Below, one piece after another: positions 1 to 64,000 of a stretch of 64,000 nt of DNA (positions within the stretch are counted from its first letter, which is position 1; each line of letters starts with the position of its first letter). A program made the translations under genes and the position numbers. This stretch comes from a virus. Under the pieces are notes generated by a model that did not search any database, was not told where the DNA came from, and was given only the letters and a program-made list of their open reading frames with translations. The DNA is taken from IMG/VR virus record IMGVR_UViG_3300017971_000006, positions 62,001-126,000 of that record, one strand, 5' to 3'.

Positions 1-2
1 CG

Positions 3-191
3 CACCAAGACAACATGGATGACATGAAGAGGCGAGGAAGGAGTAAAGTACCTCGTCTTAAGGTCGCCGAATCGGATAGAAAAACTATCCGGGAGAGATA
101 CTCCTCTGGGGCGTCCCAGACTGAGCTCGCCAAGGAGTTTGGTGTGGGGACGCGTACAATACGAAGGATTATCAGAGAGGTAGGAGGATAG
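3..191 (+). CDS. C-terminal part of a helix-turn-helix protein (5' end outside window)
   Basis: This frame is open from the left edge and ends at TAG 189-191, giving 62 visible residues. The last 40 form a compact helix-turn-helix: a helix around RKTIRERY, then ASQTELAKEFGVGTRTIRRIIREV, the spacing typical of Hin/resolvase-type HTH segments. Such tails are common on phage HNH endonucleases and on small regulators, and the upstream part that would decide is missing. An internal ATG at 15 could start a free-standing 58-residue protein. It ends 4 bases before the tail-tube-like gene, whose Shine-Dalgarno lies inside its last codons. Confidence 0.6.
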   Translation, partial: HQDNMDDMKRRGRSKVPRLKVAESDRKTIRERYSSGASQTELAKEFGVGTRTIRRIIREVGG

Positions 192-195
192 GACA

Positions 196-951
196 TTGGC
201 TGGGAATTTCTCCGATTGGCAACCGTACACCACCTACGTGCAAGCGGGGATGGTGGATGGAGCTTACGCAAACGCAGGCTTCACAATGCTTGCTGCAGGC
301 CCCCCGCGTATCGCGAACATCGGTGGGGCGGCGTCGTTCGCCTCTGCCATCAGCGGTAGTGGGCAGAATGCAAACCAGATTGTCTACCCTGTAGGCATCA
401 TCCAGAACTTCAACCTGTCTCACACACGGCAGTTCAGCCGTATCTTTGAGATAGGCTCTGAGCGTTCCTACTTCATCGCTGGTAGGACGGTGGGTCAGCT
501 GGCTCTTGCGCGCATCTACTACCACGGTCCGTCCCTCCTGCGGACCCTGTACGCGTACTACCAGGACCTCATCCCGCCCACCTTCGTACCAGCCTTGTGG
601 CCTAACGCTGGTACGGCGAGCATGGCGAATCCTCACGATGTCGTCATCCCTCCTGGGTACGAGAACATCTACATCAACCTTGCGTCAGACCTGTTCGCTC
701 AGCCAATCGGTCTGCTGATGTACATCAGAGACATCAACCAGGATGCGCTGGGAGCGATGTACTTCGAGGCATGCTACCTCCCAAACCATTCCTGGTCTAC
801 GGACGCGCAGGGAGTGCTCATTCAGGAGCAGACATCTGTACAGTTTGAGAGGGCTGTACCGGTCGCAATCAGCGCCTTGACGCTTACGAGCGGGCTTAAT
901 GCTGGTGGAGCCAGCGCAAACGAGACCTTCCTGGGAATCCCGGGTAGCTAG
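196..951 (+). CDS. Tail tube-like virion protein
   Basis: This 251-residue protein starts at TTG 196, eight bases after AGGAGG (182-187); no ATG fits better. The central stretch, about residues 66-125, has the phage tail-tube style pattern: IIQNFNLSHTRQFSRIFEIG, then ERSYFIAGRTVGQLALARIY and a GPSLLRTLY segment. The whole chain looks beta-rich with no signal peptide or membrane segment. In contractile-tailed phages this protein stacks into the inner tube that the tape measure fills. A sheath gene would be expected just upstream, outside the window. Assignment is by pattern recognition, not alignment. The role as a virion protein is firmer than the exact name. Confidence 0.6.
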   Translation: MAGNFSDWQPYTTYVQAGMVDGAYANAGFTMLAAGPPRIANIGGAASFASAISGSGQNANQIVYPVGIIQNFNLSHTRQFSRIFEIGSERSYFIAGRTVGQLALARIYYHGPSLLRTLYAYYQDLIPPTFVPALWPNAGTASMANPHDVVIPPGYENIYINLASDLFAQPIGLLMYIRDINQDALGAMYFEACYLPNHSWSTDAQGVLIQEQTSVQFERAVPVAISALTLTSGLNAGGASANETFLGIPGS

Positions 952-959
952 GAGGAGCC

Positions 960-1340
960 ATGGCAACGCCTTTTACAGTTAGCGGAAGCCTGCAGATACC
1001 GCCCGACTCTGGGCAGCCTGTAGCTCCAATCCCATTCTCTCTGTCGAACCAGTACGAGGCCAAGACTCGTATGGAGCTCAACCTGGTGGGCGTGGGCACG
1101 CACAGCGTGTGCTTCGGTACCATCGCAGCTCCTGGAGCCAAGCTCATCCTGGTAGAGGTAGATGCTGACCCTGCGGCAGCCCCCATCTACGTGCAGAACA
1201 ACGGTGGAGTCGCCGGTCAGATAGAGATAGCTGCCGGCGGATTCATGATAATCGGCAACCCTGCTCCTGTGGCAGGAACCTCATCCATGCAGATTGTTCA
1301 CAGCACCAACAACAAGGTGCATGTTACCATCCTTGGGTGA
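960..1340 (+). CDS. Small beta-rich protein, probable virion component
   Basis: This gene encodes 126 residues, with ATG 960 placed after TAGGAGGAGCC. The sequence is Gly/Ala/Val-rich with alternating hydrophobic residues (KLILVEVDADPAAAPIYVQN), which suggests a beta-sandwich. It has no cysteine motif, membrane segment or catalytic signature. Position directly after the tail-tube-like gene and before membrane/coiled-coil genes suggests a tail or decoration protein. I do not recognise the family. Its stop codon overlaps the GTG start of the next gene. Confidence 0.55.
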   Translation: MATPFTVSGSLQIPPDSGQPVAPIPFSLSNQYEAKTRMELNLVGVGTHSVCFGTIAAPGAKLILVEVDADPAAAPIYVQNNGGVAGQIEIAAGGFMIIGNPAPVAGTSSMQIVHSTNNKVHVTILG

Positions 1341-1711
1341 GCCTGATGACAGCCCTCCAACCAGCTAAAGGCTTGACCGAGGTAGCGGTCAAGGGAGGGC
1401 TGTCGCTTGTCGAGTCAAGCATCCTGGGGGCTATCACGGTAGTAGCCGTAGGAATCGCCATCTTTGCTATATGGAAGCTTAGCAGAGTGCAGGATGCTCG
1501 TGTGTCCGACCGAGAGAAGCTGAGCTCAGAGAAGGACAAGCTCCTTTCCGAGCTCATAACCCTAAACAACAAGATGACAGAGACCTTCAGCGCCACCAAG
1601 TCTAGCATTGATGAGCTCCGCTCCTCTGAGAGGGAGGGGCAGGAGGTTCTTCGGGGGGTGCGCCAGTCATTGGATACTGTTGTCCTGGAAGCAGTTAAGC
1701 GTAGAAGGTGA
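1337..1711 (+). CDS. Single-pass membrane protein with coiled coil
   Basis: This 124-residue protein starts at GTG 1337, overlapping the previous stop as GTGA; ATG 1346 is an alternative. One strong membrane segment lies near residues 28-47 (SILGAITVVAVGIAIFAIW). A charged helical tail follows with heptad-like spacing (DREKLSSEKDKLLSELITLN). This layout occurs in phage holin accessory and spanin-like proteins, but there is no lipobox and no partner I can name. The next two genes are also helical, one with its own membrane segment, so the three may form one envelope-acting group. Confidence 0.55.
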   Translation: MSLMTALQPAKGLTEVAVKGGLSLVESSILGAITVVAVGIAIFAIWKLSRVQDARVSDREKLSSEKDKLLSELITLNNKMTETFSATKSSIDELRSSEREGQEVLRGVRQSLDTVVLEAVKRRR

Positions 1712-1715
1712 CGGT

Positions 1716-1982
1716 ATGTTGACGTTCCTTAAAAGGGTGCTCTGGCCTCCTGTTGAGGAGGAGTGCGAAGACTCCAGGTTAGCCGAGGAGACTAAGAAGC
1801 TGAGTGAGCGGGGAGAAGAGCTTGCTAAGCTTCAGATGTCTCTAGCTGATATTAAGGAGGAGTCTGAGCGCAAGAGCGCAGAGCTCAAGGTCCTCTCAAC
1901 AACAGGGGTATACCAGGCCCTGCCTGATGACATATCAGAGGAAGAGAGTGTAGACCATGTCGGAGACAGCTTCCCGCCGTAA
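1716..1982 (+). CDS. Small acidic coiled-coil protein
   Basis: The start is ATG 1716, after AGAAGGTGACGGT, giving 88 residues. Upstream in-frame codons belong to the previous gene's shadow, so I do not use them. The N-terminus is short and hydrophobic (MLTFLKRVLWPPVEEE). The centre is a Glu/Lys-rich helix with coiled-coil spacing (ETKKLSERGEELAKLQMSL). There is no cysteine pair or enzyme motif. It overlaps the next gene by 26 bases. The function is unknown. It lies between two membrane/coiled-coil genes. Confidence 0.45.
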   Translation: MLTFLKRVLWPPVEEECEDSRLAEETKKLSERGEELAKLQMSLADIKEESERKSAELKVLSTTGVYQALPDDISEEESVDHVGDSFPP

Positions 1983-2544
1983 GACTAAGATGCGGCATGA
2001 AGGTAGGGATGAGCAGAGCACTATTGACGAGCTCGGAGAGCACTTCTCTGCCCTATTGGGCCCACTTGGGGAGATTCTGTGTCACATGCAAGACCAGAAC
2101 AGTAGGGCGCTTGAGCAGATAGAGGAGTCTAGGCGGGTCACCGTAGCGCTCAAGGAGAATAACAAGCGGCTTGTTCTTCTATTAGGCTTCGTAGGCGTCT
2201 GCGTGCTAGTTGCTAGCTATCTTATACTGCGCGTACACCTAATCACCCTACAGCTGGAAGAGACACAGACGACCATATCAGACGCCAGGGGTTCAATAGA
2301 GAATGTTCTTACCATCTCTAGGCAGTCTAAGCGGGAGCTAAAGGATACGAAGGATGCGGTAGAGGAGTCTGCCTCAAAGGTGACTCTAGAGAAGGGTGAT
2401 GGCGGGGTATCTGTTGTTGTACGGCCGTCTAGAAGAGGTCGCGCGATAGATGCGGGGAGACCTGTGGTGAAGATTCCTGTTACAGTACCAAGCAGGCTGA
2501 GGGTCGAGGAGGAGCCCGACCCTGGTAAGAAAGAGAGAAGGTAA
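1957..2544 (+). CDS. Membrane-anchored coiled-coil protein
   Basis: In this 195-residue protein a helical region with an acidic bias precedes a membrane segment near residues 70-92 (LVLLLGFVGVCVLVASYLIL). A second helical segment (LEETQTTISDARGSIENVLT) and a basic, Pro-rich tail follow. The arrangement of helix, membrane anchor and extracytoplasmic coiled coil resembles spanin or envelope-spanning phage proteins. No lipobox or known signature is present. The last stop base is shared with the next start (TAATG). The exact role is not known. Confidence 0.5.
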   Translation: MSETASRRKTKMRHEGRDEQSTIDELGEHFSALLGPLGEILCHMQDQNSRALEQIEESRRVTVALKENNKRLVLLLGFVGVCVLVASYLILRVHLITLQLEETQTTISDARGSIENVLTISRQSKRELKDTKDAVEESASKVTLEKGDGGVSVVVRPSRRGRAIDAGRPVVKIPVTVPSRLRVEEEPDPGKKERR

Positions 2545-3878
2545 TGCCCGTACTCCTTACGCCTGGTGAAGCTGCCTCTCAGGAGGAGACTGCAGCGCGT
2601 ATCAGCGCCGCAGCTAACGCTCTAGCGGCTAGGAAGGCAAAAGCCAACATACGCTCCAGGGTAGCGGAGGCTAGGAAGATGGAGGCTACCATCTCTGGGT
2701 TTGGTCCTCAGGCGGGTAGAGCTGCCGCTCTCATGGACCCTGAGATGATAAGGGAGCGCAGAGAGATGCTTCTAGAGGGCGGCCCTGAGATGTACCATGA
2801 CCTCCCTGAGTACGAGCGCCTAACCCAGTTCGGCTCCTCTGTGACTCCAGAGGCTTACGAGCTAGCAGCTAAGCAAGCATCTATCGCCTTGTACGGCAGG
2901 CAGCTGGGTGAGTCCCTTGCGCGCAGCATGCACAAAGAGGCTGGTATGGGAGGTGTAGGCGGCCTCATAAGCAAGGGAAAGAAGACTCTTATAGGTCTCG
3001 GGGAGGACCTGGCTGGGAAGCTTAAGAGGGCTCCCAGTCCTGGAGCCTCTGTGTCGGGTGCTGCGCGCAGAGCAGCTCCTAGCCATGTTCCTAACGCGAG
3101 CCGGGAGATTATTCCTGACTACAGGAAGACATGGACTGTACGGCCTATCACTGCCGCAGATACTCCTATACCCAGCGGGGGTGCCCGCGCCTCGGCTGCT
3201 AAGGTGGCTCCTAGAAGGACGGTACTAGAGACTCCGACACAGGCTTCCCCGGCAGGTGGTGGACCGTACAGGCAGGCCGCGGTACCCCCCTCGTCTGTAC
3301 CTGCGCCGCCGGCGGCAGCGGCCACCTTACCCTCTCCTGGTGTGTCTCCCAGCCCAGGCTCACAGGCGCGCCTTAGTGGGGGAGCAGGGTTTGCTAAGGA
3401 CCCTGTCCCGTCTAGAGGATTATCTCCGGCACAGAAAGCAGAGGCAATGTCTCCCTGGGAGGCTGAAGGGCGGAATATAAAGGCTCAGAGTGCGGCAGGT
3501 AGGGAGGCTATGGCGGCTAGAGCTACCGGTAGGTCTCCTGCTTCTGCATCCCCCGCAGAGCTGGACAAGATGACGGCGGAGGCCAACCAGCTTATGGGGG
3601 AGGCTGGTGGAGTACTGGGGGATGTTAGAGAGGGCGTAGCCGCACTACCGAGGCCGGCTGTAGCACGTCCTAGCTCAAAGCCCTTCATCGGTACGGGCGG
3701 TAAGCTAGCTCTTACGGGGTTGGCGGGAATGGGGCTTCTTGGAGCGGGTGCGATAGCTAGAGGCGGGGCACAGGCGGCCTCTCCCTATATACGGTCTGGT
3801 GTGGGTCCTCAGGAGACGTACGCTAACCCGCACGCCGGTCTAGTTCACTCTCCGAGCCAGTACGGGTACGTCTACTAG
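2544..3878 (+). CDS. Ala/Pro/Gly-rich protein with LxKxA-type motif, probable internal virion protein
   Basis: This 444-residue protein has three parts. The first (1-140) is helical and charged. The second (about 160-345) is long, disordered and rich in Ala, Pro, Ser and Gly. The third carries a hydrophobic Gly/Ala segment (LALTGLAGMGLLGAGAIA, about 394-411) and a Tyr-rich tail. Residues 125-133 read LARSMHKEA, the motif that recurs in six other genes here. Similar mixtures of disorder and glycine-rich hydrophobic stretches occur in phage internal or ejection proteins, but that is inference. It ends in a 4-base convergent overlap with a minus-strand gene. Confidence 0.5.
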   Translation: MPVLLTPGEAASQEETAARISAAANALAARKAKANIRSRVAEARKMEATISGFGPQAGRAAALMDPEMIRERREMLLEGGPEMYHDLPEYERLTQFGSSVTPEAYELAAKQASIALYGRQLGESLARSMHKEAGMGGVGGLISKGKKTLIGLGEDLAGKLKRAPSPGASVSGAARRAAPSHVPNASREIIPDYRKTWTVRPITAADTPIPSGGARASAAKVAPRRTVLETPTQASPAGGGPYRQAAVPPSSVPAPPAAAATLPSPGVSPSPGSQARLSGGAGFAKDPVPSRGLSPAQKAEAMSPWEAEGRNIKAQSAAGREAMAARATGRSPASASPAELDKMTAEANQLMGEAGGVLGDVREGVAALPRPAVARPSSKPFIGTGGKLALTGLAGMGLLGAGAIARGGAQAASPYIRSGVGPQETYANPHAGLVHSPSQYGYVY

Positions 3879-4180
3879 AGCTCCCAAGGGTCCCTTCGTG
3901 GTCTTCTTTTAGCGGTCTTGACCTCAGGAGGCTTCGGAGGGGGTGCTTGGGCAAACTCTACTGTGGCGGCATCCAGCATAGCTCGCTCGTCGTCCGTGAG
4001 CTCGCTCAGCTGCTTTCCAGCCATCATCTCTTGGATAAGTGCGGACACCTCTGGTCCGTATCTGCTTGGGTCGTCTATCAGGTCCTGAAATAGAGCTCTA
4101 GGGTCACCTAGTAGTGCTTCAAATATCCCTTGGTCTTTGCGTCCGTGCTCATCTGTCAGGCTCAGTCTCTGAGGTGGCAT
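3875..4180 (-). CDS. Hypothetical protein, helical with basic tail
   Basis: Taking ATG at 4180 gives 101 residues; an upstream ATG at 4276 would bury the gene much deeper in its neighbour. The centre is helical and acidic (SALIQEMMAGKQLSELTDDE). It is followed by a Pro-rich segment and a basic end (KTAKRRPRRDPWEL). No family is recognised. It overlaps the upstream minus-strand gene by 32 bases, so the two are probably co-transcribed. It ends against the plus-strand 444-residue gene with a 4-base overlap. Confidence 0.45.
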   Translation of the reverse strand: MPPQRLSLTDEHGRKDQGIFEALLGDPRALFQDLIDDPSRYGPEVSALIQEMMAGKQLSELTDDERAMLDAATVEFAQAPPPKPPEVKTAKRRPRRDPWEL

Positions 4181-4472
4181 CACCTGCGGCGGCTCTAATC
4201 GCGGACAGCTCAGTGGGAGTGAATAGTCCGGATAACCGTGCGCCAAGAGAATCGCGTTTGGTTTCGTAGTACTCACTTTGTATCTCCTCTGCGTGCGTCA
4301 CCAAGAAGTAGGATAGCACGCCGCTAGCTGCCCTACCGGGGAACACCATTCTTGTGTGTCTTGCGCTTAGAACCTCGGCGTACATAGACAGCAGCTTCCA
4401 ACATGCAGGTGTTAGATACAGCTGTACGTGCTTTCTCTTTGTCGTTGCTTTACTGTCTTTGCTCTTGCTCAT
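4149..4472 (-). CDS. Small protein with ribbon-helix-helix-like N-terminus
   Basis: The protein has 107 residues from ATG 4472. An ATG at 4490 would overlap the divergent endolysin start and is less likely. After a basic N-terminus (MSKSKDSKATTKRKH) comes VQLYLTPACWKLLSMYAEVL, a strand followed by a helix as in ribbon-helix-helix regulators, then a second helical part. No exact family is assigned. It is divergent from the endolysin gene with only 16 bases between start codons, so it may regulate its neighbour. That is inference from position. Confidence 0.45.
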   Translation of the reverse strand: MSKSKDSKATTKRKHVQLYLTPACWKLLSMYAEVLSARHTRMVFPGRAASGVLSYFLVTHAEEIQSEYYETKRDSLGARLSGLFTPTELSAIRAAAGDATSETEPDR

Positions 4473-4489
4473 GATGTAGAGTAGACCCA
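4473..4489 (+). promoter_or_regulatory. TAGAGT -10-like element 6 bases before the endolysin ATG
   Basis: TAGAGT at 4477-4482 is followed by AGACCC and then ATG 4489. There is no Shine-Dalgarno before this ATG. The arrangement is almost identical to TAAAGT-AGAGCC-ATG at 46191-46205 and TAGACT-ACAGTC-ATG at 35612-35626. It suggests a transcript that begins at or next to the start codon. Confidence 0.4.
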
Positions 4490-5316
4490 TGAAGGCGTTG
4501 AGAAAAGGCAGTAGAGGTGAAGATGTTCTTAGATGGCAAGAGTTTCTACGAGGACAGCGCCTCTATTGGGGCGTCTGCGACAAAGTGTTCGGTAGGCAGA
4601 CGGAGAAGGCCACAAAAGAGTTTCAGAGGAAGAGCTCTCTTTACCCTATAGACGGTATTGTAGGTAACGACACCTACGCCGCAGCAATGAAGGAGGGGTT
4701 CTCCGTGGTTGCGAGCGACAGTACTGCGCAGCGTGGACCAAACTGGCCTCCTCCTCCCAAGGGGATACGCAAGGTGGTCCCTGCGGAGAGGATGGAGCTG
4801 TTCGGGAAGATGCTCTACAGACCAGCTCCTGTAAGCGGTAACCCTGAGGCCATAGAGATAACCAACGATTGGGTTAAGCAGAACATTGTCAAGGCACGGA
4901 TACCGGAGCTAAAGCAGGTTAGAGGAGTATTCCACGGTGGGGTGCTCTACGGTAGGGGGGCTGAGGATGTTTGGTGCCACCGGTTGTTTGTAGAGCCCCT
5001 AAGAGCTACCTTTGCAGAATGGGGTAAGGAAGGGCTCGTGCGCGACATTCTGACCTTTGACGGTCTGTGGGTGCCGCGGTACATCAGAGGCTCTAGGTCT
5101 GTTCTATCCAACCACAGCTACGGTACCGCCATAGACATTAACGCAGCATGGAACGGGTTTAGGTGCAGACCAGCACTAGTGGGGCAGAGAGGCTGTGTTA
5201 GAGAGCTCGTTCCTATCGCGAACAAGAATGGTCTGTGGTGGTTGGGGCACACCATGAACGACGGCATGCACTTCGAGCTGAGCTACGAGGCTGCGGTGAA
5301 GAAGGACCCAGGATGA
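4489..5316 (+). CDS. Endolysin: peptidoglycan-binding domain plus M15 L,D-peptidase domain
   Basis: This 275-residue enzyme cleaves host peptidoglycan at the end of infection. Residues 3-66 form a PG_binding_1 repeat (RKGSRGEDVLRWQEFL, then a DGIVGNDT turn). Residues about 140-270 match the VanY/M15 zinc-peptidase fold. SNHSYGTAIDIN gives His209 and Asp216, and DGMHFE gives His261, the expected three zinc ligands. There is no signal peptide, so release would need a holin. The 29-residue membrane peptide encoded in overlap downstream is a candidate partner. The enzyme class is well supported; the exact bond cleaved (probably L-Ala-D-Glu) is inferred from the family. Confidence 0.85.
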   Translation: MKALRKGSRGEDVLRWQEFLRGQRLYWGVCDKVFGRQTEKATKEFQRKSSLYPIDGIVGNDTYAAAMKEGFSVVASDSTAQRGPNWPPPPKGIRKVVPAERMELFGKMLYRPAPVSGNPEAIEITNDWVKQNIVKARIPELKQVRGVFHGGVLYGRGAEDVWCHRLFVEPLRATFAEWGKEGLVRDILTFDGLWVPRYIRGSRSVLSNHSYGTAIDINAAWNGFRCRPALVGQRGCVRELVPIANKNGLWWLGHTMNDGMHFELSYEAAVKKDPG

Positions 5317-5402
5317 CTCACCCCTTCCCCTGGGAGCTTCTAATCCTGGTGGGACTAGCGCTGATAGCAGCGGGGCTTGCAAGGGAGGATGACAGGTGGT
5401 AA
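5313..5402 (+). CDS. 29-residue membrane peptide, possible holin-like lysis partner
   Basis: ATG 5313 overlaps the endolysin stop (ATGA) and has AAGGA seven bases upstream. The peptide is MTHPFPW, a single hydrophobic helix (ELLILVGLALIAAGLA), and a charged end (REDDRW), which is a minimal membrane-spanning peptide. Direct translational coupling to the endolysin suggests a lysis role such as a pinholin or holin accessory. The size is very small and no family can be named. Confidence 0.5.
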   Translation: MTHPFPWELLILVGLALIAAGLAREDDRW

Positions 5403-5429
5403 CGTACTAAGACATTCATAGGTATTCCT

Positions 5430-5484
5430 CCCCCGGCAACATCTTTACCTACTTGGTAGACATGTTGCCGGGGGTCTTTCTTTT
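5430..5484 (+). terminator. Strong hairpin terminator between convergent operons
   Basis: CCCCCGGCAACAT (5430-5442) pairs perfectly with ATGTTGCCGGGGG (5462-5474), a 13-bp stem. The loop holds a smaller ACCTAC/GGTAG pairing. TCTTTCTTTT follows on the plus strand. It lies after the endolysin and membrane-peptide genes and before the convergent protease gene. Confidence 0.8.
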
Positions 5485-5489
5485 GTCTA

Positions 5490-6314
5490 CTAGGATGGGC
5501 TAGGAGTCCAGCGGATGCCTTTGGTTGGCACCCAGATATCGCTAGTGTCGCTTCGGGCGATGAAGGCCGAGCTAACCCATGCGTGCCCTTGAAAACCCCA
5601 CCCAAGACCCCAGGAGTTTCGTAGGTAGAACTCTAGCTCGCCGTTACGCGTGCGCACTCCGGTGAGTATCATGGCGTGCCTGCCCTTGTTGACGGCCTCG
5701 GGCTCTAGGACCTTGTCCTCGCCCCTGTACGCCATGAACTCGTTACCAACGGGGGTGCCGAACACTACTGGATGGTCTGTTCGGATGGCTATCTCTATCT
5801 CCTTTAGCCTCTGGTCGTCACTGGATGTGAGGGTGTAGGCGCCCTCTAGTCGGTGATTGCTGGCCATGGTGTAGAGGTCTGCCTCGGGGAAGGCGTAAAC
5901 CATGCTCTGGTCGTACTGGTAGTACTTCTCCTCTACAGTACCTATCACTGTTAGCTGGTGCGCTGCTGCTCTGTTGTATGTTCCTCCATCCACATCTAGC
6001 GCCCCGTGTAGGATGCGGGAGATGTTGTAGAGGAACTGACGGCTGAGCTGCTCCACGGCGTCACCCTGGGAGAGTCCGTCAAGAATCTCCAGTGAGTCGC
6101 ACCAGGCGTTTGCTACGCACGAGCCTTGTCCACCCTGGTTGCTGATGGGTGTGTACTCTGGGATGATGTGCGTGTTGGAGGCGGTCTTCACTAGGCGGCC
6201 TAGCGTGCTTGAAATCGAGGAGAACATCAGCTTTAGCGGTAGCTTTACAGGGTCTCCGTTGGCATCAACAGCAACCATGTCTTTGTCCTCTAAACAGTAA
6301 CCTACGTTGTGCAT
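5490..6314 (-). CDS. Papain-like (C1A) cysteine protease
   Basis: This gene encodes 274 residues from ATG 6314, which has AAGGA six bases upstream; ATG 6320 overlaps the previous stop but has no spacing to that site. The C1A signature is complete. Residues around NQGGQGSCVANAW supply the oxyanion Gln60 and nucleophile Cys66, GRHAMILTGV supplies His213, and LRNSWGLGWGFQGHAW supplies Asn233. No secretion signal or clear inhibitory propeptide is seen. The roughly 45 residues before the catalytic domain are short. It lies in a minus-strand run with a lipoprotein and a beta-helix spike. It could process phage or host proteins; the target is unknown. Confidence 0.85.
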   Translation of the reverse strand: MHNVGYCLEDKDMVAVDANGDPVKLPLKLMFSSISSTLGRLVKTASNTHIIPEYTPISNQGGQGSCVANAWCDSLEILDGLSQGDAVEQLSRQFLYNISRILHGALDVDGGTYNRAAAHQLTVIGTVEEKYYQYDQSMVYAFPEADLYTMASNHRLEGAYTLTSSDDQRLKEIEIAIRTDHPVVFGTPVGNEFMAYRGEDKVLEPEAVNKGRHAMILTGVRTRNGELEFYLRNSWGLGWGFQGHAWVSSAFIARSDTSDIWVPTKGIRWTPSPS

Positions 6315-6316
6315 GC

Positions 6317-6784
6317 TCATTCCTTCTCTTGTCCTATCGGGGTGTACAGGACACCCACGGCGTCATGGGGTTCGCTTACGTCTGAGTACATACCCTCCCC
6401 ACACGAGTATGTACCATCCTCTCCCACGAACAGTGCCCTCTTCTCGCACCACGAGCACCTAGGTAGCCCACTAGCTGAGGCGACCGCCCCCCTAGGATTC
6501 GGCATCCCGCAAGCGGAGAGCTCCCCGTCCTTGTGTCTGGGTACGAACTCCACCAGCTTGTTGTCTTGGTTGTAGAAGGCCATGACGAAGGAGCTACCTC
6601 CCGTAGCGTGGAGGAGGATGCCGTTGATGAGGCTCAATGCGCTGAGCACCTCTGCATGCCTTTTGTCGGTCACCCTATTAGCGCGCATAAGGTCCCCTAG
6701 GGCCTTACTGTCTTCCTTCAGAACGCTGTTCAGGTACTCAGCTGCTTTTACGGCTAGGTTGTTCACTTCGTCATCACAGGACAT
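6317..6784 (-). CDS. Hypothetical protein with cysteine pairs
   Basis: The gene encodes 155 residues, with GAGGTG five bases before the ATG. The N-terminal half is helical (DDEVNNLAVKAAEYLNSVL). The C-terminal half has CSWCEKRALFVGEDGTYSC near residues 109-127, a partial zinc-ribbon-like arrangement without an obvious fourth ligand pair. No enzyme motif is seen. It overlaps the lipoprotein gene upstream by 22 bases and the protease downstream by a few bases, so all three are probably one transcript. Confidence 0.5.
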   Translation of the reverse strand: MSCDDEVNNLAVKAAEYLNSVLKEDSKALGDLMRANRVTDKRHAEVLSALSLINGILLHATGGSSFVMAFYNQDNKLVEFVPRHKDGELSACGMPNPRGAVASASGLPRCSWCEKRALFVGEDGTYSCGEGMYSDVSEPHDAVGVLYTPIGQEKE

Positions 6785-7056
6785 TGCTTCACCTCGTCGC
6801 AGCTAGTGGCGTTCATGACGCACTTTGGGTTCATGAACACCCCTCCTTTCTCCTGAACGCGCTCGCATATCTCCTTGAAGGTCTCTCCATTCTTGTTGAC
6901 CCACATGGGGTCTCCTGCACGGTCCTTGCACTGCAGCTTCTTCACGTTGTCACCGGCTGCTCCGCAGAGCTCGGTGTCCTCTACCTCTGGTACGGGGACT
7001 GGGCCGGGGGGACAAGCGGTAGCTAAAAGAGCGAGGGCTAGAATGATGTGTCTCAT
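6763..7056 (-). CDS. Small cysteine-rich lipoprotein
   Basis: This 97-residue protein has a classic lipoprotein signal: MRHIILALALLATAC, with LATAC as lipobox and Cys15 as the lipidated residue. The mature part has six further cysteines in a spaced pattern (LCGAAGDNVKKLQCKD, then ICERV, KCVMNATSC and QC), suggesting disulfides outside the cytoplasm. Comparable Cys-patterned lipoproteins are common in some Gram-negative lineages and in large phages. A role such as superinfection exclusion or outer-membrane modification is possible but not shown. Confidence 0.65.
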   Translation of the reverse strand: MRHIILALALLATACPPGPVPVPEVEDTELCGAAGDNVKKLQCKDRAGDPMWVNKNGETFKEICERVQEKGGVFMNPKCVMNATSCDEVKQCPVMTK

Positions 7057-7065
7057 GTGAAGAGC

Positions 7066-7242
7066 TTACTTCCTGCGGGAGGTTGGGTCTACCCTCTCAT
7101 CGTCTATAAGCGGTACACGCTCTACCCCCTTACCGTACGGCCAGTGTATCTCAGCGTACCCGTCGCGCTTGATATATATCGGCTCGTTTGGGTATCTACG
7201 TCTGCTATTCTCCAGGTCGCTGTCCTTGGTCACCTTTATCAT
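7066..7242 (-). CDS. 58-residue hypothetical protein
   Basis: The start (ATG, complement of 7240-7242) overlaps the upstream spike gene's stop as ATGA and has AGGAGG just upstream. The protein is basic and polar, MIKVTKDSDLENSRRRYPNE at its N-terminus, then IYIKRDGYAEIHWPYGKG and a charged end. It has no cysteines or membrane segment. A strong Shine-Dalgarno and tight coupling support a real gene. Function is unknown. Confidence 0.55.
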   Translation of the reverse strand: MIKVTKDSDLENSRRRYPNEPIYIKRDGYAEIHWPYGKGVERVPLIDDERVDPTSRRK

Positions 7243-8600
7243 GGAACCTCCTGTATGATGCCTGCCATTGCTGTTGGATGTGTGTACGGTATCTGTGCGT
7301 TGCTCCGGGCAGTGTCGTATACACGGAATTGAGCTGAGCCCCCTGTGATTGTGAAGCTCGAGGGAGCATTGCGGTAGGTCACCAGTGCCCCTCCTTGTAC
7401 GTCTATGCCGTAGGTAGCCGCTGGATTGGACCCGTAAAGCTTGTACTGCATCCTGAAGTGAGTGCCTGATGTGATGATGAAGCCACTACAATCTATCACT
7501 CCGCACCAGGACATAAACACCGTAGTCTTATCCAGTACGACGATTCCAGCAGAGTCTAGGAAGACTGTCTCGGTGAACTTCCATATCAGCCCGCCCAGGA
7601 TGCACACACTAGTCACCAAGGAGCAGATATCCTCCATCTGCGCTCCTTGAAATGACGTCTGGCTACCCATGGTACCACTCATATGGCACCCATAGGTGTA
7701 CGTGGTGCCTGCGGTCCCCGGCACTAGGTTCCTGATGGAGCAGTGAATGAACGCCGTGATGCCGGACCCATTTACGAGACACAGAGTTCTGTCTGGGGAG
7801 AGTATGTCTAGGTCCTCTACGACGAGCCGTACGTTCTGCGTGTCACCAACATTGTTGTCGTCCTTGGACGACATCCACACGTTCGCCACAGATAAGCTTC
7901 TTACAGACGTCGCCTCTAGAATCTCGTAGTCATCCCCTGTAGCAGGCCACCATCCGTACATCCAGAAAGGCAGTGGGATAGGTCCCGTCTCTGCGTTAGG
8001 GGCGTCGTAGAGCCACTCCGAAGCTAGAGCGCGCTTAGAACCGGTGTCCTTCCCCACCCAGCCAGTATCTCCAGCTACCTGCCCGTTTACAGCCCTTATG
8101 CGCTTGTACATGTATCCGTCTGCACCCCACCCAGCTGGTAGGGCCGTGTCCTCTATCTCGATGGGGACGTTAGTCGGGTAGACGATACCCTGAACGTTGG
8201 TTAGCGTCCCTGTGTGGAGCACAGTTAGAACCCCGGTAATGTGCAGACGACCGTTCTCTGAGATGCCGAAGTCATGGAGCACGCAGTCCTCATCAAGATA
8301 GTCTAAGATGGTAACCTTGGTGTACTGGTCTATCGTCTGTCCTCTAAGGCGCCGCATGAGCTCCGAAAACGACTTGAGCGGTGATGCGGCAGTAGCTCCA
8401 TTGTTGCTATCACTCCCCGCGGAGGATATGTACCACTCTGCTTGTAGCGCCGCCTCCGGAACACCGAGCTCCCCCTCTATCCCTATGAATGCGCCCTCTA
8501 TGTCTCGTCTAAGGTCGTAAAGTTCGCCACTCAACCCACCTTTGGGGCGTACTAGGTGGTTGATGTATGGTCTGCTATGGCTGAAGGACCTAGATGACAT
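7239..8600 (-). CDS. Beta-helix tail spike or fibre-like protein
   Basis: This 453-residue protein has AGGAG before its ATG. After a 50-residue N-terminal part, WYISSAGSDSNNGATAASPL and the KSFSELMRRL segment match the cap that starts right-handed parallel beta-helices of the pectate-lyase type. Repeating short strands rich in Val, Ile, Thr and Gly follow to about residue 440. Such proteins form trimeric tail spikes or depolymerases. No catalytic residues are identified. It is unusual in lying on the minus strand far from the spike gene at 61 kb. It could instead be a surface or secreted protein made during infection. Confidence 0.6.
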   Translation of the reverse strand: MSSRSFSHSRPYINHLVRPKGGLSGELYDLRRDIEGAFIGIEGELGVPEAALQAEWYISSAGSDSNNGATAASPLKSFSELMRRLRGQTIDQYTKVTILDYLDEDCVLHDFGISENGRLHITGVLTVLHTGTLTNVQGIVYPTNVPIEIEDTALPAGWGADGYMYKRIRAVNGQVAGDTGWVGKDTGSKRALASEWLYDAPNAETGPIPLPFWMYGWWPATGDDYEILEATSVRSLSVANVWMSSKDDNNVGDTQNVRLVVEDLDILSPDRTLCLVNGSGITAFIHCSIRNLVPGTAGTTYTYGCHMSGTMGSQTSFQGAQMEDICSLVTSVCILGGLIWKFTETVFLDSAGIVVLDKTTVFMSWCGVIDCSGFIITSGTHFRMQYKLYGSNPAATYGIDVQGGALVTYRNAPSSFTITGGSAQFRVYDTARSNAQIPYTHPTAMAGIIQEVP

Positions 8601-8797
8601 GCGCTTTCTCCTGCAGAATTAGGGGGTCATACCAGTGTATCGCAGCTTACACCCCTTGGAGAACGTGGTAGAGCTCTACTTATTTTTAATGTACGGCGAG
8701 AAGGAGCACAGTTACACTTGCTTCTAAGACAGAGTGCTGTACTGTAGAAGCTAAACTAGAGCCCACGCAGAGCGTGGCAGTTTACTAAGGAGTAAAC
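8601..8797. promoter_or_regulatory. Divergent control region with hairpin leader of the AT-hook gene
   Basis: On the plus strand, TAAACT (8752-8757) is a -10-like element that would start RNA near 8764. The predicted leader is then two perfect hairpins: CCACGC-AGA-GCGTGG (8763-8777) and GTTTACT-AAGG-AGTAAAC (8780-8797), ending at GTG 8798. The Shine-Dalgarno AAGGAG lies partly in the second tetraloop. Near 8672-8681 there is a TAGAGCTCTA palindrome followed by CTTATTTTT. AGGAG before 8600 serves the minus-strand spike gene. Confidence 0.55.
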
Positions 8798-9586
8798 GTG
8801 GGACAGACAAAGCCAGACATCAGTGACTTCAAAGCCAAGGTAAAGCAGGGCGACAAGTACAAGGGAAAGCAAGGAGCCCTCAAGGCCATACACAGGTTCA
8901 AGAGCTGGGGAGACGAGGAGAGAGAGGCTGCCAGGAAGTGGCTGAACGCTCACTACCGGCGTTTAGAGCGCCTCGAGGGAGCGTCTAGTGCTCCGGAGAG
9001 CAAGAAGCAGGATAAGCCGGCTAAGTCTCCAAGAGGACGCAGAGCTAAGAAGGCGGCAGCGGAGACCGCTACTGCGAGTGCTCCAGCTCCCAAGGCTAAG
9101 AGAGGTAGAAAGCCGCAGGCCAAGGCCCCCGTAAGCAAAGAGACTGCTGCTAGCGTCCGTGCAGACATCACAAAGGTCCTAGCAGAGATGAACGTCCCCC
9201 TAGAGGACTTCGTGACTCTTGCAAAAGCGGAGAAGCACCTTGCTGTGCTCGAGCGCCTTCAGGGGCTCGTCGACGGGTCAGGGAGCAAGGAGCTTCGTAG
9301 TGGCCTCGACTGCCTGGTCAAGGAGCTCATGAGCAGCCTAAGTAAGGTCGAGCCTCAGCTGCCAGAGGAGACAAAGTCTGTGTCCCCCTCGAATGGTAAG
9401 AGGCCTAGGCGCAAGAGGTTGGCCGAGAAGGCGGCAGCCAAGGATGCTCCGAAGGCAAACCCTCCAGAGAAGGAGCCCGAGAAGGAGCCCGAGAAGGAGG
9501 AGAGCTCCCCCACAAATGGAGGTCTTACGCCAGCGCTCCCCGTCCTCAAGGACCTAGACCCTCCGAGCCCCACAGCGACTCTCTAG
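8798..9586 (+). CDS. Lys/Ala-rich AT-hook protein, histone H1-like
   Basis: This 262-residue protein starts at GTG 8798. A basic N-terminal domain of about 60 residues (KQGDKYKGKQGALKAIHRF) is followed by a Lys/Ala/Pro-rich linker with AT-hook-like cores SPRGRRAKK (about 68-76) and KRGRKPQAK (about 89-97). A helical domain (about 105-185) follows, then a second basic stretch (NGKRPRRKRLAEKAAAK) and an EKEPEKEPEKEE repeat. This composition fits a DNA-compacting or nucleoid-associated protein. Tight leader hairpins suggest controlled translation, possibly by the protein itself. It is the only clear gene of this type here. Binding is inferred. Confidence 0.6.
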   Translation: MGQTKPDISDFKAKVKQGDKYKGKQGALKAIHRFKSWGDEEREAARKWLNAHYRRLERLEGASSAPESKKQDKPAKSPRGRRAKKAAAETATASAPAPKAKRGRKPQAKAPVSKETAASVRADITKVLAEMNVPLEDFVTLAKAEKHLAVLERLQGLVDGSGSKELRSGLDCLVKELMSSLSKVEPQLPEETKSVSPSNGKRPRRKRLAEKAAAKDAPKANPPEKEPEKEPEKEESSPTNGGLTPALPVLKDLDPPSPTATL

Positions 9587-10026
9587 CTGACCCCCTTCTT
9601 GGGGCGCCACAAGATTCCGATGCTCTCCTTGTCCTGCGCCAAGGAGGTTTTCCCCAGGATGACCACGTCCCCGTGGTCTTTCTTAGGTATGCTCCAGCAG
9701 AGGGTCCCGTCTGGGGTCTCTAGGAGAGCTCGGAGACGTGTGGGCTGCTCCTCTATTAGCAGCAAACCGCATGCGTCTGTAAGCTTGACGAAGGCGCAAA
9801 GAGCCTCGTTCCAGTTGCTCTCATGGGTCAGCTCCATGATGCAGGGGTGGTTTATCATCGAGCCGTCAGACGACTTTACGGGTCTCTCAGGCCAGGAGAT
9901 AGCTAGCGGCGTTAGCTTTTTCTCATCCTTCCATCTACGCCGCATTACGGTAAGTCCGTTCTCAGCCATTGACCTCATGTAGTCTAGCGAGAACAAGGGA
10001 GGTTCTGTGTCTATAGGTGAGCGCAT
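9583..10026 (-). CDS. Hypothetical protein
   Basis: This gene encodes 147 residues, with AAAGG six bases before the ATG. The sequence is a mixed alpha/beta globular chain with no cysteine motif or membrane segment (for example LTDACGLLLIEEQPTRLRAL). The family is not recognised. It is convergent with the AT-hook gene (4-base overlap) and divergent from the next plus-strand gene with overlapping start codons, so the two starts sit on opposite strands of the same bases. Confidence 0.5.
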   Translation of the reverse strand: MRSPIDTEPPLFSLDYMRSMAENGLTVMRRRWKDEKKLTPLAISWPERPVKSSDGSMINHPCIMELTHESNWNEALCAFVKLTDACGLLLIEEQPTRLRALLETPDGTLCWSIPKKDHGDVVILGKTSLAQDKESIGILWRPKKGVS

Positions 10027-10336
10027 GATGGCCTTTCGTAATGGGCTGATGACGTTCCTTCCTAAGATAAAGAAGGTTGCCTACCTGACGTCAGTCTCTA
10101 TCTTACCTGGGCTTGACGGTACGTACACCAGGTCATTCGTTTTCAAGGCTGAGTGGGAGAAGCCTACGAAGGGGGAGTACTGCAAGAAGTTCACGGTGGC
10201 AACCGTGTTCGGACGGAACCTACGCTCTATAAACCCGTTACCAGTTAAAAGACCGTGCGATGTTCGTGACGAGATAATCAGAGACATTCTAAACAGACGT
10301 CTACGAGGAGTACAAGATGGGCAAGGGAAGCTCTAG
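10025..10336 (+). CDS. Hypothetical basic protein
   Basis: The protein has 103 residues from ATG 10025, with AGGTG just upstream; a GTG at 10007 is less likely because it overlaps the divergent gene. The sequence is basic and beta-rich (TYTRSFVFKAEWEKPTKGEY), ending in a helix with many arginines (DVRDEIIRDILNRRLRG). No family is recognised. It overlaps the next gene by 20 bases and begins a run of plus-strand small genes to 13.9 kb. Confidence 0.45.
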   Translation: MMAFRNGLMTFLPKIKKVAYLTSVSILPGLDGTYTRSFVFKAEWEKPTKGEYCKKFTVATVFGRNLRSINPLPVKRPCDVRDEIIRDILNRRLRGVQDGQGKL

Positions 10337-10553
10337 AAGACCGGCGCAAATATCTAATGAAGAGTGGGATAAGAGGTGGGAAGCCATCGACTGGGGCTCT
10401 AGATACACCTGCCGCACCGCCACTCCCTGTGATGTTTGCGGTGACACGGCGGAGGTAGATAGGTTCGGACACCCATGCGATGAGAGCAACCTCCGCGTTC
10501 TAGGGTTTTACTGTAGAGCGTGCTGGACCAAGCTACAAGGAGATAGACCGTGA
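10317..10553 (+). CDS. Small zinc-ribbon protein
   Basis: This 78-residue protein has two cysteine pairs, CDVC (about 39-42) and, after a 26-residue spacer, CRAC (about 69-72). A further Cys/His set lies between them (GHPCDE). That layout fits a treble-clef or zinc-ribbon fold. The N-terminus is basic and contains NEEWDKRWEAIDWG. It overlaps the next GTG start by 4 bases. It could bind nucleic acid or protein; function is unknown. Confidence 0.5.
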   Translation: MGKGSSRRPAQISNEEWDKRWEAIDWGSRYTCRTATPCDVCGDTAEVDRFGHPCDESNLRVLGFYCRACWTKLQGDRP

Positions 10554-10738
10554 ACGAAAAGCCGACGCTGGAGAAATGTAGAGATCTGAATCTGTGGTGT
10601 AAGTGGGACGGGGATAAGGGGCAGTATGTTGCATGTGACGCCTCGGACCCTCACGCAAGAGAGGACATGAAGAGGCTAGATATGGTTCTTCAGGGAAAGG
10701 AGCCCCTCATCCTCTGCAGCGGTAAAGGAGCTAGGTAG
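10550..10738 (+). CDS. Hypothetical 62-residue protein
   Basis: GTG 10550 overlaps the previous stop (GTGA). The sequence is polar with three cysteines (LEKCRDLNLWCKWDGDKGQY and later LILCSG), which do not form clear pairs. It ends directly at the start of the dNMP kinase gene. It carries an AAAGGAG used by that kinase. No family is recognised. Confidence 0.45.
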   Translation: MNEKPTLEKCRDLNLWCKWDGDKGQYVACDASDPHAREDMKRLDMVLQGKEPLILCSGKGAR

Positions 10739-11380
10739 ATGATTATAGGTGTGTGCGGGTTTACGAAGGACAAGAACGGGAACGTCGGGAGCGCCCATGC
10801 GGGAAAGGACACCGTTGCCGACTACCTAGTCTACAAGTACGGGTTCATCAAGATATCCCTCGGAGACGAGATTAAGCGCATCTGCCTGAGGCTGTGGGAA
10901 TTTGATGAGGACCAGCTGTGGGGAGGGTTGAAGGAGGAGCCGGATACACGGTATCTGGTTAACGGGGAGTACCTAACCCCCAGACACGCCATGCAGCAGC
11001 TAGGTACAGATGTTGCGCGTTGCATAGACCCGGATGTGTGGACGCGTATTACATTAAGGGTTGCCAGAGATGTTCTGGATAGTGGGTACGGCTACAGTAG
11101 TGTAAAAGGGATTAACCGTCTTGGGTGGCTTGGAGAGCTAGTAAAAGGTGTTGTCATCCCAGACGTTCGATTCCCCAACGAAGCGCAGGCTATCCTGGAG
11201 GCCGGTGGGAGATTGTGGGGTGTGCTCCGTACTCTAGATACTGTTGTGGCTGGCTCTACGCATGCCAGTGAGAAGTCTCAAGGTCTAGGAGACCTTGTAG
11301 GTCACTATCTTGTAAACGACGGAACGATAGCGCAGCTACACGGGCGTGTGGACAGTGTGATGGAGGCTATGCATGGATGA
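10739..11380 (+). CDS. Deoxynucleoside monophosphate kinase
   Basis: This 213-residue protein has a P-loop near the N-terminus: IIGVCGF, an insertion, then AHAGKDTVADYL with Gly-Lys at 22-23. It is followed by the LGDEIK segment and the QQLGTDVARCIDPDVWTRIT stretch typical of T4 gp1-like phage dNMP kinases, then a VIPDVRFPNEA motif with the conserved arginine. These enzymes phosphorylate dNMPs for phage DNA synthesis. It is the only nucleotide-metabolism gene in the window and sits among small unknown genes. A good AAAGGAG precedes the ATG. Confidence 0.8.
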   Translation: MIIGVCGFTKDKNGNVGSAHAGKDTVADYLVYKYGFIKISLGDEIKRICLRLWEFDEDQLWGGLKEEPDTRYLVNGEYLTPRHAMQQLGTDVARCIDPDVWTRITLRVARDVLDSGYGYSSVKGINRLGWLGELVKGVVIPDVRFPNEAQAILEAGGRLWGVLRTLDTVVAGSTHASEKSQGLGDLVGHYLVNDGTIAQLHGRVDSVMEAMHG

Positions 11381-11600
11381 GCTACCGTATGAAGATGACC
11401 CCGCTACGTTCGATTCCCTACTTGAGGGTCTCAACGTGTTCAACATGTGCCGAAACCCTGTGGTGCGTGTAGCCCCAGGTAACACATCTGCAGTTCTAGT
11501 AAGTTCGGGCACTCTTCTGCCGTACATGGAGAGGAAGCTCCGGAGGCTAGGATGGACGCAACCAACGGAGTACGAAGGGTGGTGGTGCCTCTATGTGTGA
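11373..11600 (+). CDS. Small protein, first of two tandem paralogs
   Basis: This gene encodes 75 residues, overlapping the kinase end by 8 bases. From residue 17 it aligns with the next gene: both have LxxGLNV, a Pro-x(2)-R segment, a Gly/Pro-centred middle, M-x(2,5)-LGW, and a final aromatic run (WWCLYV here, CWYIYL there). This copy has lost or never had the acidic N-terminal extension of the other. Function is unknown. Confidence 0.5.
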   Translation: MDELPYEDDPATFDSLLEGLNVFNMCRNPVVRVAPGNTSAVLVSSGTLLPYMERKLRRLGWTQPTEYEGWWCLYV

Positions 11601-11898
11601 TATCAACGGTGATGATACTGAGAAGGACATTGCCCAACAGGCAGCTATTGCTCTCGCAGAGGCGGAAGAGGAGGACGAGCACAACGAGCCGGAGGCTGAG
11701 AAAGAGAGGTTTGTGAGGCTCCATGCCGGTCTAAATGTTTTAAGCGCATACCCTCAGCCATTTATCCGGCTGAGCAGCAACTTCCGTGGAGCGTACGCGG
11801 GTTGCGCCGGTATCTACCGCCCAGAGACTATTGTACGCATGAGAGACCTGGGGTGGAGGTGGTCGGACAACCACAGCTGCTGGTACATCTACCTATGA
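11593..11898 (+). CDS. Small protein, second of two tandem paralogs
   Basis: This gene encodes 101 residues. A 45-residue acidic helix (EEEDEHNEPEAEKERFV) precedes the domain shared with the previous gene: LHAGLNVLSAYPQPFIRL, then YRPETIVRMRDLGWRW and CWYIYL. The pair looks like a local duplication with divergence. It overlaps its neighbour by 8 bases. The compact aromatic-rich domain of about 58 residues is not one I recognise. Confidence 0.5.
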   Translation: MCDINGDDTEKDIAQQAAIALAEAEEEDEHNEPEAEKERFVRLHAGLNVLSAYPQPFIRLSSNFRGAYAGCAGIYRPETIVRMRDLGWRWSDNHSCWYIYL

Positions 11899-11905
11899 GG
11901 GAGCT

Positions 11906-12319
11906 ATGAAAACAAAGCTTGGGGTAACAACACGGGAGGTTACATCAGATGCGCTACGCCCTGCAGGCCCGGACGACGAGTGCTACTACTGTCGAAGAAA
12001 GCTGGGGAGTATGCACAAGTTCTCTTGTGTCCTTGTGACTGTCAAGAGGACGTACCAGGTTTTCCTTTACAACGAGAATGTAGGAACCTGGACTGTCGAA
12101 GAGCCTGCATCGTGGGACCGCACCCTTAGGGAGTTCTTTAGGAACGGGTCATCGTGGTGTGCTAACAATATGATGACACAAGGCATGCTAGAGCTAGACG
12201 ACGGCGTAGAGCTACCGTTCGACGACGTAGAGTCTGACTGCTGTACTATTTGTGATGCTGTGTCGGTGCTGCCTATCGGTGCTAGTGGTCCTGGGATAGA
12301 GGCACTAGGGGACAGCTAG
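11906..12319 (+). CDS. Hypothetical protein with cysteine pairs
   Basis: The protein has 137 residues, with GGGAGCT before the ATG. An N-terminal CYYC pair (about 27-30) is followed by a lone Cys near 41, a beta-rich segment (RTYQVFLYNENVGTWTVEEP), Cys in SSWCANN, and a C-terminal CCTIC cluster. The cysteines could bind zinc, but the arrangement is not a textbook ribbon. No family is recognised. Confidence 0.45.
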   Translation: MKTKLGVTTREVTSDALRPAGPDDECYYCRRKLGSMHKFSCVLVTVKRTYQVFLYNENVGTWTVEEPASWDRTLREFFRNGSSWCANNMMTQGMLELDDGVELPFDDVESDCCTICDAVSVLPIGASGPGIEALGDS

Positions 12320-12327
12320 GAGCTACA

Positions 12328-12344
12328 TGGTAAACTTCTCTACA
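12328..12344 (+). promoter_or_regulatory. Extended -10-like element TGG-TAAACT before an ATG without Shine-Dalgarno
   Basis: TGG-TAAACT (12328-12336) is followed by TCTCTAC and ATG 12344. Only an AGGAG some 28 bases upstream is present, too far to act. The same TCTCTACATG context occurs at 48994. Together with three other sites it suggests leaderless transcription. Confidence 0.35.
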
Positions 12345-12721
12345 TGGCAGACATCACTGTAACTCAACAGCAGTATGAGGCGTTGATATCTCTCGCTAGA
12401 CAGGGAGCTACAACGGCAGAGAAGCAGAGGCTACTAGAGGAGTACCTAAAGAGGATAGAGGAGGCTAACGGTATAGTCCGTGACTTTGTGTGGGTGCAGT
12501 GGCAGGAGCTAGACCAGCCGGTTCCTGCCTACGCCCGCTTTCCGGAGACGTGGCCGCCAGAGATGCGTAGGTACATCGAGCTAGTTACTAGAAGGGTAGC
12601 TAGGGCTGATGTAGACGCCGTTCTGGCGGCTCACGCAAAACGTCCTACAAACGTTCTGTGTACCAGAGACCCTGCCGCAACGTTGGGCTGGACTGCGGTA
12701 GACGACTTCTTCGTGCTATGA
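12344..12721 (+). CDS. Hypothetical protein
   Basis: This gene encodes 125 residues. The first half is helical (QQYEALISLARQGATTAEKQ, then EEYLKRIEEANGIVRDF). The rest is mixed, ending in a short aromatic tail (AVDDFFVL). It has no cysteine pair, membrane segment or catalytic signature. The stop overlaps the next ATG (ATGA). This general pattern is frequent in phage small proteins but I cannot name the family. Confidence 0.5.
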   Translation: MADITVTQQQYEALISLARQGATTAEKQRLLEEYLKRIEEANGIVRDFVWVQWQELDQPVPAYARFPETWPPEMRRYIELVTRRVARADVDAVLAAHAKRPTNVLCTRDPAATLGWTAVDDFFVL

Positions 12722-13023
12722 GCAACGCGCAGCTAGTAACTATACGTGTAACAACAAAGATGGGGGCTACGTACCTGTTCCCGGACCTAGAGCTTCCAGC
12801 TTTAGAAAAGATGTGCAAGTACATGCAGGATGGCGTACCCATGGGAGCGTCTGGTCAGCTGTCCCTAGTAAATGCCAGCATCTCCCTACTGTCTGTTCCC
12901 TTTCGCATCATAAAGACTATTGAGGTCACAGACCCTGATGACGAGAGCATGTGGCGTGAGTGGTGGAAAGCTCCTGAAAGAGAGGACGAATGCTATCCTG
13001 TATCAACTGTAAAAAAGACGTAG
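12718..13023 (+). CDS. Hypothetical protein
   Basis: ATG 12718 overlaps the previous stop (ATGA) and gives 101 residues; longer in-frame starts would lie inside the previous gene. The protein begins with beta strands (AQLVTIRVTTKMGATYLF), continues with a helix (LPALEKMCKYMQDGVP), a strand-rich middle and an acidic/Trp-rich end (DESMWREWWKAPEREDE). Function is unknown. It overlaps the following zinc-ribbon gene by 34 bases. Confidence 0.5.
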   Translation: MSNAQLVTIRVTTKMGATYLFPDLELPALEKMCKYMQDGVPMGASGQLSLVNASISLLSVPFRIIKTIEVTDPDDESMWREWWKAPEREDECYPVSTVKKT

Positions 13024-13361
13024 AGCCTGAGGAGGGGAAGCTGTTTGCGCAGGTGTTCGTGTGCCCTGACTGTTTTAAGGTTGCGGAGACAATTCATAGA
13101 AGAGCCAAGAAGGAGCTAGAGCAGTACATGATGCTCCTAGAGGAGATGATACGCACCAGTCTCATCGCTGGTTCTCTATCTCTTAAGACGAAAGAGGGCT
13201 CTAACATCATGAGAACTGTGGAAGGAATGAAGGCCGCAATGGAGAAGGGCGGTGCTATACCTAGTGAATGCAAGAAGGAGTCTACACCGCCGCATGTACG
13301 CACCCTGGCTGCTCTTGGAGAGTCGTCTTCAGGGCGTCACTCTCCGCAGGGTACAAGGTAG
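12990..13361 (+). CDS. Zinc-ribbon and helix protein
   Basis: This 123-residue protein begins with a compact zinc ribbon: CINC (4-7) and CPDC (24-27). A long helix follows (AKKELEQYMMLLEEMIRTSL). The last 30 residues (KKESTPPHVRTLAALGESSS) look less protein-like and lie over the start of the next gene in another frame. The real protein may end in a different way, or the two frames may be joined by a shift. It could be a transcription-associated or structural factor; unknown. Confidence 0.5.
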   Translation: MLSCINCKKDVEPEEGKLFAQVFVCPDCFKVAETIHRRAKKELEQYMMLLEEMIRTSLIAGSLSLKTKEGSNIMRTVEGMKAAMEKGGAIPSECKKESTPPHVRTLAALGESSSGRHSPQGTR

Positions 13362-13504
13362 GAGACCTTATCCATAAGGACCCAAGAAACGAGAAGGTTG
13401 GATTATGTCTGAAGTGCCAGAGACGAGGATTGAAGGTGATAGATGTACCCACGTTTACCGAGAGGAGGACGGTGAAGGGGCTCTGGAGCGTCCCAAAGAC
13501 TTGA
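13268..13504 (+). CDS. Small zinc-ribbon protein
   Basis: The protein has 78 residues and overlaps the previous gene by 94 bases. Cysteines are CTHPGC (10-15) and CLKC (47-50), about 30 residues apart, with basic and aromatic residues between, as in short zinc ribbons. The cysteine spacing supports coding in this frame. No good Shine-Dalgarno precedes ATG 13268, so the start is uncertain. Expression may depend on coupling or on a frameshift from the preceding gene. Confidence 0.45.
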   Translation: MQEGVYTAACTHPGCSWRVVFRASLSAGYKVGDLIHKDPRNEKVGLCLKCQRRGLKVIDVPTFTERRTVKGLWSVPKT

Positions 13505-13914
13505 AGCTAAACTGCGCAGGGGCGCCGTTTAACGGTATAGACGTAGAGCCTGATGAGGCACGGAAGGGAGTGTACAAGAACGGACGTAGGATGGCGCACT
13601 TCGTCCCCCTAGCGGACCCTGAGGAGGTGGTGATGAAGATGCCAGACGGGTCAGAGGCAAGAGCGCTCCTTCACGCAACCCCGCTTCTAAGGTGGGACGC
13701 ACACACCTCTCTGGCGTTTCTACAGGGAGCAAGTGTGCCCTTCCTTCTGGGTGAGAGGTTCTCCATCATTGAGGGCTCGCACAGGGCTGCATGGAGATTC
13801 CCTCCAGGGGTGGAGGATGCTGTGCTAGCGGAGATTACTAGCTGTCCTGAGGACGTATCTCCTCTTTCGCTGCTCGCCCAGATGGCAACGATGGTGCGCG
13901 CACCTAAAGCGTGA
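13501..13914 (+). CDS. Hypothetical protein
   Basis: TTG 13501 overlaps the previous stop (TTGA) and has CTGGAG upstream, giving 137 residues. ATG 13405 would give 169 residues but overlap the previous gene by 100 bases, so I prefer the TTG. The chain is globular with mixed strands and helices (LRWDAHTSLAFLQGASVPFL). It has no cysteine pair or membrane segment. It is the last gene before the promoter of the tail chaperone operon. Confidence 0.45.
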   Translation: MKLNCAGAPFNGIDVEPDEARKGVYKNGRRMAHFVPLADPEEVVMKMPDGSEARALLHATPLLRWDAHTSLAFLQGASVPFLLGERFSIIEGSHRAAWRFPPGVEDAVLAEITSCPEDVSPLSLLAQMATMVRAPKA

Positions 13915-13930
13915 CGTAGTTTGGGGGGCC

Positions 13931-13979
13931 TTGACAGGTCCCTCTCTTTTAGCTACTAAATAGGAGTACATTGTACTCC
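13931..13979 (+). promoter_or_regulatory. Sigma70-type promoter and palindromic operator before the chaperone operon
   Basis: TTGACA (13931-13936) is followed by a 17-base spacer and TACTAA (13954-13959), a near-consensus promoter. RNA would start near 13966. Overlapping the start is GGAGTACA-T-TGTACTCC (13963-13979), a perfect 8-bp inverted repeat that could be a repressor site or a 5' RNA hairpin. GGAG at 13982 is the Shine-Dalgarno for GTG 13991. The stretch TTTTAGCTACTAAA here resembles elements at 33231 and 48934. Confidence 0.65.
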
Positions 13980-13990
13980 CTGGAGACATT

Positions 13991-15343
13991 GTGAAGAGGA
14001 ATCCTAAGGTAACCAACTATGTTCCCCCTGATGCGGTACGTCAGGAGGACAAGAGAGAGGTAGAGCTACCTAGCAGCTCAGAGCACGTGTACGTAGCGGC
14101 TAATGCCGACCCTAGAGCAGCCGGGTACGCAGCAGCTGTACAGGCCAAGAGGAGGAAGGCAGCCTTACCCAAGCACACGGCTAAGGTCGGAGGAGCCCAC
14201 GTTCCAATCCCAAAGCTAGATGAACGGCACCAGGATGGGCTGACGATGTCGCAGCAGGCTACCATGCAGCGGGGGGTTGCACCTCAAGCGGAGATGCGTG
14301 CTGTCGCAGCAGAGACTGCAGAGGCAATCAAAAGGCAGGGTAGCGTGGCCAGGCAAGACACTCCTACTACGACCATTGTAGAGATGCCTCACGATGGTGC
14401 GATGACTCCGCAGCAGCCGCAGGGTATGCCCCATCCGGCATCCATGGGGATACTACCCATGGATGTGCTTCCTGAGGAGGCTACGAAGGATAAGGCATTT
14501 GTAAACGGGTATGGAGCCATGTATGCGTCTGCGCAACCGCAGCTTGCTATGCGCTACGGAGTCATACGCAACGGGCAGCGCATACCACCACACAAGCTAA
14601 GAGGCGGTAAGGACGGTCCTGCCCCATCTCTCAGCGCCAAGAGCATTCAGTCTCTAGAGACACTACAGAAGCTGCAACAGCAGCAGAGAGCGGAGGCACC
14701 TGTGGATGGACTACACGCCACAGAGGAGGATGCTGAGAGGGCAGCAACGTCGGCGGACGGCCCAGCTGCCGCATCGGCCAGGATAGGAAACCTTCCGGGG
14801 GACACGTCCTTCAAGACCACTAGCAAGGAGGCATCCGAGCTTAACGTTGACGAGCTTGATTTCGACAAGCTCCGTCAGCTGATGATGAAGGACATCCTGA
14901 ACAACGACAAGCAGAAGGAGGCGATAGAGAAGAGGCTAAAGCCGCTCAATGTAGAGGACCTAATTCTGCACAACAGGATAGAGCAGAAGGTCCCGATTGT
15001 TAGCGGGTTCGAGGTCACCTACCAGTCTATGACGGGTGAGGAGGACCTAGCGCTTAAGCGCCTCATCATGGAGGAGTCTGAGTCTGTAACGGTGAGCGAC
15101 CGTTACCTTCTAGATAAGTACTCCATCATGAGCGTCACAATCGGCATAGCGCGTATCAACGGCAAGCCGCTTGGTGAGCACATAGGGCCAAACGGGTCTT
15201 TCTCTGATGAGCTGTTCTGGAAGAAGTTCAAGAGAGTTCAGAAGCTACCTACACACATGCTTGCGAGCCTTGGAGCTAACCACTTCTGGTTTGAGTGCAG
15301 GGTTAGGAAGCTGTTTGTGGCGGAGATAGTGGGAAATGGCTGA
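13991..15343 (+). CDS. Tail assembly chaperone, short product (gpG-like)
   Basis: GTG 13991 follows GGAG and gives 450 residues. The first 290 are low-complexity, rich in Ala, Gln and Pro. The last 160 are a folded domain (EQKVPIVSGFEVTYQSMTG, then SVTIGIARINGKPLGEH and LPTHMLASLGANHFWFECRV), a pattern seen in the gpG-type tail chaperones. Four bases before the stop, at 15331-15337, is the slippery heptamer GGGAAAT in the correct phase, so a fraction of ribosomes should shift -1 into the next frame. The chaperones load onto the tape measure during tail assembly. The fold assignment rests mainly on the frameshift architecture. Confidence 0.7.
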   Translation: MKRNPKVTNYVPPDAVRQEDKREVELPSSSEHVYVAANADPRAAGYAAAVQAKRRKAALPKHTAKVGGAHVPIPKLDERHQDGLTMSQQATMQRGVAPQAEMRAVAAETAEAIKRQGSVARQDTPTTTIVEMPHDGAMTPQQPQGMPHPASMGILPMDVLPEEATKDKAFVNGYGAMYASAQPQLAMRYGVIRNGQRIPPHKLRGGKDGPAPSLSAKSIQSLETLQKLQQQQRAEAPVDGLHATEEDAERAATSADGPAAASARIGNLPGDTSFKTTSKEASELNVDELDFDKLRQLMMKDILNNDKQKEAIEKRLKPLNVEDLILHNRIEQKVPIVSGFEVTYQSMTGEEDLALKRLIMEESESVTVSDRYLLDKYSIMSVTIGIARINGKPLGEHIGPNGSFSDELFWKKFKRVQKLPTHMLASLGANHFWFECRVRKLFVAEIVGNG

Positions 15344-15768
15344 GGACTCCTGAGGGCTGGGCTAGAGCAAACCTAATGCTCCAGACCCTGCAAGCGCCAC
15401 CACCCAGAGGGTCCCTCCAGGAGTCCGCACTAATCCTGCTGCTCATGAAGCAAGAGAGCATAGAGCATGCAAGGTTTAGGGCGCTTGCGCAGATAACGAT
15501 AGACAATGAGAAGGGTGTCGAAGCGTTCGAGGAATACATGAAGATTGCGTTCCCATACCTCGAGTCTGCGAAGAGCCAAGACCGAAAGAAGTTTATAGAC
15601 CTTCTCCAGAAGGAGGCTAGTAGAGGACCGATTGGAGTTACAGCAGTTCCAGAGCCAAAGATAAGGAGTAAGCTCAAGAGGAAGATGTCTAGCGTAACTC
15701 CTGAGATGAAGCAGAGAGCCGACAAGCTTTACAAGAAGCTGGGAGATGAGAGGTCGTTCAATGGCTGA
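13991..15768 (+). CDS. Tail assembly chaperone, -1 frameshift fusion (gpGT-like)
   Basis: Ribosomes decode GGA AAT at 15332-15337, slip to GGG AAA and continue with TGG at 15337. This gives about 592 residues: the first 449 are shared, then 143 from the second frame starting WLRTPEGWARANLMLQ. The second frame has no stop between the slip site and 15766. In lambda and many other phages this ratio-controlled fusion is needed for tail assembly. The long Ala/Gln-rich N-terminus is unusual for the family. Slip efficiency cannot be judged here. Confidence 0.7.
15331..15337 (+). promoter_or_regulatory. Programmed -1 ribosomal frameshift site GGGAAAT
   Basis: In the upstream frame the bases read G GGA AAT, the X XXY YYZ form, with the zero-frame stop TGA at 15341. 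The -1 frame is open on both sides. The lambda G/T site is GGGAAAG, differing only at the last base. GGAG at 15322-15325 lies five bases upstream and could act as a stimulatory Shine-Dalgarno-like element. No obvious downstream pseudoknot was found by eye. Confidence 0.8.
15376..15768 (+). CDS. Tail assembly chaperone second-frame segment (gpT-like part)
   Basis: This 130-residue frame is mostly helical (LQESALILLLMKQESIEHAR, then KGVEAFEEYMKIAFPYLESA and a basic end), as expected for the T part of a G-T pair. It has no convincing Shine-Dalgarno at ATG 15376, which agrees with expression mainly by frameshift from the 13991 gene. Independent translation from this ATG cannot be excluded. The stop overlaps the next gene by eight bases. 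Confidence 0.6.
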   Translation: MLQTLQAPPPRGSLQESALILLLMKQESIEHARFRALAQITIDNEKGVEAFEEYMKIAFPYLESAKSQDRKKFIDLLQKEASRGPIGVTAVPEPKIRSKLKRKMSSVTPEMKQRADKLYKKLGDERSFNG

Positions 15769-16165
15769 TGTAATAGGAGGGGACAAGCTAGACGTTGTCT
15801 ATCTTTGCCCAGAGTGCGGAAGCGCCGCATTAGAGTACCCAGAGAGCTACAACACAACGGCATCGTGTAACGCTTGTGGGTGGTGCGGTAAGCAGACTGA
15901 GATGCTTGTGGCACCTATAGTCCACATGGAGGGCTCTAAGGAGAACATCGCTAGCAGGCTCTCGAATGACCTTAGAGCTATCTTCACAAAGAGCTTCGCA
16001 AAGCCGTACTCCGAGTTCCTCATGCGTTGGGGATTCATCACGCAGGAGAGCCTCAACAAGGAGTCCCTAGGAAGATACTTCGCTGCCGCTGCGGTAGCTG
16101 TACTAGAGGCTACAATCCGTGAGCGACAGAGAAGAGAGAAGGAGAGGGTAAGTGGGACAAACTGA
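15761..16165 (+). CDS. Zinc-ribbon protein
   Basis: ATG 15761 gives 134 residues. An N-terminal zinc ribbon has CPECG (about 17-21) and CNACGWCG (about 36-43). A helical domain follows (SRLSNDLRAIFTKSFAKPYS) with a hydrophobic segment AAAAVAVLEATI. It is the first gene after the frameshifted chaperones. It may be a tail-assembly accessory or an accessory of the small-gene block. The family is not named. Confidence 0.5.
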   Translation: MADVIGGDKLDVVYLCPECGSAALEYPESYNTTASCNACGWCGKQTEMLVAPIVHMEGSKENIASRLSNDLRAIFTKSFAKPYSEFLMRWGFITQESLNKESLGRYFAAAAVAVLEATIRERQRREKERVSGTN

Positions 16166-16484
16166 CGAGCAATTCATCCACATGCCAGACGAGCTAGATG
16201 ACGCTGCTCCTGGTCTAATCTGCTTCAGAAGTCCGGACCGTGTGTGTGGGGCCGACTGTATGGCGTACACTACCGCATCACATGGTGGGGACGAGCTTAG
16301 CGAGCAGCAGGGTCACTGCTCCATCCTTGTGTCTCAGCACAGAGTCGGTAAGCACTCTGTGATAATCGCTAGCATGATGGCTCAGCAGATGAAGGCGGAG
16401 CGTAATGCCAGAGCTGACAAGAGCAGGGCAGCGCCAGCACCTGTACCTCCAACCTACGTACCACCGGTGCCTCATGGACGTTAA
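16152..16484 (+). CDS. Small cysteine-containing protein
   Basis: GTG 16152 follows GGAGAGG and gives 110 residues. A cluster of cysteines lies near 27-40 (CFRSPDRVCGADCMAY), with another Cys and a His further on (GHCSILVSQHRVGKHSVII). The C-terminus is a Pro/Ala-rich tail. The cysteine/histidine set could hold a metal. It overlaps the preceding gene by 14 bases. Function is unknown. Confidence 0.45.
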   Translation: MGQTDEQFIHMPDELDDAAPGLICFRSPDRVCGADCMAYTTASHGGDELSEQQGHCSILVSQHRVGKHSVIIASMMAQQMKAERNARADKSRAAPAPVPPTYVPPVPHGR

Positions 16485-17085
16485 GCTTGCAGGGCTGACA
16501 CACGGTATTGACCTAGACACTGGGGAGAGATACTGCAGCGTCCTGATAGTACTGCCGGATGGCACTCAGTTCAGCGCTGTGGTTGACTACGCCGTTTACG
16601 ACCATCTTCAGAAGATGAGTGGCGGAGACCGGGGCACCCCAAACGTTTATCGCAGTGCTCAGGAGGACATGGTTGAGGACCCACCAGCTCCTCCTATGCC
16701 TGTACAGGATGAGCCTGTGGTGGATGAGACGCCTCCCCCTTCCCCCTCATCCGCCATCTACTGGTCTAAGCTGCCAGACAGAATACTATCCCAGGCCATG
16801 AAGGATGTTCTAACGGCTCTAGAGGTTACAGAGCCTCTTCCTCCTGCAGAGCTGGAGGAGGCCATTCAGGTAGCCAAGTCGCTCGCCGAGACAGCAGCTT
16901 CAGAGTCCTCTGTTGGGACGGTAAGCTGGGGAGACGCCCCACCTCAGGCCAGGAGGAAGCTAGTACCTATTCGATTCCCTGACAAGACGGAGTGGGGCCT
17001 CCCTAGAAACGTCACCCCAAAGGTGCGGGCAGACCCTGGAGAGGTGTCCTCTGAGCTGGATGAGGACGGAGTGGGGCAGATGTGA
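16474..17085 (+). CDS. Hypothetical protein with disordered centre
   Basis: ATG 16474 gives 203 residues. An N-terminal beta-rich domain (KLAGLTHGIDLDTGERYCSV) is followed by a Pro-rich acidic linker (about 65-95). A helical segment comes next (LSQAMKDVLTALEVTEPLPP), then a basic/acidic end. Longer in-frame starts lie within the previous gene and lack spacing. The stop overlaps the next GTG. The domain layout suggests a flexible adaptor, but no family is recognised. Confidence 0.45.
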   Translation: MDVKLAGLTHGIDLDTGERYCSVLIVLPDGTQFSAVVDYAVYDHLQKMSGGDRGTPNVYRSAQEDMVEDPPAPPMPVQDEPVVDETPPPSPSSAIYWSKLPDRILSQAMKDVLTALEVTEPLPPAELEEAIQVAKSLAETAASESSVGTVSWGDAPPQARRKLVPIRFPDKTEWGLPRNVTPKVRADPGEVSSELDEDGVGQM

Positions 17086-17609
17086 TTGTCGTTACGTGCG
17101 CCAAGTGTGGGCTAACTATTCGCTCTGCAGGAGACGGTCTTGAGCATCTTCTTGGACAGGGCTCTGATTGGTACCCAGACAGGTATCCTTGTCCTAGGTG
17201 CGCGGCCAAGGCACGTATTCTAGTGGGCGGAGATTACCCTGAGAATGCGGTAGACCTGAACCCTGAGGAGATGTTTGCTGCCTTCCATGGTCTTGGCATG
17301 CCCGCTGAGAGAGAGTTCGGCGAGACCGTCGTTCGCGGAGCTATGAATGGGGCAAAGATTCGCAAGGTGCACACACGCAGTGTCGGAAAAGGTAGATGCT
17401 GCGTAGACAGGATTGAGCTCGAGGACGGCACAACGCTCTACCTCGGAGCTAGCACATACGGTGCGGTTGTCTACAGAATGTCAGCTGTTCACAGCTATGC
17501 GGACAGCGTCTTAAAGGACATGGAGAGTAAGAATGCAAAGAGCACAAGGTGTACGGATTCCTCCGGGGCAGCTAAGGGACCAAGAGGAGAAGAGGAAGGG
17601 TCCCCCTAA
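17082..17609 (+). CDS. Zinc-ribbon protein
   Basis: GTG 17082 overlaps the previous stop (GTGA). The 175-residue protein starts with a zinc ribbon: CAKC (6-9) and CPRC (37-40), with a His-containing loop between. A middle alpha/beta domain follows (NPEEMFAAFHGLGMPAEREF), with a beta segment (DRIELEDGTTLYLGASTYGA) and a Ser/Gly-rich tail. It overlaps the following gene by 77 bases. Function is unknown. Confidence 0.45.
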   Translation: MIVVTCAKCGLTIRSAGDGLEHLLGQGSDWYPDRYPCPRCAAKARILVGGDYPENAVDLNPEEMFAAFHGLGMPAEREFGETVVRGAMNGAKIRKVHTRSVGKGRCCVDRIELEDGTTLYLGASTYGAVVYRMSAVHSYADSVLKDMESKNAKSTRCTDSSGAAKGPRGEEEGSP

Positions 17610-17868
17610 GACAGTAATAGACGCAGTACCAATCCAGCTGATTGCGATGACCTACACAGACGCTGCAGGTAACGTATCATCCACGAAGATAGGGGTGATG
17701 GTCGGTGACAAGCTCTTAGAGGACCCGGGTGGGGAGCAGTGGGCGACCAAGCTTAAGACGCTTATGGACTGGGTGAAGAAGGGTGTGCAGGAGAAGCTGA
17801 ACGCTCAAAAGGAGGTTACCGCTCCTAAGGAGGATAAGGTGAACATTCTCGTGGAGAGTAAGGACTGA
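17533..17868 (+). CDS. Hypothetical protein
   Basis: The protein has 111 residues. The first 28 lie over the end of the previous gene in another frame. The rest reads as a folded segment, VIDAVPIQLIAMTYTDAAGN and the strand STKIGVMVGDKLL, followed by an amphipathic helix (ATKLKTLMDWVKKGVQEKLN). No later in-frame ATG is available, so the overlap seems real. It shares its last base with the next gene's start. Confidence 0.45.
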   Translation: MQRAQGVRIPPGQLRDQEEKRKGPPKTVIDAVPIQLIAMTYTDAAGNVSSTKIGVMVGDKLLEDPGGEQWATKLKTLMDWVKKGVQEKLNAQKEVTAPKEDKVNILVESKD

Positions 17869-18149
17869 TGCTCTTCTGGGAAGCTATTAGGGAGGTAGTG
17901 CTCAATGGTCGCGTTGCTACTAGACCACCATGGAGAGAGCGCTTCATCTTCCAAGTAGAAACAGCCCAGCTGTTCCCTCGTGACCCTACGATTCAGCCAA
18001 AGGGAGGCGGTAAGCCGCAACCTTTTCTGTGCCAGGGCAAGGGGTCTGGCGTGGAGGTGCAGTACACCCCGTGGTCTCCTACTCAGGAGGATATGAGGGC
18101 AATAGACTGGGAGCTCTTGGACGCTAAGGCTGTAAGAGAGAAGAACTAG
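17868..18149 (+). CDS. Tad2-like (DUF2829) protein, candidate Thoeris anti-defence
   Basis: This 93-residue protein fits the DUF2829 pattern. The N-terminus is FWEAIREVVLNGRVATRPPW, then a short strand (RFIFQV). The middle is variable. The C-terminal hallmark is TPWSPTQEDMRAIDWELL, matching the family's W-x-P-x-Q-x-DM-x(2)-DWE signature. Characterised members (Tad2) bind the cyclic ADP-ribose signal of Thoeris immunity and stop cell suicide. Many DUF2829 proteins are untested, so anti-defence activity is inferred. The insert between strand and hallmark is longer than usual. It sits in a dense accessory operon next to a co-chaperonin gene. Confidence 0.7.
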   Translation: MLFWEAIREVVLNGRVATRPPWRERFIFQVETAQLFPRDPTIQPKGGGKPQPFLCQGKGSGVEVQYTPWSPTQEDMRAIDWELLDAKAVREKN

Positions 18150-18156
18150 GGTGACC

Positions 18157-18765
18157 ATGAAGAAGGAAGCTGAGTTCACCGTTAAACGGGTCAAGTGCGG
18201 GTGCGGCGCATGCGACAACCTTATTCTTACCAATGGGAGGGGATATGGTGCTCCATTCATCAAACCTGAGGATATTGGGTTCGACTTAGAGGAGGGAGCA
18301 GCAGTACGCGTTACATTTGAGAAGCTCGTACCGGGTGCCCCCCGCTGTTCTGTAAATCCTCTGTCTGAGATGAGGGTCGTAGGCTTTCACCGCAAAAGGC
18401 AGGTTGAGCGCACATCCGATAGAGCGTCTACAACGTTTACTCCGGGGGATACCGTTAGCTACCTAGAGGTTGCCTCCAAGACGGGGTCGTTCATGGTGCG
18501 TGTTGACGAGGACGACCTCGACAAGCACGTGCTAGAGCCACTTAACCGTTGGGGGCACACCGTTACGCACAAAGGACAGAACGATGAGGTTGCTGCACGA
18601 TTGGCTGCTGATAAAGCTAGAGCCCGCCAAGCAGAGGAGCGGGAGTATTATCATCCCGGACCCGGAGAGAGAACCCTTGAGGGTAGGGAGTGTTATCTCG
18701 GCGGGCCCAGGGATGAGGAGCGCAGCCGGTTCGAGAAGGCCCTTAGGAGTATTCGTAGGGGATAG
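18157..18765 (+). CDS. Hypothetical protein overlapping a co-chaperonin gene
   Basis: ATG 18157 gives 202 residues; GTG 18151 is an alternative. The N-terminus has a cysteine cluster (VKRVKCGCGACDN). A beta-rich domain follows (GAAVRVTFEKLVPGAPRCSV), then an acidic segment and a charged helical end (DKARARQAEEREYYHPGPGE). Its last 182 bases are also read in another frame by the GroES-like gene, so its C-terminus is either constrained or partly non-functional. The family is unknown. Confidence 0.5.
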   Translation: MKKEAEFTVKRVKCGCGACDNLILTNGRGYGAPFIKPEDIGFDLEEGAAVRVTFEKLVPGAPRCSVNPLSEMRVVGFHRKRQVERTSDRASTTFTPGDTVSYLEVASKTGSFMVRVDEDDLDKHVLEPLNRWGHTVTHKGQNDEVAARLAADKARARQAEEREYYHPGPGERTLEGRECYLGGPRDEERSRFEKALRSIRRG

Positions 18766-18901
18766 GGTGGCCTTTCATATGGCTAACCTGCAAACCAAGC
18801 AAGGCAAAGAGCTTTGCTACAGACTTGACGAGGGGCAGGGCCTCATTCGGGAGAGTGATGTGCTGTTCGTCTTAGAGGCGGATGTGGAGGTGTCGTTGTG
18901 A
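18584..18901 (+). CDS. GroES-like (Cpn10) co-chaperonin
   Basis: This 105-residue protein matches the length and order of GroES. The N-terminus LLHDWLLIKLEPAK corresponds to the PLHDRVIVKR strand. SGSIIIPDPE (19-28) resembles the mobile loop, with the hydrophobic III at the GroEL-binding tripeptide. LRVGSVISAGPG and GVFVGDRVAF match the core. ESDVLFVLE (90-98) matches the conserved end ESDILAIVE. It would cap host GroEL and could change its specificity, as T4 gp31 does for the major capsid protein. AAAGGAC lies upstream of the ATG. It overlaps the preceding gene by 182 bases. Confidence 0.85.
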   Translation: MRLLHDWLLIKLEPAKQRSGSIIIPDPEREPLRVGSVISAGPGMRSAAGSRRPLGVFVGDRVAFHMANLQTKQGKELCYRLDEGQGLIRESDVLFVLEADVEVSL

Positions 18902-19149
18902 GAGTGATAGTTCAGACAGATGAGGCGACAGAGGTAAACTGGATGTGGCTTCCGTCCTGGGTTGGGATGAACAGGGCTCTTCTAGAGCGCATGCAGGAGG
19001 AGCTTGGTGAGGTACTGGTAGGCAAGACACTAGACCAGGCTAACACCTGCATAGTTGCCTGGCTGCAGGAACAGTTTCCACACATTAAGGGGATTGACCA
19101 GTATCTTGCGGCACTAGAGCATGTAGAGATACAGGATGGCAAGGGATGA
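18898..19149 (+). CDS. Hypothetical protein
   Basis: GTG 18898 overlaps the co-chaperonin stop (GTGA). The 83-residue chain begins with a strand (RVIVQTDEATEVNWMWLPSW). Helices follow (MNRALLERMQEELGEVLVGK, then NTCIVAWLQEQFP). Co-translation with the GroES-like protein is likely. No family is recognised. It overlaps the ribbon-helix-helix gene by 14 bases. Confidence 0.5.
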   Translation: MRVIVQTDEATEVNWMWLPSWVGMNRALLERMQEELGEVLVGKTLDQANTCIVAWLQEQFPHIKGIDQYLAALEHVEIQDGKG

Positions 19150-19318
19150 TAGGTTACAGCTGCGCATCTGCCCCAAGCTAAAGGAGGAGATGCGCAGGTA
19201 CGCCAAGGAGCGCGGAGTAACTATCTCAGACATAGTTGAAGCGTGCTTTCGCGACCTACTGAGCAGGGAGAAGAACGAGCGTCTACAGCGAGAGCAGGCG
19301 GAGGCAGTGCAGATATGA
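19136..19318 (+). CDS. Ribbon-helix-helix DNA-binding protein
   Basis: This 60-residue protein has the Arc/MetJ layout. A short strand RLQLRICPKL comes first, then helix one KEEMRRYAKERG, a VTIS turn, and helix two DIVEACFRDLLSREK. Such proteins bind DNA as dimers through the paired strand. It could regulate phage operons or act as an antitoxin-like regulator. No toxin partner is apparent nearby. The GGAGTACATTGTACTCC palindrome at 13963 is a possible target but nothing links them directly. Confidence 0.65.
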   Translation: MARDDRLQLRICPKLKEEMRRYAKERGVTISDIVEACFRDLLSREKNERLQREQAEAVQI

Positions 19319-19881
19319 CTAGCTACAGCGCGGTAGAGCGGACAGTATCTGTACCTCTAAGAACTGGAGTGAGCGGGCTTATGCACGCCATCCGAGAGAT
19401 TCTGAAGAAGCCTCGCGTACAGAGCATCCTGATAGACTCTAAAGCGCGCATAACGTACACGTGCTACGTCCCAGATGATATGCACGACGACAATCTAGGC
19501 GTTAACTTTGAAGAGCTAGAGCCTAGCTACATTGTGCAGCACAGCGATATAAGAGAGATACAGAACCCTAGTCGTAACGGAGCAGCGGCTATAGGTCAGA
19601 TGTTTGCCGCAGTGGCTAGTGACCATCTTCATCCGCTTGCATTTGTAAGTGGGGCTGACACTAATCTGTGGGAGTGGTACAGATTAACGTCCGGAGTAGA
19701 CATGCGCAGGTCAGACTCTATGTACGGCTTGCCCATTTACCTTGATAGAGCCTACGAGGATGACCTCCTTCTTCTATGTGCCGGTTACGGTAGAGATGCG
19801 GGGTTTGTGGACACACAGGCTACATACAAGATGTACATGGACATCGATGTAGGACCTGTTACATCAGTAGAGGTGATATGA
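19315..19881 (+). CDS. Hypothetical protein
   Basis: ATG 19315 overlaps the previous stop (ATGA) and gives 188 residues; a longer start at 19243 would lie inside the ribbon-helix-helix gene. It begins with strands and a helix (VSVPLRTGVSGLMHAIREIL, then VQSILIDSKARITYTCYVPD). It continues as a globular alpha/beta chain with conserved-looking Asp and Tyr residues. No known motif is seen. The stop overlaps the next ATG. Confidence 0.5.
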   Translation: MTSYSAVERTVSVPLRTGVSGLMHAIREILKKPRVQSILIDSKARITYTCYVPDDMHDDNLGVNFEELEPSYIVQHSDIREIQNPSRNGAAAIGQMFAAVASDHLHPLAFVSGADTNLWEWYRLTSGVDMRRSDSMYGLPIYLDRAYEDDLLLLCAGYGRDAGFVDTQATYKMYMDIDVGPVTSVEVI

Positions 19882-20351
19882 CCAAGGAGATATCTGAAGC
19901 CGTTATCCGCGCAGGTCTAGTAGGTACAGAGACCCTTGCAGAGATAAGAAGGTGGGGGCTCCCTCTCGAGGTAGATGAGAATGCCGTTGAGCACGCCGAG
20001 AGTGCTGATGACGCGCTCGACCTACTTAGAGATGCCCTAGAGTCCGAGGACCTTGTGACCATCAGGGACACGGACCTAGACATCATGCGCGTGTACCTTA
20101 GGAAGCAGGAGAGAGGTAGGCTCGTAATAAAGGGTAGTCCGATACCCGTCTCCTTCTGCAGGCTAATCACAGGGGAGTACGCAATACCCTGGATGAGCGA
20201 GTCTATAACGGACACGATGGTGGATGGAGAGACTCATCTTAAGGTACGGAGAAAGAAGGTGTACTTCTGCGACATCCGAGAGGTCTACTTTGGGGAAACG
20301 AAGGTGTTCATGGTGTGCCGCCCTGGAGTGAAGGAGGAGCAAGATGGCTGA
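19878..20351 (+). CDS. Hypothetical protein
   Basis: This gene encodes 157 residues, started by ATGA overlap. The first half is acidic and helical (AVIRAGLVGTETLAEIRRWG, then ADDALDLLRDALESEDLVTI). The second half is strand-rich and basic (THLKVRRKKVYFCDIREVYF). No catalytic or metal motif is recognised. It overlaps the next gene by eight bases. It is part of the same long operon. Confidence 0.5.
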   Translation: MTKEISEAVIRAGLVGTETLAEIRRWGLPLEVDENAVEHAESADDALDLLRDALESEDLVTIRDTDLDIMRVYLRKQERGRLVIKGSPIPVSFCRLITGEYAIPWMSESITDTMVDGETHLKVRRKKVYFCDIREVYFGETKVFMVCRPGVKEEQDG

Positions 20352-20844
20352 GGAGAATGAGGTTCCTGATAACCCTTGGAGGAAGCTCTACGATGCTCTG
20401 CACGCTAGAGGCGGCTACGAGATTGTGAACGAGACTGTCCGAGAGGGGAGTCTAAGACTGTCTGGTAGGGTCAAGCCGCTTAGTCGTGTACCGCAGTGGC
20501 TTGAGGTTGTTCAGGCGCTGTACCTCGCTGGTGAAGCCTCTTCAGATTGGGATGTAGACCTCTCTAAGCAGTACTTCGTTCGTGAGGAGCTTAGATTTGC
20601 GTGGAGGGTAATACTGCAGGGAGAGGGCATAGAGAGCCGTGTAGACGACATCGTAAACATCGTCCTCAGTGCTCCATCTACTAGAACAGGTCAAGCACAG
20701 AGCGCCAGCAATGCCGTTTGGTCAGTACCTCTAGTTGGAGCCGGGCAGGACAGAAACAATGCGGACACATCTAGGGGTAAGGGGGCTCAGCCAATGCTTA
20801 AGGCAGCTATAGGAAGGACCCGAAAGGAAAGGATGGGACTGTAA
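20344..20844 (+). CDS. Hypothetical protein
   Basis: The protein has 166 residues, with GGAGCAAG before the ATG. A helical N-terminal domain (NPWRKLYDALHARGGYEIVN, then PQWLEVVQALYLAGEASSDW) is followed by a disordered Ser/Gln/Gly-rich section and a basic end (TRKERMGL). No family is recognised. Its stop base overlaps the following start. Confidence 0.5.
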   Translation: MAEENEVPDNPWRKLYDALHARGGYEIVNETVREGSLRLSGRVKPLSRVPQWLEVVQALYLAGEASSDWDVDLSKQYFVREELRFAWRVILQGEGIESRVDDIVNIVLSAPSTRTGQAQSASNAVWSVPLVGAGQDRNNADTSRGKGAQPMLKAAIGRTRKERMGL

Positions 20845-21470
20845 TGGAGGGCGACCTGAAGATTGGCTCTGGGGCGGAGCTGGTGCTAGGAAACGGTTTA
20901 AACGACGCTGAGAAGGAGCTGATATTAGACCGAGTTAAGCAGGAATCTGCGCTGGGCTCTCCTGAGGTAAGAGCCGAGTATCTGCTAGATGTGGTGTTCG
21001 CTAGAGGGTACTCTCTTTTGCGCCCATCTGGAGGCATCATAAGCTACTTTAAGAATGGAGCTAAGGATGCTGGCGGACAGACAGCCGTGTACCTGTGTCC
21101 GGGAGAGGGATGTAGGAAGCCCATGCCTGATGGGGCGATGGACGGCTATTGTCCTTCATGTGACAAGGTATGGGACACCGACGAGGTGGACAGCGGAAGG
21201 TACTACAAGCTGGGGGTACAGGGGTGGGCAACAGCTATCCTGAAGGTAGTGAGATGTCTGGGGATGAACGCCGATATTCGTCTTATCTACCCAGATGACG
21301 ACATTAGAAGTGCGGCACTGGTAGAGCAAGAGAGCTCTAAAGCAGGAGAGCTCATGGGGGATGTACGGCGGGGGCGCGCTGTACGTATCTACAGGCTAAG
21401 CGATATAGTAAAGGACACGTCAAACGGCGCGGACCTTTACGGTCGCGTCTTAGCCTTTCTGAAAGCATGA
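20844..21470 (+). CDS. Zinc-ribbon protein with helical N-terminus
   Basis: This gene encodes 208 residues. After a helical part (NDAEKELILDRVKQESALGS) there is a zinc ribbon: CPGEGC (about 84-89) and CPSC (about 102-105). The C-terminal half is alpha/beta (YKLGVQGWATAILKVVRCLG, then RAVRIYRLSDIVKD). It might bind nucleic acid or act as an adaptor. No direct evidence decides. It is tightly coupled to both neighbours. Confidence 0.5.
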   Translation: MEGDLKIGSGAELVLGNGLNDAEKELILDRVKQESALGSPEVRAEYLLDVVFARGYSLLRPSGGIISYFKNGAKDAGGQTAVYLCPGEGCRKPMPDGAMDGYCPSCDKVWDTDEVDSGRYYKLGVQGWATAILKVVRCLGMNADIRLIYPDDDIRSAALVEQESSKAGELMGDVRRGRAVRIYRLSDIVKDTSNGADLYGRVLAFLKA

Positions 21471-21790
21471 GCTCAAAACGCACAAACCCAGCATACGCCT
21501 ACCTGGCATACAGGAAAGCAATACTAGACTACACCATCTCTCACCTAAGCGGAGATGTCATAGGAGCAGACGGTTTAGAGCCCACTGTTCACATCATCTC
21601 TGAGGACGTTTTTAGAGAGGACGAGAAGGTCCCCCCTGAGGACGTCTACAGCTTCGTGGAGGAGCTGGAGGAGATGAGAGCCCACCTTGTTGTAGAGATG
21701 GGGAGATTCGAGTTCGTAAGGAAGGAAGAGGAGGATGTCAAAGGGAAGCAAAGGGCAGCAGGTAAGAGACCTAGAGGAAAGAGTAGCTAG
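21467..21790 (+). CDS. Hypothetical protein with basic tail
   Basis: ATGA coupling starts this 107-residue protein. It opens with an aromatic helix (NPAYAYLAYRKAILDYTISH), continues with an acidic segment (EDVYSFVEELEEMRAHLVVE) and ends in a strongly basic tail (GKQRAAGKRPRGKSS). The basic tail could bind nucleic acid. It overlaps the next gene by 56 bases. The family is unknown. Confidence 0.45.
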   Translation: MSSKRTNPAYAYLAYRKAILDYTISHLSGDVIGADGLEPTVHIISEDVFREDEKVPPEDVYSFVEELEEMRAHLVVEMGRFEFVRKEEEDVKGKQRAAGKRPRGKSS

Positions 21791-22172
21791 CTTGGAGGAG
21801 TCGGTAAAGACGCTGGCTAAGGTGTTCAACGAGAACATGAGCGTCACCAAGGACGGGTTCACGCTCAACGACGCACACATACGCGTACTCCGTTTGGTCT
21901 GCGACGATATCGCAAAAGGAGAGGCGTGCATGTGGCCACCACCTACCTATCTTGTCACCCATCTAAGGAGCATGCTCTCAGATGGTGCCTCTGAGGAGGA
22001 CGTTGTGAAAGAGTGGCTAGACAGCCATTGGGGAGCGTCAGGTGCGAAAGGCGTACGCGTAGACCTAGAGTGGTACTATGCTAAGTGTAACGCCTTAGAG
22101 AGCGCAGACATGGGTCACTATCTAGCTGAGGCGGAGAAAGGACACGAGCATGGGACAGGTAAGGAATCCTAG
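21735..22172 (+). CDS. Hypothetical coiled-coil protein
   Basis: This gene encodes 145 residues. It begins with a short basic segment and a coiled coil (QQVRDLEERVASLEESVKTL). A helical domain follows (NDAHIRVLRLVCDDIAKGEA, then SEEDVVKEWLDSHWG). There are no paired cysteines. It may oligomerise through the N-terminal coil. Its start lies in the basic tail region of the previous gene. Confidence 0.45.
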   Translation: MSKGSKGQQVRDLEERVASLEESVKTLAKVFNENMSVTKDGFTLNDAHIRVLRLVCDDIAKGEACMWPPPTYLVTHLRSMLSDGASEEDVVKEWLDSHWGASGAKGVRVDLEWYYAKCNALESADMGHYLAEAEKGHEHGTGKES

Positions 22173-22344
22173 GGTAGGTCGTCAGAAGAGAGTCGGTAAC
22201 GTCAACGTCATTAAGGGAGATGGCAAGATGCGCAAGATGCGCTGCCCTCGCTGCAAGAAGCTCGCCTACCACCAGAGAAATGCCAGAGGGGAGCTGGTGT
22301 GGATGTGCATGTGTGGGGCTGAGATAAAAAGTACGAGGATGTGA
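22150..22344 (+). CDS. Small basic zinc-ribbon protein
   Basis: This 64-residue protein has a basic first half (RNPRVGRQKRVGNVNVIKGD). A zinc ribbon follows: CPRC (32-35) and CMCG (53-56), 17 residues apart, on a strand-turn-strand background. The size and basicity suggest nucleic-acid or ribosome contact. It overlaps neighbours at both ends. Confidence 0.5.
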   Translation: MGQVRNPRVGRQKRVGNVNVIKGDGKMRKMRCPRCKKLAYHQRNARGELVWMCMCGAEIKSTRM

Positions 22345-22523
22345 TGTCGCACGAGGATTCTAAGCCCTCAGAGGATGTGATAGAGAAGGAGATATCCGAC
22401 TTTGAGAGCTTCTTTTTGAAGCTAGGGAATAGCGAGCTAGCTAAGCCCGAGAGAGCAATCTTGAAGACCTACCTTATCTGGGTAGACATGGGGAGTCCTG
22501 ATGGGCCGCCGAAAGGTAGTTGA
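22341..22523 (+). CDS. Hypothetical 60-residue helical protein
   Basis: GTG 22341 or ATG 22344 starts the gene; the two are adjacent. The chain is acidic and helical (PSEDVIEKEISDFESFFLKL, then ELAKPERAILKTYLIWVDMG). It has no cysteines. It overlaps the following gene by 23 bases. The family is not recognised. Confidence 0.45.
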   Translation: MMSHEDSKPSEDVIEKEISDFESFFLKLGNSELAKPERAILKTYLIWVDMGSPDGPPKGS

Positions 22524-22794
22524 GGTACGCTGCGATAGGTGCAAGAAGGTTGAGTATCAGGACCCTAGCTCTGCGGTAGTCAGCTTGTCTCTTGCTTTGC
22601 GCTCCTCGTTAGGAGACGCACCTGTACGTGAGGTCACGTTCTCTGACCTGTGTGAGCGGTGCGTTCAGGTGGTGCTCAACTACGCCGATAAGATAGGAGA
22701 GGTCTCCAGGCGGTCTTCGGAAGCTAAAAAAGACGACGAGGATGAGGCGGAGAGCAGAGCCGTTGATGGCCAGCTTCCTCCTCCTCATCGGTAG
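22501..22794 (+). CDS. Small zinc-binding protein
   Basis: The protein has 97 residues. It starts with a basic strand and CDRCKK (11-16), followed by a strand-rich middle and CERC (51-54), consistent with a zinc ribbon with a long central loop. The C-terminal part is helical (VQVVLNYADKIGEVS) and then acidic and disordered. It is the last gene of the long plus-strand operon before convergent minus-strand genes. Confidence 0.5.
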   Translation: MGRRKVVEVRCDRCKKVEYQDPSSAVVSLSLALRSSLGDAPVREVTFSDLCERCVQVVLNYADKIGEVSRRSSEAKKDDEDEAESRAVDGQLPPPHR

Positions 22795-22818
22795 AAGAGC
22801 CCATCTTGATGTGCTTTT

Positions 22819-22865
22819 GGCACGTAGAGTCCCAGGGCACCGGGCCGGTGCCCTCGCTACGTGCC
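22819..22865. terminator. Long two-part hairpin between convergent genes
   Basis: GGCACGTAG (22819-22827) pairs with CTACGTGCC (22857-22865), and inside it GGCACC pairs with GGTGCC around a GGGCC loop. It lies between the plus-strand operon and the minus-strand gene ending at 22879. Neither side carries a clear T-run, so Rho-independent termination is uncertain. It may also be a structured RNA. Confidence 0.45.
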
Positions 22866-22878
22866 GTCTCTGGCGATA

Positions 22879-23118
22879 CTACTGGTATGCGAGCACTGCT
22901 GTGAGCACTCGCCTTGCGTCCTCTTGCGCTGCCTTTACGGTCGCGTCTTCCACGTTAACAGAGTTGATGGCTGCAAGCGCCGAGTGCGCTGACTCGGTGC
23001 TCATAACCTCCGCGCCTCTAAGCGCCTCTGCTTCTCGAGAAAGACCCCGCAAGCACATGGCAGCCCGAAAGGACTCCATCGCTACAGAGGCGTTCTCGTA
23101 TGGTCTTATTGTATCCAT
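22879..23118 (-). CDS. Hypothetical helical protein
   Basis: This gene encodes 79 residues, with AGAGGTG seven bases before the ATG. The sequence is acidic, Ala-rich and helical (ASVAMESFRAAMCLRGLSRE, then HSALAAINSVNVEDATVKAA). An opposite-strand frame over the same bases is Ser/Ala/Arg-rich and much less protein-like, so I choose this strand. Function is unknown. Confidence 0.5.
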   Translation of the reverse strand: MDTIRPYENASVAMESFRAAMCLRGLSREAEALRGAEVMSTESAHSALAAINSVNVEDATVKAAQEDARRVLTAVLAYQ

Positions 23119-23160
23119 TGTACACCTCTAATATCTGTCTCCCCCCTTTTTGATGCAAGA

Positions 23161-23179
23161 GAAAAGAGCGAAGCGCTCT
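23161..23179 (-). terminator. Hairpin terminator after the Thr/Asp-repeat gene
   Basis: AGAGCG-AAG-CGCTCT (23165-23179) forms a short hairpin. On the minus strand it is followed by TTTCTCTT. It lies after the gene ending at 23209 and before the minus-strand gene starting at 23118. A second pairing, GCGCTCT (23173-23179) with AGAGCGC (23196-23202), competes with it. Confidence 0.45.
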
Positions 23180-23208
23180 ATGACATCTCTGTCACAGAGC
23201 GCTATGCG

Positions 23209-23574
23209 CTAGAAGCTCACATCTGGGTCCGGAGCTTCTGGGACGGGGGTACTGTCCCCCGACGACAGGAGCTTACGCCCCACGTGGACGGCCGCAACTG
23301 TTACAGCCGCGATAGCGGCTGTAGTCGCGACAATCTTGATTCCCGCCCCTATGTCGCTCTTCGCGAACCCATACTCCTCTAGGAAGGAGGGGTCCTCTAA
23401 CCTTTCCCGGGTTACATCCCGGGCGGCAGTGTACGCTCCTTCGTACACCGCGTCTTTTAGTTCCGCCTTTGACATTTTGACTCCCTCAAACGCTGCCGTG
23501 GTGTCGGTGGTGATGGTGTCGGTGATGGTGTCGGTGTCGGTGGTGGTGTCGGTGGTGGTGTCGAGCTCTTCCAT
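23209..23574 (-). CDS. Membrane protein with Thr/Asp repeat N-terminus
   Basis: ATG at 23574 has AAGGAG nine bases upstream and gives 121 residues. An unusual repeat of Thr, Asp and Ile (about residues 5-25) is encoded by GTGTCGGTG-type tandem repeats near 23500-23562. A helical part (KAELKDAVYEGAYTAARDVT) and a membrane segment (IKIVATTAAIAAVTVAAVHV, about 80-99) follow. The topology suggests a small anchored protein with a flexible end. The repeat may change length between related phages. Confidence 0.5.
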   Translation of the reverse strand: MEELDTTTDTTTDTDTITDTITTDTTAAFEGVKMSKAELKDAVYEGAYTAARDVTRERLEDPSFLEEYGFAKSDIGAGIKIVATTAAIAAVTVAAVHVGRKLLSSGDSTPVPEAPDPDVSF

Positions 23575-23576
23575 GA

Positions 23577-23873
23577 CTATCTCCTTTTTAACTGCGCAGC
23601 TACCTGCGCTCTTTTGGTGGCTCTCTTCCATGCGCCACCGTGCTCTCTCAGAATCGGGATTAGCTCTCTGCTATCCCATAAACCTGGTGGAGTGTTGATG
23701 GGCTGGCCACCATTGGCCCGCACATCCGCACCCCACTGCTCTAGCTCCTCGCTCTCCTGAGGAAGAAGCTCAGCTCTTCTAGCTTTAACCTTCTTCCTTA
23801 GGTGAGCTGCGTACAGCTCGAGACCCTGGTTCACAAGGCCCCAAGCGCAGAATACCACTGCTGCGTTGAGCAT
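23577..23873 (-). CDS. Small protein with hydrophobic N-terminus
   Basis: ATG 23873 has GGAG nine bases upstream and gives 98 residues; GTG 23888 is an alternative. The N-terminus is hydrophobic (LNAAVVFCAWGLVNQGLELY). A basic helix follows (AAHLRKKVKARRAELLPQES), then an acidic/aromatic region and a basic tail. It could be membrane-attached. It is probably co-transcribed with the Thr/Asp-repeat gene. Confidence 0.45.
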   Translation of the reverse strand: MLNAAVVFCAWGLVNQGLELYAAHLRKKVKARRAELLPQESEELEQWGADVRANGGQPINTPPGLWDSRELIPILREHGGAWKRATKRAQVAAQLKRR

Positions 23874-23888
23874 GATGTTCTTCTCCAC

Positions 23889-24002
23889 CGCTCTTTTACG
23901 CGATTACAGGCGCTATTTTCACGTGCTCCGCTCTACAGAGCTCTACAGTGCTAATATGTGCTAAGCGCCCCCTAGGTAGACAAACACTGGAGAGCTTCCT
24001 GT
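23889..24002. promoter_or_regulatory. Divergent intergenic region before the tape measure gene
   Basis: The sequence GTGCTAATAT (TAATAT at 23952-23957 with an upstream TG) is an extended -10-like site for the plus strand. There is no clear -35. Upstream is a tandem CTCTACAGAG-CTCTACAG repeat. GGAG at 23989-23992 lies ten bases before ATG 24003. Confidence 0.35.
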
Positions 24003-27000
24003 ATGTGTCCGATGACCAGCGCGCAGATTGCGCAGATGAACGGTGGGTACAACTCTATGTACCTACAGAACCAGCAGATGGCAGCAGCGGTAGGAGGAGG
24101 ACACCCTACCTACGGTGGCTCGTACGGGGGTACGAGCATGTCTGCCGGAGAGGCTGCCTTTGGAGGGATGACGAACACTGCAGCCAGCTTCGCTCCGATG
24201 GCCAGAGCAGGTCTGGGGATGGCTGGTCTGGACCCTCTAGGCGTTGGCATGGGTGTCGCTGCTTCAACAGGAATGGCAGCGTACTCTGGCGGTGCGAGCC
24301 TGCTAGGGGCAGGAGCTGTAGGTCTAGGAGCTGGCGCGGCAGCGGCGCTCCCTGTGGCCGGGCTGTACGCGGGGGCTAGCTACGCTGGCGGGCACATCAT
24401 GACGGGAATGCAGCAGCAACAGCAGCTGAGCATGATGATGCGAAGTGCCTACGGGAACATGCCGAACAACTACGGGGGAACTGGGTTTACAGGTACAGAC
24501 CTGTCCCAGATGGGTAGGACCATGCGCGACATGTCCACCCAGCAGGGCTCTATGGGGCAGATGGTCGGATTCGAGGAGCTGGGGCGCTTAGCTGCGAACA
24601 TGGGTCGCATGGGGATGAGCCAGGGGGTTCGCGACGCCAAGGAGTTCAGGGACAAGTTCAAGCAGATGGTCTCAACCCTTAAGACCATCGCAGAGGACAT
24701 GGGAACCTCTCTAGAGGAAGCGCAGAAGATGATGCAGGGGATGCGCTCCTCTGGCGTGTTTGGGATGGGGAACCAAGCGGGGGCCGCTAAGGCCATCAGA
24801 GGTGTAGCCGTAGCAGGGGGGCTGGCAACGTCCGAGGTAACCGGGATGATGGGGGTGGGCTCCCAGATATCAAGGATGATAGGAGGACGTGGCGGCTCTG
24901 GTGCAGTTGCGGGCATGCAGGCCATCTCTACCATCGGTACCGCCCAGCAGATGGGCATCCTCAGTGAGGAGGACATCTACAACGTTACAGGGCTTACGGG
25001 GGCTGAAGGCCGTAGAGCGATGGCCACTCAGCAGCTTCAGACTTCTGCTCGTTTTCTGCAGAGTAGTATGGGGAGAAGGATTGTAGCGGCCATGGCCGGT
25101 AGTGGCGGTAGGCTGGATGAGGAGTCCGTGCAAGCGTTCATGGCGGGAGGAGTCGGTACTGGAGAGACCATGCAGATGGCCGGTAGGAACCTGTCTCGTG
25201 TGGGCAGAGCAAACTTCATCCGTAACGAGAAGAGGCTGCGCGGGGAGATTATGGGAAGGTTCGGAGGGCTCATGCCCGCCATCGCCATGAGGGGATGGCT
25301 AGGGCAGCGGGGGATAGACCCGGACTCCGACAGGGCCATGATATTCGCGCAACGTCGCCTAGGGATGGGCACCGACGAGGCTGAGCAGCTCATGAAGATG
25401 GTGAAGAACCTCCCAAGCATAATGCAGGAGAGGAGGTACGCCACTGAGAATGCAGAGATGAGAGCTGCTACTGCTAGGCATAGGGAGCACACGGGCATCA
25501 GGGGGATTAAGCACAAGCTGAGAGAGGCCGAGGCAAAGGTGTCAGCGGCTCTAGAGCAGTACGGGGCCGACCTTACATCCTCCATATCTGACAGCATCGA
25601 TAGACTGATAAACAGGGCCACAGGGGATATGGTGTCGTTTCAGGAGAAGGACATCATGAAGCTGTACGACAAAGGTATGCGTGGAGACAAGCGCATAATG
25701 CAGGAGTACTTCGGCATAGGCGGTATGGCTGGAGACATGGGTGCCTATAAAGACGCAGAGAGACGGTTCGCCACAGAGTACACGGGTAGAGGAGCCTTTG
25801 GAGCCGTTGGGGGAGCCTTAGGTAGGGTTGAGCAGATGTTCTTCGGTAAAGGTAGAGCCAGGGCAAGACAGAGCCAGGAGGCTGCCGTATCCATGACAAG
25901 CAACCTGCTTAGGGGTGGTCAGGGTCTCGGTTTAGGCCCGATAGCGGGCACCACGTTACTAGCGGGGCAGGGGTCTGCGGATGACATCCTACGAGCTCAA
26001 GCGTTCGGCGGTCTCGGAGGTAGGACAGCAGCGGAGCGCCTATCCCGGTTCGGACGGTTCATGAAGGGTAGAGAGGGTGAGGGTTGGGGGGATGTACGAA
26101 TGGGGTGGGGCATGGCTGACGACGCCGGTAAGTCACGCATTATGGGGCGTGTTCTGCAAGGTGCTGGACGTCTTCAAGGAGAGGTTGGCGTTGCCGGTGC
26201 TTTAGGTGCGGATACAAACCTCATGAACGTACCGGAAGGTATATTTGCTACTGCCAGAGAGCGAGAGGAGGCCATGGGTCAATTCCTCATGAAAGGCGCC
26301 GGAGTGACGCAAAGGGATGTGTTCGGTGAGCCTGGTTCTCAAGGCGGTCTGATGGGGACGCTTGATAAGTACGCCGACAAAGCAATGGGGGCGCTCCCGT
26401 GGGTAGCAGGAGCTCTGATGCCTCCTGTAGGCATGGCCATGGGCGCCTTTAATGAGTCTATAAAGGGCACAGAGATATCGAATAGAGCAGCCCTTATAGG
26501 CAAGACGCTCGATACTAAAGAGATGCGCGACCTGAATGCCAGGTTGCTTAGCAAAGACTCAGATAGGCGTGTCGAAGCTGTTCAAGAGAATCTTAAGAAG
26601 ATGGCGTCTCTCCGGCAGATGATGGACGCTGGTAAGCTTAAGGGGGCTGACCTGAAACAGGCTCAATCTGAGCTGTTCGTACGCGGTACAGCAGATGTAG
26701 CATCCAGGGTTGCTACCCTATTTGAGGATTCAGGTGGAGGGGAAGGGTTTGATGCCGGGTTGGACAAGCTTGTAGAGGAGCAGAATGCGTCATTGCCTCC
26801 TGGCGCACCGAAGGTTACGAAGCAGCAGCTACTTGCGACTGCTGCTGCGCACGGGGGGCTACAGCAACACAAGGTCAAGGAGAGGGTGCGTCAAGCTGCG
26901 CTGCAAGCGAGTGCTAGAGCAAGAAAGTCATTTGATAAGGCAGGCAGACTGTACGGCATGGTAGAGCGAACAGAGGGTGGTGATTTAAAGCTGACAGGTC

Positions 27001-27776
27001 TAGATGAGAAAGCTCTGGCGGCTATGGGGGAAAAGGGCCAGAACTTCCTCAAGTACATGTTCCGCGCCACAGAGGCAGAGAGGCAGATGTCCGGGGTATC
27101 TGGAATGGAGGAGAGAGACCAGAGGTTGATGGAGGAGGCTGGTTTCTCTAGGTCTGATGCTAGAGGAGAGCTGTTTAGTATGTCTCTAGAGGAGTCTAAG
27201 GCGGTAGCTGGTAAGCTTAGGGCTGGAGGGGCCCATGGTTTAGCAGACTACGTAGCCCAGACAGGTAAGACTAAGGATAGGCTGCATAAGAGCAGAGACA
27301 TACAGGGGACTGTAGCAAAGATGCTTGGAGGAGAGATAGACGCGGCGACGAGAAGGAAGGCCGCAATTGCCGGATACGGAAAGATGGAAAAGCAGGGGGA
27401 GGGGTCTCAGCTTATTACGGCAAAGGGGATACTTAAGAGTATGGGGCTCGAGGGCGGAGACGTCAGCGACGCCACCATGAAGCAGATGGTGAAGACCCTA
27501 CAAGCATCTGGCGTTATGCGTACAGCAGAAGGAGACAAGGCTAAAGAGACTCAAGAGCTGATGAAGGAGATGGACAGGACTAAGGAGCTCATATCAAAGG
27601 ACATACAGGAGAAGAAGTTGAAGGAGGATGAGGCCAACAATCCTCTTATGGCCAAGATGGTCTCATCGCTCTCCATGATAGAGAGCTCCACTCAGGAAAC
27701 TACAGATGCCGTTAGAGCTTCTGCAAATCAGATATCAGCTGCAGTAGAAAAGAGTAAGGACGGAGAGGAAAAGTAG
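24003..27776 (+). CDS. Tape measure-like protein
   Basis: This gene encodes 1257 residues. The chain is extremely rich in Met, Gly, Ala and Gln. An N-terminal Gly/Tyr-rich region is followed by a hydrophobic Gly/Ala stretch (about 90-130). Long helical segments follow with repeating Met-Gly-Arg patterns (EELGRLAANMGRMGMSQGVR), and the C-terminal half is charged and helical. It lies downstream of the tail chaperones and directly upstream of hub-like genes, the usual place of the tape measure. At about 0.15 nm per residue this would set a tail near 190 nm. No peptidase or transglycosylase motif is seen. The name is inferred from position, length and composition. Confidence 0.65.
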   Translation: MCPMTSAQIAQMNGGYNSMYLQNQQMAAAVGGGHPTYGGSYGGTSMSAGEAAFGGMTNTAASFAPMARAGLGMAGLDPLGVGMGVAASTGMAAYSGGASLLGAGAVGLGAGAAAALPVAGLYAGASYAGGHIMTGMQQQQQLSMMMRSAYGNMPNNYGGTGFTGTDLSQMGRTMRDMSTQQGSMGQMVGFEELGRLAANMGRMGMSQGVRDAKEFRDKFKQMVSTLKTIAEDMGTSLEEAQKMMQGMRSSGVFGMGNQAGAAKAIRGVAVAGGLATSEVTGMMGVGSQISRMIGGRGGSGAVAGMQAISTIGTAQQMGILSEEDIYNVTGLTGAEGRRAMATQQLQTSARFLQSSMGRRIVAAMAGSGGRLDEESVQAFMAGGVGTGETMQMAGRNLSRVGRANFIRNEKRLRGEIMGRFGGLMPAIAMRGWLGQRGIDPDSDRAMIFAQRRLGMGTDEAEQLMKMVKNLPSIMQERRYATENAEMRAATARHREHTGIRGIKHKLREAEAKVSAALEQYGADLTSSISDSIDRLINRATGDMVSFQEKDIMKLYDKGMRGDKRIMQEYFGIGGMAGDMGAYKDAERRFATEYTGRGAFGAVGGALGRVEQMFFGKGRARARQSQEAAVSMTSNLLRGGQGLGLGPIAGTTLLAGQGSADDILRAQAFGGLGGRTAAERLSRFGRFMKGREGEGWGDVRMGWGMADDAGKSRIMGRVLQGAGRLQGEVGVAGALGADTNLMNVPEGIFATAREREEAMGQFLMKGAGVTQRDVFGEPGSQGGLMGTLDKYADKAMGALPWVAGALMPPVGMAMGAFNESIKGTEISNRAALIGKTLDTKEMRDLNARLLSKDSDRRVEAVQENLKKMASLRQMMDAGKLKGADLKQAQSELFVRGTADVASRVATLFEDSGGGEGFDAGLDKLVEEQNASLPPGAPKVTKQQLLATAAAHGGLQQHKVKERVRQAALQASARARKSFDKAGRLYGMVERTEGGDLKLTGLDEKALAAMGEKGQNFLKYMFRATEAERQMSGVSGMEERDQRLMEEAGFSRSDARGELFSMSLEESKAVAGKLRAGGAHGLADYVAQTGKTKDRLHKSRDIQGTVAKMLGGEIDAATRRKAAIAGYGKMEKQGEGSQLITAKGILKSMGLEGGDVSDATMKQMVKTLQASGVMRTAEGDKAKETQELMKEMDRTKELISKDIQEKKLKEDEANNPLMAKMVSSLSMIESSTQETTDAVRASANQISAAVEKSKDGEEK

Positions 27777-27786
27777 GAGGTACATA

Positions 27787-28056
27787 ATGCGGTCTCTACT
27801 ATATCAAGGTGTTACACCGTTTACCGAGCCCCCTGCATGCGGGGCTCTTCCGTGTAGAACAGAGGTCCCTTTTACGTTTCGCAAAGGAGACAGACTTTAC
27901 CAGTTTGTCATGCGTGACAAGGTGATACCTGAGGACCCGTTTCTAGTGATGGTAAAAGCTATTGCCTTCTCCATCACAACAGGGGAGTTCTACAAGGGCA
28001 TGCCTCCTGAGCGCTCAGTACGTGATTGGCTAATCAAGAACTCTGTTGTAATCTGA
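27787..28056 (+). CDS. Small hypothetical protein between tape measure and hub genes
   Basis: TAGGAGGTACATA precedes ATG 27787, an excellent start. The 89-residue protein has a Pro/Cys-containing N-terminus (GVTPFTEPPACGALPCRTEV), a basic strand section (FRKGDRLYQFVMRDK) and a helical end. By position it could be a tail or baseplate accessory. No family is recognised. Confidence 0.5.
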   Translation: MRSLLYQGVTPFTEPPACGALPCRTEVPFTFRKGDRLYQFVMRDKVIPEDPFLVMVKAIAFSITTGEFYKGMPPERSVRDWLIKNSVVI

Positions 28057-28063
28057 GGTAGTC

Positions 28064-29902
28064 GTGGCTGTCTTTATAGAGCTCGTTACAAACATCCTGC
28101 AGAACTACTACGCAGACAATATCTCTGGACAGACATCCGGAAAGAGTAGGGCCGGAAGGTCGCGGGCTAGAAGACCAGTACGGGGTCTGGAGATAAAAGA
28201 CGACACCTACGCCATGATAAAGGTGATAGGCGCCAACGGGGTAGAGATACCTCTAATAGACAGCGGCTCCAGAAAGGACGTCGGTAGCGGGTACTCTAAC
28301 TTCATCCTTCAAGAGGTTACAGAGCAGAGGATGGAGAAGAAGCAGATTCTTGAGACGTTCGGGGACGCCTATGTCTTCTTCTTCGGGGAAGCGCCGAAGA
28401 TGCTCCAGTGTACTGCTCTCTTGGTGAACAGTAACGACTTCAACTGGGAAGCTGAGTGGTGGGAGAACTACGACAAATACTTCCGCGGAACTAAGCTTGT
28501 AGAGATGGGTGCGCGTTGCTACCTGTTCTACGACGACACGGTCGTAGAGGGGTACATGCTGATGGCCAACGCGAAGAAGACGTCACAGCAGCCACTCAGT
28601 GTTGGATTGTCCTTCCAGTTCTTTGTAACGGCTTACTCTAACATCTCTCTGACTAGCAACAATGCGTACCCCGTGCGCTCTAGTGTTCTCCTACCTGACG
28701 GAGTAGACCTAACTGCAGGGAACTCTAGAGAGCAGCTAACGACTCACCTCCGAAACGCAGCTTTACTCTCAGCCAGAGGGAGGCTTACAGAGAGTAGCTA
28801 TGACGCGTTCTACTCGAGCACAGCGTTCGCAGCAGACGTAGACCGCTATCTGTTCCAGCTGAGCCCTGAGGAGAGAGAAGCACTTCTTAACAACTACATC
28901 TACCTTCGAGGTAAGCCCCTGAGGGGTAAGATTACAGACAACGAGGATGAGTACATCGGTGGTAGAGATGTAGCGTACGACAACCTATCAGGCGGTCTTC
29001 CGTCTCCGGAGGCTCCTACAGTTCGCTCCTCTTTTGAGATTGAGGACCTGTTTAGGAAGTCTATTGAGACGCTTGCGTGCTTTGGCGCGGACGTGAACAA
29101 CCCTAAGTCAATGACCGGGCTGGGCCTGGGAGAGAGCTTTGGGGCGGTAGCAGGTGTCAGTCTAGGGGGCAGCAAGTCTAAGGCTTCGGCTGTGTACGGA
29201 CCACAGCCTAACAACGGATACGGGTACGGTTACGGCTATGAGTACAGCAAGGAGAATGACGAATACGGCCTGTTTGCTGGCATAGGTGTAGAGGCGTACG
29301 TGGGAACTGAGCAGGACCCACTAGGCAGCATATTCGGGCCTCCAAAAGAGGAGAAGGACCCGCGCTACACTGAGGGGGCGGGCGACCCGTATTACGGCTA
29401 CCCCAGTGACTTCGGGGGACCAGGATTCGGACAGGCTGGTTTCGGGGACCTTGGAGGTTTGGGGTTCGGTAGTGGTCTGGGAGAGTCTGGAGACCCAGGG
29501 TTTAAGGACTTCTCCAAGTTTACCTACGCGGCTGAGGATGACTACAGGAGCGCTATGGAGCGGTTCTTAGATGCTAAGAACCAGACGTGCTCTAGTCAAT
29601 ACTACGCAGAGGCCGGTGTGGACGAGAACGGGCAAGAGTACTCTCGCTCGGGAGAGCGTGAGGTGTGCACGACAGACACCTCTAGCAAGGTGGAAGGGGA
29701 CGTAACAGCCTTTGCTCTCATATCCGCTGAGGGCACCCTAGACCCGACGGGCACGTACCGTAATAGTCCAGAGGCCATATCAGAGCTGCAGAGAAAGAGA
29801 AGGTTTGGGCTGGCGGACGACAACCCATTCGGTGTTGAGTGCTTAGAGCCGGAGGAGGAAGATGACCCATTCTCGTACAAGAAGAACTGGAGCTGGCCGT
29901 AG
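28064..29902 (+). CDS. Tail/baseplate structural protein with Gly/Tyr-rich region
   Basis: GTG 28064 gives 612 residues. After a basic segment, residues about 45-200 form a beta-rich domain: SGYSNFILQEVTEQRMEKKQ, then FGDAYVFFFGEAPKMLQCTA and LSVGLSFQFFVTAYSNISLT. I associate this layout with tube-to-baseplate connecting proteins of large phages. Residues about 380-500 are Gly/Tyr/Phe-rich (NNGYGYGYGYEYSKEN) and probably flexible. The stop shares a base with the hub gene's GTG. The exact baseplate position is not known. Confidence 0.55.
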   Translation: MAVFIELVTNILQNYYADNISGQTSGKSRAGRSRARRPVRGLEIKDDTYAMIKVIGANGVEIPLIDSGSRKDVGSGYSNFILQEVTEQRMEKKQILETFGDAYVFFFGEAPKMLQCTALLVNSNDFNWEAEWWENYDKYFRGTKLVEMGARCYLFYDDTVVEGYMLMANAKKTSQQPLSVGLSFQFFVTAYSNISLTSNNAYPVRSSVLLPDGVDLTAGNSREQLTTHLRNAALLSARGRLTESSYDAFYSSTAFAADVDRYLFQLSPEEREALLNNYIYLRGKPLRGKITDNEDEYIGGRDVAYDNLSGGLPSPEAPTVRSSFEIEDLFRKSIETLACFGADVNNPKSMTGLGLGESFGAVAGVSLGGSKSKASAVYGPQPNNGYGYGYGYEYSKENDEYGLFAGIGVEAYVGTEQDPLGSIFGPPKEEKDPRYTEGAGDPYYGYPSDFGGPGFGQAGFGDLGGLGFGSGLGESGDPGFKDFSKFTYAAEDDYRSAMERFLDAKNQTCSSQYYAEAGVDENGQEYSRSGEREVCTTDTSSKVEGDVTAFALISAEGTLDPTGTYRNSPEAISELQRKRRFGLADDNPFGVECLEPEEEDDPFSYKKNWSWP

Positions 29903-32900
29903 TGTCTAAATCATACGTATACGCCCTCAGGCTTCGTCTGTTCTTAGAGGGGGTTGAGGTTCCTATCATCTCTGCCAATGTACAGACGGCGCCCAACAGC
30001 CCGTCTGTAGCCTCGCTTCAGGTTCTTCCTTTAGACGAGGGTACAAAGCTTCTCCCTAGGACAGTAGTTCATCTGTTCTTTCTAGATAACTATCAGGTGA
30101 ATACGCCCTATGTGCATAACGTAGGTGACTACAAGCACAGGGAGTCGGCTAACCCTACAATGTACGAGCAGGCGCTCAAGAGGGTAGAGAAGAGAACGGG
30201 GAAGACGGCAGACCCTTTCGGCGTGATAACGAATGAGAACCTATCCGAGGACGATAGAGTAGACATACGCAGCAGCAAGTACAAGGTTCTGTTCTCAGGG
30301 GAGGTTGTAGGGTTTCAATGGGTAAAAGCTCCGCATCAGCGGTCTCTTGTTCTTCAGTGCGAAGACTTCAGCAACTACTGGGATTATGCCTACCAGAGCG
30401 GTGGCGGGGGACTGTTCGGCCCAGGCATGAAGGCTATGTTCTCTGGTGCCGCAACCAACCTATTCACGGACCCCATCCTAGGGAGCCCAGGAGGCACGGT
30501 TGCACAGATTGTCAGCGCGGGTAAGTGCAACACGTTCCCCAACATGAAGGGTTTGGCTGCGGGTATCGTGCGCCTTATCGAGGCCATTGGCGGCTCGTAC
30601 TACCCGCCACCGAGACCGGACGGAAAAGCTCCTCAGCGGTACCGAGGTCAGAACCTGTTCTTCTCTATTGCAGAGCTACGCTTACACCTTACTCAGATGG
30701 TAACTGCCCTAGAGAAGGACCCTACGTCTGAATCTCTGATGAGAGCCAGAGGATACAGCGGGCTGTTCAACAGACGGGTAGGCGGGTTAGGAGGGCAAGC
30801 TAGCATTCGTAAGTGCATCAACGCAATGACTGCCGTGATGTTCTACGAGACGTATGCTCAGCCATGTCCTGCGTTCGTACCGGGTACCCCTGTAGAGGAC
30901 GTAAAGAAGGTACGTAGGTCGTTCCGTGATGCGCCAGAGACAAAGCCTTTAGTTGAGTACGCTGAGAGCATCGCCTTAGGGATGGGCAACGTAGCTATAG
31001 GGATTGAGACGTTCCGTCTAAGTGGGGGGTTTGCGGGTGTGTCGGCGGAGAGCAAAGCTGACCTTAGGGCGCAAGAGAACAACGCGAAGACAGATGTTTT
31101 GAGGTCTCTAAAGAGTATGCGCGGCGTGGCGATAAGCGCCTTGAGGAAGTGCGGGTTCTCTCCTACGCTGGCGAACGCGAGGAAGCTATTCACTGAGATG
31201 TCATACAATCTCGGTTTGCTGCAAGCTAGGATTCCGTACATGCGTCCTAGAGCCTCATCAAGGCAGTGGGACCAGATAGAGAAGAGCATAGATGTAGTTC
31301 TGAAGAACGCGTTAAAGATTCCAGACCTGGTTCTTCACTCTAAGGAGAGCTCTACAATCATGCCTCACAGGCTGAACCAGCATGTGCTGCGTCCAGACCT
31401 GTGGTTCTCTGCCCCCCCTAGATGCAACGTAATATTCCCCGAGGTGTACAACATGTACACCTACGAGCGCGCGTTTCTTAAGGAGCCCACACGCCTTTTG
31501 CTTAAGACGCACGACGAGTTCTTTGGGGAGGACTTCTTGTTTGACAGCTACTACTTCGCTCCGCAAGCAGGTAGCCTAAGGTCGTCTCAAGCGCAGCTTA
31601 GAGACGTCATAAGGAACGACCTCCTCACGCATGAGCTCTTTACGGGCATCCTACCGGTGTTTGAGAAGATGGGAGAGTTCAATCTGTTTGCGGCCAGACG
31701 TGCAGGAGACTCTAAGCTTCCTGGGAAGATATCCTACGCGCAGAGGGCAGCAAACTTCATCTACTTCAAGCACAAGTTCAACGCGCGTAAGGCGAGGGTT
31801 AGTGGCTTCTTCAACCCATACATCGCCTGTGGTTTCCCTGGACTAGTGCTAGACCGGTACATAGACGCCCAGAAGGTGGCAGAGCACAATGAGATGAAGG
31901 AGCGTCTGCGCAACAGTCCGGAGGCGTCCAAGTGGGGTGTCGGCGGCATGCAGGGCATAGACCTTAGCGCCGGGCTTGGAACACACTACCTGGCAAACTT
32001 CACGGCATCATCTCACATGGCTACGCAGCAGGGAGGGAACGGAAAGACGGAGATAGTCTGCTCGTACCCGCGCCAACCTAACGAGGATATAGAGTTCCTC
32101 GGTGTGGGCGTAAAGGACCGTACGGTTAAGCGGCGTATGAGCGCGGATGCTAAGAGAACTACAGACGTAGCGGCTCTAACCGCTCCCAGAATACACTCTC
32201 TAGGACCAAACAACGGCAAGATTATAAACGTCAAGGAGGTCACCCACATCTACGCAGGACCAGCGTACTATTACACCCCGCAGTACAAGGAGCTCCTTAA
32301 GAGCTTGGGCCAGCTGCAGGAGGGAAAGAAGATAGACCTATATGTCCCTAGAAGGCGTAGCAAAGGAGCTGCTGGGAGGACTATCAAGGTACCTGTAGGG
32401 ATACCTATAAATGGGAATGAGTACGGGCCCGAGATAACAGAGCTCTCTGGGGGTAGAAGTATCAACATCACCCTGAAGGCGTACAGGATAGATGAGGAGA
32501 TACCCCGCTACAGAAGAGAGAAGAAGGAGCTCCCGGTCGAAGAGTATATAAAGCCTGGGTGGTATGGGGACGTGTGGTCATCAGCCAAGATTGGGGAAGC
32601 GTACAACTACTTCTTCAAGACCGGAGCTATCACTGATGCACAGCAGGTCGTGGATGTAGGCGATGTACCGCGTGGAGACAGCAACCTTAATGCGAATGAT
32701 GGTACAGAGGACAAGCTAGACGCGGAGAGTAAGGAGGACCCGAAGGCACAGGCTCCTGGGATAATCGCTCTAGACAAGGATGCTAGCATCCAGGACGCAG
32801 TAGAGTTCATCCTCTTCACGTACAGCTACATCAAGATGAACGATATAGATGTGGAGGAGTTCATCAAGTCGTACGTGTGGAGACCTATAGCCACGATGGT

Positions 32901-33156
32901 AGACATGTTTGGGACATCAGACCTTACTTTGTCATCAGATGGTAGAAAGGTGCTGCAGGGGATAGAGGGTTTTCACTCTAGAGCATTCGGTCCCTACGGT
33001 GACCTGTTCGGTCTAGTACCCCCCGACATTAGGAGCATCGTGAAGATTAAAGAGGGGTCTAACGCTGCACAAGCAGGAGACACCCGTCTAGCTAAGCTAC
33101 TTGCAGTACAGAAGTACGCTACAGCGGTGAGGTTCACACGCGCTTTGTTGGGTTAG
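29902..33156 (+). CDS. Baseplate hub-like protein
   Basis: GTG 29902 overlaps the previous stop and gives 1084 residues. The N-terminus (LRLFLEGVEVPIISANVQTA, then SVASLQVLPLDEGTKLLPRT and VVHLFFLD) resembles the first domain of gp27/gpD-type hub proteins that join tube and spike. It continues through a SSKYKVLFSGEVVGFQWVKA segment and a long mixed region. The C-terminal third has disordered acidic linkers (NLNANDGTEDKLDAESKEDP). No lysozyme or peptidase motif is seen. It is unusually long for a hub. Confidence 0.55.
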   Translation: MSKSYVYALRLRLFLEGVEVPIISANVQTAPNSPSVASLQVLPLDEGTKLLPRTVVHLFFLDNYQVNTPYVHNVGDYKHRESANPTMYEQALKRVEKRTGKTADPFGVITNENLSEDDRVDIRSSKYKVLFSGEVVGFQWVKAPHQRSLVLQCEDFSNYWDYAYQSGGGGLFGPGMKAMFSGAATNLFTDPILGSPGGTVAQIVSAGKCNTFPNMKGLAAGIVRLIEAIGGSYYPPPRPDGKAPQRYRGQNLFFSIAELRLHLTQMVTALEKDPTSESLMRARGYSGLFNRRVGGLGGQASIRKCINAMTAVMFYETYAQPCPAFVPGTPVEDVKKVRRSFRDAPETKPLVEYAESIALGMGNVAIGIETFRLSGGFAGVSAESKADLRAQENNAKTDVLRSLKSMRGVAISALRKCGFSPTLANARKLFTEMSYNLGLLQARIPYMRPRASSRQWDQIEKSIDVVLKNALKIPDLVLHSKESSTIMPHRLNQHVLRPDLWFSAPPRCNVIFPEVYNMYTYERAFLKEPTRLLLKTHDEFFGEDFLFDSYYFAPQAGSLRSSQAQLRDVIRNDLLTHELFTGILPVFEKMGEFNLFAARRAGDSKLPGKISYAQRAANFIYFKHKFNARKARVSGFFNPYIACGFPGLVLDRYIDAQKVAEHNEMKERLRNSPEASKWGVGGMQGIDLSAGLGTHYLANFTASSHMATQQGGNGKTEIVCSYPRQPNEDIEFLGVGVKDRTVKRRMSADAKRTTDVAALTAPRIHSLGPNNGKIINVKEVTHIYAGPAYYYTPQYKELLKSLGQLQEGKKIDLYVPRRRSKGAAGRTIKVPVGIPINGNEYGPEITELSGGRSINITLKAYRIDEEIPRYRREKKELPVEEYIKPGWYGDVWSSAKIGEAYNYFFKTGAITDAQQVVDVGDVPRGDSNLNANDGTEDKLDAESKEDPKAQAPGIIALDKDASIQDAVEFILFTYSYIKMNDIDVEEFIKSYVWRPIATMVDMFGTSDLTLSSDGRKVLQGIEGFHSRAFGPYGDLFGLVPPDIRSIVKIKEGSNAAQAGDTRLAKLLAVQKYATAVRFTRALLG

Positions 33157-33218
33157 CCCATCTCATGAAAAAAGATAGATTGTGGGAGACGGCACCGCGT
33201 TGAGCGTCGCCTCCCTTG

Positions 33219-33248
33219 GGGGATTTTCCCCTTTAGCTCCCAAAAGTA
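33219..33248 (+). promoter_or_regulatory. Hairpin and CTTTAGCTCCCAAA element before a virion-like gene block
   Basis: GGGGA-TTT-TCCCC (33219-33231) is a short hairpin after the hub gene. The element CTTTAGCTCCCAAA (33231-33244) follows it directly and nearly matches CTTTAGCTACCAAA at 48934 and TTTTAGCTACTAAA at 13947. The next gene starts at GTG 33272. A role as terminator plus promoter is likely but unproven. A GGGAG/CTCCC pairing lies just upstream. Confidence 0.4.
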
Positions 33249-33271
33249 GCAGCAGATGGTAGGCTGTAAGG

Positions 33272-34051
33272 GTGGAACAGGAGCTGATAGACCTCGTACG
33301 TGAGATGCACAAGGAGGCTGCCTCTAAGGGCTGTATGCAGGTAGCTAATGCTCGTGCTGGAAGAAGACCTATGCGTGTAGCCACTCTCCTTAGCAAGGAG
33401 AAGGACGGCACGCTGTACAAGCAGACGGAGGCCATCAAGAAGGCCTCAAGAGCCAACCCTTTGGTGCTGCCAGGTAGCTTGGAGTTCAGGCGTCCCAAGG
33501 GACCTGTAAGTGCGGACAAGACTCCGGTGGCGAAAAGCACAGAGCCCGACGTAGCTACAGATGAGCTGGACCAGCGCAACTTCACAGCGCTGGGAGACCT
33601 GGAGAAGGGCGGAGAGGCCGCCATCACATACTCTGAGGCGGAAGAGGCACTTAAGAAGCTACGAAAGCTAGAGAAGGAGAAGGTCACCAAAGAGGATGTA
33701 GGACGGGCCGCAGCTACGGGGGCTATTGTAGGTCCTGCATCTGCTCTCGTGGGTGGACTGGCCAGCGGAGCGGTACCTAAGGCGTTCATGGGTGAGGCGG
33801 GTAAGGGAGGCTATCTGCACGCACCTAGAGCTGGTTCTTGGGAAAAGCTAAAGGGTGTGGCATCAGGTTCTAAGAATGTTGGCAGGGCTTTGACAGCTGC
33901 TGCCCTTGGTGCCGGAACGGTTAGCGCTATAGGGCCCCTAGTGGCGCGTGCTCTAGCAAAGCGCTCGCAGGAAGCCAAGCTGCGCGATTACATCGAGAAC
34001 AGGCCTAGCACCAAGCTTCGCCAAGACATCACGAAGATGACAGGACTCTGA
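33272..34051 (+). CDS. Virion-like protein with N-terminal LxKxA-type motif and Gly/Ala hydrophobic segments
   Basis: GTG 33272 gives 259 residues. The first 16 form a helix ending in LVREMHKEA (8-16), the motif shared with six other genes. A basic middle and an acidic helix (SEAEEALKKLRKLEKEKVTK) follow. Then come two Gly/Ala-rich hydrophobic stretches (AATGAIVGPASALVGGLASG and ALTAAALGAGTVSAIGPLVA) that could cross a membrane. A basic end closes the chain. This combination suggests an internal or ejection protein. It starts a five-gene block with the same motif. Confidence 0.5.
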   Translation: MEQELIDLVREMHKEAASKGCMQVANARAGRRPMRVATLLSKEKDGTLYKQTEAIKKASRANPLVLPGSLEFRRPKGPVSADKTPVAKSTEPDVATDELDQRNFTALGDLEKGGEAAITYSEAEEALKKLRKLEKEKVTKEDVGRAAATGAIVGPASALVGGLASGAVPKAFMGEAGKGGYLHAPRAGSWEKLKGVASGSKNVGRALTAAALGAGTVSAIGPLVARALAKRSQEAKLRDYIENRPSTKLRQDITKMTGL

Positions 34052-34052
34052 T

Positions 34053-34844
34053 ATGCCACAGTGGATACACAACAGGGCGGAGCACCTTCTAGCGCGCAAC
34101 CCAAGCATGCGAAAGAGCACAGCTTTCGCAATTGCTACACAGCAAAGCCACAGCCTGGGGAAAACTCCGAAGGGCTACGGTACGTCGGAGGGTAAGCGAG
34201 AGGCTAAGGCCAAATACGACGAGCCCAAGAAGGAGTACAAGAAGGCCGCCAACCCAGGAGACCTCGACAGTCCGAAGCTTAAGGAGAGCGCCGTACTTCC
34301 TGAGTTTCTAGACAAGCCCAGGCGTGGTGAGCGTCTTGAGCCTGGGAGCGAAGAGCACATAAAGAACCGTGCTTTTGGGAGGGCAGTTGGTGGCGGTGGT
34401 GTACTCGGTCTTGGTTTTGGGGGATCTCTGGGGGGAGTAGGGCTAGGGTACCTTGCAAGCCGCTTACACCCCCGAGCTGCAGTCCCTGGCGCCATCTTGG
34501 GTACGGGTCTTGGTATGGGTGCTGGTATGGCCGCAGGAACAGCTGCTATGTATCCCTCCAAGCTGAAGGAGCAGAGGGAGATGGCTTCTGCGTGGAATGA
34601 GCAGGTCAAGCGCATGCTGGAGATGGCTGCTGCGTCGAGGGAGCAGCGCAGTCGTATGCGTAAGAAGGCCGAGGCCATGGGACTCCTGAAGGAGGCGGCG
34701 TCGAGCCCCGCAGCGATGCTAGCAGCCACCAAAAGGGTAGGTCTGCCCCGTGCCGCGGTTCACCCTGGCAAGGGCATAGGGACCCTAGCTAAGCCAAAGG
34801 GACCGGGCTCCGGCCACGTCTTGCCCGGCCTAGCCGCCAGCTGA
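34053..34844 (+). CDS. Virion-like protein with conserved basic N-terminal module
   Basis: The gene encodes 263 residues. The N-terminal 65 residues (PQWIHNRAEHLLARNPSMRK, then STAFAIATQQSHSLGKTPKG and a YGTSEGKREAKAKY segment) look like a module I associate with other large phage genomes. The centre holds Gly-rich hydrophobic stretches (GVLGLGFGGSLGGVGLGYLA and GAILGTGLGMGAGMAAGTAA). Near the C-terminus is AMGLLKEA (208-215), the shared motif. An internal virion or membrane-active role is inferred from composition. It ends in a basic, Gly-rich tail. Confidence 0.5.
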   Translation: MPQWIHNRAEHLLARNPSMRKSTAFAIATQQSHSLGKTPKGYGTSEGKREAKAKYDEPKKEYKKAANPGDLDSPKLKESAVLPEFLDKPRRGERLEPGSEEHIKNRAFGRAVGGGGVLGLGFGGSLGGVGLGYLASRLHPRAAVPGAILGTGLGMGAGMAAGTAAMYPSKLKEQREMASAWNEQVKRMLEMAAASREQRSRMRKKAEAMGLLKEAASSPAAMLAATKRVGLPRAAVHPGKGIGTLAKPKGPGSGHVLPGLAAS

Positions 34845-34864
34845 AAAACTCCAGGCGTACGCGC

Positions 34865-34892
34865 TATAAGATGGGGGAAGGAGGACATAGTG
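34865..34892 (+). promoter_or_regulatory. TATAAG -10-like element and Shine-Dalgarno before GTG 34890
   Basis: TATAAG (34865-34870) lies 20 bases upstream of GTG 34890, with AAGGAGG between. Upstream GAAAAACTCC is a weak -35 candidate. This region follows a gene end at 34844, so a separate promoter is plausible. Confidence 0.3.
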
Positions 34893-35549
34893 ACCTGTCC
34901 CATCTTTAGTAGCTATGCAAAGGAAGTTAGGAGAGACCTGCAGAAGAATGCAGGTCTGTATCTATGTGAACATCTAGGGGAGGAGGTGGAAGATTTGGAG
35001 TCTCAGGCGAAGGAGGAAGCCTGTACTCCTGCGGTGTCCCGCCTTAGAGCTTTCTACCTAGTGCAGGTGGCTTGCCGCACGTACTGCGTCGAGACGATGC
35101 GAAGGGTGTACACACAGCTTGTCATGGAGCAGCGCAGTGAGGAGAGCCTAGTGCTCCTTGCTCGCCAGGAGGAGATGTCTTGGAAGGGGCTGACCAGAGT
35201 GATAGAGGCAGCCAAGAGAGTGAAGGAGGAGATAGAGATAGAGATTACGGGAGTACATATGGACGGGCAGGCCATACTGCCTATGCTGAGCGCGGAGCTT
35301 AAGGTTGCGTCCGCTGTGCTTACAGGCATATCAGAGGCGGCAGCTGTGGTACGAGAGGAGCTCAACCACGAGGATGTACGTCCCAACCTGCAGAAGGCCG
35401 TACGTAAGATTGTAGGCGTGGAGCGTGCGTCAGACGTCGCTATAACGCAACGAGTGAGCAACCTATCCGTGATGCTCCACATTACGGCGGGAAGCACCGT
35501 ATTCCCGACAGGCACCTCCCGCTGGGACGTTGTGGGTGGGGTTTGGTAG
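34890..35549 (+). CDS. Helical protein with N-terminal LxKxA-type motif
   Basis: GTG 34890 gives 219 residues. Residues 13-21 read VRRDLQKNA, matching the shared [LM]-x-K-x-A motif. The rest is mostly alpha-helical (VSRLRAFYLVQVACRTYCVE, then LTRVIEAAKRVKEEIEIEIT), with a beta-rich end (VSNLSVMLHITAGSTVFPTG). There are cysteines but no paired ribbon. A virion or scaffold-like role is suggested by the motif and its neighbours. Confidence 0.45.
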   Translation: MTCPIFSSYAKEVRRDLQKNAGLYLCEHLGEEVEDLESQAKEEACTPAVSRLRAFYLVQVACRTYCVETMRRVYTQLVMEQRSEESLVLLARQEEMSWKGLTRVIEAAKRVKEEIEIEITGVHMDGQAILPMLSAELKVASAVLTGISEAAAVVREELNHEDVRPNLQKAVRKIVGVERASDVAITQRVSNLSVMLHITAGSTVFPTGTSRWDVVGGVW

Positions 35550-35588
35550 CCGGAGCAAAAAGGTGGAATAAGAGGGTGATGCCGGCCT

Positions 35589-35624
35589 AGGTGCTATAGA
35601 GCAGCACCTGCTAGACTACAGTCA
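35589..35624 (+). promoter_or_regulatory. Hairpin and TGC-TAGACT element before an ATG without Shine-Dalgarno
   Basis: AGGTGCT (35589-35595) pairs with AGCACCT (35603-35609). Immediately after is TGC-TAGACT, with TAGACT at 35612-35617, then ACAGTC and ATG 35624. The six-base gap equals that at 4489 and 46203. The hairpin overlaps where RNA polymerase or a repressor would sit, so it may be an operator. Confidence 0.4.
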
Positions 35625-35980
35625 TGGTTACTGTAGTAGGTAAGTCGGCGTATCAACGTTTTGAAGAAGGTTTTGCCGAGGCTTTCTTGAAGAAGGAAGC
35701 TCAGGACAAGCCACCGGAGACAAACGAGGACGACACCGTACAGGGGGCTCAAGCAGTAAATGCAGAGGACCCTGGAGAGGTCGGCGAAGGCGACGAATGG
35801 GATGGGGATGACCCGGAGCAGTACAGCCCGGATGTTAAGGACAGAGCAGCGGACGCCAGAGACGGTGTTCTAAGCCGGTCTTTTGTAGCTCCTCCTTCCC
35901 CTAAAGGGCACTTCAAGAAGGTGTCGCACGCTCAGCTGACCATGCAGGATACGGTGAAGCTCCTCTGTAACAGGAGGTAA
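35624..35980 (+). CDS. Acidic protein with N-terminal LxKxA-type motif
   Basis: This gene encodes 118 residues. The N-terminal helix (YQRFEEGFAEAFLKKEAQD) carries FAEAFLKKEA (17-26). The remainder is acidic and probably disordered (VQGAQAVNAEDPGEVGEGDE), then more ordered toward the end (FKKVSHAQLTMQDTVKLLCN). It lies one base before the sigma-like gene and may be translated together with it. No known domain is seen. Confidence 0.45.
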   Translation: MVTVVGKSAYQRFEEGFAEAFLKKEAQDKPPETNEDDTVQGAQAVNAEDPGEVGEGDEWDGDDPEQYSPDVKDRAADARDGVLSRSFVAPPSPKGHFKKVSHAQLTMQDTVKLLCNRR

Positions 35981-35981
35981 C

Positions 35982-36878
35982 ATGATTAAGCTCTCAGAGC
36001 TGGAGCTAGAGAAGATTGCGTTTCCTAAGCCCGCCGCCCAGGCGGACTTTGAAGCCTGGAAACAATGGCACAAGGAGCCGGAGGGGCAAAGGAAGAAGGA
36101 GCTTCTGAACGCGTCGCTGGATAGGTTCAACCCGGCTATCCAGCGTAACCTGTCCATGTGGGGGAACGCCCCGCAGGTCAACAAGGATGCCTTGAGGCTA
36201 GACCTCTTGGACGCCACGGTGCACGCCCATAAAACATGGGACCCTAGGAAGGCGGAGCTGAACACGTGGGTCAACACGAACCACAAGAAGGTTCTTCGCA
36301 AGATTGAGCTGCACTCTAATCTTGCGTACACACCATCGGACCGTAGCCGCCTTATCGGACCGTACCAGAGGGCGCACAACCAGCTGCAGGAGAGGCTAGG
36401 GGAGTCCCCGACTGACTCGCAGATGGCGGACTTCATGGGTCAGCCGGAGAAGATTGTACGAAAGCTTCGGATGGACACCAGCCGTAAGGACATATCGGGT
36501 AGTGCCTTCGCAGAGGACCCGATAGAGCTGATGGCGCATCAGCACAGCCCTCTACCACTGGATGTTCTCAGCTTGATGGACCAGCAGCCGGATAAGCCGG
36601 AGAACGATGTGTTCTTCAAGCCTCCTACATTCCGGCCGCAGTCACCCGCAGAGAGGAGGGCGTACGACAGGGAGCTGGCTCAGAGCCAGCGCACCCGAGA
36701 GGTGTACAACTCATTGAGGGGTATCAAGATGGTTCAGAAGCCTGACGGTACCTTCGAGGTCAGTAAGCTAAAGAGGCTCCCATCGAAGGGGGCTGTAGCG
36801 AAGAAGCTAGGTGTGAGTCCCTCTACAGTGTCTCGCGCTGTAGGGAGGATACAAGGAGTAATCAAGGAGCAAACGTAA
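35982..36878 (+). CDS. Sigma70-like RNA polymerase sigma factor
   Basis: This 298-residue protein has a sigma-like order. Residues 45-112 resemble region 2 (LRLDLLDATVHAHKTWDPRK, then AELNTWVNTNHKKVLRKI). Residues 120-165 resemble region 3 (RAHNQLQERLGESPTDSQMA). Residues 265-295 are a helix-turn-helix like region 4 (SKGAVAKKLGVSPSTVSRAV). A Pro-rich linker separates them. The N-terminus LELEKIA (7-13) fits the virion-associated motif of its neighbours. It could redirect host polymerase to phage promoters, perhaps after delivery with the DNA; that is inference. A strong terminator follows. Confidence 0.7.
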   Translation: MIKLSELELEKIAFPKPAAQADFEAWKQWHKEPEGQRKKELLNASLDRFNPAIQRNLSMWGNAPQVNKDALRLDLLDATVHAHKTWDPRKAELNTWVNTNHKKVLRKIELHSNLAYTPSDRSRLIGPYQRAHNQLQERLGESPTDSQMADFMGQPEKIVRKLRMDTSRKDISGSAFAEDPIELMAHQHSPLPLDVLSLMDQQPDKPENDVFFKPPTFRPQSPAERRAYDRELAQSQRTREVYNSLRGIKMVQKPDGTFEVSKLKRLPSKGAVAKKLGVSPSTVSRAVGRIQGVIKEQT

Positions 36879-36900
36879 TAGGCAGGCACGCGTATACGAA

Positions 36901-36930
36901 AGGCGCCCACACCGGGCGCCTTTTTTTTTT
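36901..36930 (+). terminator. Strong Rho-independent terminator after the sigma-like gene
   Basis: GGCGCCC (36902-36908) and GGGCGCC (36914-36920) form a 7-bp GC-rich stem with a five-base loop. Ten thymines follow (36921-36930). The next gene's Shine-Dalgarno begins three bases later. Confidence 0.9.
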
Positions 36931-36942
36931 ATGGAGAAAGTG

Positions 36943-38157
36943 ATGAGCACGATTACGACTATCGAAGAGATTGAGGCAGAGGGAAAGCGCGCAGAGAGTA
37001 TGAAGAGGAGGTTGCACTCCTTCGTTGAGCAGGGAGTCCCTAAGCAGATAAGGATGCTAGAGGTTATCTGCGGCAGGACTGTAACGAACAAGCTGCCACT
37101 GCCGCACACGTTGCGGGTGAAGCTTACGCCAAATAAGGGGGAGCTGAGGTTGGTCGCCTGCAACCCCGATGAGCCAAAGCAAACGTTCGATGCTATTTTG
37201 CATCAGAATGCGTTACAGCAGATGACCAACAACCCGCCGGACATCAAGCTGTCCATGCGCGATATTCGCTGGATGCTAAGTGGTCAGTTGGAGAGACAAG
37301 AGCTGGTACCGCATGTACTCAACACGCTGTTTGAGCATGAGACCTTCACCACAGGTAAGAGCAGAAAGAGGATTAAGAGATTCCTCGTGCGCCTGGTAAA
37401 GGAGAAAGGAGCTGACAAGGAGGAGATTAGAGCGTTCCTATCTGACAAGTTCGGGGTGACGTACGACACAAGAGCTCTTCTAAGGGCTTTTATCGAGAGC
37501 TGCAAATCTGTAAAAGCTGGCCCCGTAGCCGCTTACTACGATGACCTAAAGGTCTCTCTTACCTGTTGCCTTCCTTACGTGTTCGAGCCGGTAGATAAGA
37601 GCTTTGTAGCCATCGGTGTCAACTTCACGAACTCTGACTTCGGAAGGGGAGCTTTCTCTATAAGCACTGTCGCGTTCTCTGTTCTTGGAGGTACGACATC
37701 TATCTTGGAGCACGATTACTCACGCAGACACATCGGCTCTGTTCTTCAATGTACAGAGCTTGAATCGTCCGCGGAGTTCAAGAAGGCTGAGGTAGAGGCG
37801 CAGAGTCAGGCGGTACGGGACCTAGTACCAAGAGCCTTGAGTCTCCCGTCAATAAAGAATACGTTGGAGCTCATACAGTTCGCGCATGAGAAGAGGATAC
37901 CGTGGTACAAGGCAGACCAGATGCTTAAGGCTATGACCCTGCTGAAGGAGGAGAGGGAGAGGGTTAGAGAGCTCTTGTCTGGGCCCCCCATGGAAGAGCT
38001 CCCTTCGCCATCCAAGGATGATGACGGTGACCCACAGGCTAACGCATGGTGGCTTGCTAATGCCGTGGGATGGTTGGCTGAGAACGAGCTACAGGAGAAG
38101 GCACATGACCTGCAGCTAGCAGCTGGGAAGCTGCTGGGAAAGGTGGAGGATGAGTAG
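36943..38157 (+). CDS. DUF932-like protein
   Basis: ATG 36943 has GGAG six bases upstream and gives 404 residues; ATG 36931 abuts the terminator T-run and is less likely. The centre (FVAIGVNFTNSDFGRGAFSI, then TVAFSVLGGTTSILEHDYSR and RHIG) resembles the DUF932 core, where a conserved NS-x-x-G segment precedes an Arg-His pair. DUF932 proteins occur on phages and plasmids and their role is unknown. An acidic disordered linker lies near 340-365. The family call is tentative. Confidence 0.45.
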   Translation: MSTITTIEEIEAEGKRAESMKRRLHSFVEQGVPKQIRMLEVICGRTVTNKLPLPHTLRVKLTPNKGELRLVACNPDEPKQTFDAILHQNALQQMTNNPPDIKLSMRDIRWMLSGQLERQELVPHVLNTLFEHETFTTGKSRKRIKRFLVRLVKEKGADKEEIRAFLSDKFGVTYDTRALLRAFIESCKSVKAGPVAAYYDDLKVSLTCCLPYVFEPVDKSFVAIGVNFTNSDFGRGAFSISTVAFSVLGGTTSILEHDYSRRHIGSVLQCTELESSAEFKKAEVEAQSQAVRDLVPRALSLPSIKNTLELIQFAHEKRIPWYKADQMLKAMTLLKEERERVRELLSGPPMEELPSPSKDDDGDPQANAWWLANAVGWLAENELQEKAHDLQLAAGKLLGKVEDE

Positions 38158-38422
38158 AAAGGTTCTAGTACAGACGGCCCGGTTCAGGGTTGTAGTAGTG
38201 GAGGGTAACCTAGTAGATAACGGTCGTTATCTACTAGAGGAAGCTGATGGTAAGGACGCCATGGGCGTAGACCGTTGGTCTCCTTGTAATCTGTTTGTCT
38301 CTGGCAGAGGCGATACGTCGCACACCCCCCTGTTTCAGGAGCTGTGTCAGGTCATAGAGCAGCTCAAAACAGAGATATCGTGTAGAGAGGCGGAGGACCT
38401 AAACCGAGGAAGGAAGGACTAG
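38150..38422 (+). CDS. Hypothetical protein
   Basis: This gene encodes 90 residues and overlaps the previous gene by eight bases. It has a beta-rich N-terminus (RKVLVQTARFRVVVVEGNLV) and a helical end (LFQELCQVIEQLKTEISCRE). It has no paired-cysteine motif. It ends before a perfect palindromic hairpin. The function is unknown. Confidence 0.5.
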   Translation: MSRKVLVQTARFRVVVVEGNLVDNGRYLLEEADGKDAMGVDRWSPCNLFVSGRGDTSHTPLFQELCQVIEQLKTEISCREAEDLNRGRKD

Positions 38423-38435
38423 TAGAAAGTAGGTA

Positions 38436-38465
38436 GAGAGACCCCCTATAGGGGGTCTCTGTTTC
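38436..38465 (+). terminator. Perfect 24-bp palindromic hairpin
   Basis: AGAGACCCCC (38436-38445) is the exact reverse complement of GGGGGTCTCT (38450-38459), with TATA at the centre. GTTTCT follows, a weak T-tract. It probably ends the preceding transcript. RNase HII starts at 38471, 12 bases after the stem. Confidence 0.65.
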
Positions 38466-38470
38466 TAGCT

Positions 38471-39169
38471 ATGAAAAGAGCAGCGAGAAGGTGGGTGCCG
38501 GCATTCGTGAAGAGGGCTAATAAAAGGTTCATTGTGGGAGTAGACGAGGTTGGTTACGGAGCGTGGGCAGGTCCGCTTGTGGTGGCAGCCGCAGCGTACC
38601 CGCTTAACATGGCGTGGCCAGAGCATCTAGGAGAGGAGAACATACTAGACTCTAAGAGGCTGAAGACGCACAAAAGAAGGATGTCAGTTCTTCCTGTGCT
38701 GGAGCAGCTGTGCACGTTCAGTAAGATTGTAGAGATACCTGCATGGCTGTTAGATAGGCTTGGAGCTGCTAACGCGTTGTGCGGGGCGATACACATGGCC
38801 GCGTACGCGTGCCTGGAGGAGCTGGGAGAGGCAGTAGTTCTTGTAGACGGTAACCCTGCCAGGAACGCGGATAGGTCCTTTACCTACATCACCAAGGGAG
38901 ATACAAAGTCACATGCGATAGCTGCGGCTAGCGTCATGGCAAAGGTTCATCGCGACCTTCTCATGAAGGAGCTTGACGGGGAGTATCCTGGATACGGGTT
39001 CGGCAAGCACGTTGGGTACGGGACTCCTATGCACAAGGAGGCGCTTGAGCGCCTTGGAGTGTGTAAGCTTCATAGGAGAAGCTACAGACCTATAAAGGAG
39101 ATGCTAGATGGCAACCAAGGCGGAGAGAATTCAGGAGCTGATAGCGGCGACAACGGCATGGAGGGCTAA
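38471..39169 (+). CDS. rnhB: Ribonuclease HII
   Basis: This 232-residue protein matches RNase HII, which cleaves RNA in RNA-DNA hybrids. FIVGVDEVGYGAWAGPLVVA gives the catalytic pair Asp25-Glu26. ILDSKRL (58-64) follows, then VVLVDGNPA with Asp126, and KGDTKSHAIAAASVMAKVHR with Asp144. PGYGFGKHVGYGTPMH and HRRSY complete the family pattern. The usual GRG after the catalytic pair reads GYG. No standard Shine-Dalgarno precedes ATG 38471. A Gly/Asn/Asp-rich tail of about 20 residues is added. The gene may help remove primers or R-loops during phage replication. Confidence 0.9.
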   Translation: MKRAARRWVPAFVKRANKRFIVGVDEVGYGAWAGPLVVAAAAYPLNMAWPEHLGEENILDSKRLKTHKRRMSVLPVLEQLCTFSKIVEIPAWLLDRLGAANALCGAIHMAAYACLEELGEAVVLVDGNPARNADRSFTYITKGDTKSHAIAAASVMAKVHRDLLMKELDGEYPGYGFGKHVGYGTPMHKEALERLGVCKLHRRSYRPIKEMLDGNQGGENSGADSGDNGMEG

Positions 39170-39317
39170 GAGGCTGCAGGAGCTGGACGACAAGGTTACG
39201 CTATCCAAGAGGATACTTCAGGGTAGAACGGGCTCCGAGAGGCTTGCTAACGGTACTGTGACGAGCGCCACGGCGCTTGTGGCTGACGAGATAGAGGACT
39301 TTCTGAGAGAGGAGTAA
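39108..39317 (+). CDS. Small helical protein overlapping RNase HII
   Basis: ATG 39108 follows AAAGGAGATGCTAG, a strong site, and gives 69 residues in another frame over the last 62 bases of RNase HII. The chain is helical and charged (ERIQELIAATTAWRAKRLQE, then a basic turn and EIEDFLREE). It may be coupled to RNase HII translation. The family is unknown. Confidence 0.5.
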   Translation: MATKAERIQELIAATTAWRAKRLQELDDKVTLSKRILQGRTGSERLANGTVTSATALVADEIEDFLREE

Positions 39318-39323
39318 CGAATC

Positions 39324-39746
39324 ATGAGCGACATGGGATGCGACGCATGGGATAGAGGAGAGGGACGGGAAGCAGCCAAAAAGAAGGCCGATGAGGGCAG
39401 CAACTGCCCCGTGCGAGAGAAGCTTACCATCGCAGGTATACCTACTAAGGGCACCATGCTCCCCCAGGTGGAGCTGCTCCAGGCGCAGAATCTTCACCAG
39501 AAGATTCTCATCGAGGGGCTTAGGTATCAGATTGCCCTGCAAGCTGCGCAACAGCATGAGGAGAGGAAGAAAGCTCTGCTTGAGGAGCTCGCACGTATGA
39601 AGGAGGAGATTGCCAAGGAGCACGGCATAGACCTAGACACCCACGTCATCATGGAGGAAACTGGACAGGTGGTACGCAAAGACCAGATACCGGACCTGGC
39701 AAAGATGATGGGTTTGGTGTCCGGTCTAGGAGCTAAGGAGAAGTAG
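39324..39746 (+). CDS. Hypothetical coiled-coil protein
   Basis: This gene encodes 140 residues. The N-terminal 30 are polar and charged. The centre is a long helix (LLQAQNLHQKILIEGLRYQI, then QQHEERKKALLEELARMKEE). The end is mixed. It has no enzyme motif. It could be a coiled-coil adaptor of the tail genes that follow. It lies two bases before the next start. Confidence 0.5.
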   Translation: MSDMGCDAWDRGEGREAAKKKADEGSNCPVREKLTIAGIPTKGTMLPQVELLQAQNLHQKILIEGLRYQIALQAAQQHEERKKALLEELARMKEEIAKEHGIDLDTHVIMEETGQVVRKDQIPDLAKMMGLVSGLGAKEK

Positions 39747-39747
39747 G

Positions 39748-40779
39748 ATGGCTGTAAGCCTCGGCGCGTCTGTTAGTGCATCTCCGGACTCGCAGTCCGT
39801 GACGTTGGATATCATCGCATCTCCGGATGACTTCTCTGGGCAGTTCGATGTTCTCGAGGTTTGGCGCTCGAGAGAGACTGCGCAGGGGATGTTTGAGGAG
39901 CTCACGGCCGAGGCTTACAAGTCCGCCAGGCTACCCCGTTCGGCGCAGGACCCGCCCACCAGCCCAGTAGCCGGTGGGCTTGTTTACGTTACGGGGCAAA
40001 CTCTGGCTCTTCGTGTCAACGAGGATGAGGACCTGGAGATTCTGCTTACGGGGGTAGACCCCCTTAGCTTGGGAGACGTCGCGTCTCAGATTACATCCAA
40101 GAGCCTGGGAAAGCTTAGCGCCTACGTGGACGAGCTAGGAGTGCTAGCCATCCAGACCAACATGGTGGGAACAGGCGCGGCCCTTCGTGTGTTGGAGTGC
40201 GAGGTAGCCTCCTTGCTTGGGCTGTCTATCGAGGAGCCAGAGAGCCTGGACTTCGGGCACAATGCCTGGATGCCTTTGGTGGAGAGTCAGGAGCTCTACC
40301 GGTTCATCGACATCCTAGGGTCCAGCGAGTACTTCTATAGAACTAGGTTCCGAAACACGCAGACGGGGGCTGTAAGCAGGTTCTCTGATACGTTCTCACC
40401 TGAGAACGTTGTAGGGATAGACTCCGAGCTGCTAGCCATCGGGGAGCTGGACCTAATCGACATCCGGGGAGTACCTCTTGTTGGTCACGAGGTGCGCGTG
40501 TTCGCGCAGCACACGAGCACCATCGTAGACAACCGTTTGATGGTCGGTAGCGACCTAATCGAGCGCTCGGATGCAGAGGGACACGTAGAGTTTCAGCTGC
40601 TTCGTGGCCAGAAGGTGTCCGTGGCTATAGAGGGAACTCCTTTGACCAGGGATATCGTCGTTCCTGCGGATACAAGCATAAAGAGGTTCAACCTGCTAGA
40701 CCCAACAGTAGGAGCAGGCGATGACGCTTTCAAGGTGCAGGTGCCTAACATCGTGTATGCAGAGAGGCGGTCTCTGTGA
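39748..40779 (+). CDS. Tail/baseplate structural protein
   Basis: This gene encodes 343 residues and is beta-rich throughout (SVTLDIIASPDDFSGQFDVL, then YFYRTRFRNTQTGAVSRFSD). The N-terminal part resembles fibronectin- or carbohydrate-module-like strands. The centre has an alternating acidic and hydrophobic strand pattern, and the last 100 residues form another beta domain (GVPLVGHEVRVFAQHTSTIV). No family is named. Position among large tail genes supports a structural role. Confidence 0.5.
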   Translation: MAVSLGASVSASPDSQSVTLDIIASPDDFSGQFDVLEVWRSRETAQGMFEELTAEAYKSARLPRSAQDPPTSPVAGGLVYVTGQTLALRVNEDEDLEILLTGVDPLSLGDVASQITSKSLGKLSAYVDELGVLAIQTNMVGTGAALRVLECEVASLLGLSIEEPESLDFGHNAWMPLVESQELYRFIDILGSSEYFYRTRFRNTQTGAVSRFSDTFSPENVVGIDSELLAIGELDLIDIRGVPLVGHEVRVFAQHTSTIVDNRLMVGSDLIERSDAEGHVEFQLLRGQKVSVAIEGTPLTRDIVVPADTSIKRFNLLDPTVGAGDDAFKVQVPNIVYAERRSL

Positions 40780-41018
40780 TTGACCCTGCTGAGGCAGGGC
40801 TAGTTAGGTTTGTGTTCCCGCACAAGGGTGTGTGGGGCACCGCCGTTCTACGGTGTACGGGTCTCTCTATTAAGCACTACTTAGCCGCACAGCCCCTTGG
40901 GGAGCTACATCTTATAAGCAGGTGGAAGCGCCTCAAGATAGAGGACAAGCTAGGGAAGCGGCTTAGGCTTAGGCACGTCCCCGCCGCCGGTGACACAGTT
41001 CTTATGAGGTACGTCTGA
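40776..41018 (+). CDS. Small basic beta-rich protein
   Basis: GTG 40776 overlaps the previous stop (GTGA). The 80-residue protein is basic and strand-rich (GLVRFVFPHKGVWGTAVLRC, then LHLISRWKRLKIEDKLGKRL). It shares its last base with the next ATG. It could be a small structural connector. The family is unknown. Confidence 0.45.
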   Translation: MIDPAEAGLVRFVFPHKGVWGTAVLRCTGLSIKHYLAAQPLGELHLISRWKRLKIEDKLGKRLRLRHVPAAGDTVLMRYV

Positions 41019-41914
41019 TGTCGTATGAGCCTGTAGATGTTTACGTCCTAAGTAGCGCCCCAGATAACGCTCCTATTGCTGGTGCGGTTGTCCACGTGTA
41101 CAGCACCGATGGCGCTCTGTTCTACACTAGGGGAGAGACGGACGAGAGCGGGAAGGCTAGCTTCCTCCTTAGCACCCAAAGCTACTCTCTGCGGTTCTTC
41201 AAGCAGCACACACAGTTTACGCAGCCTCAGCTTATGGAGGTCGTGGGGCCTCCCGCCCCGGCTGTGCCTAGCAGCAACGTGTTCAACGTCTACTGCGAGG
41301 TGCTCTCCGTACCTGTAGCTTCTGACCCAAGATTGTGTCGAGCGTCAGGGTTCTTCAGAGACGTGTCTGGCTCTCCTAAGAGGAACCTCGACATTCATTT
41401 CATTGCAAGGTTTGACCCCATCCTGCTAGACGGAGATGGGGTCGTAACAGAGAGACAAACGATAAGAACAGATGACAACGGGTTTGCTCAGATAGACCTC
41501 ATACGCTTCGGAAACTACTGCGCTATGATTCAAGATAGGGAGGACCTCCTTAGAGCTGTGTCAGTCCCGAACCAAGCCAGTGTGAACCTACCAGACCTGC
41601 TATTCCCGAGAGTAAAGACAGTCACGCTAGACCCATCCGGACCGTACAGCTTGTACGTGGAGGACTCAATCGAGGTCACCCCTACGGTTGTAACCACAGA
41701 CGGCAGGGAGCTAGATGGGGCGGCTATTGCAGACGTTCTGTGGAGCAGCTCAGATACCGGTGTGGCTACCGTTGCAGTGTCCGGGGATAATCTGGTCATT
41801 ACCGCCGTGGGTGCCGGAGAAGCAAGCGTAGTAGCGGAGCGAAGAGATACCTCTGTCATCAGCATACCAGACACGCCAGTGGAGGTTGTAGATGGAGCTA
41901 TCTCAGTACACTAG
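41018..41914 (+). CDS. Tail protein with regulatory-like beta domain and Big_2 Ig-like domain
   Basis: This protein has 298 residues. The N-terminal domain (VDVYVLSSAPDNAPIAGAVV, then HVYSTDGALFYTRGETDESG) resembles carboxypeptidase-regulatory/Ig-like beta sandwiches found in many tail and cell-surface proteins. Residues about 205-285 form a Big_2 (bacterial Ig-like) domain: SLYVEDSIEVTPTVVTTDGR, then LWSSSDTGVATVAVSGDNLV and a GAGEASVVAE strand. Ig-like modules on phage tails often help weak host binding. The assignment is by motif. Confidence 0.6.
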   Translation: MSYEPVDVYVLSSAPDNAPIAGAVVHVYSTDGALFYTRGETDESGKASFLLSTQSYSLRFFKQHTQFTQPQLMEVVGPPAPAVPSSNVFNVYCEVLSVPVASDPRLCRASGFFRDVSGSPKRNLDIHFIARFDPILLDGDGVVTERQTIRTDDNGFAQIDLIRFGNYCAMIQDREDLLRAVSVPNQASVNLPDLLFPRVKTVTLDPSGPYSLYVEDSIEVTPTVVTTDGRELDGAAIADVLWSSSDTGVATVAVSGDNLVITAVGAGEASVVAERRDTSVISIPDTPVEVVDGAISVH

Positions 41915-42644
41915 CAAGTATGACGCTATCATTGCTGCAGTAGGGACACTTACAGTGTCTCTTTTTCTGCTTTACAGGCTGAAGGACCTGTACAACGGCT
42001 CTGACCTAGACGCGCTTATAGACGAGAGGGTGTCCCGTCTTAGAGCGGCTCTTAGGTTGCTCATACACGGGGCGTCGTGTGTCCAGAAGGAGGAGAGTAA
42101 GAGGGATACAAGGAAAGAGGCAAAAGAGGAGAAAGAGGAGGAGGATGCGTACGCTGAGTCCCCGTGGGACCCGAGCTCTCGCATGGCACAGGTTAACTGC
42201 CATAGATGTAAAGCTTTGCTTGTTGAGGTTCTTAAGCGGGCTGCGCACGACTGGGTTCTCTATAGAACTAGCAGCAAGCTAGACAAGAAGGAGCTAGCTC
42301 TAGACGCGTACAAGTGGCTATTTAAGGAGGGACCAGGGCATCCTGATTGGGAGGCCAGGGAGGTTGACGGAAACACAATCACGAGCTTCTTGGCTATCTG
42401 TGAGGCGTTAGACCTGGACCCTGATAATGTAAGGGAGTGTATACGTAAGCTTAATGTTCCTGCTATTCTACATGTAGGTAGACCGGCTGAGACAAGGAGG
42501 AGTAAGAAAAGCAAGAGAGGAGGAGAGGAGGTTCAGCAGCACGCGGTTGTTGATGTCTCCTTGGACGTTCTTGACCAGAGTGACACCGTGTATATGAGCC
42601 AGTACGAGGCTCATTATGCGACGACAACATTAGGAGGAGAGTGA
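41892..42644 (+). CDS. Membrane-anchored hypothetical protein
   Basis: This gene encodes 250 residues and overlaps the previous gene by 23 bases. It has an N-terminal membrane segment (IIAAVGTLTVSLFLLYRL, about 13-30), an acidic/basic charged stretch and a CHRC pair (102-105). A globular domain follows with LVEVLKRAAHDWVLYRTSSK, then ITSFLAICEALDLDPDNVRE. I have seen similar domains in other phage genomes but cannot give a name. A basic region comes before an acidic end. Confidence 0.5.
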   Translation: MELSQYTSKYDAIIAAVGTLTVSLFLLYRLKDLYNGSDLDALIDERVSRLRAALRLLIHGASCVQKEESKRDTRKEAKEEKEEEDAYAESPWDPSSRMAQVNCHRCKALLVEVLKRAAHDWVLYRTSSKLDKKELALDAYKWLFKEGPGHPDWEAREVDGNTITSFLAICEALDLDPDNVRECIRKLNVPAILHVGRPAETRRSKKSKRGGEEVQQHAVVDVSLDVLDQSDTVYMSQYEAHYATTTLGGE

Positions 42645-42648
42645 GCTG

Positions 42649-43110
42649 ATGAAGTGGAGGGCGGTTGTAATCCCTTTTGCACGTAGCGGAAGCCACGCAG
42701 TAGATGCCGACACTATGAGCAAGGAGCTGACAAAAGCTCTTAACGAGCTTGAGATAGAGGGTAGAAGCATCTCGATGCCCGTGACCATAGGCTCTGTCGG
42801 AGTAGCCCTTCTTGGGTACAAACCTGAGCGCAAGAAGGCAGTAACGGACGACGAGATGATTGTTCTGTCGTCAGAGGTCACGGCTCGCATACTGCAGCAG
42901 CTGTGTAGTATGCCTCAGCACGATAGAAGCATACTTGAAAAAGAGGTCAGCAGGGTAGCTGAGGGCTTGGACGTAGAGACGATGAGGATGGTTGAGGAGG
43001 ACTGCAGGAAGATAGAGGGTTCTAGAAACTGCGCGGACCCCACGTTAATGAGGGCTATAGCTCTCCTTAGAGAGGCGCTGAGCAACAACCTTAGGATGAG
43101 CTTGCAGTAG
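42649..43110 (+). CDS. Hypothetical protein
   Basis: This gene encodes 153 residues. The ATG follows GAGGAGAGTGAGCTG. A strand-rich N-terminus (KWRAVVIPFARSGSHAVDAD) leads into helices (SKELTKALNELEIEGRSISM, then VTARILQQLCSMPQHDRSIL). The last part is helical and ends near the next ATG at 43112. It has no known motif. It may be linked to the large protein encoded directly downstream. Confidence 0.45.
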   Translation: MKWRAVVIPFARSGSHAVDADTMSKELTKALNELEIEGRSISMPVTIGSVGVALLGYKPERKKAVTDDEMIVLSSEVTARILQQLCSMPQHDRSILEKEVSRVAEGLDVETMRMVEEDCRKIEGSRNCADPTLMRAIALLREALSNNLRMSLQ

Positions 43111-43111
43111 T

Positions 43112-46100
43112 ATGTACACCCCGGAAGAGGTACAAGACGCCGTTGAGAAGCTTGTACAAAGCAGCATCAGGAGACCTGTAGGAGTACGGGGCAATCGGGA
43201 GCTGTCGGTAACCTTTAGCGACATTCAGAATGCCGCTGCCGGGGTGTTCGTCACAAGCCCTACGGCGCCGTACTATGTTGTGCTTCTAGGTGCCAACCGT
43301 CTGTACTCAGCTATTAGCTCTGTATTGAGCTCAATAGAGGAGCTACTACAGGCTGTAACAGCAACTGGTAGGAGGTCTCTACCCATAGATAACCTATCTA
43401 GCTTGTTCAACGCCTCCACAGCCCTTTATGCTCTGGAAACGGCCGCCAGTAACCGGGATACATCTTTCTCCTCTATAGAGGATGTCCCCGCGTACATACG
43501 TTTTAAAGCAAACACGGATAGGTTCCTAGAGGACACTGGGGGTAATATCCGTTTGAACGGAGAAGCTGTTCAGACTCCGGAGGAGGCCAGGGTACGCATC
43601 CCCGCACTTATTAGCTCCTTAAAGAGCGCATACGAGGAGGTAGTTGAGGGTATGCAGTATCTCAGCGCAAGCATAGACGACTTCAGCAGCTTGCAGCTAG
43701 CCTCGTCGCTGACCTCATCAATAATAGCGAATGCTAGGAGTGTCATAGGGACTGCAGCAGAGGAGATGGACGCTCTCGGTAAGGAGGGTAGGCTAGAGAG
43801 GCTCAAGGACGTTACGTTAGATGTGCTTGCTGCTAGAGCGGTGGTCAGAGGTTTCGGCTCCCTCCCGGCTGTATCCTCATTTGTAAACATTGAGGGAGAT
43901 AGCCAGCCGTACGCAGATAACGACCATCTTGCGCTACCAGCGAGTAAGACAGCAGACGAGCACGGACCATATCCAGTCGTGCCGGGGGAGACCCAGCTAG
44001 ATGTGCAGCTAGAGAGCGATACTTCGCTAACAACGACACTGAGCATCCCTGGGAGCTTCGTGGCCCAGATATCCGGAGCTTTAAGTGAGACGTACAACGT
44101 AACCGCCCCAGACGATGTTATCCGGATAGAGGTAACTGGAGTCGTCCCTGTGGATGTTACGTTAAATGTCGCTCCAGCGTCATCCGCGTACGCACAGGTA
44201 GAGGCTATAAACAGCGCATGCGTAGCTACCTGGGGGGCTAACCCATACGTTGAGGCAGAGGTATACTACTATCCTAGTAGGTGGACTGGTGAGGTTACTA
44301 TAGTAGCTGACGGTGTATTCCCAGGAATAGACCGTATAGCTGCCGACGCTAGTGTAGACTTTGCGGCGTTAGGCGTTACAGCCGGCACAGATGTTTTGGT
44401 TGTCCGTACGGGCAGCAACAAGAGGTACACCTACGCCATTATTAACGTTATCGGGAATGTTCTATGGGCCGTGATAACTAACGGCGGGCCTACGGTAACG
44501 GATACGGATGTGCGCATTGATATAGGTCCCTATCCAGGACTAGTACGACTGTTCATCCCAGAGCCGCACTACTCCAACGCTCTAGAGTTTAACTGGTACA
44601 TACGCCTTCCTACGGACGATGGAGCAGGTACCGACTATACAACGGCACTAACGTCTATAGGGTTCTACCCTGAGATGGTGGCGTACTCTAGACCGATAAC
44701 AGCCTTAGAGATTGCGGAAGAGGTAAACAAGACTCCCGCAGTAGCGCCTAGGAACAATACAAGGATAGTGCTGGACACAGAGTTCTCAGCGGACATCTAC
44801 ACTGGAAAGGGTAGAACCAGTACTACGTCCTCTCTCACCTATATACTCTACAAGGTCAGGGGCAACGCAGACGTCTCTACGGTTGGGGCGGTAACCACAG
44901 TGACTCTAGCTAACGTCGCTGATTCAGGGGTGTCCATCGGTGACGTTCTAGTTCTTAGGGAGGCAGCGGACTCAGCAGACGTCAACAAGTTCGGTCCAGT
45001 AACAGGCATAAGCGATACGTACGTGGAGGTCACTTTCTCGGCGCCTCCTACAGATGTGTCAGACGTTCTTGTGGAGATAGGTCCTAGCTTTCTACCGCCC
45101 AATAACTGCATCTTAAGAGTGTCTGAGGGTAGTCTTGCTGATGGAGAGTACAGGGTTGTTCGCTCTGGCGTGCTCTTGGGAACGCAGATACCGTTTGAGC
45201 TCCCCTTAGAGAACACCATACCGGTAGTGACCTACAGAGGTTTGCCTGTATTCGCAGAAAACGCTGAGCTCGGTTACAGGTCTGTTACATTTACGAGCAC
45301 GGACGAGACGACAGACACCAGACTACAGATTACGGACGGAGATGGGTTCTACTACGATTCTCTTCTAAACCCTATACCGAACCCAAGCACCGCAATGGGC
45401 CTGTTCTTCTCCTCACCGGTAGACGAGCGCGGGACCACGGCCTACGTACAGATACCAAGGACATCTAGCGAGATATCTATCGGAGACGTGTTTGAGCTGT
45501 ACCTGACATCCCCGTTGTCGCCCAGCTCATCGCACACTATTGTCGGTCTGGAGCTGAGCAGGAACCTAATAGAGGTAGACCCGCCGGTATCTACAGACAT
45601 GGGTGTAGTCGCGATGGGTCTCGACATCCAGATACCGTTTGCCCGAATCAGAAGGTCTCAGGGTCAAACGTTCGACACCTTCAAAGAGCAGGCAGAAAGC
45701 TGGCTGTCCCTGTCCCAGAACAACCCCGTATACTTTCAGAATATGTATGCCGCTGTGAACCCTCTGGTGTACAGCACTAATCCTAGTGCTGTAGCAGTAG
45801 GCACGGCGTATGACTACATAAACCAGCTGTATGCGGCAGCTCTTCTTGGGATGCAGATACTGGAGTCATATAGCTGCTCTGTCGTCCCATCGGTTGACAC
45901 TCTAGTTGCAAGCTTCATAGAGAAGGGAGCGGACAGGGCTGTTGATGTGCTTCTACAGGGAAGGTTCTCTACATTCTTCGGGATGTCCACCTCATCTGTC
46001 AGCTACTCCGGATATATGTTGGAGCAGATTAGGGATGTTAGTCGTATTGACCTCCCGCTGCGCAAGGTGCGAAGGGGTGTGATAGATAAGCAGTCCATAC

Positions 46101-46177
46101 TTGCCGAGTATGAGGAGCAGGACTTCGAGTTCGACATCTCTGACGTAGAGGACCCGACCCCTGAGTCTCCTATATAG
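43112..46177 (+). CDS. Large tail/baseplate structural protein
   Basis: This gene encodes 1021 residues. The N-terminal 230 are helical (LLGANRLYSAISSVLSSIEE, then SSLFNASTALYALETAASNR). The middle (about 250-880) is built of repeated beta modules with Asp/Gly/Val-rich strands. The C-terminal 140 are helical again (FDTFKEQAESWLSLSQNNPV, then ALLGMQILESYSCSVVPSVD). Helix-beta-helix architecture at this size suits a baseplate or tail connector. No enzyme motif was found. No exact family is recognised. Confidence 0.5.
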   Translation: MYTPEEVQDAVEKLVQSSIRRPVGVRGNRELSVTFSDIQNAAAGVFVTSPTAPYYVVLLGANRLYSAISSVLSSIEELLQAVTATGRRSLPIDNLSSLFNASTALYALETAASNRDTSFSSIEDVPAYIRFKANTDRFLEDTGGNIRLNGEAVQTPEEARVRIPALISSLKSAYEEVVEGMQYLSASIDDFSSLQLASSLTSSIIANARSVIGTAAEEMDALGKEGRLERLKDVTLDVLAARAVVRGFGSLPAVSSFVNIEGDSQPYADNDHLALPASKTADEHGPYPVVPGETQLDVQLESDTSLTTTLSIPGSFVAQISGALSETYNVTAPDDVIRIEVTGVVPVDVTLNVAPASSAYAQVEAINSACVATWGANPYVEAEVYYYPSRWTGEVTIVADGVFPGIDRIAADASVDFAALGVTAGTDVLVVRTGSNKRYTYAIINVIGNVLWAVITNGGPTVTDTDVRIDIGPYPGLVRLFIPEPHYSNALEFNWYIRLPTDDGAGTDYTTALTSIGFYPEMVAYSRPITALEIAEEVNKTPAVAPRNNTRIVLDTEFSADIYTGKGRTSTTSSLTYILYKVRGNADVSTVGAVTTVTLANVADSGVSIGDVLVLREAADSADVNKFGPVTGISDTYVEVTFSAPPTDVSDVLVEIGPSFLPPNNCILRVSEGSLADGEYRVVRSGVLLGTQIPFELPLENTIPVVTYRGLPVFAENAELGYRSVTFTSTDETTDTRLQITDGDGFYYDSLLNPIPNPSTAMGLFFSSPVDERGTTAYVQIPRTSSEISIGDVFELYLTSPLSPSSSHTIVGLELSRNLIEVDPPVSTDMGVVAMGLDIQIPFARIRRSQGQTFDTFKEQAESWLSLSQNNPVYFQNMYAAVNPLVYSTNPSAVAVGTAYDYINQLYAAALLGMQILESYSCSVVPSVDTLVASFIEKGADRAVDVLLQGRFSTFFGMSTSSVSYSGYMLEQIRDVSRIDLPLRKVRRGVIDKQSILAEYEEQDFEFDISDVEDPTPESPI

Positions 46178-46183
46178 ACGCTC

Positions 46184-46203
46184 CTTTTGGTAAAGTAGAG
46201 CCA
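46184..46203 (+). promoter_or_regulatory. TTTTGG-TAAAGT promoter-like element 6 bases before ATG 46203
   Basis: CTTTTGGTAAAGT (46184-46196) includes TGG-TAAAGT, an extended -10-like core. AGAGCC and ATG follow. A close copy, CTTTTGGTAAGAT, is at 50720-50732. There is no Shine-Dalgarno. Confidence 0.45.
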
Positions 46204-46685
46204 TGGACGGTGAGACCCTACAGCTAGTCAGGTCGCTACACGACTACATGTCTAAGGTGGCCAAGAGCCTGCCTATTCCGAAGTTCTTAACGAGGGGCGT
46301 CGCATCGGTAGCCAAACCAAAGACAATAGGCAGGGTTCTGCCCCCAACAAGGGCGGGTCAAAGGTTGGCGTCAGGGGCTCCCGCCCTTCCTTCGCACATG
46401 ACCCGCGCCAAGAAGCTGATGGAGGACCCCAGCTTTAGGAGAGCAGCGGAGGCAGCCACGGGCGGGGAGATAAGGGACCCGACAGCAATGCTTGCCATGG
46501 GTCTGCGGGGAGCCGGAGGGGACACCACCGGAGCTCTAACCGCCATGAACCGGATTGCCATGATACCAAAGCAGACGGTGTCGCAGGCTGGGTCATCCAC
46601 GATGCAGGCGGCTGAGTCGCAGATGGCCCAGAGGGCAGCCAAGCTTCGCGCAGCTAGGCAGGCGCAGCTAGCAGCCGGAGCTTAG
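46203..46685 (+). CDS. Virion-like protein with N-terminal LxKxA-type motif
   Basis: This gene encodes 160 residues. The N-terminal helix LQLVRSLHDYMSKVAKS has LHDYMSKVA (12-20) matching the shared motif, followed by a basic Pro-containing stretch. The rest is Ala/Gly/Met-rich and helical (DPSFRRAAEAATGGEIRDPT, then QAAESQMAQRAAKLRAARQA). The same motif in a distant block at 33-37 kb suggests a common processing or packaging route. The start lacks a Shine-Dalgarno and lies 6 bases after a -10-like element. Confidence 0.5.
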   Translation: MDGETLQLVRSLHDYMSKVAKSLPIPKFLTRGVASVAKPKTIGRVLPPTRAGQRLASGAPALPSHMTRAKKLMEDPSFRRAAEAATGGEIRDPTAMLAMGLRGAGGDTTGALTAMNRIAMIPKQTVSQAGSSTMQAAESQMAQRAAKLRAARQAQLAAGA

Positions 46686-46690
46686 GGAGC

Positions 46691-46718
46691 TAAAAAAGGG
46701 GAGCTCGTGCGCTCCCCT
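46691..46718 (-). terminator. Hairpin terminator for a minus-strand gene
   Basis: GGGGAGC (46698-46704) pairs with GCTCCCC (46711-46717). Read on the minus strand the stem is followed by TTTTTT, so it serves the gene ending at 46725. The plus-strand gene ends at 46685 just before it. Confidence 0.7.
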
Positions 46719-46724
46719 ACACTG

Positions 46725-47033
46725 CTACGCGAAGCTCACGTAGCGCGCGCCCGCAGACTCCAGCATCTTGAGGTGCTCACGCATCTCCTTGAACCTCCTG
46801 TCTAGGTATCCCCCTTTGACATAAGGGAACGATGTTACCCTCACTAGGGCATTCTCTATCCCCTCGCGCAGCTCCTCCACAGAGAACACCGGAGCTCTCC
46901 AGATATCTCCGGTGTATCCCAGGTGTACCAGCAGCCTGGCAGCGTTGCTGGTGGACCAGGATGGGTAGTCATCCATGTGTACCAGCTCTAGTGACTCCCG
47001 AGTGCCCTTGTACCCATGCATCGCTATGCTCAT
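46725..47033 (-). CDS. Hypothetical protein
   Basis: This gene encodes 102 residues, with GGAGG five bases before the ATG. The N-terminal half (AMHGYKGTRESLELVHMDDY, then PSWSTSNAARLLVHLGYTGD) has a Gly-Tyr-x-Gly and Ser/Thr/Trp pattern that occurs in some phage proteins. The C-terminal half is helical (YLDRRFKEMREHLKMLESAG). The family is not assigned. It is in tandem with the next minus-strand gene, eight bases apart. Confidence 0.45.
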   Translation of the reverse strand: MSIAMHGYKGTRESLELVHMDDYPSWSTSNAARLLVHLGYTGDIWRAPVFSVEELREGIENALVRVTSFPYVKGGYLDRRFKEMREHLKMLESAGARYVSFA

Positions 47034-47041
47034 GTTACCTC

Positions 47042-47503
47042 CTAGCAGGTCTTTGCGTACCTCAGCTCCTCAAGTCTCCTCTGCCTCTCCTCACTCTCCT
47101 TGATGTACCGTGCCCTCTCCGCATCTGATGGCTCATCCTCCTCGTCGTACTCACCGGTAACGTAGTCAAAGCCCAAGCACTCGCTGAGCATCTCCCGAAG
47201 CTCGCCGAGTATTATGCAGCCGCCGTACAGGTCCTTTCGGATGGCGTGGCACCCCTTGCACGTCCAATCCTCAGATACCGTGTCCGGGTCCTCCTCTCCC
47301 TCCAGCTCCTCTCCTTCCTCGTCCCTGTCCCACATCCACCCCCTGGTGTAGAAGGCCATTGACCCCTTCCTCAGGGTCTCGCCGCACTCGCAGCACCTCC
47401 TGTCCTTCGAGAGCTCCCGCTCTTCCTCGTAGAAGTCATCCCAGGTGTCTCCGCTTGCGACGATGTCGCAGGCGGTCTCAGCTATACACGAACAGGTCGA
47501 CAT
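47042..47503 (-). CDS. Acidic cysteine-rich protein, possible zinc-binding
   Basis: ATG at 47503 has GGAGGT nine bases upstream and gives 153 residues. Cysteines CCECG (about 37-41) and CKGC (about 82-85) form two pairs, and three more (CSC, CDI) lie near the N-terminus. The protein is highly acidic (RDEEGEELEGEEDPDTVSED). The end is a charged helix. A zinc-ribbon-like core in an acidic frame suggests a protein-binding role. Function is unknown. Confidence 0.5.
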   Translation of the reverse strand: MSTCSCIAETACDIVASGDTWDDFYEEERELSKDRRCCECGETLRKGSMAFYTRGWMWDRDEEGEELEGEEDPDTVSEDWTCKGCHAIRKDLYGGCIILGELREMLSECLGFDYVTGEYDEEDEPSDAERARYIKESEERQRRLEELRYAKTC

Positions 47504-47598
47504 GGTTTGCAGACCTCCTTCCACATCGCTTATCCTAGAATCTCGTCCGTTTTTCTAGGACAAGGCGTTTGGTCCACGCCTAGCTAGGAGGTGTGCGT
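47504..47598. promoter_or_regulatory. Divergent intergenic region with two hairpins
   Basis: CCTAGAA/TTCTAGG can pair across 47535-47562, and GGCGT-TTGGTCC-ACGCC (about 47565-47581) forms a second hairpin. AGGAGG (47587-47592) is the Shine-Dalgarno for GTG 47599. Neither strand has a clear -35/-10 pair. Confidence 0.35.
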
Positions 47599-47880
47599 GT
47601 GTGCGATGAGCGGTGGCAAAAGCCAACACCAGAGGAGCAGCAACGGAGGAAGGAGAGTCTCGAGGAGCTTAAGAAGGAAGGTCCAGCGCGCAAGCTTAAG
47701 CCCTGGATAGGGTGGATATGCGACGAGCCGGACAGTACGGTAACAGTAGACGCGGAGTCCTGGTATGAGGCCCGAGAGATATCGAGTCGCGAGCTAGGAA
47801 CGAGCAAGAAGGTAGATTGCAAGCTGAAGGAGGAGAGGAACGATGACCCACCCGTGTATGAAGCTCACGACAGTGCCTGA
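47599..47880 (+). CDS. Hypothetical basic protein
   Basis: GTG 47599 lies six bases after AGGAGG and gives 93 residues; GTG 47593 would be too close. The sequence is polar and charged (QKPTPEEQQRRKESLEELKK). It continues with IGWICDEPDSTVTVDAESWY and an acidic end. No motif is recognised. It overlaps the next gene by 38 bases. Confidence 0.45.
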   Translation: MCDERWQKPTPEEQQRRKESLEELKKEGPARKLKPWIGWICDEPDSTVTVDAESWYEAREISSRELGTSKKVDCKLKEERNDDPPVYEAHDSA

Positions 47881-48682
47881 ACGCCCGACGGAGGCTCGTG
47901 CAGCCTCCCAGATGGTTACCTACTTGCTAGCCCAGGGAGTGAGCTTTGGGATAGTGCGGGAGAGGTTTCTGACGGAGGAGTATCTGAGGGGGAACATCCC
48001 GAGCTTCATGAGGACCCTGTACCCCTTGGAGCTGCAGCGCCCTGATGGGCGTCCTATGGTCATCTACAGCCTCCCAGACTTCCTGTGTCTCGGCTCTGAT
48101 GATGACTTCGTTCATACTCCTATGTCCCCTCGTACAGCTCAGCGCATAGCCAACGAGTGGGGGCTCATTCTAGGTACCCCTGAGATGGAGGATGCCCGCA
48201 GAGCCTACTTCCCGCAGAAGCTGAGCTTCAGGGCGATGGCCCCTCCAAGGTTCCCGCGTAACGCCTCCATGATGAGCACGGAGCGCTGGCCCATCCACAC
48301 TAAGTGGTTTCTGGATGACATGGAGAAGGAAGGCTACGAGATTGGTAAGCCAGTGACAGGTCACAAGAAGGGCTTAATCACCCACCCGTGGCTTGCCGAT
48401 TGGGGCTTTAAGTACTGCGGGATACATGGGGCGTACTACGGCAAGAGCAACAAGCCCATCCACGTGTTTGAGAAGGAAGCAAAGGCCCACATAACTAACT
48501 ACAACGACTACTCTCACGGGGTTGTGCTCTACCACCCAAAGGTGTTCTACCCGAACTCAGAGGGAGCCGGAGAGCAGGAGGATGACATCCTAACCATCCT
48601 ACAAGGAGGCGACCCTCGACCGCTAAGCAATAGACGGTTCAGGGCTAGTCCGCTGTACCCTTTAGATAAGGAGTGTGTATGA
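47843..48682 (+). CDS. Conserved-looking hypothetical protein
   Basis: This gene encodes 279 residues, with GGAGGAGAGGAACG before the ATG. It carries distinct landmarks. A YSLPDFLCLGSDDDFVHTPM segment comes early. RTAQRIANEWGLILGT and the TGHKKGLITH pattern follow. Then come WGFKYCGIHGAYYGKSNKPI and NYNDYSHGVVLYHP. This arrangement (GHKK, IHG, DYSHG) is familiar from uncharacterised proteins of phages and bacteria. His and Asp residues in DYSHG could be catalytic, but no reaction is known. Confidence 0.55.
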   Translation: MTHPCMKLTTVPERPTEARAASQMVTYLLAQGVSFGIVRERFLTEEYLRGNIPSFMRTLYPLELQRPDGRPMVIYSLPDFLCLGSDDDFVHTPMSPRTAQRIANEWGLILGTPEMEDARRAYFPQKLSFRAMAPPRFPRNASMMSTERWPIHTKWFLDDMEKEGYEIGKPVTGHKKGLITHPWLADWGFKYCGIHGAYYGKSNKPIHVFEKEAKAHITNYNDYSHGVVLYHPKVFYPNSEGAGEQEDDILTILQGGDPRPLSNRRFRASPLYPLDKECV

Positions 48683-48903
48683 AGATTAGAATGGAGCTAG
48701 AGATGCTGTTTCGTAGGGCGTACAAGGTAAACCCTCTAGACTCTGACCGTGAGCTTAGGGAGTTAGGGTACGATGAGCTGGCAGCTACGCTTAGGGCAGA
48801 GATGCGGGAGCATCTATCTGCAGAGGCAATGCTAGGTAGGTCTGTAGCGGCAAGAGCATGGGAGACAGGGTATGACCCGCCTCTAGGGTTGTCCTACGAA
48901 TAG
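48679..48903 (+). CDS. Small helical protein
   Basis: ATG 48679 overlaps the previous stop (ATGA), with AAGGAG upstream, giving 74 residues. It is helical and charged (KIRMELEMLFRRAYKVNPLD, then ELRELGYDELAATLRAEMRE). It ends before a strong terminator. It has no known motif. Confidence 0.5.
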   Translation: MKIRMELEMLFRRAYKVNPLDSDRELRELGYDELAATLRAEMREHLSAEAMLGRSVAARAWETGYDPPLGLSYE

Positions 48904-48907
48904 GGAG

Positions 48908-48947
48908 AAGGCGCCGACGGTACGGCGCCTTTTCTTTAGCTACCAAA
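48908..48947 (+). terminator. Strong terminator followed by CTTTAGCTACCAAA element
   Basis: AAGGCGCCG (48908-48916) and CGGCGCCTT (48923-48931) form a nine-bp stem, followed by TTCTTT. CTTTAGCTACCAAA (48934-48947) overlaps the T-tract. It is the same element found at 33231 and 13947. Confidence 0.8.
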
Positions 48948-48978
48948 GTCGTTTTATAGAACCAGCTGGTACTACGCG

Positions 48979-48994
48979 TGGTACCCTCTCTACA
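48979..48994 (+). promoter_or_regulatory. TGG-TACCCT element 6 bases before ATG 48994
   Basis: TGG-TACCCT (48979-48987) is followed by CTCTAC and ATG 48994. The TCTCTACATG context equals that at 12344. No Shine-Dalgarno is present. Upstream TTTTATAGAACC near 48953 is another AT-rich -10 candidate. Confidence 0.35.
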
Positions 48995-49311
48995 TGCCGA
49001 CAGAGGAAGAGCTCAGTCAAGAGCAGGACAACCAAGAGGTTCGTCAACGCATCAGAAGAGCGCTTAACAACGCGTACGCTTTTGTGAGAGGTAGGGAGTC
49101 GGTTAACAGCTTTACTGCGTACACGTTCGAGGATGCTCTTGACGACCAGATTGAGAGGATAGAAGGCTCTGGTACAGTTCTGCGTCCTAATGAGAAGGAG
49201 CGCGTAGAGCGTATCTACAAAGATGTTCTTGCGGCAGCAGAGGATGTAGAGGAGTACTCTGGTCCGAGCGTAAGTGACGAAGAGAACGTAAACACACCAA
49301 AGGATGCGTGA
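48994..49311 (+). CDS. Hypothetical acidic helical protein
   Basis: This gene encodes 105 residues and is mainly helical and acidic (TEEELSQEQDNQEVRQRIRR, then NAYAFVRGRESVNSFTAYTF). It has no cysteines or membrane segment. The end is disordered (EENVNTPKDA). It is coupled to the lysozyme-like gene by overlapping stop and start. Function is unknown. Confidence 0.5.
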   Translation: MPTEEELSQEQDNQEVRQRIRRALNNAYAFVRGRESVNSFTAYTFEDALDDQIERIEGSGTVLRPNEKERVERIYKDVLAAAEDVEEYSGPSVSDEENVNTPKDA

Positions 49312-50402
49312 TGCTAGTTTCGACTAAGGATATTGGTTGGGGGGCGTATGGCGGGTACGAGGGGCCCTTCTTTAGGGGTAGGCACCGGTACGTTGTACCT
49401 GATGAGCCGAGCTTGTCTGACAAGATTCTGGCTGTCATTACAGCCACTGAGGGCGGGGCCTACGACGCCATCAACATGTACGACGGGCAGATTCTCTCTA
49501 CCACACTCATCCAGGTGACAGAGAAGAGGTACTTCACCGCGAGCAAGGCACTTGGTTTCGCCGTAGAGAAGGATGAGAGCCTGGCAGGTATGCTATCCCC
49601 CGCTCTTGAGCTATGTGACGCCAGCTTTGTGAAGGGACCGAGAGGGTGGCGCATTCACTACAGGTCTAAGGAGCCTCCGTCCCCGGTAGCTACGGAGGAG
49701 CAGCAAAGCATGATGATGCTTGGGTGTAGCGGGAAGCAGGGAAGCTGGGGCTCTGAATCAGAGGAGCGCGCTAAGACATGGGCTGCTGTAGTGGCATCCT
49801 TCTGGGGAAAGGAGAGCGCACAGAGAGCTCAGGTAGAGTTTATCGCTCCTAGGCTGTACGACTACGCTTTCTACCACTCCAGAGAGGCCGTAGAAGCTGC
49901 TACTGAGCTAGGTACAGATATGAGCATGGCGTTCGTAGCTGCGTACCTAAGCTTCGCGGTTAACAGCCCAGTTAGAGCGGCTAAGCATCTAACGGTGGCT
50001 GCGCAGAAAACCAAGTACCGAACGTTCAGCGAGGGGTGGTTAATTGAGCTGCTGAATGAGCTCACCTTCGGTCCGCGAATAGCGATATACCCACACAGGT
50101 ACAAGGCCATACGTCCTGTTCTGGAGAGGTTGTTCTCTATCGACATCCCAGACCTGCCCGAGGACCTAAAGGACTGGAAGGGACCTTCAGGAGAGCTCTA
50201 CGACGCTAAGGGCATACAGGAGATGCTGATAGACCTAGGCTACGACCTAGGGCCGTGTAAGGCGGATGGGCGTATAGGGAAGATGACCAGTGCGGCCATA
50301 CGTGCGTTTGAGGAGAAGGAGGGACTACCCCCAGACGGGAGTCTTGACATCGATGTCGTTAACCGGCTGAGGGAAGTATGGGAGACATCACAGAAAGGCT
50401 GA
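49311..50402 (+). CDS. Lysozyme-like enzyme with C-terminal peptidoglycan-binding domain
   Basis: ATG 49311 has AAAGGA six bases upstream and gives 363 residues. The N-terminal region has LAVITATEGGAYDAINMYDG and TTLIQVTEKRYFTASKALGF, a pattern seen in lysozyme-like phage enzymes where the Glu of TEGG would be catalytic. The last 75 residues are a PG_binding_1 repeat: KGIQEMLIDLGYDLGPCKAD, then a GRIGKMTSAAIRAFEEKEG segment. A Trp-containing helical region lies between. There is no signal peptide. It could be tail-associated for entry or a second endolysin. The binding domain is firm; the lysozyme call is moderate. Confidence 0.6.
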   Translation: MLVSTKDIGWGAYGGYEGPFFRGRHRYVVPDEPSLSDKILAVITATEGGAYDAINMYDGQILSTTLIQVTEKRYFTASKALGFAVEKDESLAGMLSPALELCDASFVKGPRGWRIHYRSKEPPSPVATEEQQSMMMLGCSGKQGSWGSESEERAKTWAAVVASFWGKESAQRAQVEFIAPRLYDYAFYHSREAVEAATELGTDMSMAFVAAYLSFAVNSPVRAAKHLTVAAQKTKYRTFSEGWLIELLNELTFGPRIAIYPHRYKAIRPVLERLFSIDIPDLPEDLKDWKGPSGELYDAKGIQEMLIDLGYDLGPCKADGRIGKMTSAAIRAFEEKEGLPPDGSLDIDVVNRLREVWETSQKG

Positions 50403-50611
50403 ACGACGCTGTTAGTCGCATGCGAGACGTAGCTCCTAGAGCGGAGAACTACCATCCTATTCTGGTAGAGATGCTGGAGCTTAGTCAGGAGAGGGTTAAG
50501 GAGCTAGAGGAGGAGAACAAGGAGCTTAGACAGTCACTCGCTGAGGCTAAGGCGTTTGTCACGGACCTGAACATAGTACGTAGACAGTACGAGACCGGAA
50601 GAAGACGGTAG
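50378..50611 (+). CDS. Small coiled-coil protein
   Basis: This gene encodes 77 residues and overlaps the lysozyme-like gene by 25 bases. It is helical with strong coiled-coil spacing (LELSQERVKELEEENKELRQ), then a helix rich in Arg at the end (RQYETGRRR). It could bind the enzyme it overlaps. No known motif is seen. Confidence 0.5.
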   Translation: MGDITERLNDAVSRMRDVAPRAENYHPILVEMLELSQERVKELEEENKELRQSLAEAKAFVTDLNIVRRQYETGRRR

Positions 50612-50620
50612 AGAAAAGAC

Positions 50621-50717
50621 TTGACCTGCTCGTTATGTTCTTCTAATTCTAAAGGAGCACACACCTCCTTTCTCATCCTAGGCCCGCTTGTCTCCCTCGG
50701 CGGGCCTATTTCTTTTT
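50621..50717 (+). ncRNA. Promoter, hairpin and terminator: candidate short RNA
   Basis: TTGACC (50621-50626), a 17-base spacer and TAATTC (50644-50649) form a promoter-like pair. RNA would begin near 50656. AAAGGAG-CACACAC-CTCCTTT (50651-50671) is a hairpin there. A second stem, TAGGCCCGC (50679-50687) with GCGGGCCTA (50700-50708), is followed by TTTCTTTTT. The result would be a transcript of about 60 bases with no open frame. The terminator is clear; the RNA is a proposal. Confidence 0.4.
50679..50717 (+). terminator. Strong terminator
   Basis: The 9-bp GC-rich stem TAGGCCCGC/GCGGGCCTA with a 12-base loop precedes TTTCTTTTT. It separates the lysozyme-like operon from the baseplate operon. 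Confidence 0.85.
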
Positions 50718-50719
50718 GG

Positions 50720-50762
50720 CTTTTGGTAAGATGCTATGGTTAGTGGCAAGGAGGAGATGTGA
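50720..50762 (+). promoter_or_regulatory. CTTTTGGTAAGAT promoter-like element and mini-ORF before baseplate operon
   Basis: CTTTTGGTAAGAT (50720-50732) matches the element before 46203. An eight-codon frame from ATG 50736 ends at TGA 50760-50762, overlapping the GTG start at 50759. GGAGG lies just before that GTG. The mini-ORF may couple translation or be incidental. Confidence 0.4.
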
Positions 50763-51046
50763 GCATAGACCTTCAGGTTGTCTTCCCTCAAGAGGAGATA
50801 GAGCTTAACAGCATACGGTTGGTGCCTGGTCCGCCGTCCATGTTGGACATCATCGGGGCAGACTTTCGCTCTGTAGCGGAGGTCAAGATGAACGGCGTTG
50901 AGAGCCCAAACTTCATGGTGCTGAGCCGCACCAGGCTGCTTGCGCAGGTCCCTGAGGTTCTAGAGAGCGATAGACTGGTGGATGTCTCCGTAGTCTCCCG
51001 CAAGCTCGCCGTTACGGAGAAGAGAGTCTGCTTACGTTCAGGCTAA
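50759..51046 (+). CDS. Small beta-rich baseplate-associated protein
   Basis: GTG 50759 has AGGAGG upstream and gives 95 residues. The chain is strand-rich (SIDLQVVFPQEEIELNSIRL, then PGPPSMLDIIGADFRSVAEV and NFMVLSRTRLLAQVPEVLES), like an IPT/TIG-type Ig fold. I associate this pattern with small proteins near phage baseplate operons. It is first in the operon that encodes the baseplate J-like protein. The structural role is inferred. Confidence 0.5.
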   Translation: MSIDLQVVFPQEEIELNSIRLVPGPPSMLDIIGADFRSVAEVKMNGVESPNFMVLSRTRLLAQVPEVLESDRLVDVSVVSRKLAVTEKRVCLRSG

Positions 51047-51060
51047 GCAGCACTCCTCAG

Positions 51061-51414
51061 ATGGTGACCGGTCTGCTTAAGCTCATTCAGATTTTCCTGA
51101 TGGAGCTCCTCAACACGAAGGGCTCTGACAAGCTGGACAAAGGGAAAGGAGCAAGCGCTCTGAAGCCTATAGGTCAGACGTTTGGGGCGGACCAAGGAGG
51201 GGACATTGTTAGTGGGTTCGTGGTAGCCGTAGACACAGCTACAAGGCAGATTGTAAGACGTCAGAGCATGAATCCTGGCATCCCAAGAGACGAGCGGCTC
51301 ATGGCCGCAAAGGTTCTCGGAGCAAACTTCAACAGGCAGCTTGGCGCCTTGGTGGTAAACGTAGAGGTGACGTCGATGGCTGGCCGCGCTGCTGTGGCCA
51401 ACCTGGAGGTGTAG
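51061..51414 (+). CDS. Small baseplate-operon protein
   Basis: This gene encodes 117 residues. It has a hydrophobic helix at the N-terminus (LLKLIQIFLMELLNTKGSD). A Gly-rich segment and a beta-rich C-terminal half follow (GGDIVSGFVVAVDTATRQIV, then RQLGALVVNVEVTSMAGRAA). It directly precedes the baseplate J-like gene with no gap. That is the place of gpW/gp25 in other phages, but the sequence does not show the gp25 pattern, so I give no such name. Confidence 0.5.
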   Translation: MVTGLLKLIQIFLMELLNTKGSDKLDKGKGASALKPIGQTFGADQGGDIVSGFVVAVDTATRQIVRRQSMNPGIPRDERLMAAKVLGANFNRQLGALVVNVEVTSMAGRAAVANLEV

Positions 51415-54400
51415 ATGGCAGTCAGAGACCTAGAGGCGTTCCTTCGCCAGATAGCACGTGAGTGGGACCCGAGCTTGGATGTCAGTGAGGGCTCTCCGTT
51501 CGACACTAAGATTGTGCAGCGTGTTCTGCGCCGCTTAGGGACCGACCCTTTCACGGTAGACATGGCCACCTTCGTGCAGGCCAGGCTGAAGCAGGCGTAT
51601 CCAGACGTAGCCTTTGATGAGGGAGGGGCGTTGACCGACCTTCTCATCAAGCCCGTTACTCTGCTGTGGGACCCTATCGTCAGAGAGAGCGTGCGCATCC
51701 AAGGGTCTCAGTCGTTTAAGTACCCAGGGGCACTCACTACAGAGGAGGCGGAGGCACTCGGGGCCAACCTCTTCTCTACAAGGGAGACAGGGGAGTACGC
51801 CAAAGGTGTTGGGCGCATCCTGTTTGACCAGCCCCAGGTTGTCAGCATGACGCCAGAGAAGTTTTTCACTAGCAAGGGCGGGCTGCACTTCTTCCCCATA
51901 GAATCTCAGTCCATCCGAGCTGAGGAGATGATTCTCAACGTTGACGATGACGGGCTGTACTACTTCGACGTCAACCTAATAGCAGAGAATCCAGGCTCAG
52001 CGTACAACATAGGGCCGAGGTCCTTGGTGTCCGTAGCCAACACCCCCTCAGCCGTCGGTGTAACGAACCTACGGAGGTTCCAGGACGGTCTTAAGGAGGA
52101 GACAGCGACAGACTACGTGTACAGAGCCCAATCTGAGCTCACCGAACGTTCTCTGGTGTCTCTGAGGGGAATCGCCGCCAAGATTACTCGCTCGTATCCT
52201 GAGGTACAACGACTTAACGTTGTAGGGTTCAACGACCCTGAGATGCAGCGAGATATCGTAACTGGAGGTAGCTTTGGGGACATCATAGCCTCCGGTACGA
52301 CGGGTAGACCGGTATCAGATGGAGAGGGGGCTAACCGAACTAGGAGGTTCTACACAACGGATGTAGACCTAACAACGGTAGCCTCAGCCGGACCGGTATC
52401 AGGGCTTTACATTACAATCTTCGGGGCATCCGGCTCGTTTACAACCGGCCGTGACTTTGAGGTAGAGTCCATCGTGTCCCCCACTGAGATAGATGTGACA
52501 GAGCAGGAGATGTTCTACTCTGCTACAGGTCCGTGTGCATGGGCGATAAGGCGCAAGGAGCTCACGTTGTCTGGCATACCTGGTGGGATTCTATACCCAG
52601 ACAGCCCATACGGTACCGTAACTATAGAGCCCGACGAGATACATATAGGAGGCACGTACGATGTATACCTCAGGGCTACAGAGCTGGAGAGCACGTCGCT
52701 AGTCCTCACAGAGGTAATAGACGACGAGCCAGCCGTCAGTGGTTTGTCGGCAGCAGAGGTCGCCCCTAACCAGGTAACGCTAACAGATATAGTGTTGAAT
52801 GCGACCTACTTCGAGGGGGACTCTGTGTACACAGCCATAGAGGAGGCGGGAGCTAGAGGATACACACTTCAGATAGAGACAGGTACAAACGCGGGCAGCT
52901 ACAGAGTTCTGAGCGTAACGCAGACGGTTGGGCTGTCCCCTGTTCTATATCTGACACCTGACCTTCCGAACCCTACCAGCGGTCCTTCCAGGTGGAGGCT
53001 GGTTGACGAGCTTACAATAGAGCTCACAGGCCCGAGGCATACCAAGGTATCGGGAAACGACCTGAGCAAGATACAAGGCTCCGTCTACGTCACAACATCT
53101 TCAGGTACAGACTTCGACGCTCTAGGCGTGGCAGAGGGAGACGTTGTGCAGATTCTAGAGGGGCAGGATGCGGGGGAGTACACGCTCACCGCAGACCCTA
53201 TAGCTCCTGGGTTCACGTCTTTAGAGCTAGATGCGGAGATGACGTTCACAGAGACAGGTGTGTCATACACCGTCTATACCCCTAATGTTGCAGGAAGCAT
53301 CGACCTGCCTCTAGTCAGGGTTACATCAGTAGAGCTGCTAGATAGTGGTAATCAGCCGCAAGGAACTACAGTACCGTACGCTAAGCCTGTAGACATTCAA
53401 TCACGCTCCTTTCAAAACCCGGCTAGGGGCGTGAAGCATGATTGGGTAGACGTGTCTCTCGGGCTGGTATCTGGAAGCATCACGTTCCCGCTCGTGGGTA
53501 CGCTGTTCGTCTACAATTTTTACTTTTCTACTGTTGTTGTTACGTTCTCAGGAGAGGCAGATATAGCTTCGGTAGTTAACACGTTGAACACGATGCTGTT
53601 ACCGTTCTCTAGCGGTCCTGTAGCGGTGGAGCTAGACAGCACCCACTTCGGCATCAGGCCGTTCGGTAATGGCGGAAGAGTGGCCATTACTGGGGGTACA
53701 GCGATGACCGCCGTGTTCGGGGATACCGACGTTAGGACCTCATGTGACATACGGTCTTCTAACGCCTCTGCAGGGTGGGACAGCTTAGACCCAGATGTGG
53801 ACCTGGCTACAGGTCTAGATGTAATACAGGTTCTAGACGGTAATCAGGTGGGGTTCTACCCTATTCCTTACGTAGTTGACTGGACGTCACCGTTAGGGAC
53901 GGCAGACCCATCTAAAGCGCTTATTCTAGCGGAGGACACTCCGACCTTGAGCAATGCTACGGCTCTGTCCCCTGAGCTCAACGTGCATGTTCAGATAGGG
54001 GCGCGCTCTATAGGCTCTGCAAGGATGTACTTTTTAGAGCCCACTACAATAGAGGTAGACTCCGACACGTACTTCACGGCGTCAACAGCGTACGGGGATG
54101 TAAGGTACCTTCCTGACCCATCGCTAAGCACACAGCTAATACCACCATTACCTGGTGATGTCCCTGTGAGGGACGGGGAGACAACGACAGGCTCGCCTAC
54201 GCTGACATCCCTGTCTCAGGACTTCAATCTGTCTAGAGTACATGCCGGGGACGACCTGTTGCTGCTGTACTGGCCTTTAGCTGGTACCGTTGTGATGCCG
54301 TCAGGGGTGCCGGTGGCTAACGCCTCCGGTACAACCTTAACGTACTCTGTAGACAACGGTCCTTGGAAGACTGTTACGTTTGTCCGTGATGACCCAGCTC

Positions 54401-55491
54401 TGGCTCCTACGGATGTGAGTAGAGAAGGGATTGTGTCGCAGATTAACGCCTCGTTCGGCGATGATGTGTGCTCTCTTACAGGGACGGACACTCTAGAGTT
54501 TGAAGCAGACATGCTGATAACGATAAGTGAGACGGGGACAGCCAACGAGCTAATACTAGGGGATATAGCTGGTACAGCTCCTCCATTGTCGTTTCACACT
54601 GCAGGACCGAACCCTACAGGTAACAGCGTCCAAAGGAGCAACAGGTCACCAAGCTACGGTACGTACAGAATACTTTCCACGGCCACGACTACGCTCCAAG
54701 CAGACGCTCCGATACCCATCGATGCCAACTTTACAGCTAACTACCCAGGTCCTAGCTACCCCCGGCAGAGCTACCAGATTCTCAGACCAGGAGCTCAGAG
54801 AATCACTACAACGGACATGGGTGACAACGAGGCTGAGGCAGGGCTCTACTACTTTGACGTAGAGCTTGTGTCGGAGGGGACAGGGGATATCTGGAATCTA
54901 GCAGCAGACGTGCAGATGAGTGCTGAGGGGTACAGGTCTGAAGGGTGGTACCTGACAACGGAGGATAGCAACCTATCGTTCTCGGGTGTAGAGACCGTAA
55001 AGATAATTGTGTCTAGAACAATACTCCCGGACGGTGTAGATGATGACCCATCTAATGCCATCCAAATTACCGGGCAGAACCTGCAGGTTAGCTACGACAG
55101 AGCTCCTGTAGTAGATAGTGTTCAGAGCTACATCAGCTCAGACATAGAGAGAGTAGTGTGCTCAAGCCCCCTTGCTCGATATCTGTCTCCCTACTTTGTG
55201 CGGATGGACGTGACGTACACTGGGGGCTCTAAGGTAGATGTTGTGCAGCCAGAGCTTGAGGATTACATCACCAAGCTGTACCCGGAGGACACGCTTAGCA
55301 GTAGTAACGTGCAGAAGATATTCTTGGACAGAGGAGCTACAGACATAGACAATCCGCTAGACCTTATCGCTATAGTTCATGAGGCCGATAGAACGGTTAC
55401 AGCGCGAAGGTCGCAGGATGCTATAGGTACAGACAGTAGACTGTGCACGTTCATACCAGATGTTCTTAACATCGTGAGAGATGTGAGCTAA
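51415..55491 (+). CDS. Baseplate J-like / wedge protein (giant)
   Basis: This gene encodes 1358 residues. The N-terminal 270 residues carry the baseplate J/gp6-like pattern: an early IAREWDPSLDVSEGSPFDTK segment, RETGEYAKGVGRILFDQPQV, FTSKGGLHFFPIESQSIRAE, and then DVNLIAENPGSAYNIGPRSL. In other phages this domain forms the wedge ring that anchors fibres and sheath. A long middle (about 300-1100) is made of beta modules, probably insertions that fit a large baseplate. The C-terminal 150 return to J-like alpha/beta content. It is far longer than typical J proteins. There is a convergent overlap with the next minus-strand gene. Confidence 0.7.
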   Translation: MAVRDLEAFLRQIAREWDPSLDVSEGSPFDTKIVQRVLRRLGTDPFTVDMATFVQARLKQAYPDVAFDEGGALTDLLIKPVTLLWDPIVRESVRIQGSQSFKYPGALTTEEAEALGANLFSTRETGEYAKGVGRILFDQPQVVSMTPEKFFTSKGGLHFFPIESQSIRAEEMILNVDDDGLYYFDVNLIAENPGSAYNIGPRSLVSVANTPSAVGVTNLRRFQDGLKEETATDYVYRAQSELTERSLVSLRGIAAKITRSYPEVQRLNVVGFNDPEMQRDIVTGGSFGDIIASGTTGRPVSDGEGANRTRRFYTTDVDLTTVASAGPVSGLYITIFGASGSFTTGRDFEVESIVSPTEIDVTEQEMFYSATGPCAWAIRRKELTLSGIPGGILYPDSPYGTVTIEPDEIHIGGTYDVYLRATELESTSLVLTEVIDDEPAVSGLSAAEVAPNQVTLTDIVLNATYFEGDSVYTAIEEAGARGYTLQIETGTNAGSYRVLSVTQTVGLSPVLYLTPDLPNPTSGPSRWRLVDELTIELTGPRHTKVSGNDLSKIQGSVYVTTSSGTDFDALGVAEGDVVQILEGQDAGEYTLTADPIAPGFTSLELDAEMTFTETGVSYTVYTPNVAGSIDLPLVRVTSVELLDSGNQPQGTTVPYAKPVDIQSRSFQNPARGVKHDWVDVSLGLVSGSITFPLVGTLFVYNFYFSTVVVTFSGEADIASVVNTLNTMLLPFSSGPVAVELDSTHFGIRPFGNGGRVAITGGTAMTAVFGDTDVRTSCDIRSSNASAGWDSLDPDVDLATGLDVIQVLDGNQVGFYPIPYVVDWTSPLGTADPSKALILAEDTPTLSNATALSPELNVHVQIGARSIGSARMYFLEPTTIEVDSDTYFTASTAYGDVRYLPDPSLSTQLIPPLPGDVPVRDGETTTGSPTLTSLSQDFNLSRVHAGDDLLLLYWPLAGTVVMPSGVPVANASGTTLTYSVDNGPWKTVTFVRDDPALAPTDVSREGIVSQINASFGDDVCSLTGTDTLEFEADMLITISETGTANELILGDIAGTAPPLSFHTAGPNPTGNSVQRSNRSPSYGTYRILSTATTTLQADAPIPIDANFTANYPGPSYPRQSYQILRPGAQRITTTDMGDNEAEAGLYYFDVELVSEGTGDIWNLAADVQMSAEGYRSEGWYLTTEDSNLSFSGVETVKIIVSRTILPDGVDDDPSNAIQITGQNLQVSYDRAPVVDSVQSYISSDIERVVCSSPLARYLSPYFVRMDVTYTGGSKVDVVQPELEDYITKLYPEDTLSSSNVQKIFLDRGATDIDNPLDLIAIVHEADRTVTARRSQDAIGTDSRLCTFIPDVLNIVRDVS

Positions 55492-55802
55492 TCTTTTCCT
55501 ACAATAGGGATTATGTCATGAGGTATCTTTGAGGCATCTCCAAACTCCAGAACGACGCTAGTGTGCGGGTCTATGAGGTATTGACAGTGAGTGCAACGAA
55601 GAAGAGCTCTAGCTACAACACTGGTGTCGTCGGCGAACGCGTGCCGAGAGTCGAACTCTTTTTGCAGTGGGACGCGGCAACGGGGACACTCAAACTGTCG
55701 GTAGAAGGTCTCTTGAGACTTGGCAGGCCCCTCAAGCGCATTCTCCACTCCCTCTATCGCCTTCCAGACAAGAACAGGGTCTAGCTCGGTGTAAACTGGC
55801 AT
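55488..55802 (-). CDS. Zinc-ribbon protein on the minus strand inside the baseplate operon
   Basis: This gene encodes 104 residues. The N-terminus (PVYTELDPVLVWKAIEGVEN) is followed by FYRQFECPRCRVPLQKEFDS with CPRC (39-42). Later comes RALLRCTHCQYLIDPH with CTHC (70-73). That makes a clear two-pair zinc ribbon. The plus-strand frame over the same bases is less protein-like. It is isolated on the minus strand between two giant plus-strand genes, with its own divergent start. A similar protein appears in other large phages in my recollection. Function is unknown. Confidence 0.65.
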   Translation of the reverse strand: MPVYTELDPVLVWKAIEGVENALEGPAKSQETFYRQFECPRCRVPLQKEFDSRHAFADDTSVVARALLRCTHCQYLIDPHTSVVLEFGDASKIPHDIIPIVGKD

Positions 55803-55839
55803 GAGGAAAAGATAGGCTTGTAGAGGAAGAAAGTCAAAG

Positions 55840-58800
55840 ATGGCCGCATACGACTACTACGACGGTACCTACCCCCCTGCGACGCAGATTATAAATCTGC
55901 CGGGAGGGCCTTCTGTAACTACAAGCCCAGGTAATCACTTCTACGGTGGACCCCCACCCTACGCTGATGACCTAGCTATACAGGTTCCAGGTCCTACGGG
56001 TGACCCGGGAAGTGCCTACATCTACATAGGACTTGCCGTAGAGCCTGAGTTCACGCTTGAGTGGAACATTTACACAGCGTCGTTGCCGGTAGACTTCACG
56101 CACGTCACCACGCAGCACGTATTCGTGGGAGCCCTGAATGCTACAGGGGCGTGTGCCGGACTGTTCTTGTCTAAGGTAGGTATGATGTACGGCGGAGGCG
56201 TGATTCACGACGCCTCGCAGCTTATGAGCGTAGGCAGCGCCACTCAGATTATTCCTGGGAGCTACGAGTACATCAAGGAGGGCTTGATGCTCAACATCCG
56301 CATGGCGGTGAGCACCATCATCAATGCGGCGTATATATTTGTAACCCCTAAGAGCGAGCTGCCCACCTACCAGCTTAGAGCTGTGATGCCGTTGATAGAC
56401 GCTGACATCTTGGCGTTCTCTGCCGTGGACCGAACGGTAGTTAGTGTGTGTGGAGAGTACGGGTCCGAGGCGTTAGTGTACCTAGACCGAATACAGATGA
56501 CTGATGCGGTGCTGATACCTAACGTAATACCTATCGCTGACGCAGGGGATGACCAGGCGGTCAGGTCGTGCAGCATTGTAGAGCTAGATGGTTCTGCCTC
56601 GTTCGACCCAGAGGGAGCTCCTCTTGCGTACGAGTGGCACCTTACAGACGCTCCTATCGGAAGTGAGAATGCATTAGAGCTTAACGACGGTAATATCGTA
56701 GCCGCAGATGAGATAAGGTCTACAGAGCTGTCTATCCCACACACCACAGACCCTGTTCTTCCCGGAGACATCATACAGCTTAACGGAATAGCGCGGGTTG
56801 TAGACACTGTGGGCGTAGTAGGTGGTGATGTGTACATGACCGTACCTCCATCGCAAGCGGATATGACGGTTAGCAGCGGCGTGTCCTTTAAGGTGTTAAG
56901 GCAACGAGGCGTGCGTGACGCCACTGAGGTACATCCAACATTCCTACCGGACAAGCCTGGGTTCTACTCCTTTGAGCTTACCGTGTTCGATGGCCAGAAC
57001 TACTCTGAGGCCAGTCAGACCATTGTAAACGTTCTAGAGTCTCCGCTTCCTAGAGGATGCACTCCAGACTTATCCTTTATCTGGTCGTACCTTGGTGACT
57101 TTTGGAGGCTTGTCGAGGAGAAGGAGCCTATTGCAACCTTCTGGTCTGCCCTTGCACAGGTGACAGCATCGGAGCTGTACACGCTGTGGCAGATAGACTA
57201 CTCAAAGTCTTTAAGGGACATCCAGCGACAGTTCGTGCGCAGGTGGCTGCACTATGACCCCCTACTGGCCGAACCGCTACCAGAGCTGACCCAGATAAGA
57301 GCGCTGTGGGAGGGTGTCACCACCTCTCTGATTCCCTCTGCAGGAGTAGCTGGCGTGTCTGCGTCTACTATAGTCCTGTCTTTTCTGGGACAGGAGGTAT
57401 CCTACACGTTCACAGGACCGGACCCATTTACCTACGGAGAGCTTGTAAATGAGCTCGTAGGAGCGCTGGCTAGGTACGGTTTCACAATACAGCCTGTGGT
57501 GGACAGGAGCTCTGCCCCCGCTCCTTACGACGGGTACGTCAGAATATACGCCCCGTTCCCGTTCACAGTGGAGGCTACTAGTACCATACCCAGCTCTATC
57601 CTGCCTCGCTCGTCAAGCATCTACCCGAAAGGCTCCTCTGGGGCGGGCGTAGCGGAGAGAACATACCGTACCAGCATCTCATTAGAGGGTCTGGGAGTTC
57701 AGGAGAACGACGTTCTCCTTGTTGGTGGTATTGGGTACCGTATTCTACGCGTTCAAGATGACGCATCAGACCCTCTAGCGTACCAACGTATTACGCTAAA
57801 AGACGCTCTCCCTGTTACTGTGGGTACTGAGTGGTCCATAGGTGCGGCCACGCGTTCGGAGCTGTTGGACTTCTACAAAGGGCTGGTTACGGTGGGGGAC
57901 CACGTATACTTTGAGGTCCTAGGAATAGACCCAGACCTCGCCCCCGCCGCACAGGAATACGAGATTGTACACACTACAGTGCTAGGGGTGTGCGAGGGTG
58001 TTCCGGAGGAGGTGCAGGTTGACCCGACACCCCTAGGAGCGTATCTGTACAGACCAGATGAGTACAGGGTGCGTCTAGCTAAGGTTGTGCGGAGGAGGTA
58101 CATTCCGCGCTCAGAGCTAGTTGTAGACGTACCGACGTTGCGCGACAAGATAGTGATAGAGGATGAGGCAGAGGTTCTTAGGCGCAATCTAGATTTCTAC
58201 CTAGACACCTTTAGGGATGTCCCCTGTATACGATTTGTAGCAGATGTTAACGGTCTGGACGTTTGGGAAGGAGAGACGCCTCCTGACCGTCTTTGGGCTG
58301 AGTACAGCTATCTAGACAACAGCGAGCGCATAGAGGCAAACTTCGGAATTCCTGTAAGCTTTACTCTAGACGACCTAGACACCCTTTCAAGCGGCGTTGA
58401 CTATCTGTCTGCCGTTAGAGGTTTATGGTACGCCTACTCCCACTCTCCCACCTTGTACAACCTGCGTGTAGGGGTGCAGATTCTACTTGGGCTCCCGTTC
58501 GCAGAGGAGACAGGTACTATTGAGGAGATACGAACAGACTTCTCCCCCAATGAGGGCAGGATTCTAATACGAGATACCGCCAATCCGGAGATAGTAAGGT
58601 CGTATACCTTCCCTAGAGACCTAGAGATGGAGGTAGACTTCTCCACGGGGGAGAGGTGGACAGAGGGGGATGAGGTACCGCAGTTCGCCCCCCTTGTGAC
58701 CGGTGCCGAGATACTGGACTACGTTAACGACCCAGACTGGTTTGTTGGGTACCTTAACCAGGGCCACCTAAGGGAGATAGAGAAGTTCTTTAGGTTCATG

Positions 58801-59670
58801 CTCAGGGTGGACAGTACGGTGTTTAACCTGTCTGCTCTGATATTCGCACACGAGTTCGTGCTACGTGTTAAGCCCAAGTACACGTACCCAAAGCTAGTAG
58901 TGCTGTTGGCGGCGGAGGACTCCGAGATAGACGTCACAGACCAGACGGAGGCATCTGTAACTGTAATAGTAACGGATGTCCCGTGTGACGGCTCTAAGTG
59001 GTTGGGCATAGGGCTTACGTGGGATGACCCCAGATGCGGAGGGGGCGGGTGGCGCAACCAGTACGATTCAAACCCGGACCCGAACGACCCTCCGCCTGTT
59101 GCTCCTGTGCCTGATGCCGAGATTCTTTGGGGGTACGACAAAGCGTATCTGTGCCCTGACGACCCGATATACGCAAACGTCACAGTGACGTTTGCAGCGC
59201 CTACTTTGATAACCCCGGCCTCTGAGTTCCCTCCGAACGACCCAGTAAGCACGACTCACGTATTCCTAGACCCAGCTCCCGTGCTCCCGCTGTCTCTGGG
59301 TCCTTCGATATCCCCCTTTGAAGGTGAGCTAGTGCGCTTGGACCTCTTGGTGTACGGTATCGTTGGCGCATCGAATGGCTACGTGGTTGAGGTAAATATA
59401 GGCGGGTTTTTGGCTGCATCTATACCGTTTGATGCTCAGAATCCTAACACTGAGCTTCACGCGGCCTTAGCTTTATCCATTAAAGCTGCCGATACAGTAG
59501 ATGTAAGGTTGTATGAAACTACAGGAGACCCGGCCCCTCCATGGACTAGAGTGCGTATAGCGGTAGTTCAGGAGGAGAGGGACGCGCTCAATAATCCTGT
59601 ATATTGGTGGCAGAAGTACGGTCTAGTAATACCTGCCGGGCTGTACAGCTACTCTTTGGGGCCGATGTGA
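55840..59670 (+). CDS. Giant baseplate/tail protein with PKD domain
   Basis: This gene encodes 1276 residues. An N-terminal beta domain is followed by a PKD module near 230-400, starting IPIADAGDDQAVRSCSIVEL, then DGSASFDPEGAPLAYEWHLT and ending GFYSFELTVFDGQNYSEAS. The PKD is split by a beta insertion. Next comes a large helical and beta region (SFIWSYLGDFWRLVEEKEPI, then LYTLWQIDYSKSLRDIQRQF), resembling wedge or gpI-like baseplate parts. The C-terminal 250 are beta-rich with Pro-rich loops. PKD modules are common in cell-surface and carbohydrate-binding proteins. Function in attachment or baseplate structure is inferred. Confidence 0.6.
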   Translation: MAAYDYYDGTYPPATQIINLPGGPSVTTSPGNHFYGGPPPYADDLAIQVPGPTGDPGSAYIYIGLAVEPEFTLEWNIYTASLPVDFTHVTTQHVFVGALNATGACAGLFLSKVGMMYGGGVIHDASQLMSVGSATQIIPGSYEYIKEGLMLNIRMAVSTIINAAYIFVTPKSELPTYQLRAVMPLIDADILAFSAVDRTVVSVCGEYGSEALVYLDRIQMTDAVLIPNVIPIADAGDDQAVRSCSIVELDGSASFDPEGAPLAYEWHLTDAPIGSENALELNDGNIVAADEIRSTELSIPHTTDPVLPGDIIQLNGIARVVDTVGVVGGDVYMTVPPSQADMTVSSGVSFKVLRQRGVRDATEVHPTFLPDKPGFYSFELTVFDGQNYSEASQTIVNVLESPLPRGCTPDLSFIWSYLGDFWRLVEEKEPIATFWSALAQVTASELYTLWQIDYSKSLRDIQRQFVRRWLHYDPLLAEPLPELTQIRALWEGVTTSLIPSAGVAGVSASTIVLSFLGQEVSYTFTGPDPFTYGELVNELVGALARYGFTIQPVVDRSSAPAPYDGYVRIYAPFPFTVEATSTIPSSILPRSSSIYPKGSSGAGVAERTYRTSISLEGLGVQENDVLLVGGIGYRILRVQDDASDPLAYQRITLKDALPVTVGTEWSIGAATRSELLDFYKGLVTVGDHVYFEVLGIDPDLAPAAQEYEIVHTTVLGVCEGVPEEVQVDPTPLGAYLYRPDEYRVRLAKVVRRRYIPRSELVVDVPTLRDKIVIEDEAEVLRRNLDFYLDTFRDVPCIRFVADVNGLDVWEGETPPDRLWAEYSYLDNSERIEANFGIPVSFTLDDLDTLSSGVDYLSAVRGLWYAYSHSPTLYNLRVGVQILLGLPFAEETGTIEEIRTDFSPNEGRILIRDTANPEIVRSYTFPRDLEMEVDFSTGERWTEGDEVPQFAPLVTGAEILDYVNDPDWFVGYLNQGHLREIEKFFRFMLRVDSTVFNLSALIFAHEFVLRVKPKYTYPKLVVLLAAEDSEIDVTDQTEASVTVIVTDVPCDGSKWLGIGLTWDDPRCGGGGWRNQYDSNPDPNDPPPVAPVPDAEILWGYDKAYLCPDDPIYANVTVTFAAPTLITPASEFPPNDPVSTTHVFLDPAPVLPLSLGPSISPFEGELVRLDLLVYGIVGASNGYVVEVNIGGFLAASIPFDAQNPNTELHAALALSIKAADTVDVRLYETTGDPAPPWTRVRIAVVQEERDALNNPVYWWQKYGLVIPAGLYSYSLGPM

Positions 59671-60326
59671 AAGCTAATGTGTTCATCACCCTTCGCGAGA
59701 GGGGAAAGATAGTAGCCAGGAGAGAAGGTCACAATGTTTTTGTAGACCTCGGTAGACAGTGGCTGTCTAACTATATAAGTCTACTGCCAGGAGACGTACC
59801 CGCGGACCCCAGGAGCATACGCTACATGGGGGTAGGTATAGGCGGTATAGAGCAAACTGAGCAGGCGATGGTAACATCTCCCCCGATATCTCTTGCGTAC
59901 CCCGTAGGGTTTGACCCGCACGGTACGTCAGGTTTTGAGTACAAGGACTACTGCCCTATATCCCCTACAATAACCACACTAGAGCTTCCTGTACGTGTGT
60001 TCGGCTCTCAGAATCCGTACTCTGTACCTACTCTGATAGACGAGTGGTTGGTAGACATGGCCCCTGGGTGGCCGTATGGCGGCATAATCACCCATCCAAC
60101 TCCGTACTCCACGGCATACAGAATTATACTGGATGGGTCTTTAGGGCATGTCGTTTACGGTACGTTCACTGAGATGCCCATCTCAGAGGCGGGGTTATAC
60201 AACAACTTCTCTCTTAACCCTACTGGGTTTCCCTACGGAAACACTCTATTCGCGTACCATAACTTCCCCGCAGTAATCATGACTACGGCACATACGCTAG
60301 AGATAATCTGGCACGTGAGGTTCTAG
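59667..60326 (+). CDS. Tail protein, first of two tandem paralogs
   Basis: GTG 59667 overlaps the previous stop (GTGA) and gives 219 residues; a start at 59604 would lie inside the giant gene. It aligns with the next protein from its first residues: VFITLRERGKIVARREGHNV here and LTLVARERGKIVDRREGHNI there. Then DLGRQWLSNYIS and DVGRQWLAELIA match, and an IRYMGVGIGG/IKYMGLGIGG motif follows. The ends also agree, with PISEAGLY/PISELGLF and a final W-x-[VF]-x-F. This suggests a duplicated fibre- or spike-attachment protein. The family name is unknown. Confidence 0.6.
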   Translation: MKANVFITLRERGKIVARREGHNVFVDLGRQWLSNYISLLPGDVPADPRSIRYMGVGIGGIEQTEQAMVTSPPISLAYPVGFDPHGTSGFEYKDYCPISPTITTLELPVRVFGSQNPYSVPTLIDEWLVDMAPGWPYGGIITHPTPYSTAYRIILDGSLGHVVYGTFTEMPISEAGLYNNFSLNPTGFPYGNTLFAYHNFPAVIMTTAHTLEIIWHVRF

Positions 60327-60965
60327 ATGAAGGGTCTAATAAACCTGAAGGATGACATCGAGGTTAAGCAGAACCTCACTCTGGTAGCTAGAGAGCGAGG
60401 GAAGATAGTGGACCGAAGAGAGGGACACAACATCTTCCTGGATGTCGGTAGACAGTGGCTGGCCGAGCTTATTGCGTACATAAGCTTTTTCCCGGAGACT
60501 ACGCAGAGGGACGACCGCATCAAGTACATGGGGCTGGGCATAGGAGGTACAAGGCAGCTCGCCCTTCCTACAGCTAACTCGGGGGCACTGCTGGCTGACT
60601 ACCCTGGTACGAACAACCAGACAGACTTGCTACCTACGGTGTCTCAGCTGGAGAGACCGGTAAGGGTCACCGGTGACCCTGGAGGGGGACCTCCTATCGG
60701 AACAGACGAGTGGATAGGTCAGGTAGCCGCCCCTCCTACATGGCCCACGCCACAGTCAGTGACGTTCTTTAGGGTATTCACGCAGCTGGAGATTAGCTAT
60801 GGGCCCTACCTCACCGTGCCCATCTCTGAGCTTGGGCTGTTCACGGCTGCAGCAAACCCAGCTTTTCAGTACAACGCGGGGTACATGGTTGCGTACGACA
60901 CTGTTGATACAATAAGCAAGACCTCCGCAATCGAGATTGAGGTACGCTGGACCTTCCAGTTCTAG
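60327..60965 (+). CDS. Tail protein, second of two tandem paralogs
   Basis: This gene encodes 212 residues and begins directly at the previous stop. Its core repeats the previous protein's pattern (ARERGKIVDRREGHN, GRQWL, YMGLGIGG, PISELGLF). The middle third differs and is Pro/Gly-rich (VTGDPGGGPPIGTDEWIGQV). Divergence mainly in this loop region is what would be expected if each copy contacts a different partner. It lies just before the large spike gene, so the pair may attach it. Confidence 0.6.
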   Translation: MKGLINLKDDIEVKQNLTLVARERGKIVDRREGHNIFLDVGRQWLAELIAYISFFPETTQRDDRIKYMGLGIGGTRQLALPTANSGALLADYPGTNNQTDLLPTVSQLERPVRVTGDPGGGPPIGTDEWIGQVAAPPTWPTPQSVTFFRVFTQLEISYGPYLTVPISELGLFTAAANPAFQYNAGYMVAYDTVDTISKTSAIEIEVRWTFQF

Positions 60966-60974
60966 GAGCCGAGG

Positions 60975-63900
60975 ATGCCGTTTCACAGACTAACCACGCC
61001 GACCTACTACCTACCTGTTCCTTGGCCCCCCGTAGGGTACGACTACATCAACAACGACCCGGCAGCACCGTTCTCTCAAGCACCGGCAGATGGAGCTAAG
61101 GCAGGCGGTAGCTTCCCTGGGACCTACTTCATAGACTTCGGTGAGGACGCGGAGTCTCTGTATGGAAACAGGGCACATAGGGCTTTAGCAGAGAACACAG
61201 ACTTCCTAGACAACATTCTGAGTAGCAGCATCCCCAAGGTAACGTACAGGGATAGTACTCCTCTCTTCGGAATCAACAACACTACCATCACCGGAGAGGT
61301 GTTCGTCGGGGAGGCTGGGACACCAGACACGCTAGAGACGCACGGTAGGCTGTTCAGCGTCGTAGACCCCAATACAATGCACGAGCTGGTTCTATCTACG
61401 GGCATCCGGGTGTACGTTAACGCTGTTGACGATGGCGGAGGTCTGCCTGTCGTAGGGAACGGGTTCCAGACAAACCCTCGCATCTTCTTCAATACCCCGA
61501 TACCGGCCGGAGTTCAGTACAGAGTCATCTACGGAGAACGCTCTAGCTTTGCTGGGATATCTACCGGTACTCCTCCTACTCTTAGTGGGCTGTTGGGGGA
61601 GTCTATCAGGTCTGCTCATCTAATACCTGGAGAGGTTTTGCGCGTCCTACTGGAGGCGTTCAGGCGCGTTGGAGGGGATGGGGCTGTTGACGCGATACAG
61701 CTCACTAAGATAGAGACACCATCCGGCTCTAATCCCCTAGCGTTTATAGGGCATAACTTCATTGATGTAGAGGTAGATACTAACGCAGATTTTGTGGATG
61801 GAGGGGTATTTAACGTAGCCTTCTCAGGCGGTAGCAACATCTTCAGCGTAAGGGAGACAAGCGGATTTGTACCGTCTTGCTGGTCGTCTGACTTTACGAT
61901 ACGTTTTCAAGATGTCAACACGCTTATGATGGCCTCCCCACGCCCTGTTCCTCTTACTGAGGGGTTGGCGTCTGACGGAGCAAGGTTCCCTAGACTTATA
62001 GAGTCTGACCCAAGCACAATAGGCATCCGACCCAGCCTTATGCGGCTATTAAACGCCAAGTTCAAGGTTACCGTGGGTGATGGGGTAAACAGCTTTGGAG
62101 ACTTCAATGGAGCATCCGCCATCACGGAGGTTCTATCCGCCTTTAGCGGGCTAGGGTCTCCTGCTACTATACTGCACATACAAGTAAAGGAAGGTGTGTA
62201 CAACTCCTTCCACACGTCCTCTATCCCGTCTAACCTAGTGCTGGAGGGTATGGGTACATCCTCTATTGTCTTCCTGAATGGGAACATATCCCTAAATAGT
62301 ATAGTGATACGAGACCTGTACCTGCAGAACACCGTTGCAGGCGCTGTGAGTATCTCTGCTTCTAACTTCGTCAAGGTAGAGCGGTCTTATGTGTACGATA
62401 TAACACTTCAAGTAGCCCCTACGCTGACTAACTACAACACCTACGCATGCTACCTAAAGGACTCACGACTCAGACAGCAGTACGGTCCTGCAGTGCACAT
62501 ACGTCCAAGCAGTGATGGTGTCGTAACCTCAGGGGTAAAGGCAGAAGGGTGTTTCTTCACTATGACAGGTGAGCACCCTCCTATGCGCATAAGCACGAAC
62601 CTCGTTGGATTGGGGGATACTGCCGACGTAAACGACGTAGTATTTGAAGATTGTCAGCTAAAGTTGTTCGGATGCTCCTCTGTAGGAGGTAACCTTAGCG
62701 AGAACGTAGGGGCTGTCGACATTGAGCATCCTGCTATAGGTCCGGTACTCACTGTTCACGACCTAGTGTTCGTGCGCTGTAGAGTAGAGGCAAACTGGTT
62801 CGGGGCCTCGCAGAACAGTATTCTGCTGTACCTTAGAGGGTTTAACGGGACATCAGCTTTTACACTGAACCATCTTAGGATTGAGGGCGGTAGATGGACA
62901 TGTCCCGGACAAGACACCGAAATTGCGCCTCTATATGTAGGTGGGTGGCAAGCCTCTAGCACTGGGTATAGACCAAATAAGGTAACTATACGAGATGTAC
63001 AGTGGGGGTTTGAGTCAGGTACATACACAACTGCAGTACCTCATGGAACCTTCGCCGCCGAGGTAGGTGTAGGAAAATCTTCCACAGTAGCATCATTCTA
63101 TATCAGTGCGGATAATTTAGTGATTAATAATCTCTCATTTTTCCGCACTATACGTCGTCTGGGAGACAGCGTTAGCGCATGTGACCTCATGCTTGGTGGA
63201 GCAAAGTCTTACGACGTAGATGGAATATTTATCGAGAACATAGCTAATGATTTCGCCCCCGCAGCAGCTGACCCTGACTATAGAGTGGTTATAGCGGGGG
63301 ATTCCCCGTTCGGGTCTAATGGGTCCATATCTAGGTTAGTCATAGACGGTACCGGTAATGCGGAAATATGTGATATTGCTGCTCTGATGGCTGTAAGCAA
63401 CGGCAGTCTAGTATTAAAGGACTGTACGTTTAGACAGCTAGGAACAGGTGGTAGCGGTTCGGCTATACACATATTCTCTGGTACCCTAGATGAGGCTAAC
63501 GGATTCGAGCTTCATGACTCATTAATCAAGAATGTACCTGGACTTGGAGTGTTCTTATCCTTGGACCCTGCACACGACGATGTCACCGGAGTTACTATAC
63601 GTGGCTGCGATATAGACAACTGCCTTGTGGGTGCGGCGCTAGTGTCGGAGCTTGGAGGTCAGTATATTACAGATGTACGTGTACAAGATAATATAATACA
63701 TAATTGCAGCTCGTATGGGTTGTGGTACGCACCAGGTGCCGCGCTTAAGGACTGTTTCGTAATTACTAACAATACGATAAAGGACAACAACAGCGGTCTA
63801 ACGCATACACAGATATTGTTCGGTAGAAACGGAGCTGCTGTTCGCGGGGCGTCTTTGGGCGGTATTCTTGTGGGAAACAACTGTGGGTACGACGGTGCAG

Positions 63901-64000
63901 ACAATGGAATCATAACGTTCTATATAAAGTCGACACCACCTTCGGCCGTCCCCTACCCAGGACAGGTTTTAGACTCGTCGACTGCATACCAGCTTAACGT
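60975..64000 (+). CDS. Beta-helix tail spike/fibre (3' end outside window)
   Basis: ATG 60975 follows AGGAGCCGAGG and the frame is open to the window edge, over 1008 codons. The N-terminal 100 residues are Pro/Tyr/Gly-rich and probably join the baseplate. A mixed alpha/beta domain follows. From about residue 390 the chain becomes repetitive with short Ile/Val/Asn strands (SSIVFLNGNISLNSIVIRDL) typical of right-handed parallel beta-helices of tail spikes. Such spikes bind or degrade surface polysaccharide. No catalytic residues are identified. The end and any C-terminal chaperone domain are not visible. Confidence 0.65.
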   Translation, partial: MPFHRLTTPTYYLPVPWPPVGYDYINNDPAAPFSQAPADGAKAGGSFPGTYFIDFGEDAESLYGNRAHRALAENTDFLDNILSSSIPKVTYRDSTPLFGINNTTITGEVFVGEAGTPDTLETHGRLFSVVDPNTMHELVLSTGIRVYVNAVDDGGGLPVVGNGFQTNPRIFFNTPIPAGVQYRVIYGERSSFAGISTGTPPTLSGLLGESIRSAHLIPGEVLRVLLEAFRRVGGDGAVDAIQLTKIETPSGSNPLAFIGHNFIDVEVDTNADFVDGGVFNVAFSGGSNIFSVRETSGFVPSCWSSDFTIRFQDVNTLMMASPRPVPLTEGLASDGARFPRLIESDPSTIGIRPSLMRLLNAKFKVTVGDGVNSFGDFNGASAITEVLSAFSGLGSPATILHIQVKEGVYNSFHTSSIPSNLVLEGMGTSSIVFLNGNISLNSIVIRDLYLQNTVAGAVSISASNFVKVERSYVYDITLQVAPTLTNYNTYACYLKDSRLRQQYGPAVHIRPSSDGVVTSGVKAEGCFFTMTGEHPPMRISTNLVGLGDTADVNDVVFEDCQLKLFGCSSVGGNLSENVGAVDIEHPAIGPVLTVHDLVFVRCRVEANWFGASQNSILLYLRGFNGTSAFTLNHLRIEGGRWTCPGQDTEIAPLYVGGWQASSTGYRPNKVTIRDVQWGFESGTYTTAVPHGTFAAEVGVGKSSTVASFYISADNLVINNLSFFRTIRRLGDSVSACDLMLGGAKSYDVDGIFIENIANDFAPAAADPDYRVVIAGDSPFGSNGSISRLVIDGTGNAEICDIAALMAVSNGSLVLKDCTFRQLGTGGSGSAIHIFSGTLDEANGFELHDSLIKNVPGLGVFLSLDPAHDDVTGVTIRGCDIDNCLVGAALVSELGGQYITDVRVQDNIIHNCSSYGLWYAPGAALKDCFVITNNTIKDNNSGLTHTQILFGRNGAAVRGASLGGILVGNNCGYDGADNGIITFYIKSTPPSAVPYPGQVLDSSTAYQLN

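Follow-up and report, generated by a model that had tools for sequence, protein, structure and literature searches.

In phage T4, head maturation depends on a prohead protease, gp21, that cleaves at LxE, fragments the core proteins and removes targeting propeptides of 10-20 residues from internal proteins (PMC5694885). The large phages SPN3US and phiKZ process many internal proteins with the prohead proteases gp245 and gp175, respectively, which recognize AxE and SxE, and in these phages the protease cleaves itself and several sites are found per propeptide (PMC5694885, PMC10052503). Phage multisubunit RNA polymerases described so far lack sigma homologues, which are instead encoded by jumbo phages without such a polymerase (PMC13282480). 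Here we describe a short motif, [LM]xKxA, which in a large group of poorly studied phages marks proteins of the virus head, apparently as the site where the phage's own protease trims them, and which is also present on a sigma-70-type factor, suggesting that this factor could be carried in the virion.

The analyzed window comprises 64,000 nucleotides, positions 62001-126000 of the 178,559-base virus record IMGVR_UViG_3300017971_000006. A sequence-only reading of this window had noticed [LM]xKxA in seven genes, five of them neighbours, and had proposed, by analogy to the T4 capsid-targeting sequences, a packaging or protease-recognition signal that would tie a sigma factor to the virion. All seven motifs were confirmed at the residues given there. 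The features are as follows:

2928..2942 (+), internal motif MHKEA (residues 129-133) of the 2544-3878 gene, unresolved
33272..34051 (+), gene of a 259-aa Gly/Ala-containing protein, first of the tagged cassette
33305..33319 (+), motif MHKEA (residues 12-16) of the 33272-34051 gene, an N-terminal tag followed by ASKG...RAGRRPM
34053..34844 (+), gene of a 263-aa protein with a conserved MPxWIHxRAxHLxAxNPSM N-terminal domain and internal K-x-A sites
34683..34697 (+), internal motif LLKEA-ASSP (residues 211-215) of the 34053 gene
34938..34952 (+), LQKNA (residues 17-21) of the 34890 gene, probably a chance match
35687..35701 (+), motif LKKEA (residues 22-26) of the 35624-35980 gene
35982..36878 (+), sigma-70-type factor gene (Sigma70_r3, PF04539, E=8.5e-08; HTH near the C-terminus)
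36006..36020 (+), motif LEKIA (residues 9-13) of the sigma factor
46248..46262 (+), motif MSKVA (residues 16-20) of the 46203-46685 gene, a plausible tag

Our gene caller starts the fourth gene at 34995, but homologues support the GTG at 34890 used in the sequence-only reading. The list of seven is incomplete, since [LM]xKxA also occurs in the genes at 5490(-), 15376, 18157, 20344, 24003, 29902 and 38471. When each protein of the window was shuffled, the motif was only modestly above chance: 13 genes carry it anywhere (8.9 expected, P=0.08), 5 of 82 called genes (18157, 33272, 35624, 35982 and 46203) carry it within the first 26 residues (1.33 expected, P=0.009), and 4 carry it in the five-gene block (1.14 expected, P=0.004). 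On the window alone, the observation would thus be only suggestive, and a chance occurrence of a short motif in Lys/Ala-rich helical proteins had to be considered.

The rest of the genome and related phages gave a much stronger signal. Upstream of the window lies a head gene block that includes a 978-aa prohead protease interrupted by an intein (LAGLIDADG), a 287-aa protein in the scaffold position, and a capsid protein that corresponds to phrog_2522 major head protein, as do all 28 homologues, and has an HK97 fold. In this block, [LM]xKxA occurs 20 times compared to 6.4 expected (z 5.8), whereas in 120 other genes it occurs 12 times compared to 12.7 expected. Direct searches for relatives of the sigma factor and of the 36931 protein in viral contigs and cultured phages found nothing, and Pfam and PHROGs gave nothing useful for most proteins of the flagged block; relatives were found only through the protease and capsid protein, which together brought in 117 loci from uncultured viruses. 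Without any prior pattern, the most enriched residue triplet among 1,161 non-redundant proteins from these loci is K.AS (821 versus 150 expected), followed by EK.A (854 versus 196), KTA (618 versus 122) and, a little lower, L.K.A.

Substitution controls showed that the enrichment is specific. [LM].K.A is 4.19-fold and [LM].K.AS 13-fold enriched, whereas R (0.97), E (1.05) or D (1.00) in place of K, G in place of A (0.98) and the reversed motif (1.07) show no enrichment; S in place of A reaches 1.74. Twelve control stretches from the same genomes show no N-terminal excess (13 versus 10.7 expected), although a weak overall excess remains (44 versus 28.5) and a few of their proteins look tagged. 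Taking one protein per family still leaves 69 versus 29 expected (maximum 40) in the head regions, while the enrichment in the wider sigma region becomes modest (12.9 families versus 6.7). Together with composition-preserving shuffles and conservation in homologues, these controls refute chance for the set, but it remains likely for the 34890 copy and possible for those of 2544 and 46203.

The motif is nearly invariant in the N-arm of the major capsid protein, which reads GK(E/D)K(I/L)A in nearly all relatives, with the K invariant and the A nearly so. The protease carries FEK(T/V/N)A(A/S) at residues 28-32 and further copies towards its C-terminus. In the predicted model, residues 24-34 and 272-348, which hold several of these sites, have confidence below 50, although one site (525 in the relative locus L115) lies in a predicted helix. 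The protein between the protease and capsid genes carries 5 to 9 copies in G000, Salmonella phage Arash and Vibrio phage D69. Motif density peaks in the first 30 residues, and around N-terminal sites the preferred residues are L/M/F at P5, K at P3, T/Q/I/L at P2, A at P1 and S/A at P1′.

In 17 relatives with a sigma homologue, the genes between the 29902-like protein and the sigma factor carry the motif within 50 residues of the N-terminus in 49 of 100 cases (9.2 expected, maximum 16), in contrast to 10 of the other 222 proteins of the same stretches (13.0 expected). Homologues keep the motif at the same place for 33272, 35624 and the sigma factor, so that these three copies are individually confirmed. 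Homologues of 33272 have it in front of the same (S/A)(R/K)xGRRxM segment, as LxKxA in loci L150, L151, L152, L153, L162 and L164, LVKNA in L165, MFKDA in L163 and KLGAS in L173. Equivalents of 35624, encoded just upstream of sigma, carry LxKxA before a TNE(D/S/A)- or NE(D/N)-like segment in L161-L166, a variant segment in L173, and FLKTGA in L175. The 34053 protein, with homologues in seven sigma-block loci plus L042 and L123 (E down to 3e-41), belongs to a family with many internal K-x-A sites, including a comparable VKEAATSP in L161. In contrast, homologues of 34890 at the same place in the block lack the motif, indicating that this copy is probably coincidental. No homologue of 2544 was detected in 20 relatives and only two marginal ones of 46203, whose matches begin after the motif, so that neither copy is settled.

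The sigma homologues are only 24-32% identical to the window's protein. Fifteen of 18 match region 3 (PF04539) and one matches region 4, while region 2 was recognized only by eye. K-x-A is kept upstream of region 2 in 17 of 18 and K.A[AS] in 14 of 18 (1.6 expected, maximum 6 in 1,000 shuffles); the eighteenth homologue has LEKISA. This conservation of the motif while the surrounding sequence varies argues against common descent, i.e., duplication of one ancestral N-terminus without a present shared function, as do the enrichment in head regions with one protein per family and the presence of the motif inside proteins, in the capsid protein and in the protease. Cassette genes are neighbours and some share an AFxDELxKIA N-terminus across different proteins, but we regard this explanation as very unlikely.

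Five homologues of the protease match the head maturation protease family phrog_18299, and viral structural matches include gp19 of Bacillus phage G (E 1.7e-09) and several annotated prohead proteases (E 1e-5 to 1e-3). T4 gp21 is the top PDB match, but a weak one (Foldseek E 0.08), and profile alignments (hhalign) of the protease and capsid protein to T4 gp21 and gp23 were negative. An HH-x-NK segment and the S of an SMG segment are invariant.

As a positive control, the same test was applied to T4, where [LI].E occurs 46 times compared to 22.8 expected in gp67, 68, 21, 22, 23 and 24, and 26 times compared to 20.2 in five other virion and packaging proteins. The distribution of K-x-A is thus what a prohead-protease motif looks like. 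Among cultured relatives, K-x-A is similarly enriched in Arash (38 versus 5.7 expected) and D69 (36 versus 5.3), with none in eight other Arash proteins.

The most likely explanation, in which we have good though not full confidence, is that [LMF]xK[ITLV]A-[SA] is the recognition and cleavage site of the prohead protease in this phage group, with the cut most likely after the alanine. In internal proteins, the motif ends a short amphipathic stretch, often AFxDELxKIA in relatives, which probably directs the protein into the growing prohead and is then clipped off; in the scaffold-position protein it is repeated, so the scaffold can be chopped up. Cleavage, the exact cut and presence in the virion are inferred, and targeting is inferred from position only. 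The main rival is an uncut docking helix that binds the scaffold, capsid protein or protease and stays on the mature protein. The N-terminal placement in an amphipathic stretch and the restriction to head and cassette proteins fit docking as well as cleavage, and a pure binding motif would show much the same enrichment. However, specificity lies in K, A and a small following residue, as at a scissile site, the motif is repeated in the scaffold-position protein and occurs in the protease itself, and the known cleavage motif of T4 shows the same distribution, which makes docking alone unlikely. The packaging or protease-recognition signal proposed in the sequence-only reading is supported, with the exceptions noted above for 34890, 2544 and 46203.

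The flagged block would thus be a cassette of internal proteins, whose last member, the sigma-70-type factor, would be packaged and delivered with the DNA to start phage transcription. The genome also encodes a fused beta-beta′ RNA polymerase of about 2,476 aa, which is present in all 20 relatives searched. We asked whether this polymerase carries the same tag, but no consistent N-terminal K-x-A was found in the 20 relatives. A delivered sigma factor could direct either host or phage polymerase to early promoters at the moment of infection. This reading remains tentative. A tagged, hence possibly packaged, sigma factor in a phage with its own polymerase would be new, and in the literature searched we found no report of a sigma factor in a virion, of a K-x-A prohead motif or on phage Arash. 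The motif provides a sequence-only way to list which proteins of an uncultured phage might go into the head, including many of unknown function that may act in the host on entry, and makes the idea of a virion-delivered sigma factor directly testable.

Compared to T4, the protease, multi-site scaffold-position protein and capsid protein are encoded in the same order as genes 21-22-23, short N-terminal tags are found on internal proteins, and the motif is enriched in the corresponding proteins. In contrast to T4, the motif is K-x-A(S/A) instead of (L/I)-x-E: [LM].E.A is not enriched, and [LI].E reaches only z 2.0 in Arash and D69 head proteins compared to z 13-15 for [LMIFV].K.A. Moreover, the enzyme has a long C-terminal region with its own sites and often inteins, and no sequence similarity to gp21 was detected. 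The motif also differs from the AxE and SxE of SPN3US and phiKZ, and most SPN3US propeptides are about 100 residues or longer, whereas the tags described here mostly end within 30. In phage G, gp19 has eight K-x-A sites and the head region shows a weaker enrichment (K.A[AS] 14 versus 3.9 expected), but its capsid protein gp27 has no K-x-A. Thus, the system resembles T4-type head maturation but apparently with a new recognition sequence, which extends across a broad phage group including cultured Salmonella and Vibrio phages.

The prohead protease gene (positions 5254-8187 of L007, a locus lying upstream of the window) contains a LAGLIDADG intein, which is inserted right after the conserved SMG serine motif. 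Several relatives have longer protease ORFs that may also hold inteins. In one subgroup (loci L040, L041 and L042) the protease ORF is longer (801 aa), and one scanned alignment member, probably from this subgroup, carries an inorganic pyrophosphatase domain (PF18823, E 2.8e-30). An intein-like insertion was also observed in a fused beta-beta' RNA polymerase of about 2,476 aa, which is encoded at positions 2019-9449 of L194 (the start of the virus genome, G000), and a homologous ORF of 2,065-2,674 aa is present in 20 of 20 relatives.

Two genes within the window showed further notable features:

34053-34844, gene with an N-terminal domain, MPxWIHxRAxHLxAxNPSMxKSxAFAIATQQSH...PKxYGT, that is strongly conserved in relatives but of unknown function

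38471-39169, ribonuclease HII gene (PF01351, E 2.3e-27) located inside the virion gene region, with an unrelated MHKEA match

Moreover, a few genes in the control regions carry clear N-terminal tags of the AFxDELxKIA type or similar and perhaps represent further internal virion proteins encoded far from the head genes:

L185 (control region), 1648-1893 and 17739-18626

L187 (control region), 12107-12607

L180 (control region), 9064-12334

K-x-A enrichment was also detected in the head proteins of Bacillus phage G (positions 1-30000), where K.A[AS] occurs 14 times against 3.9 expected. The gp19 protease of phage G has eight K-x-A sites, whereas its capsid protein has none.
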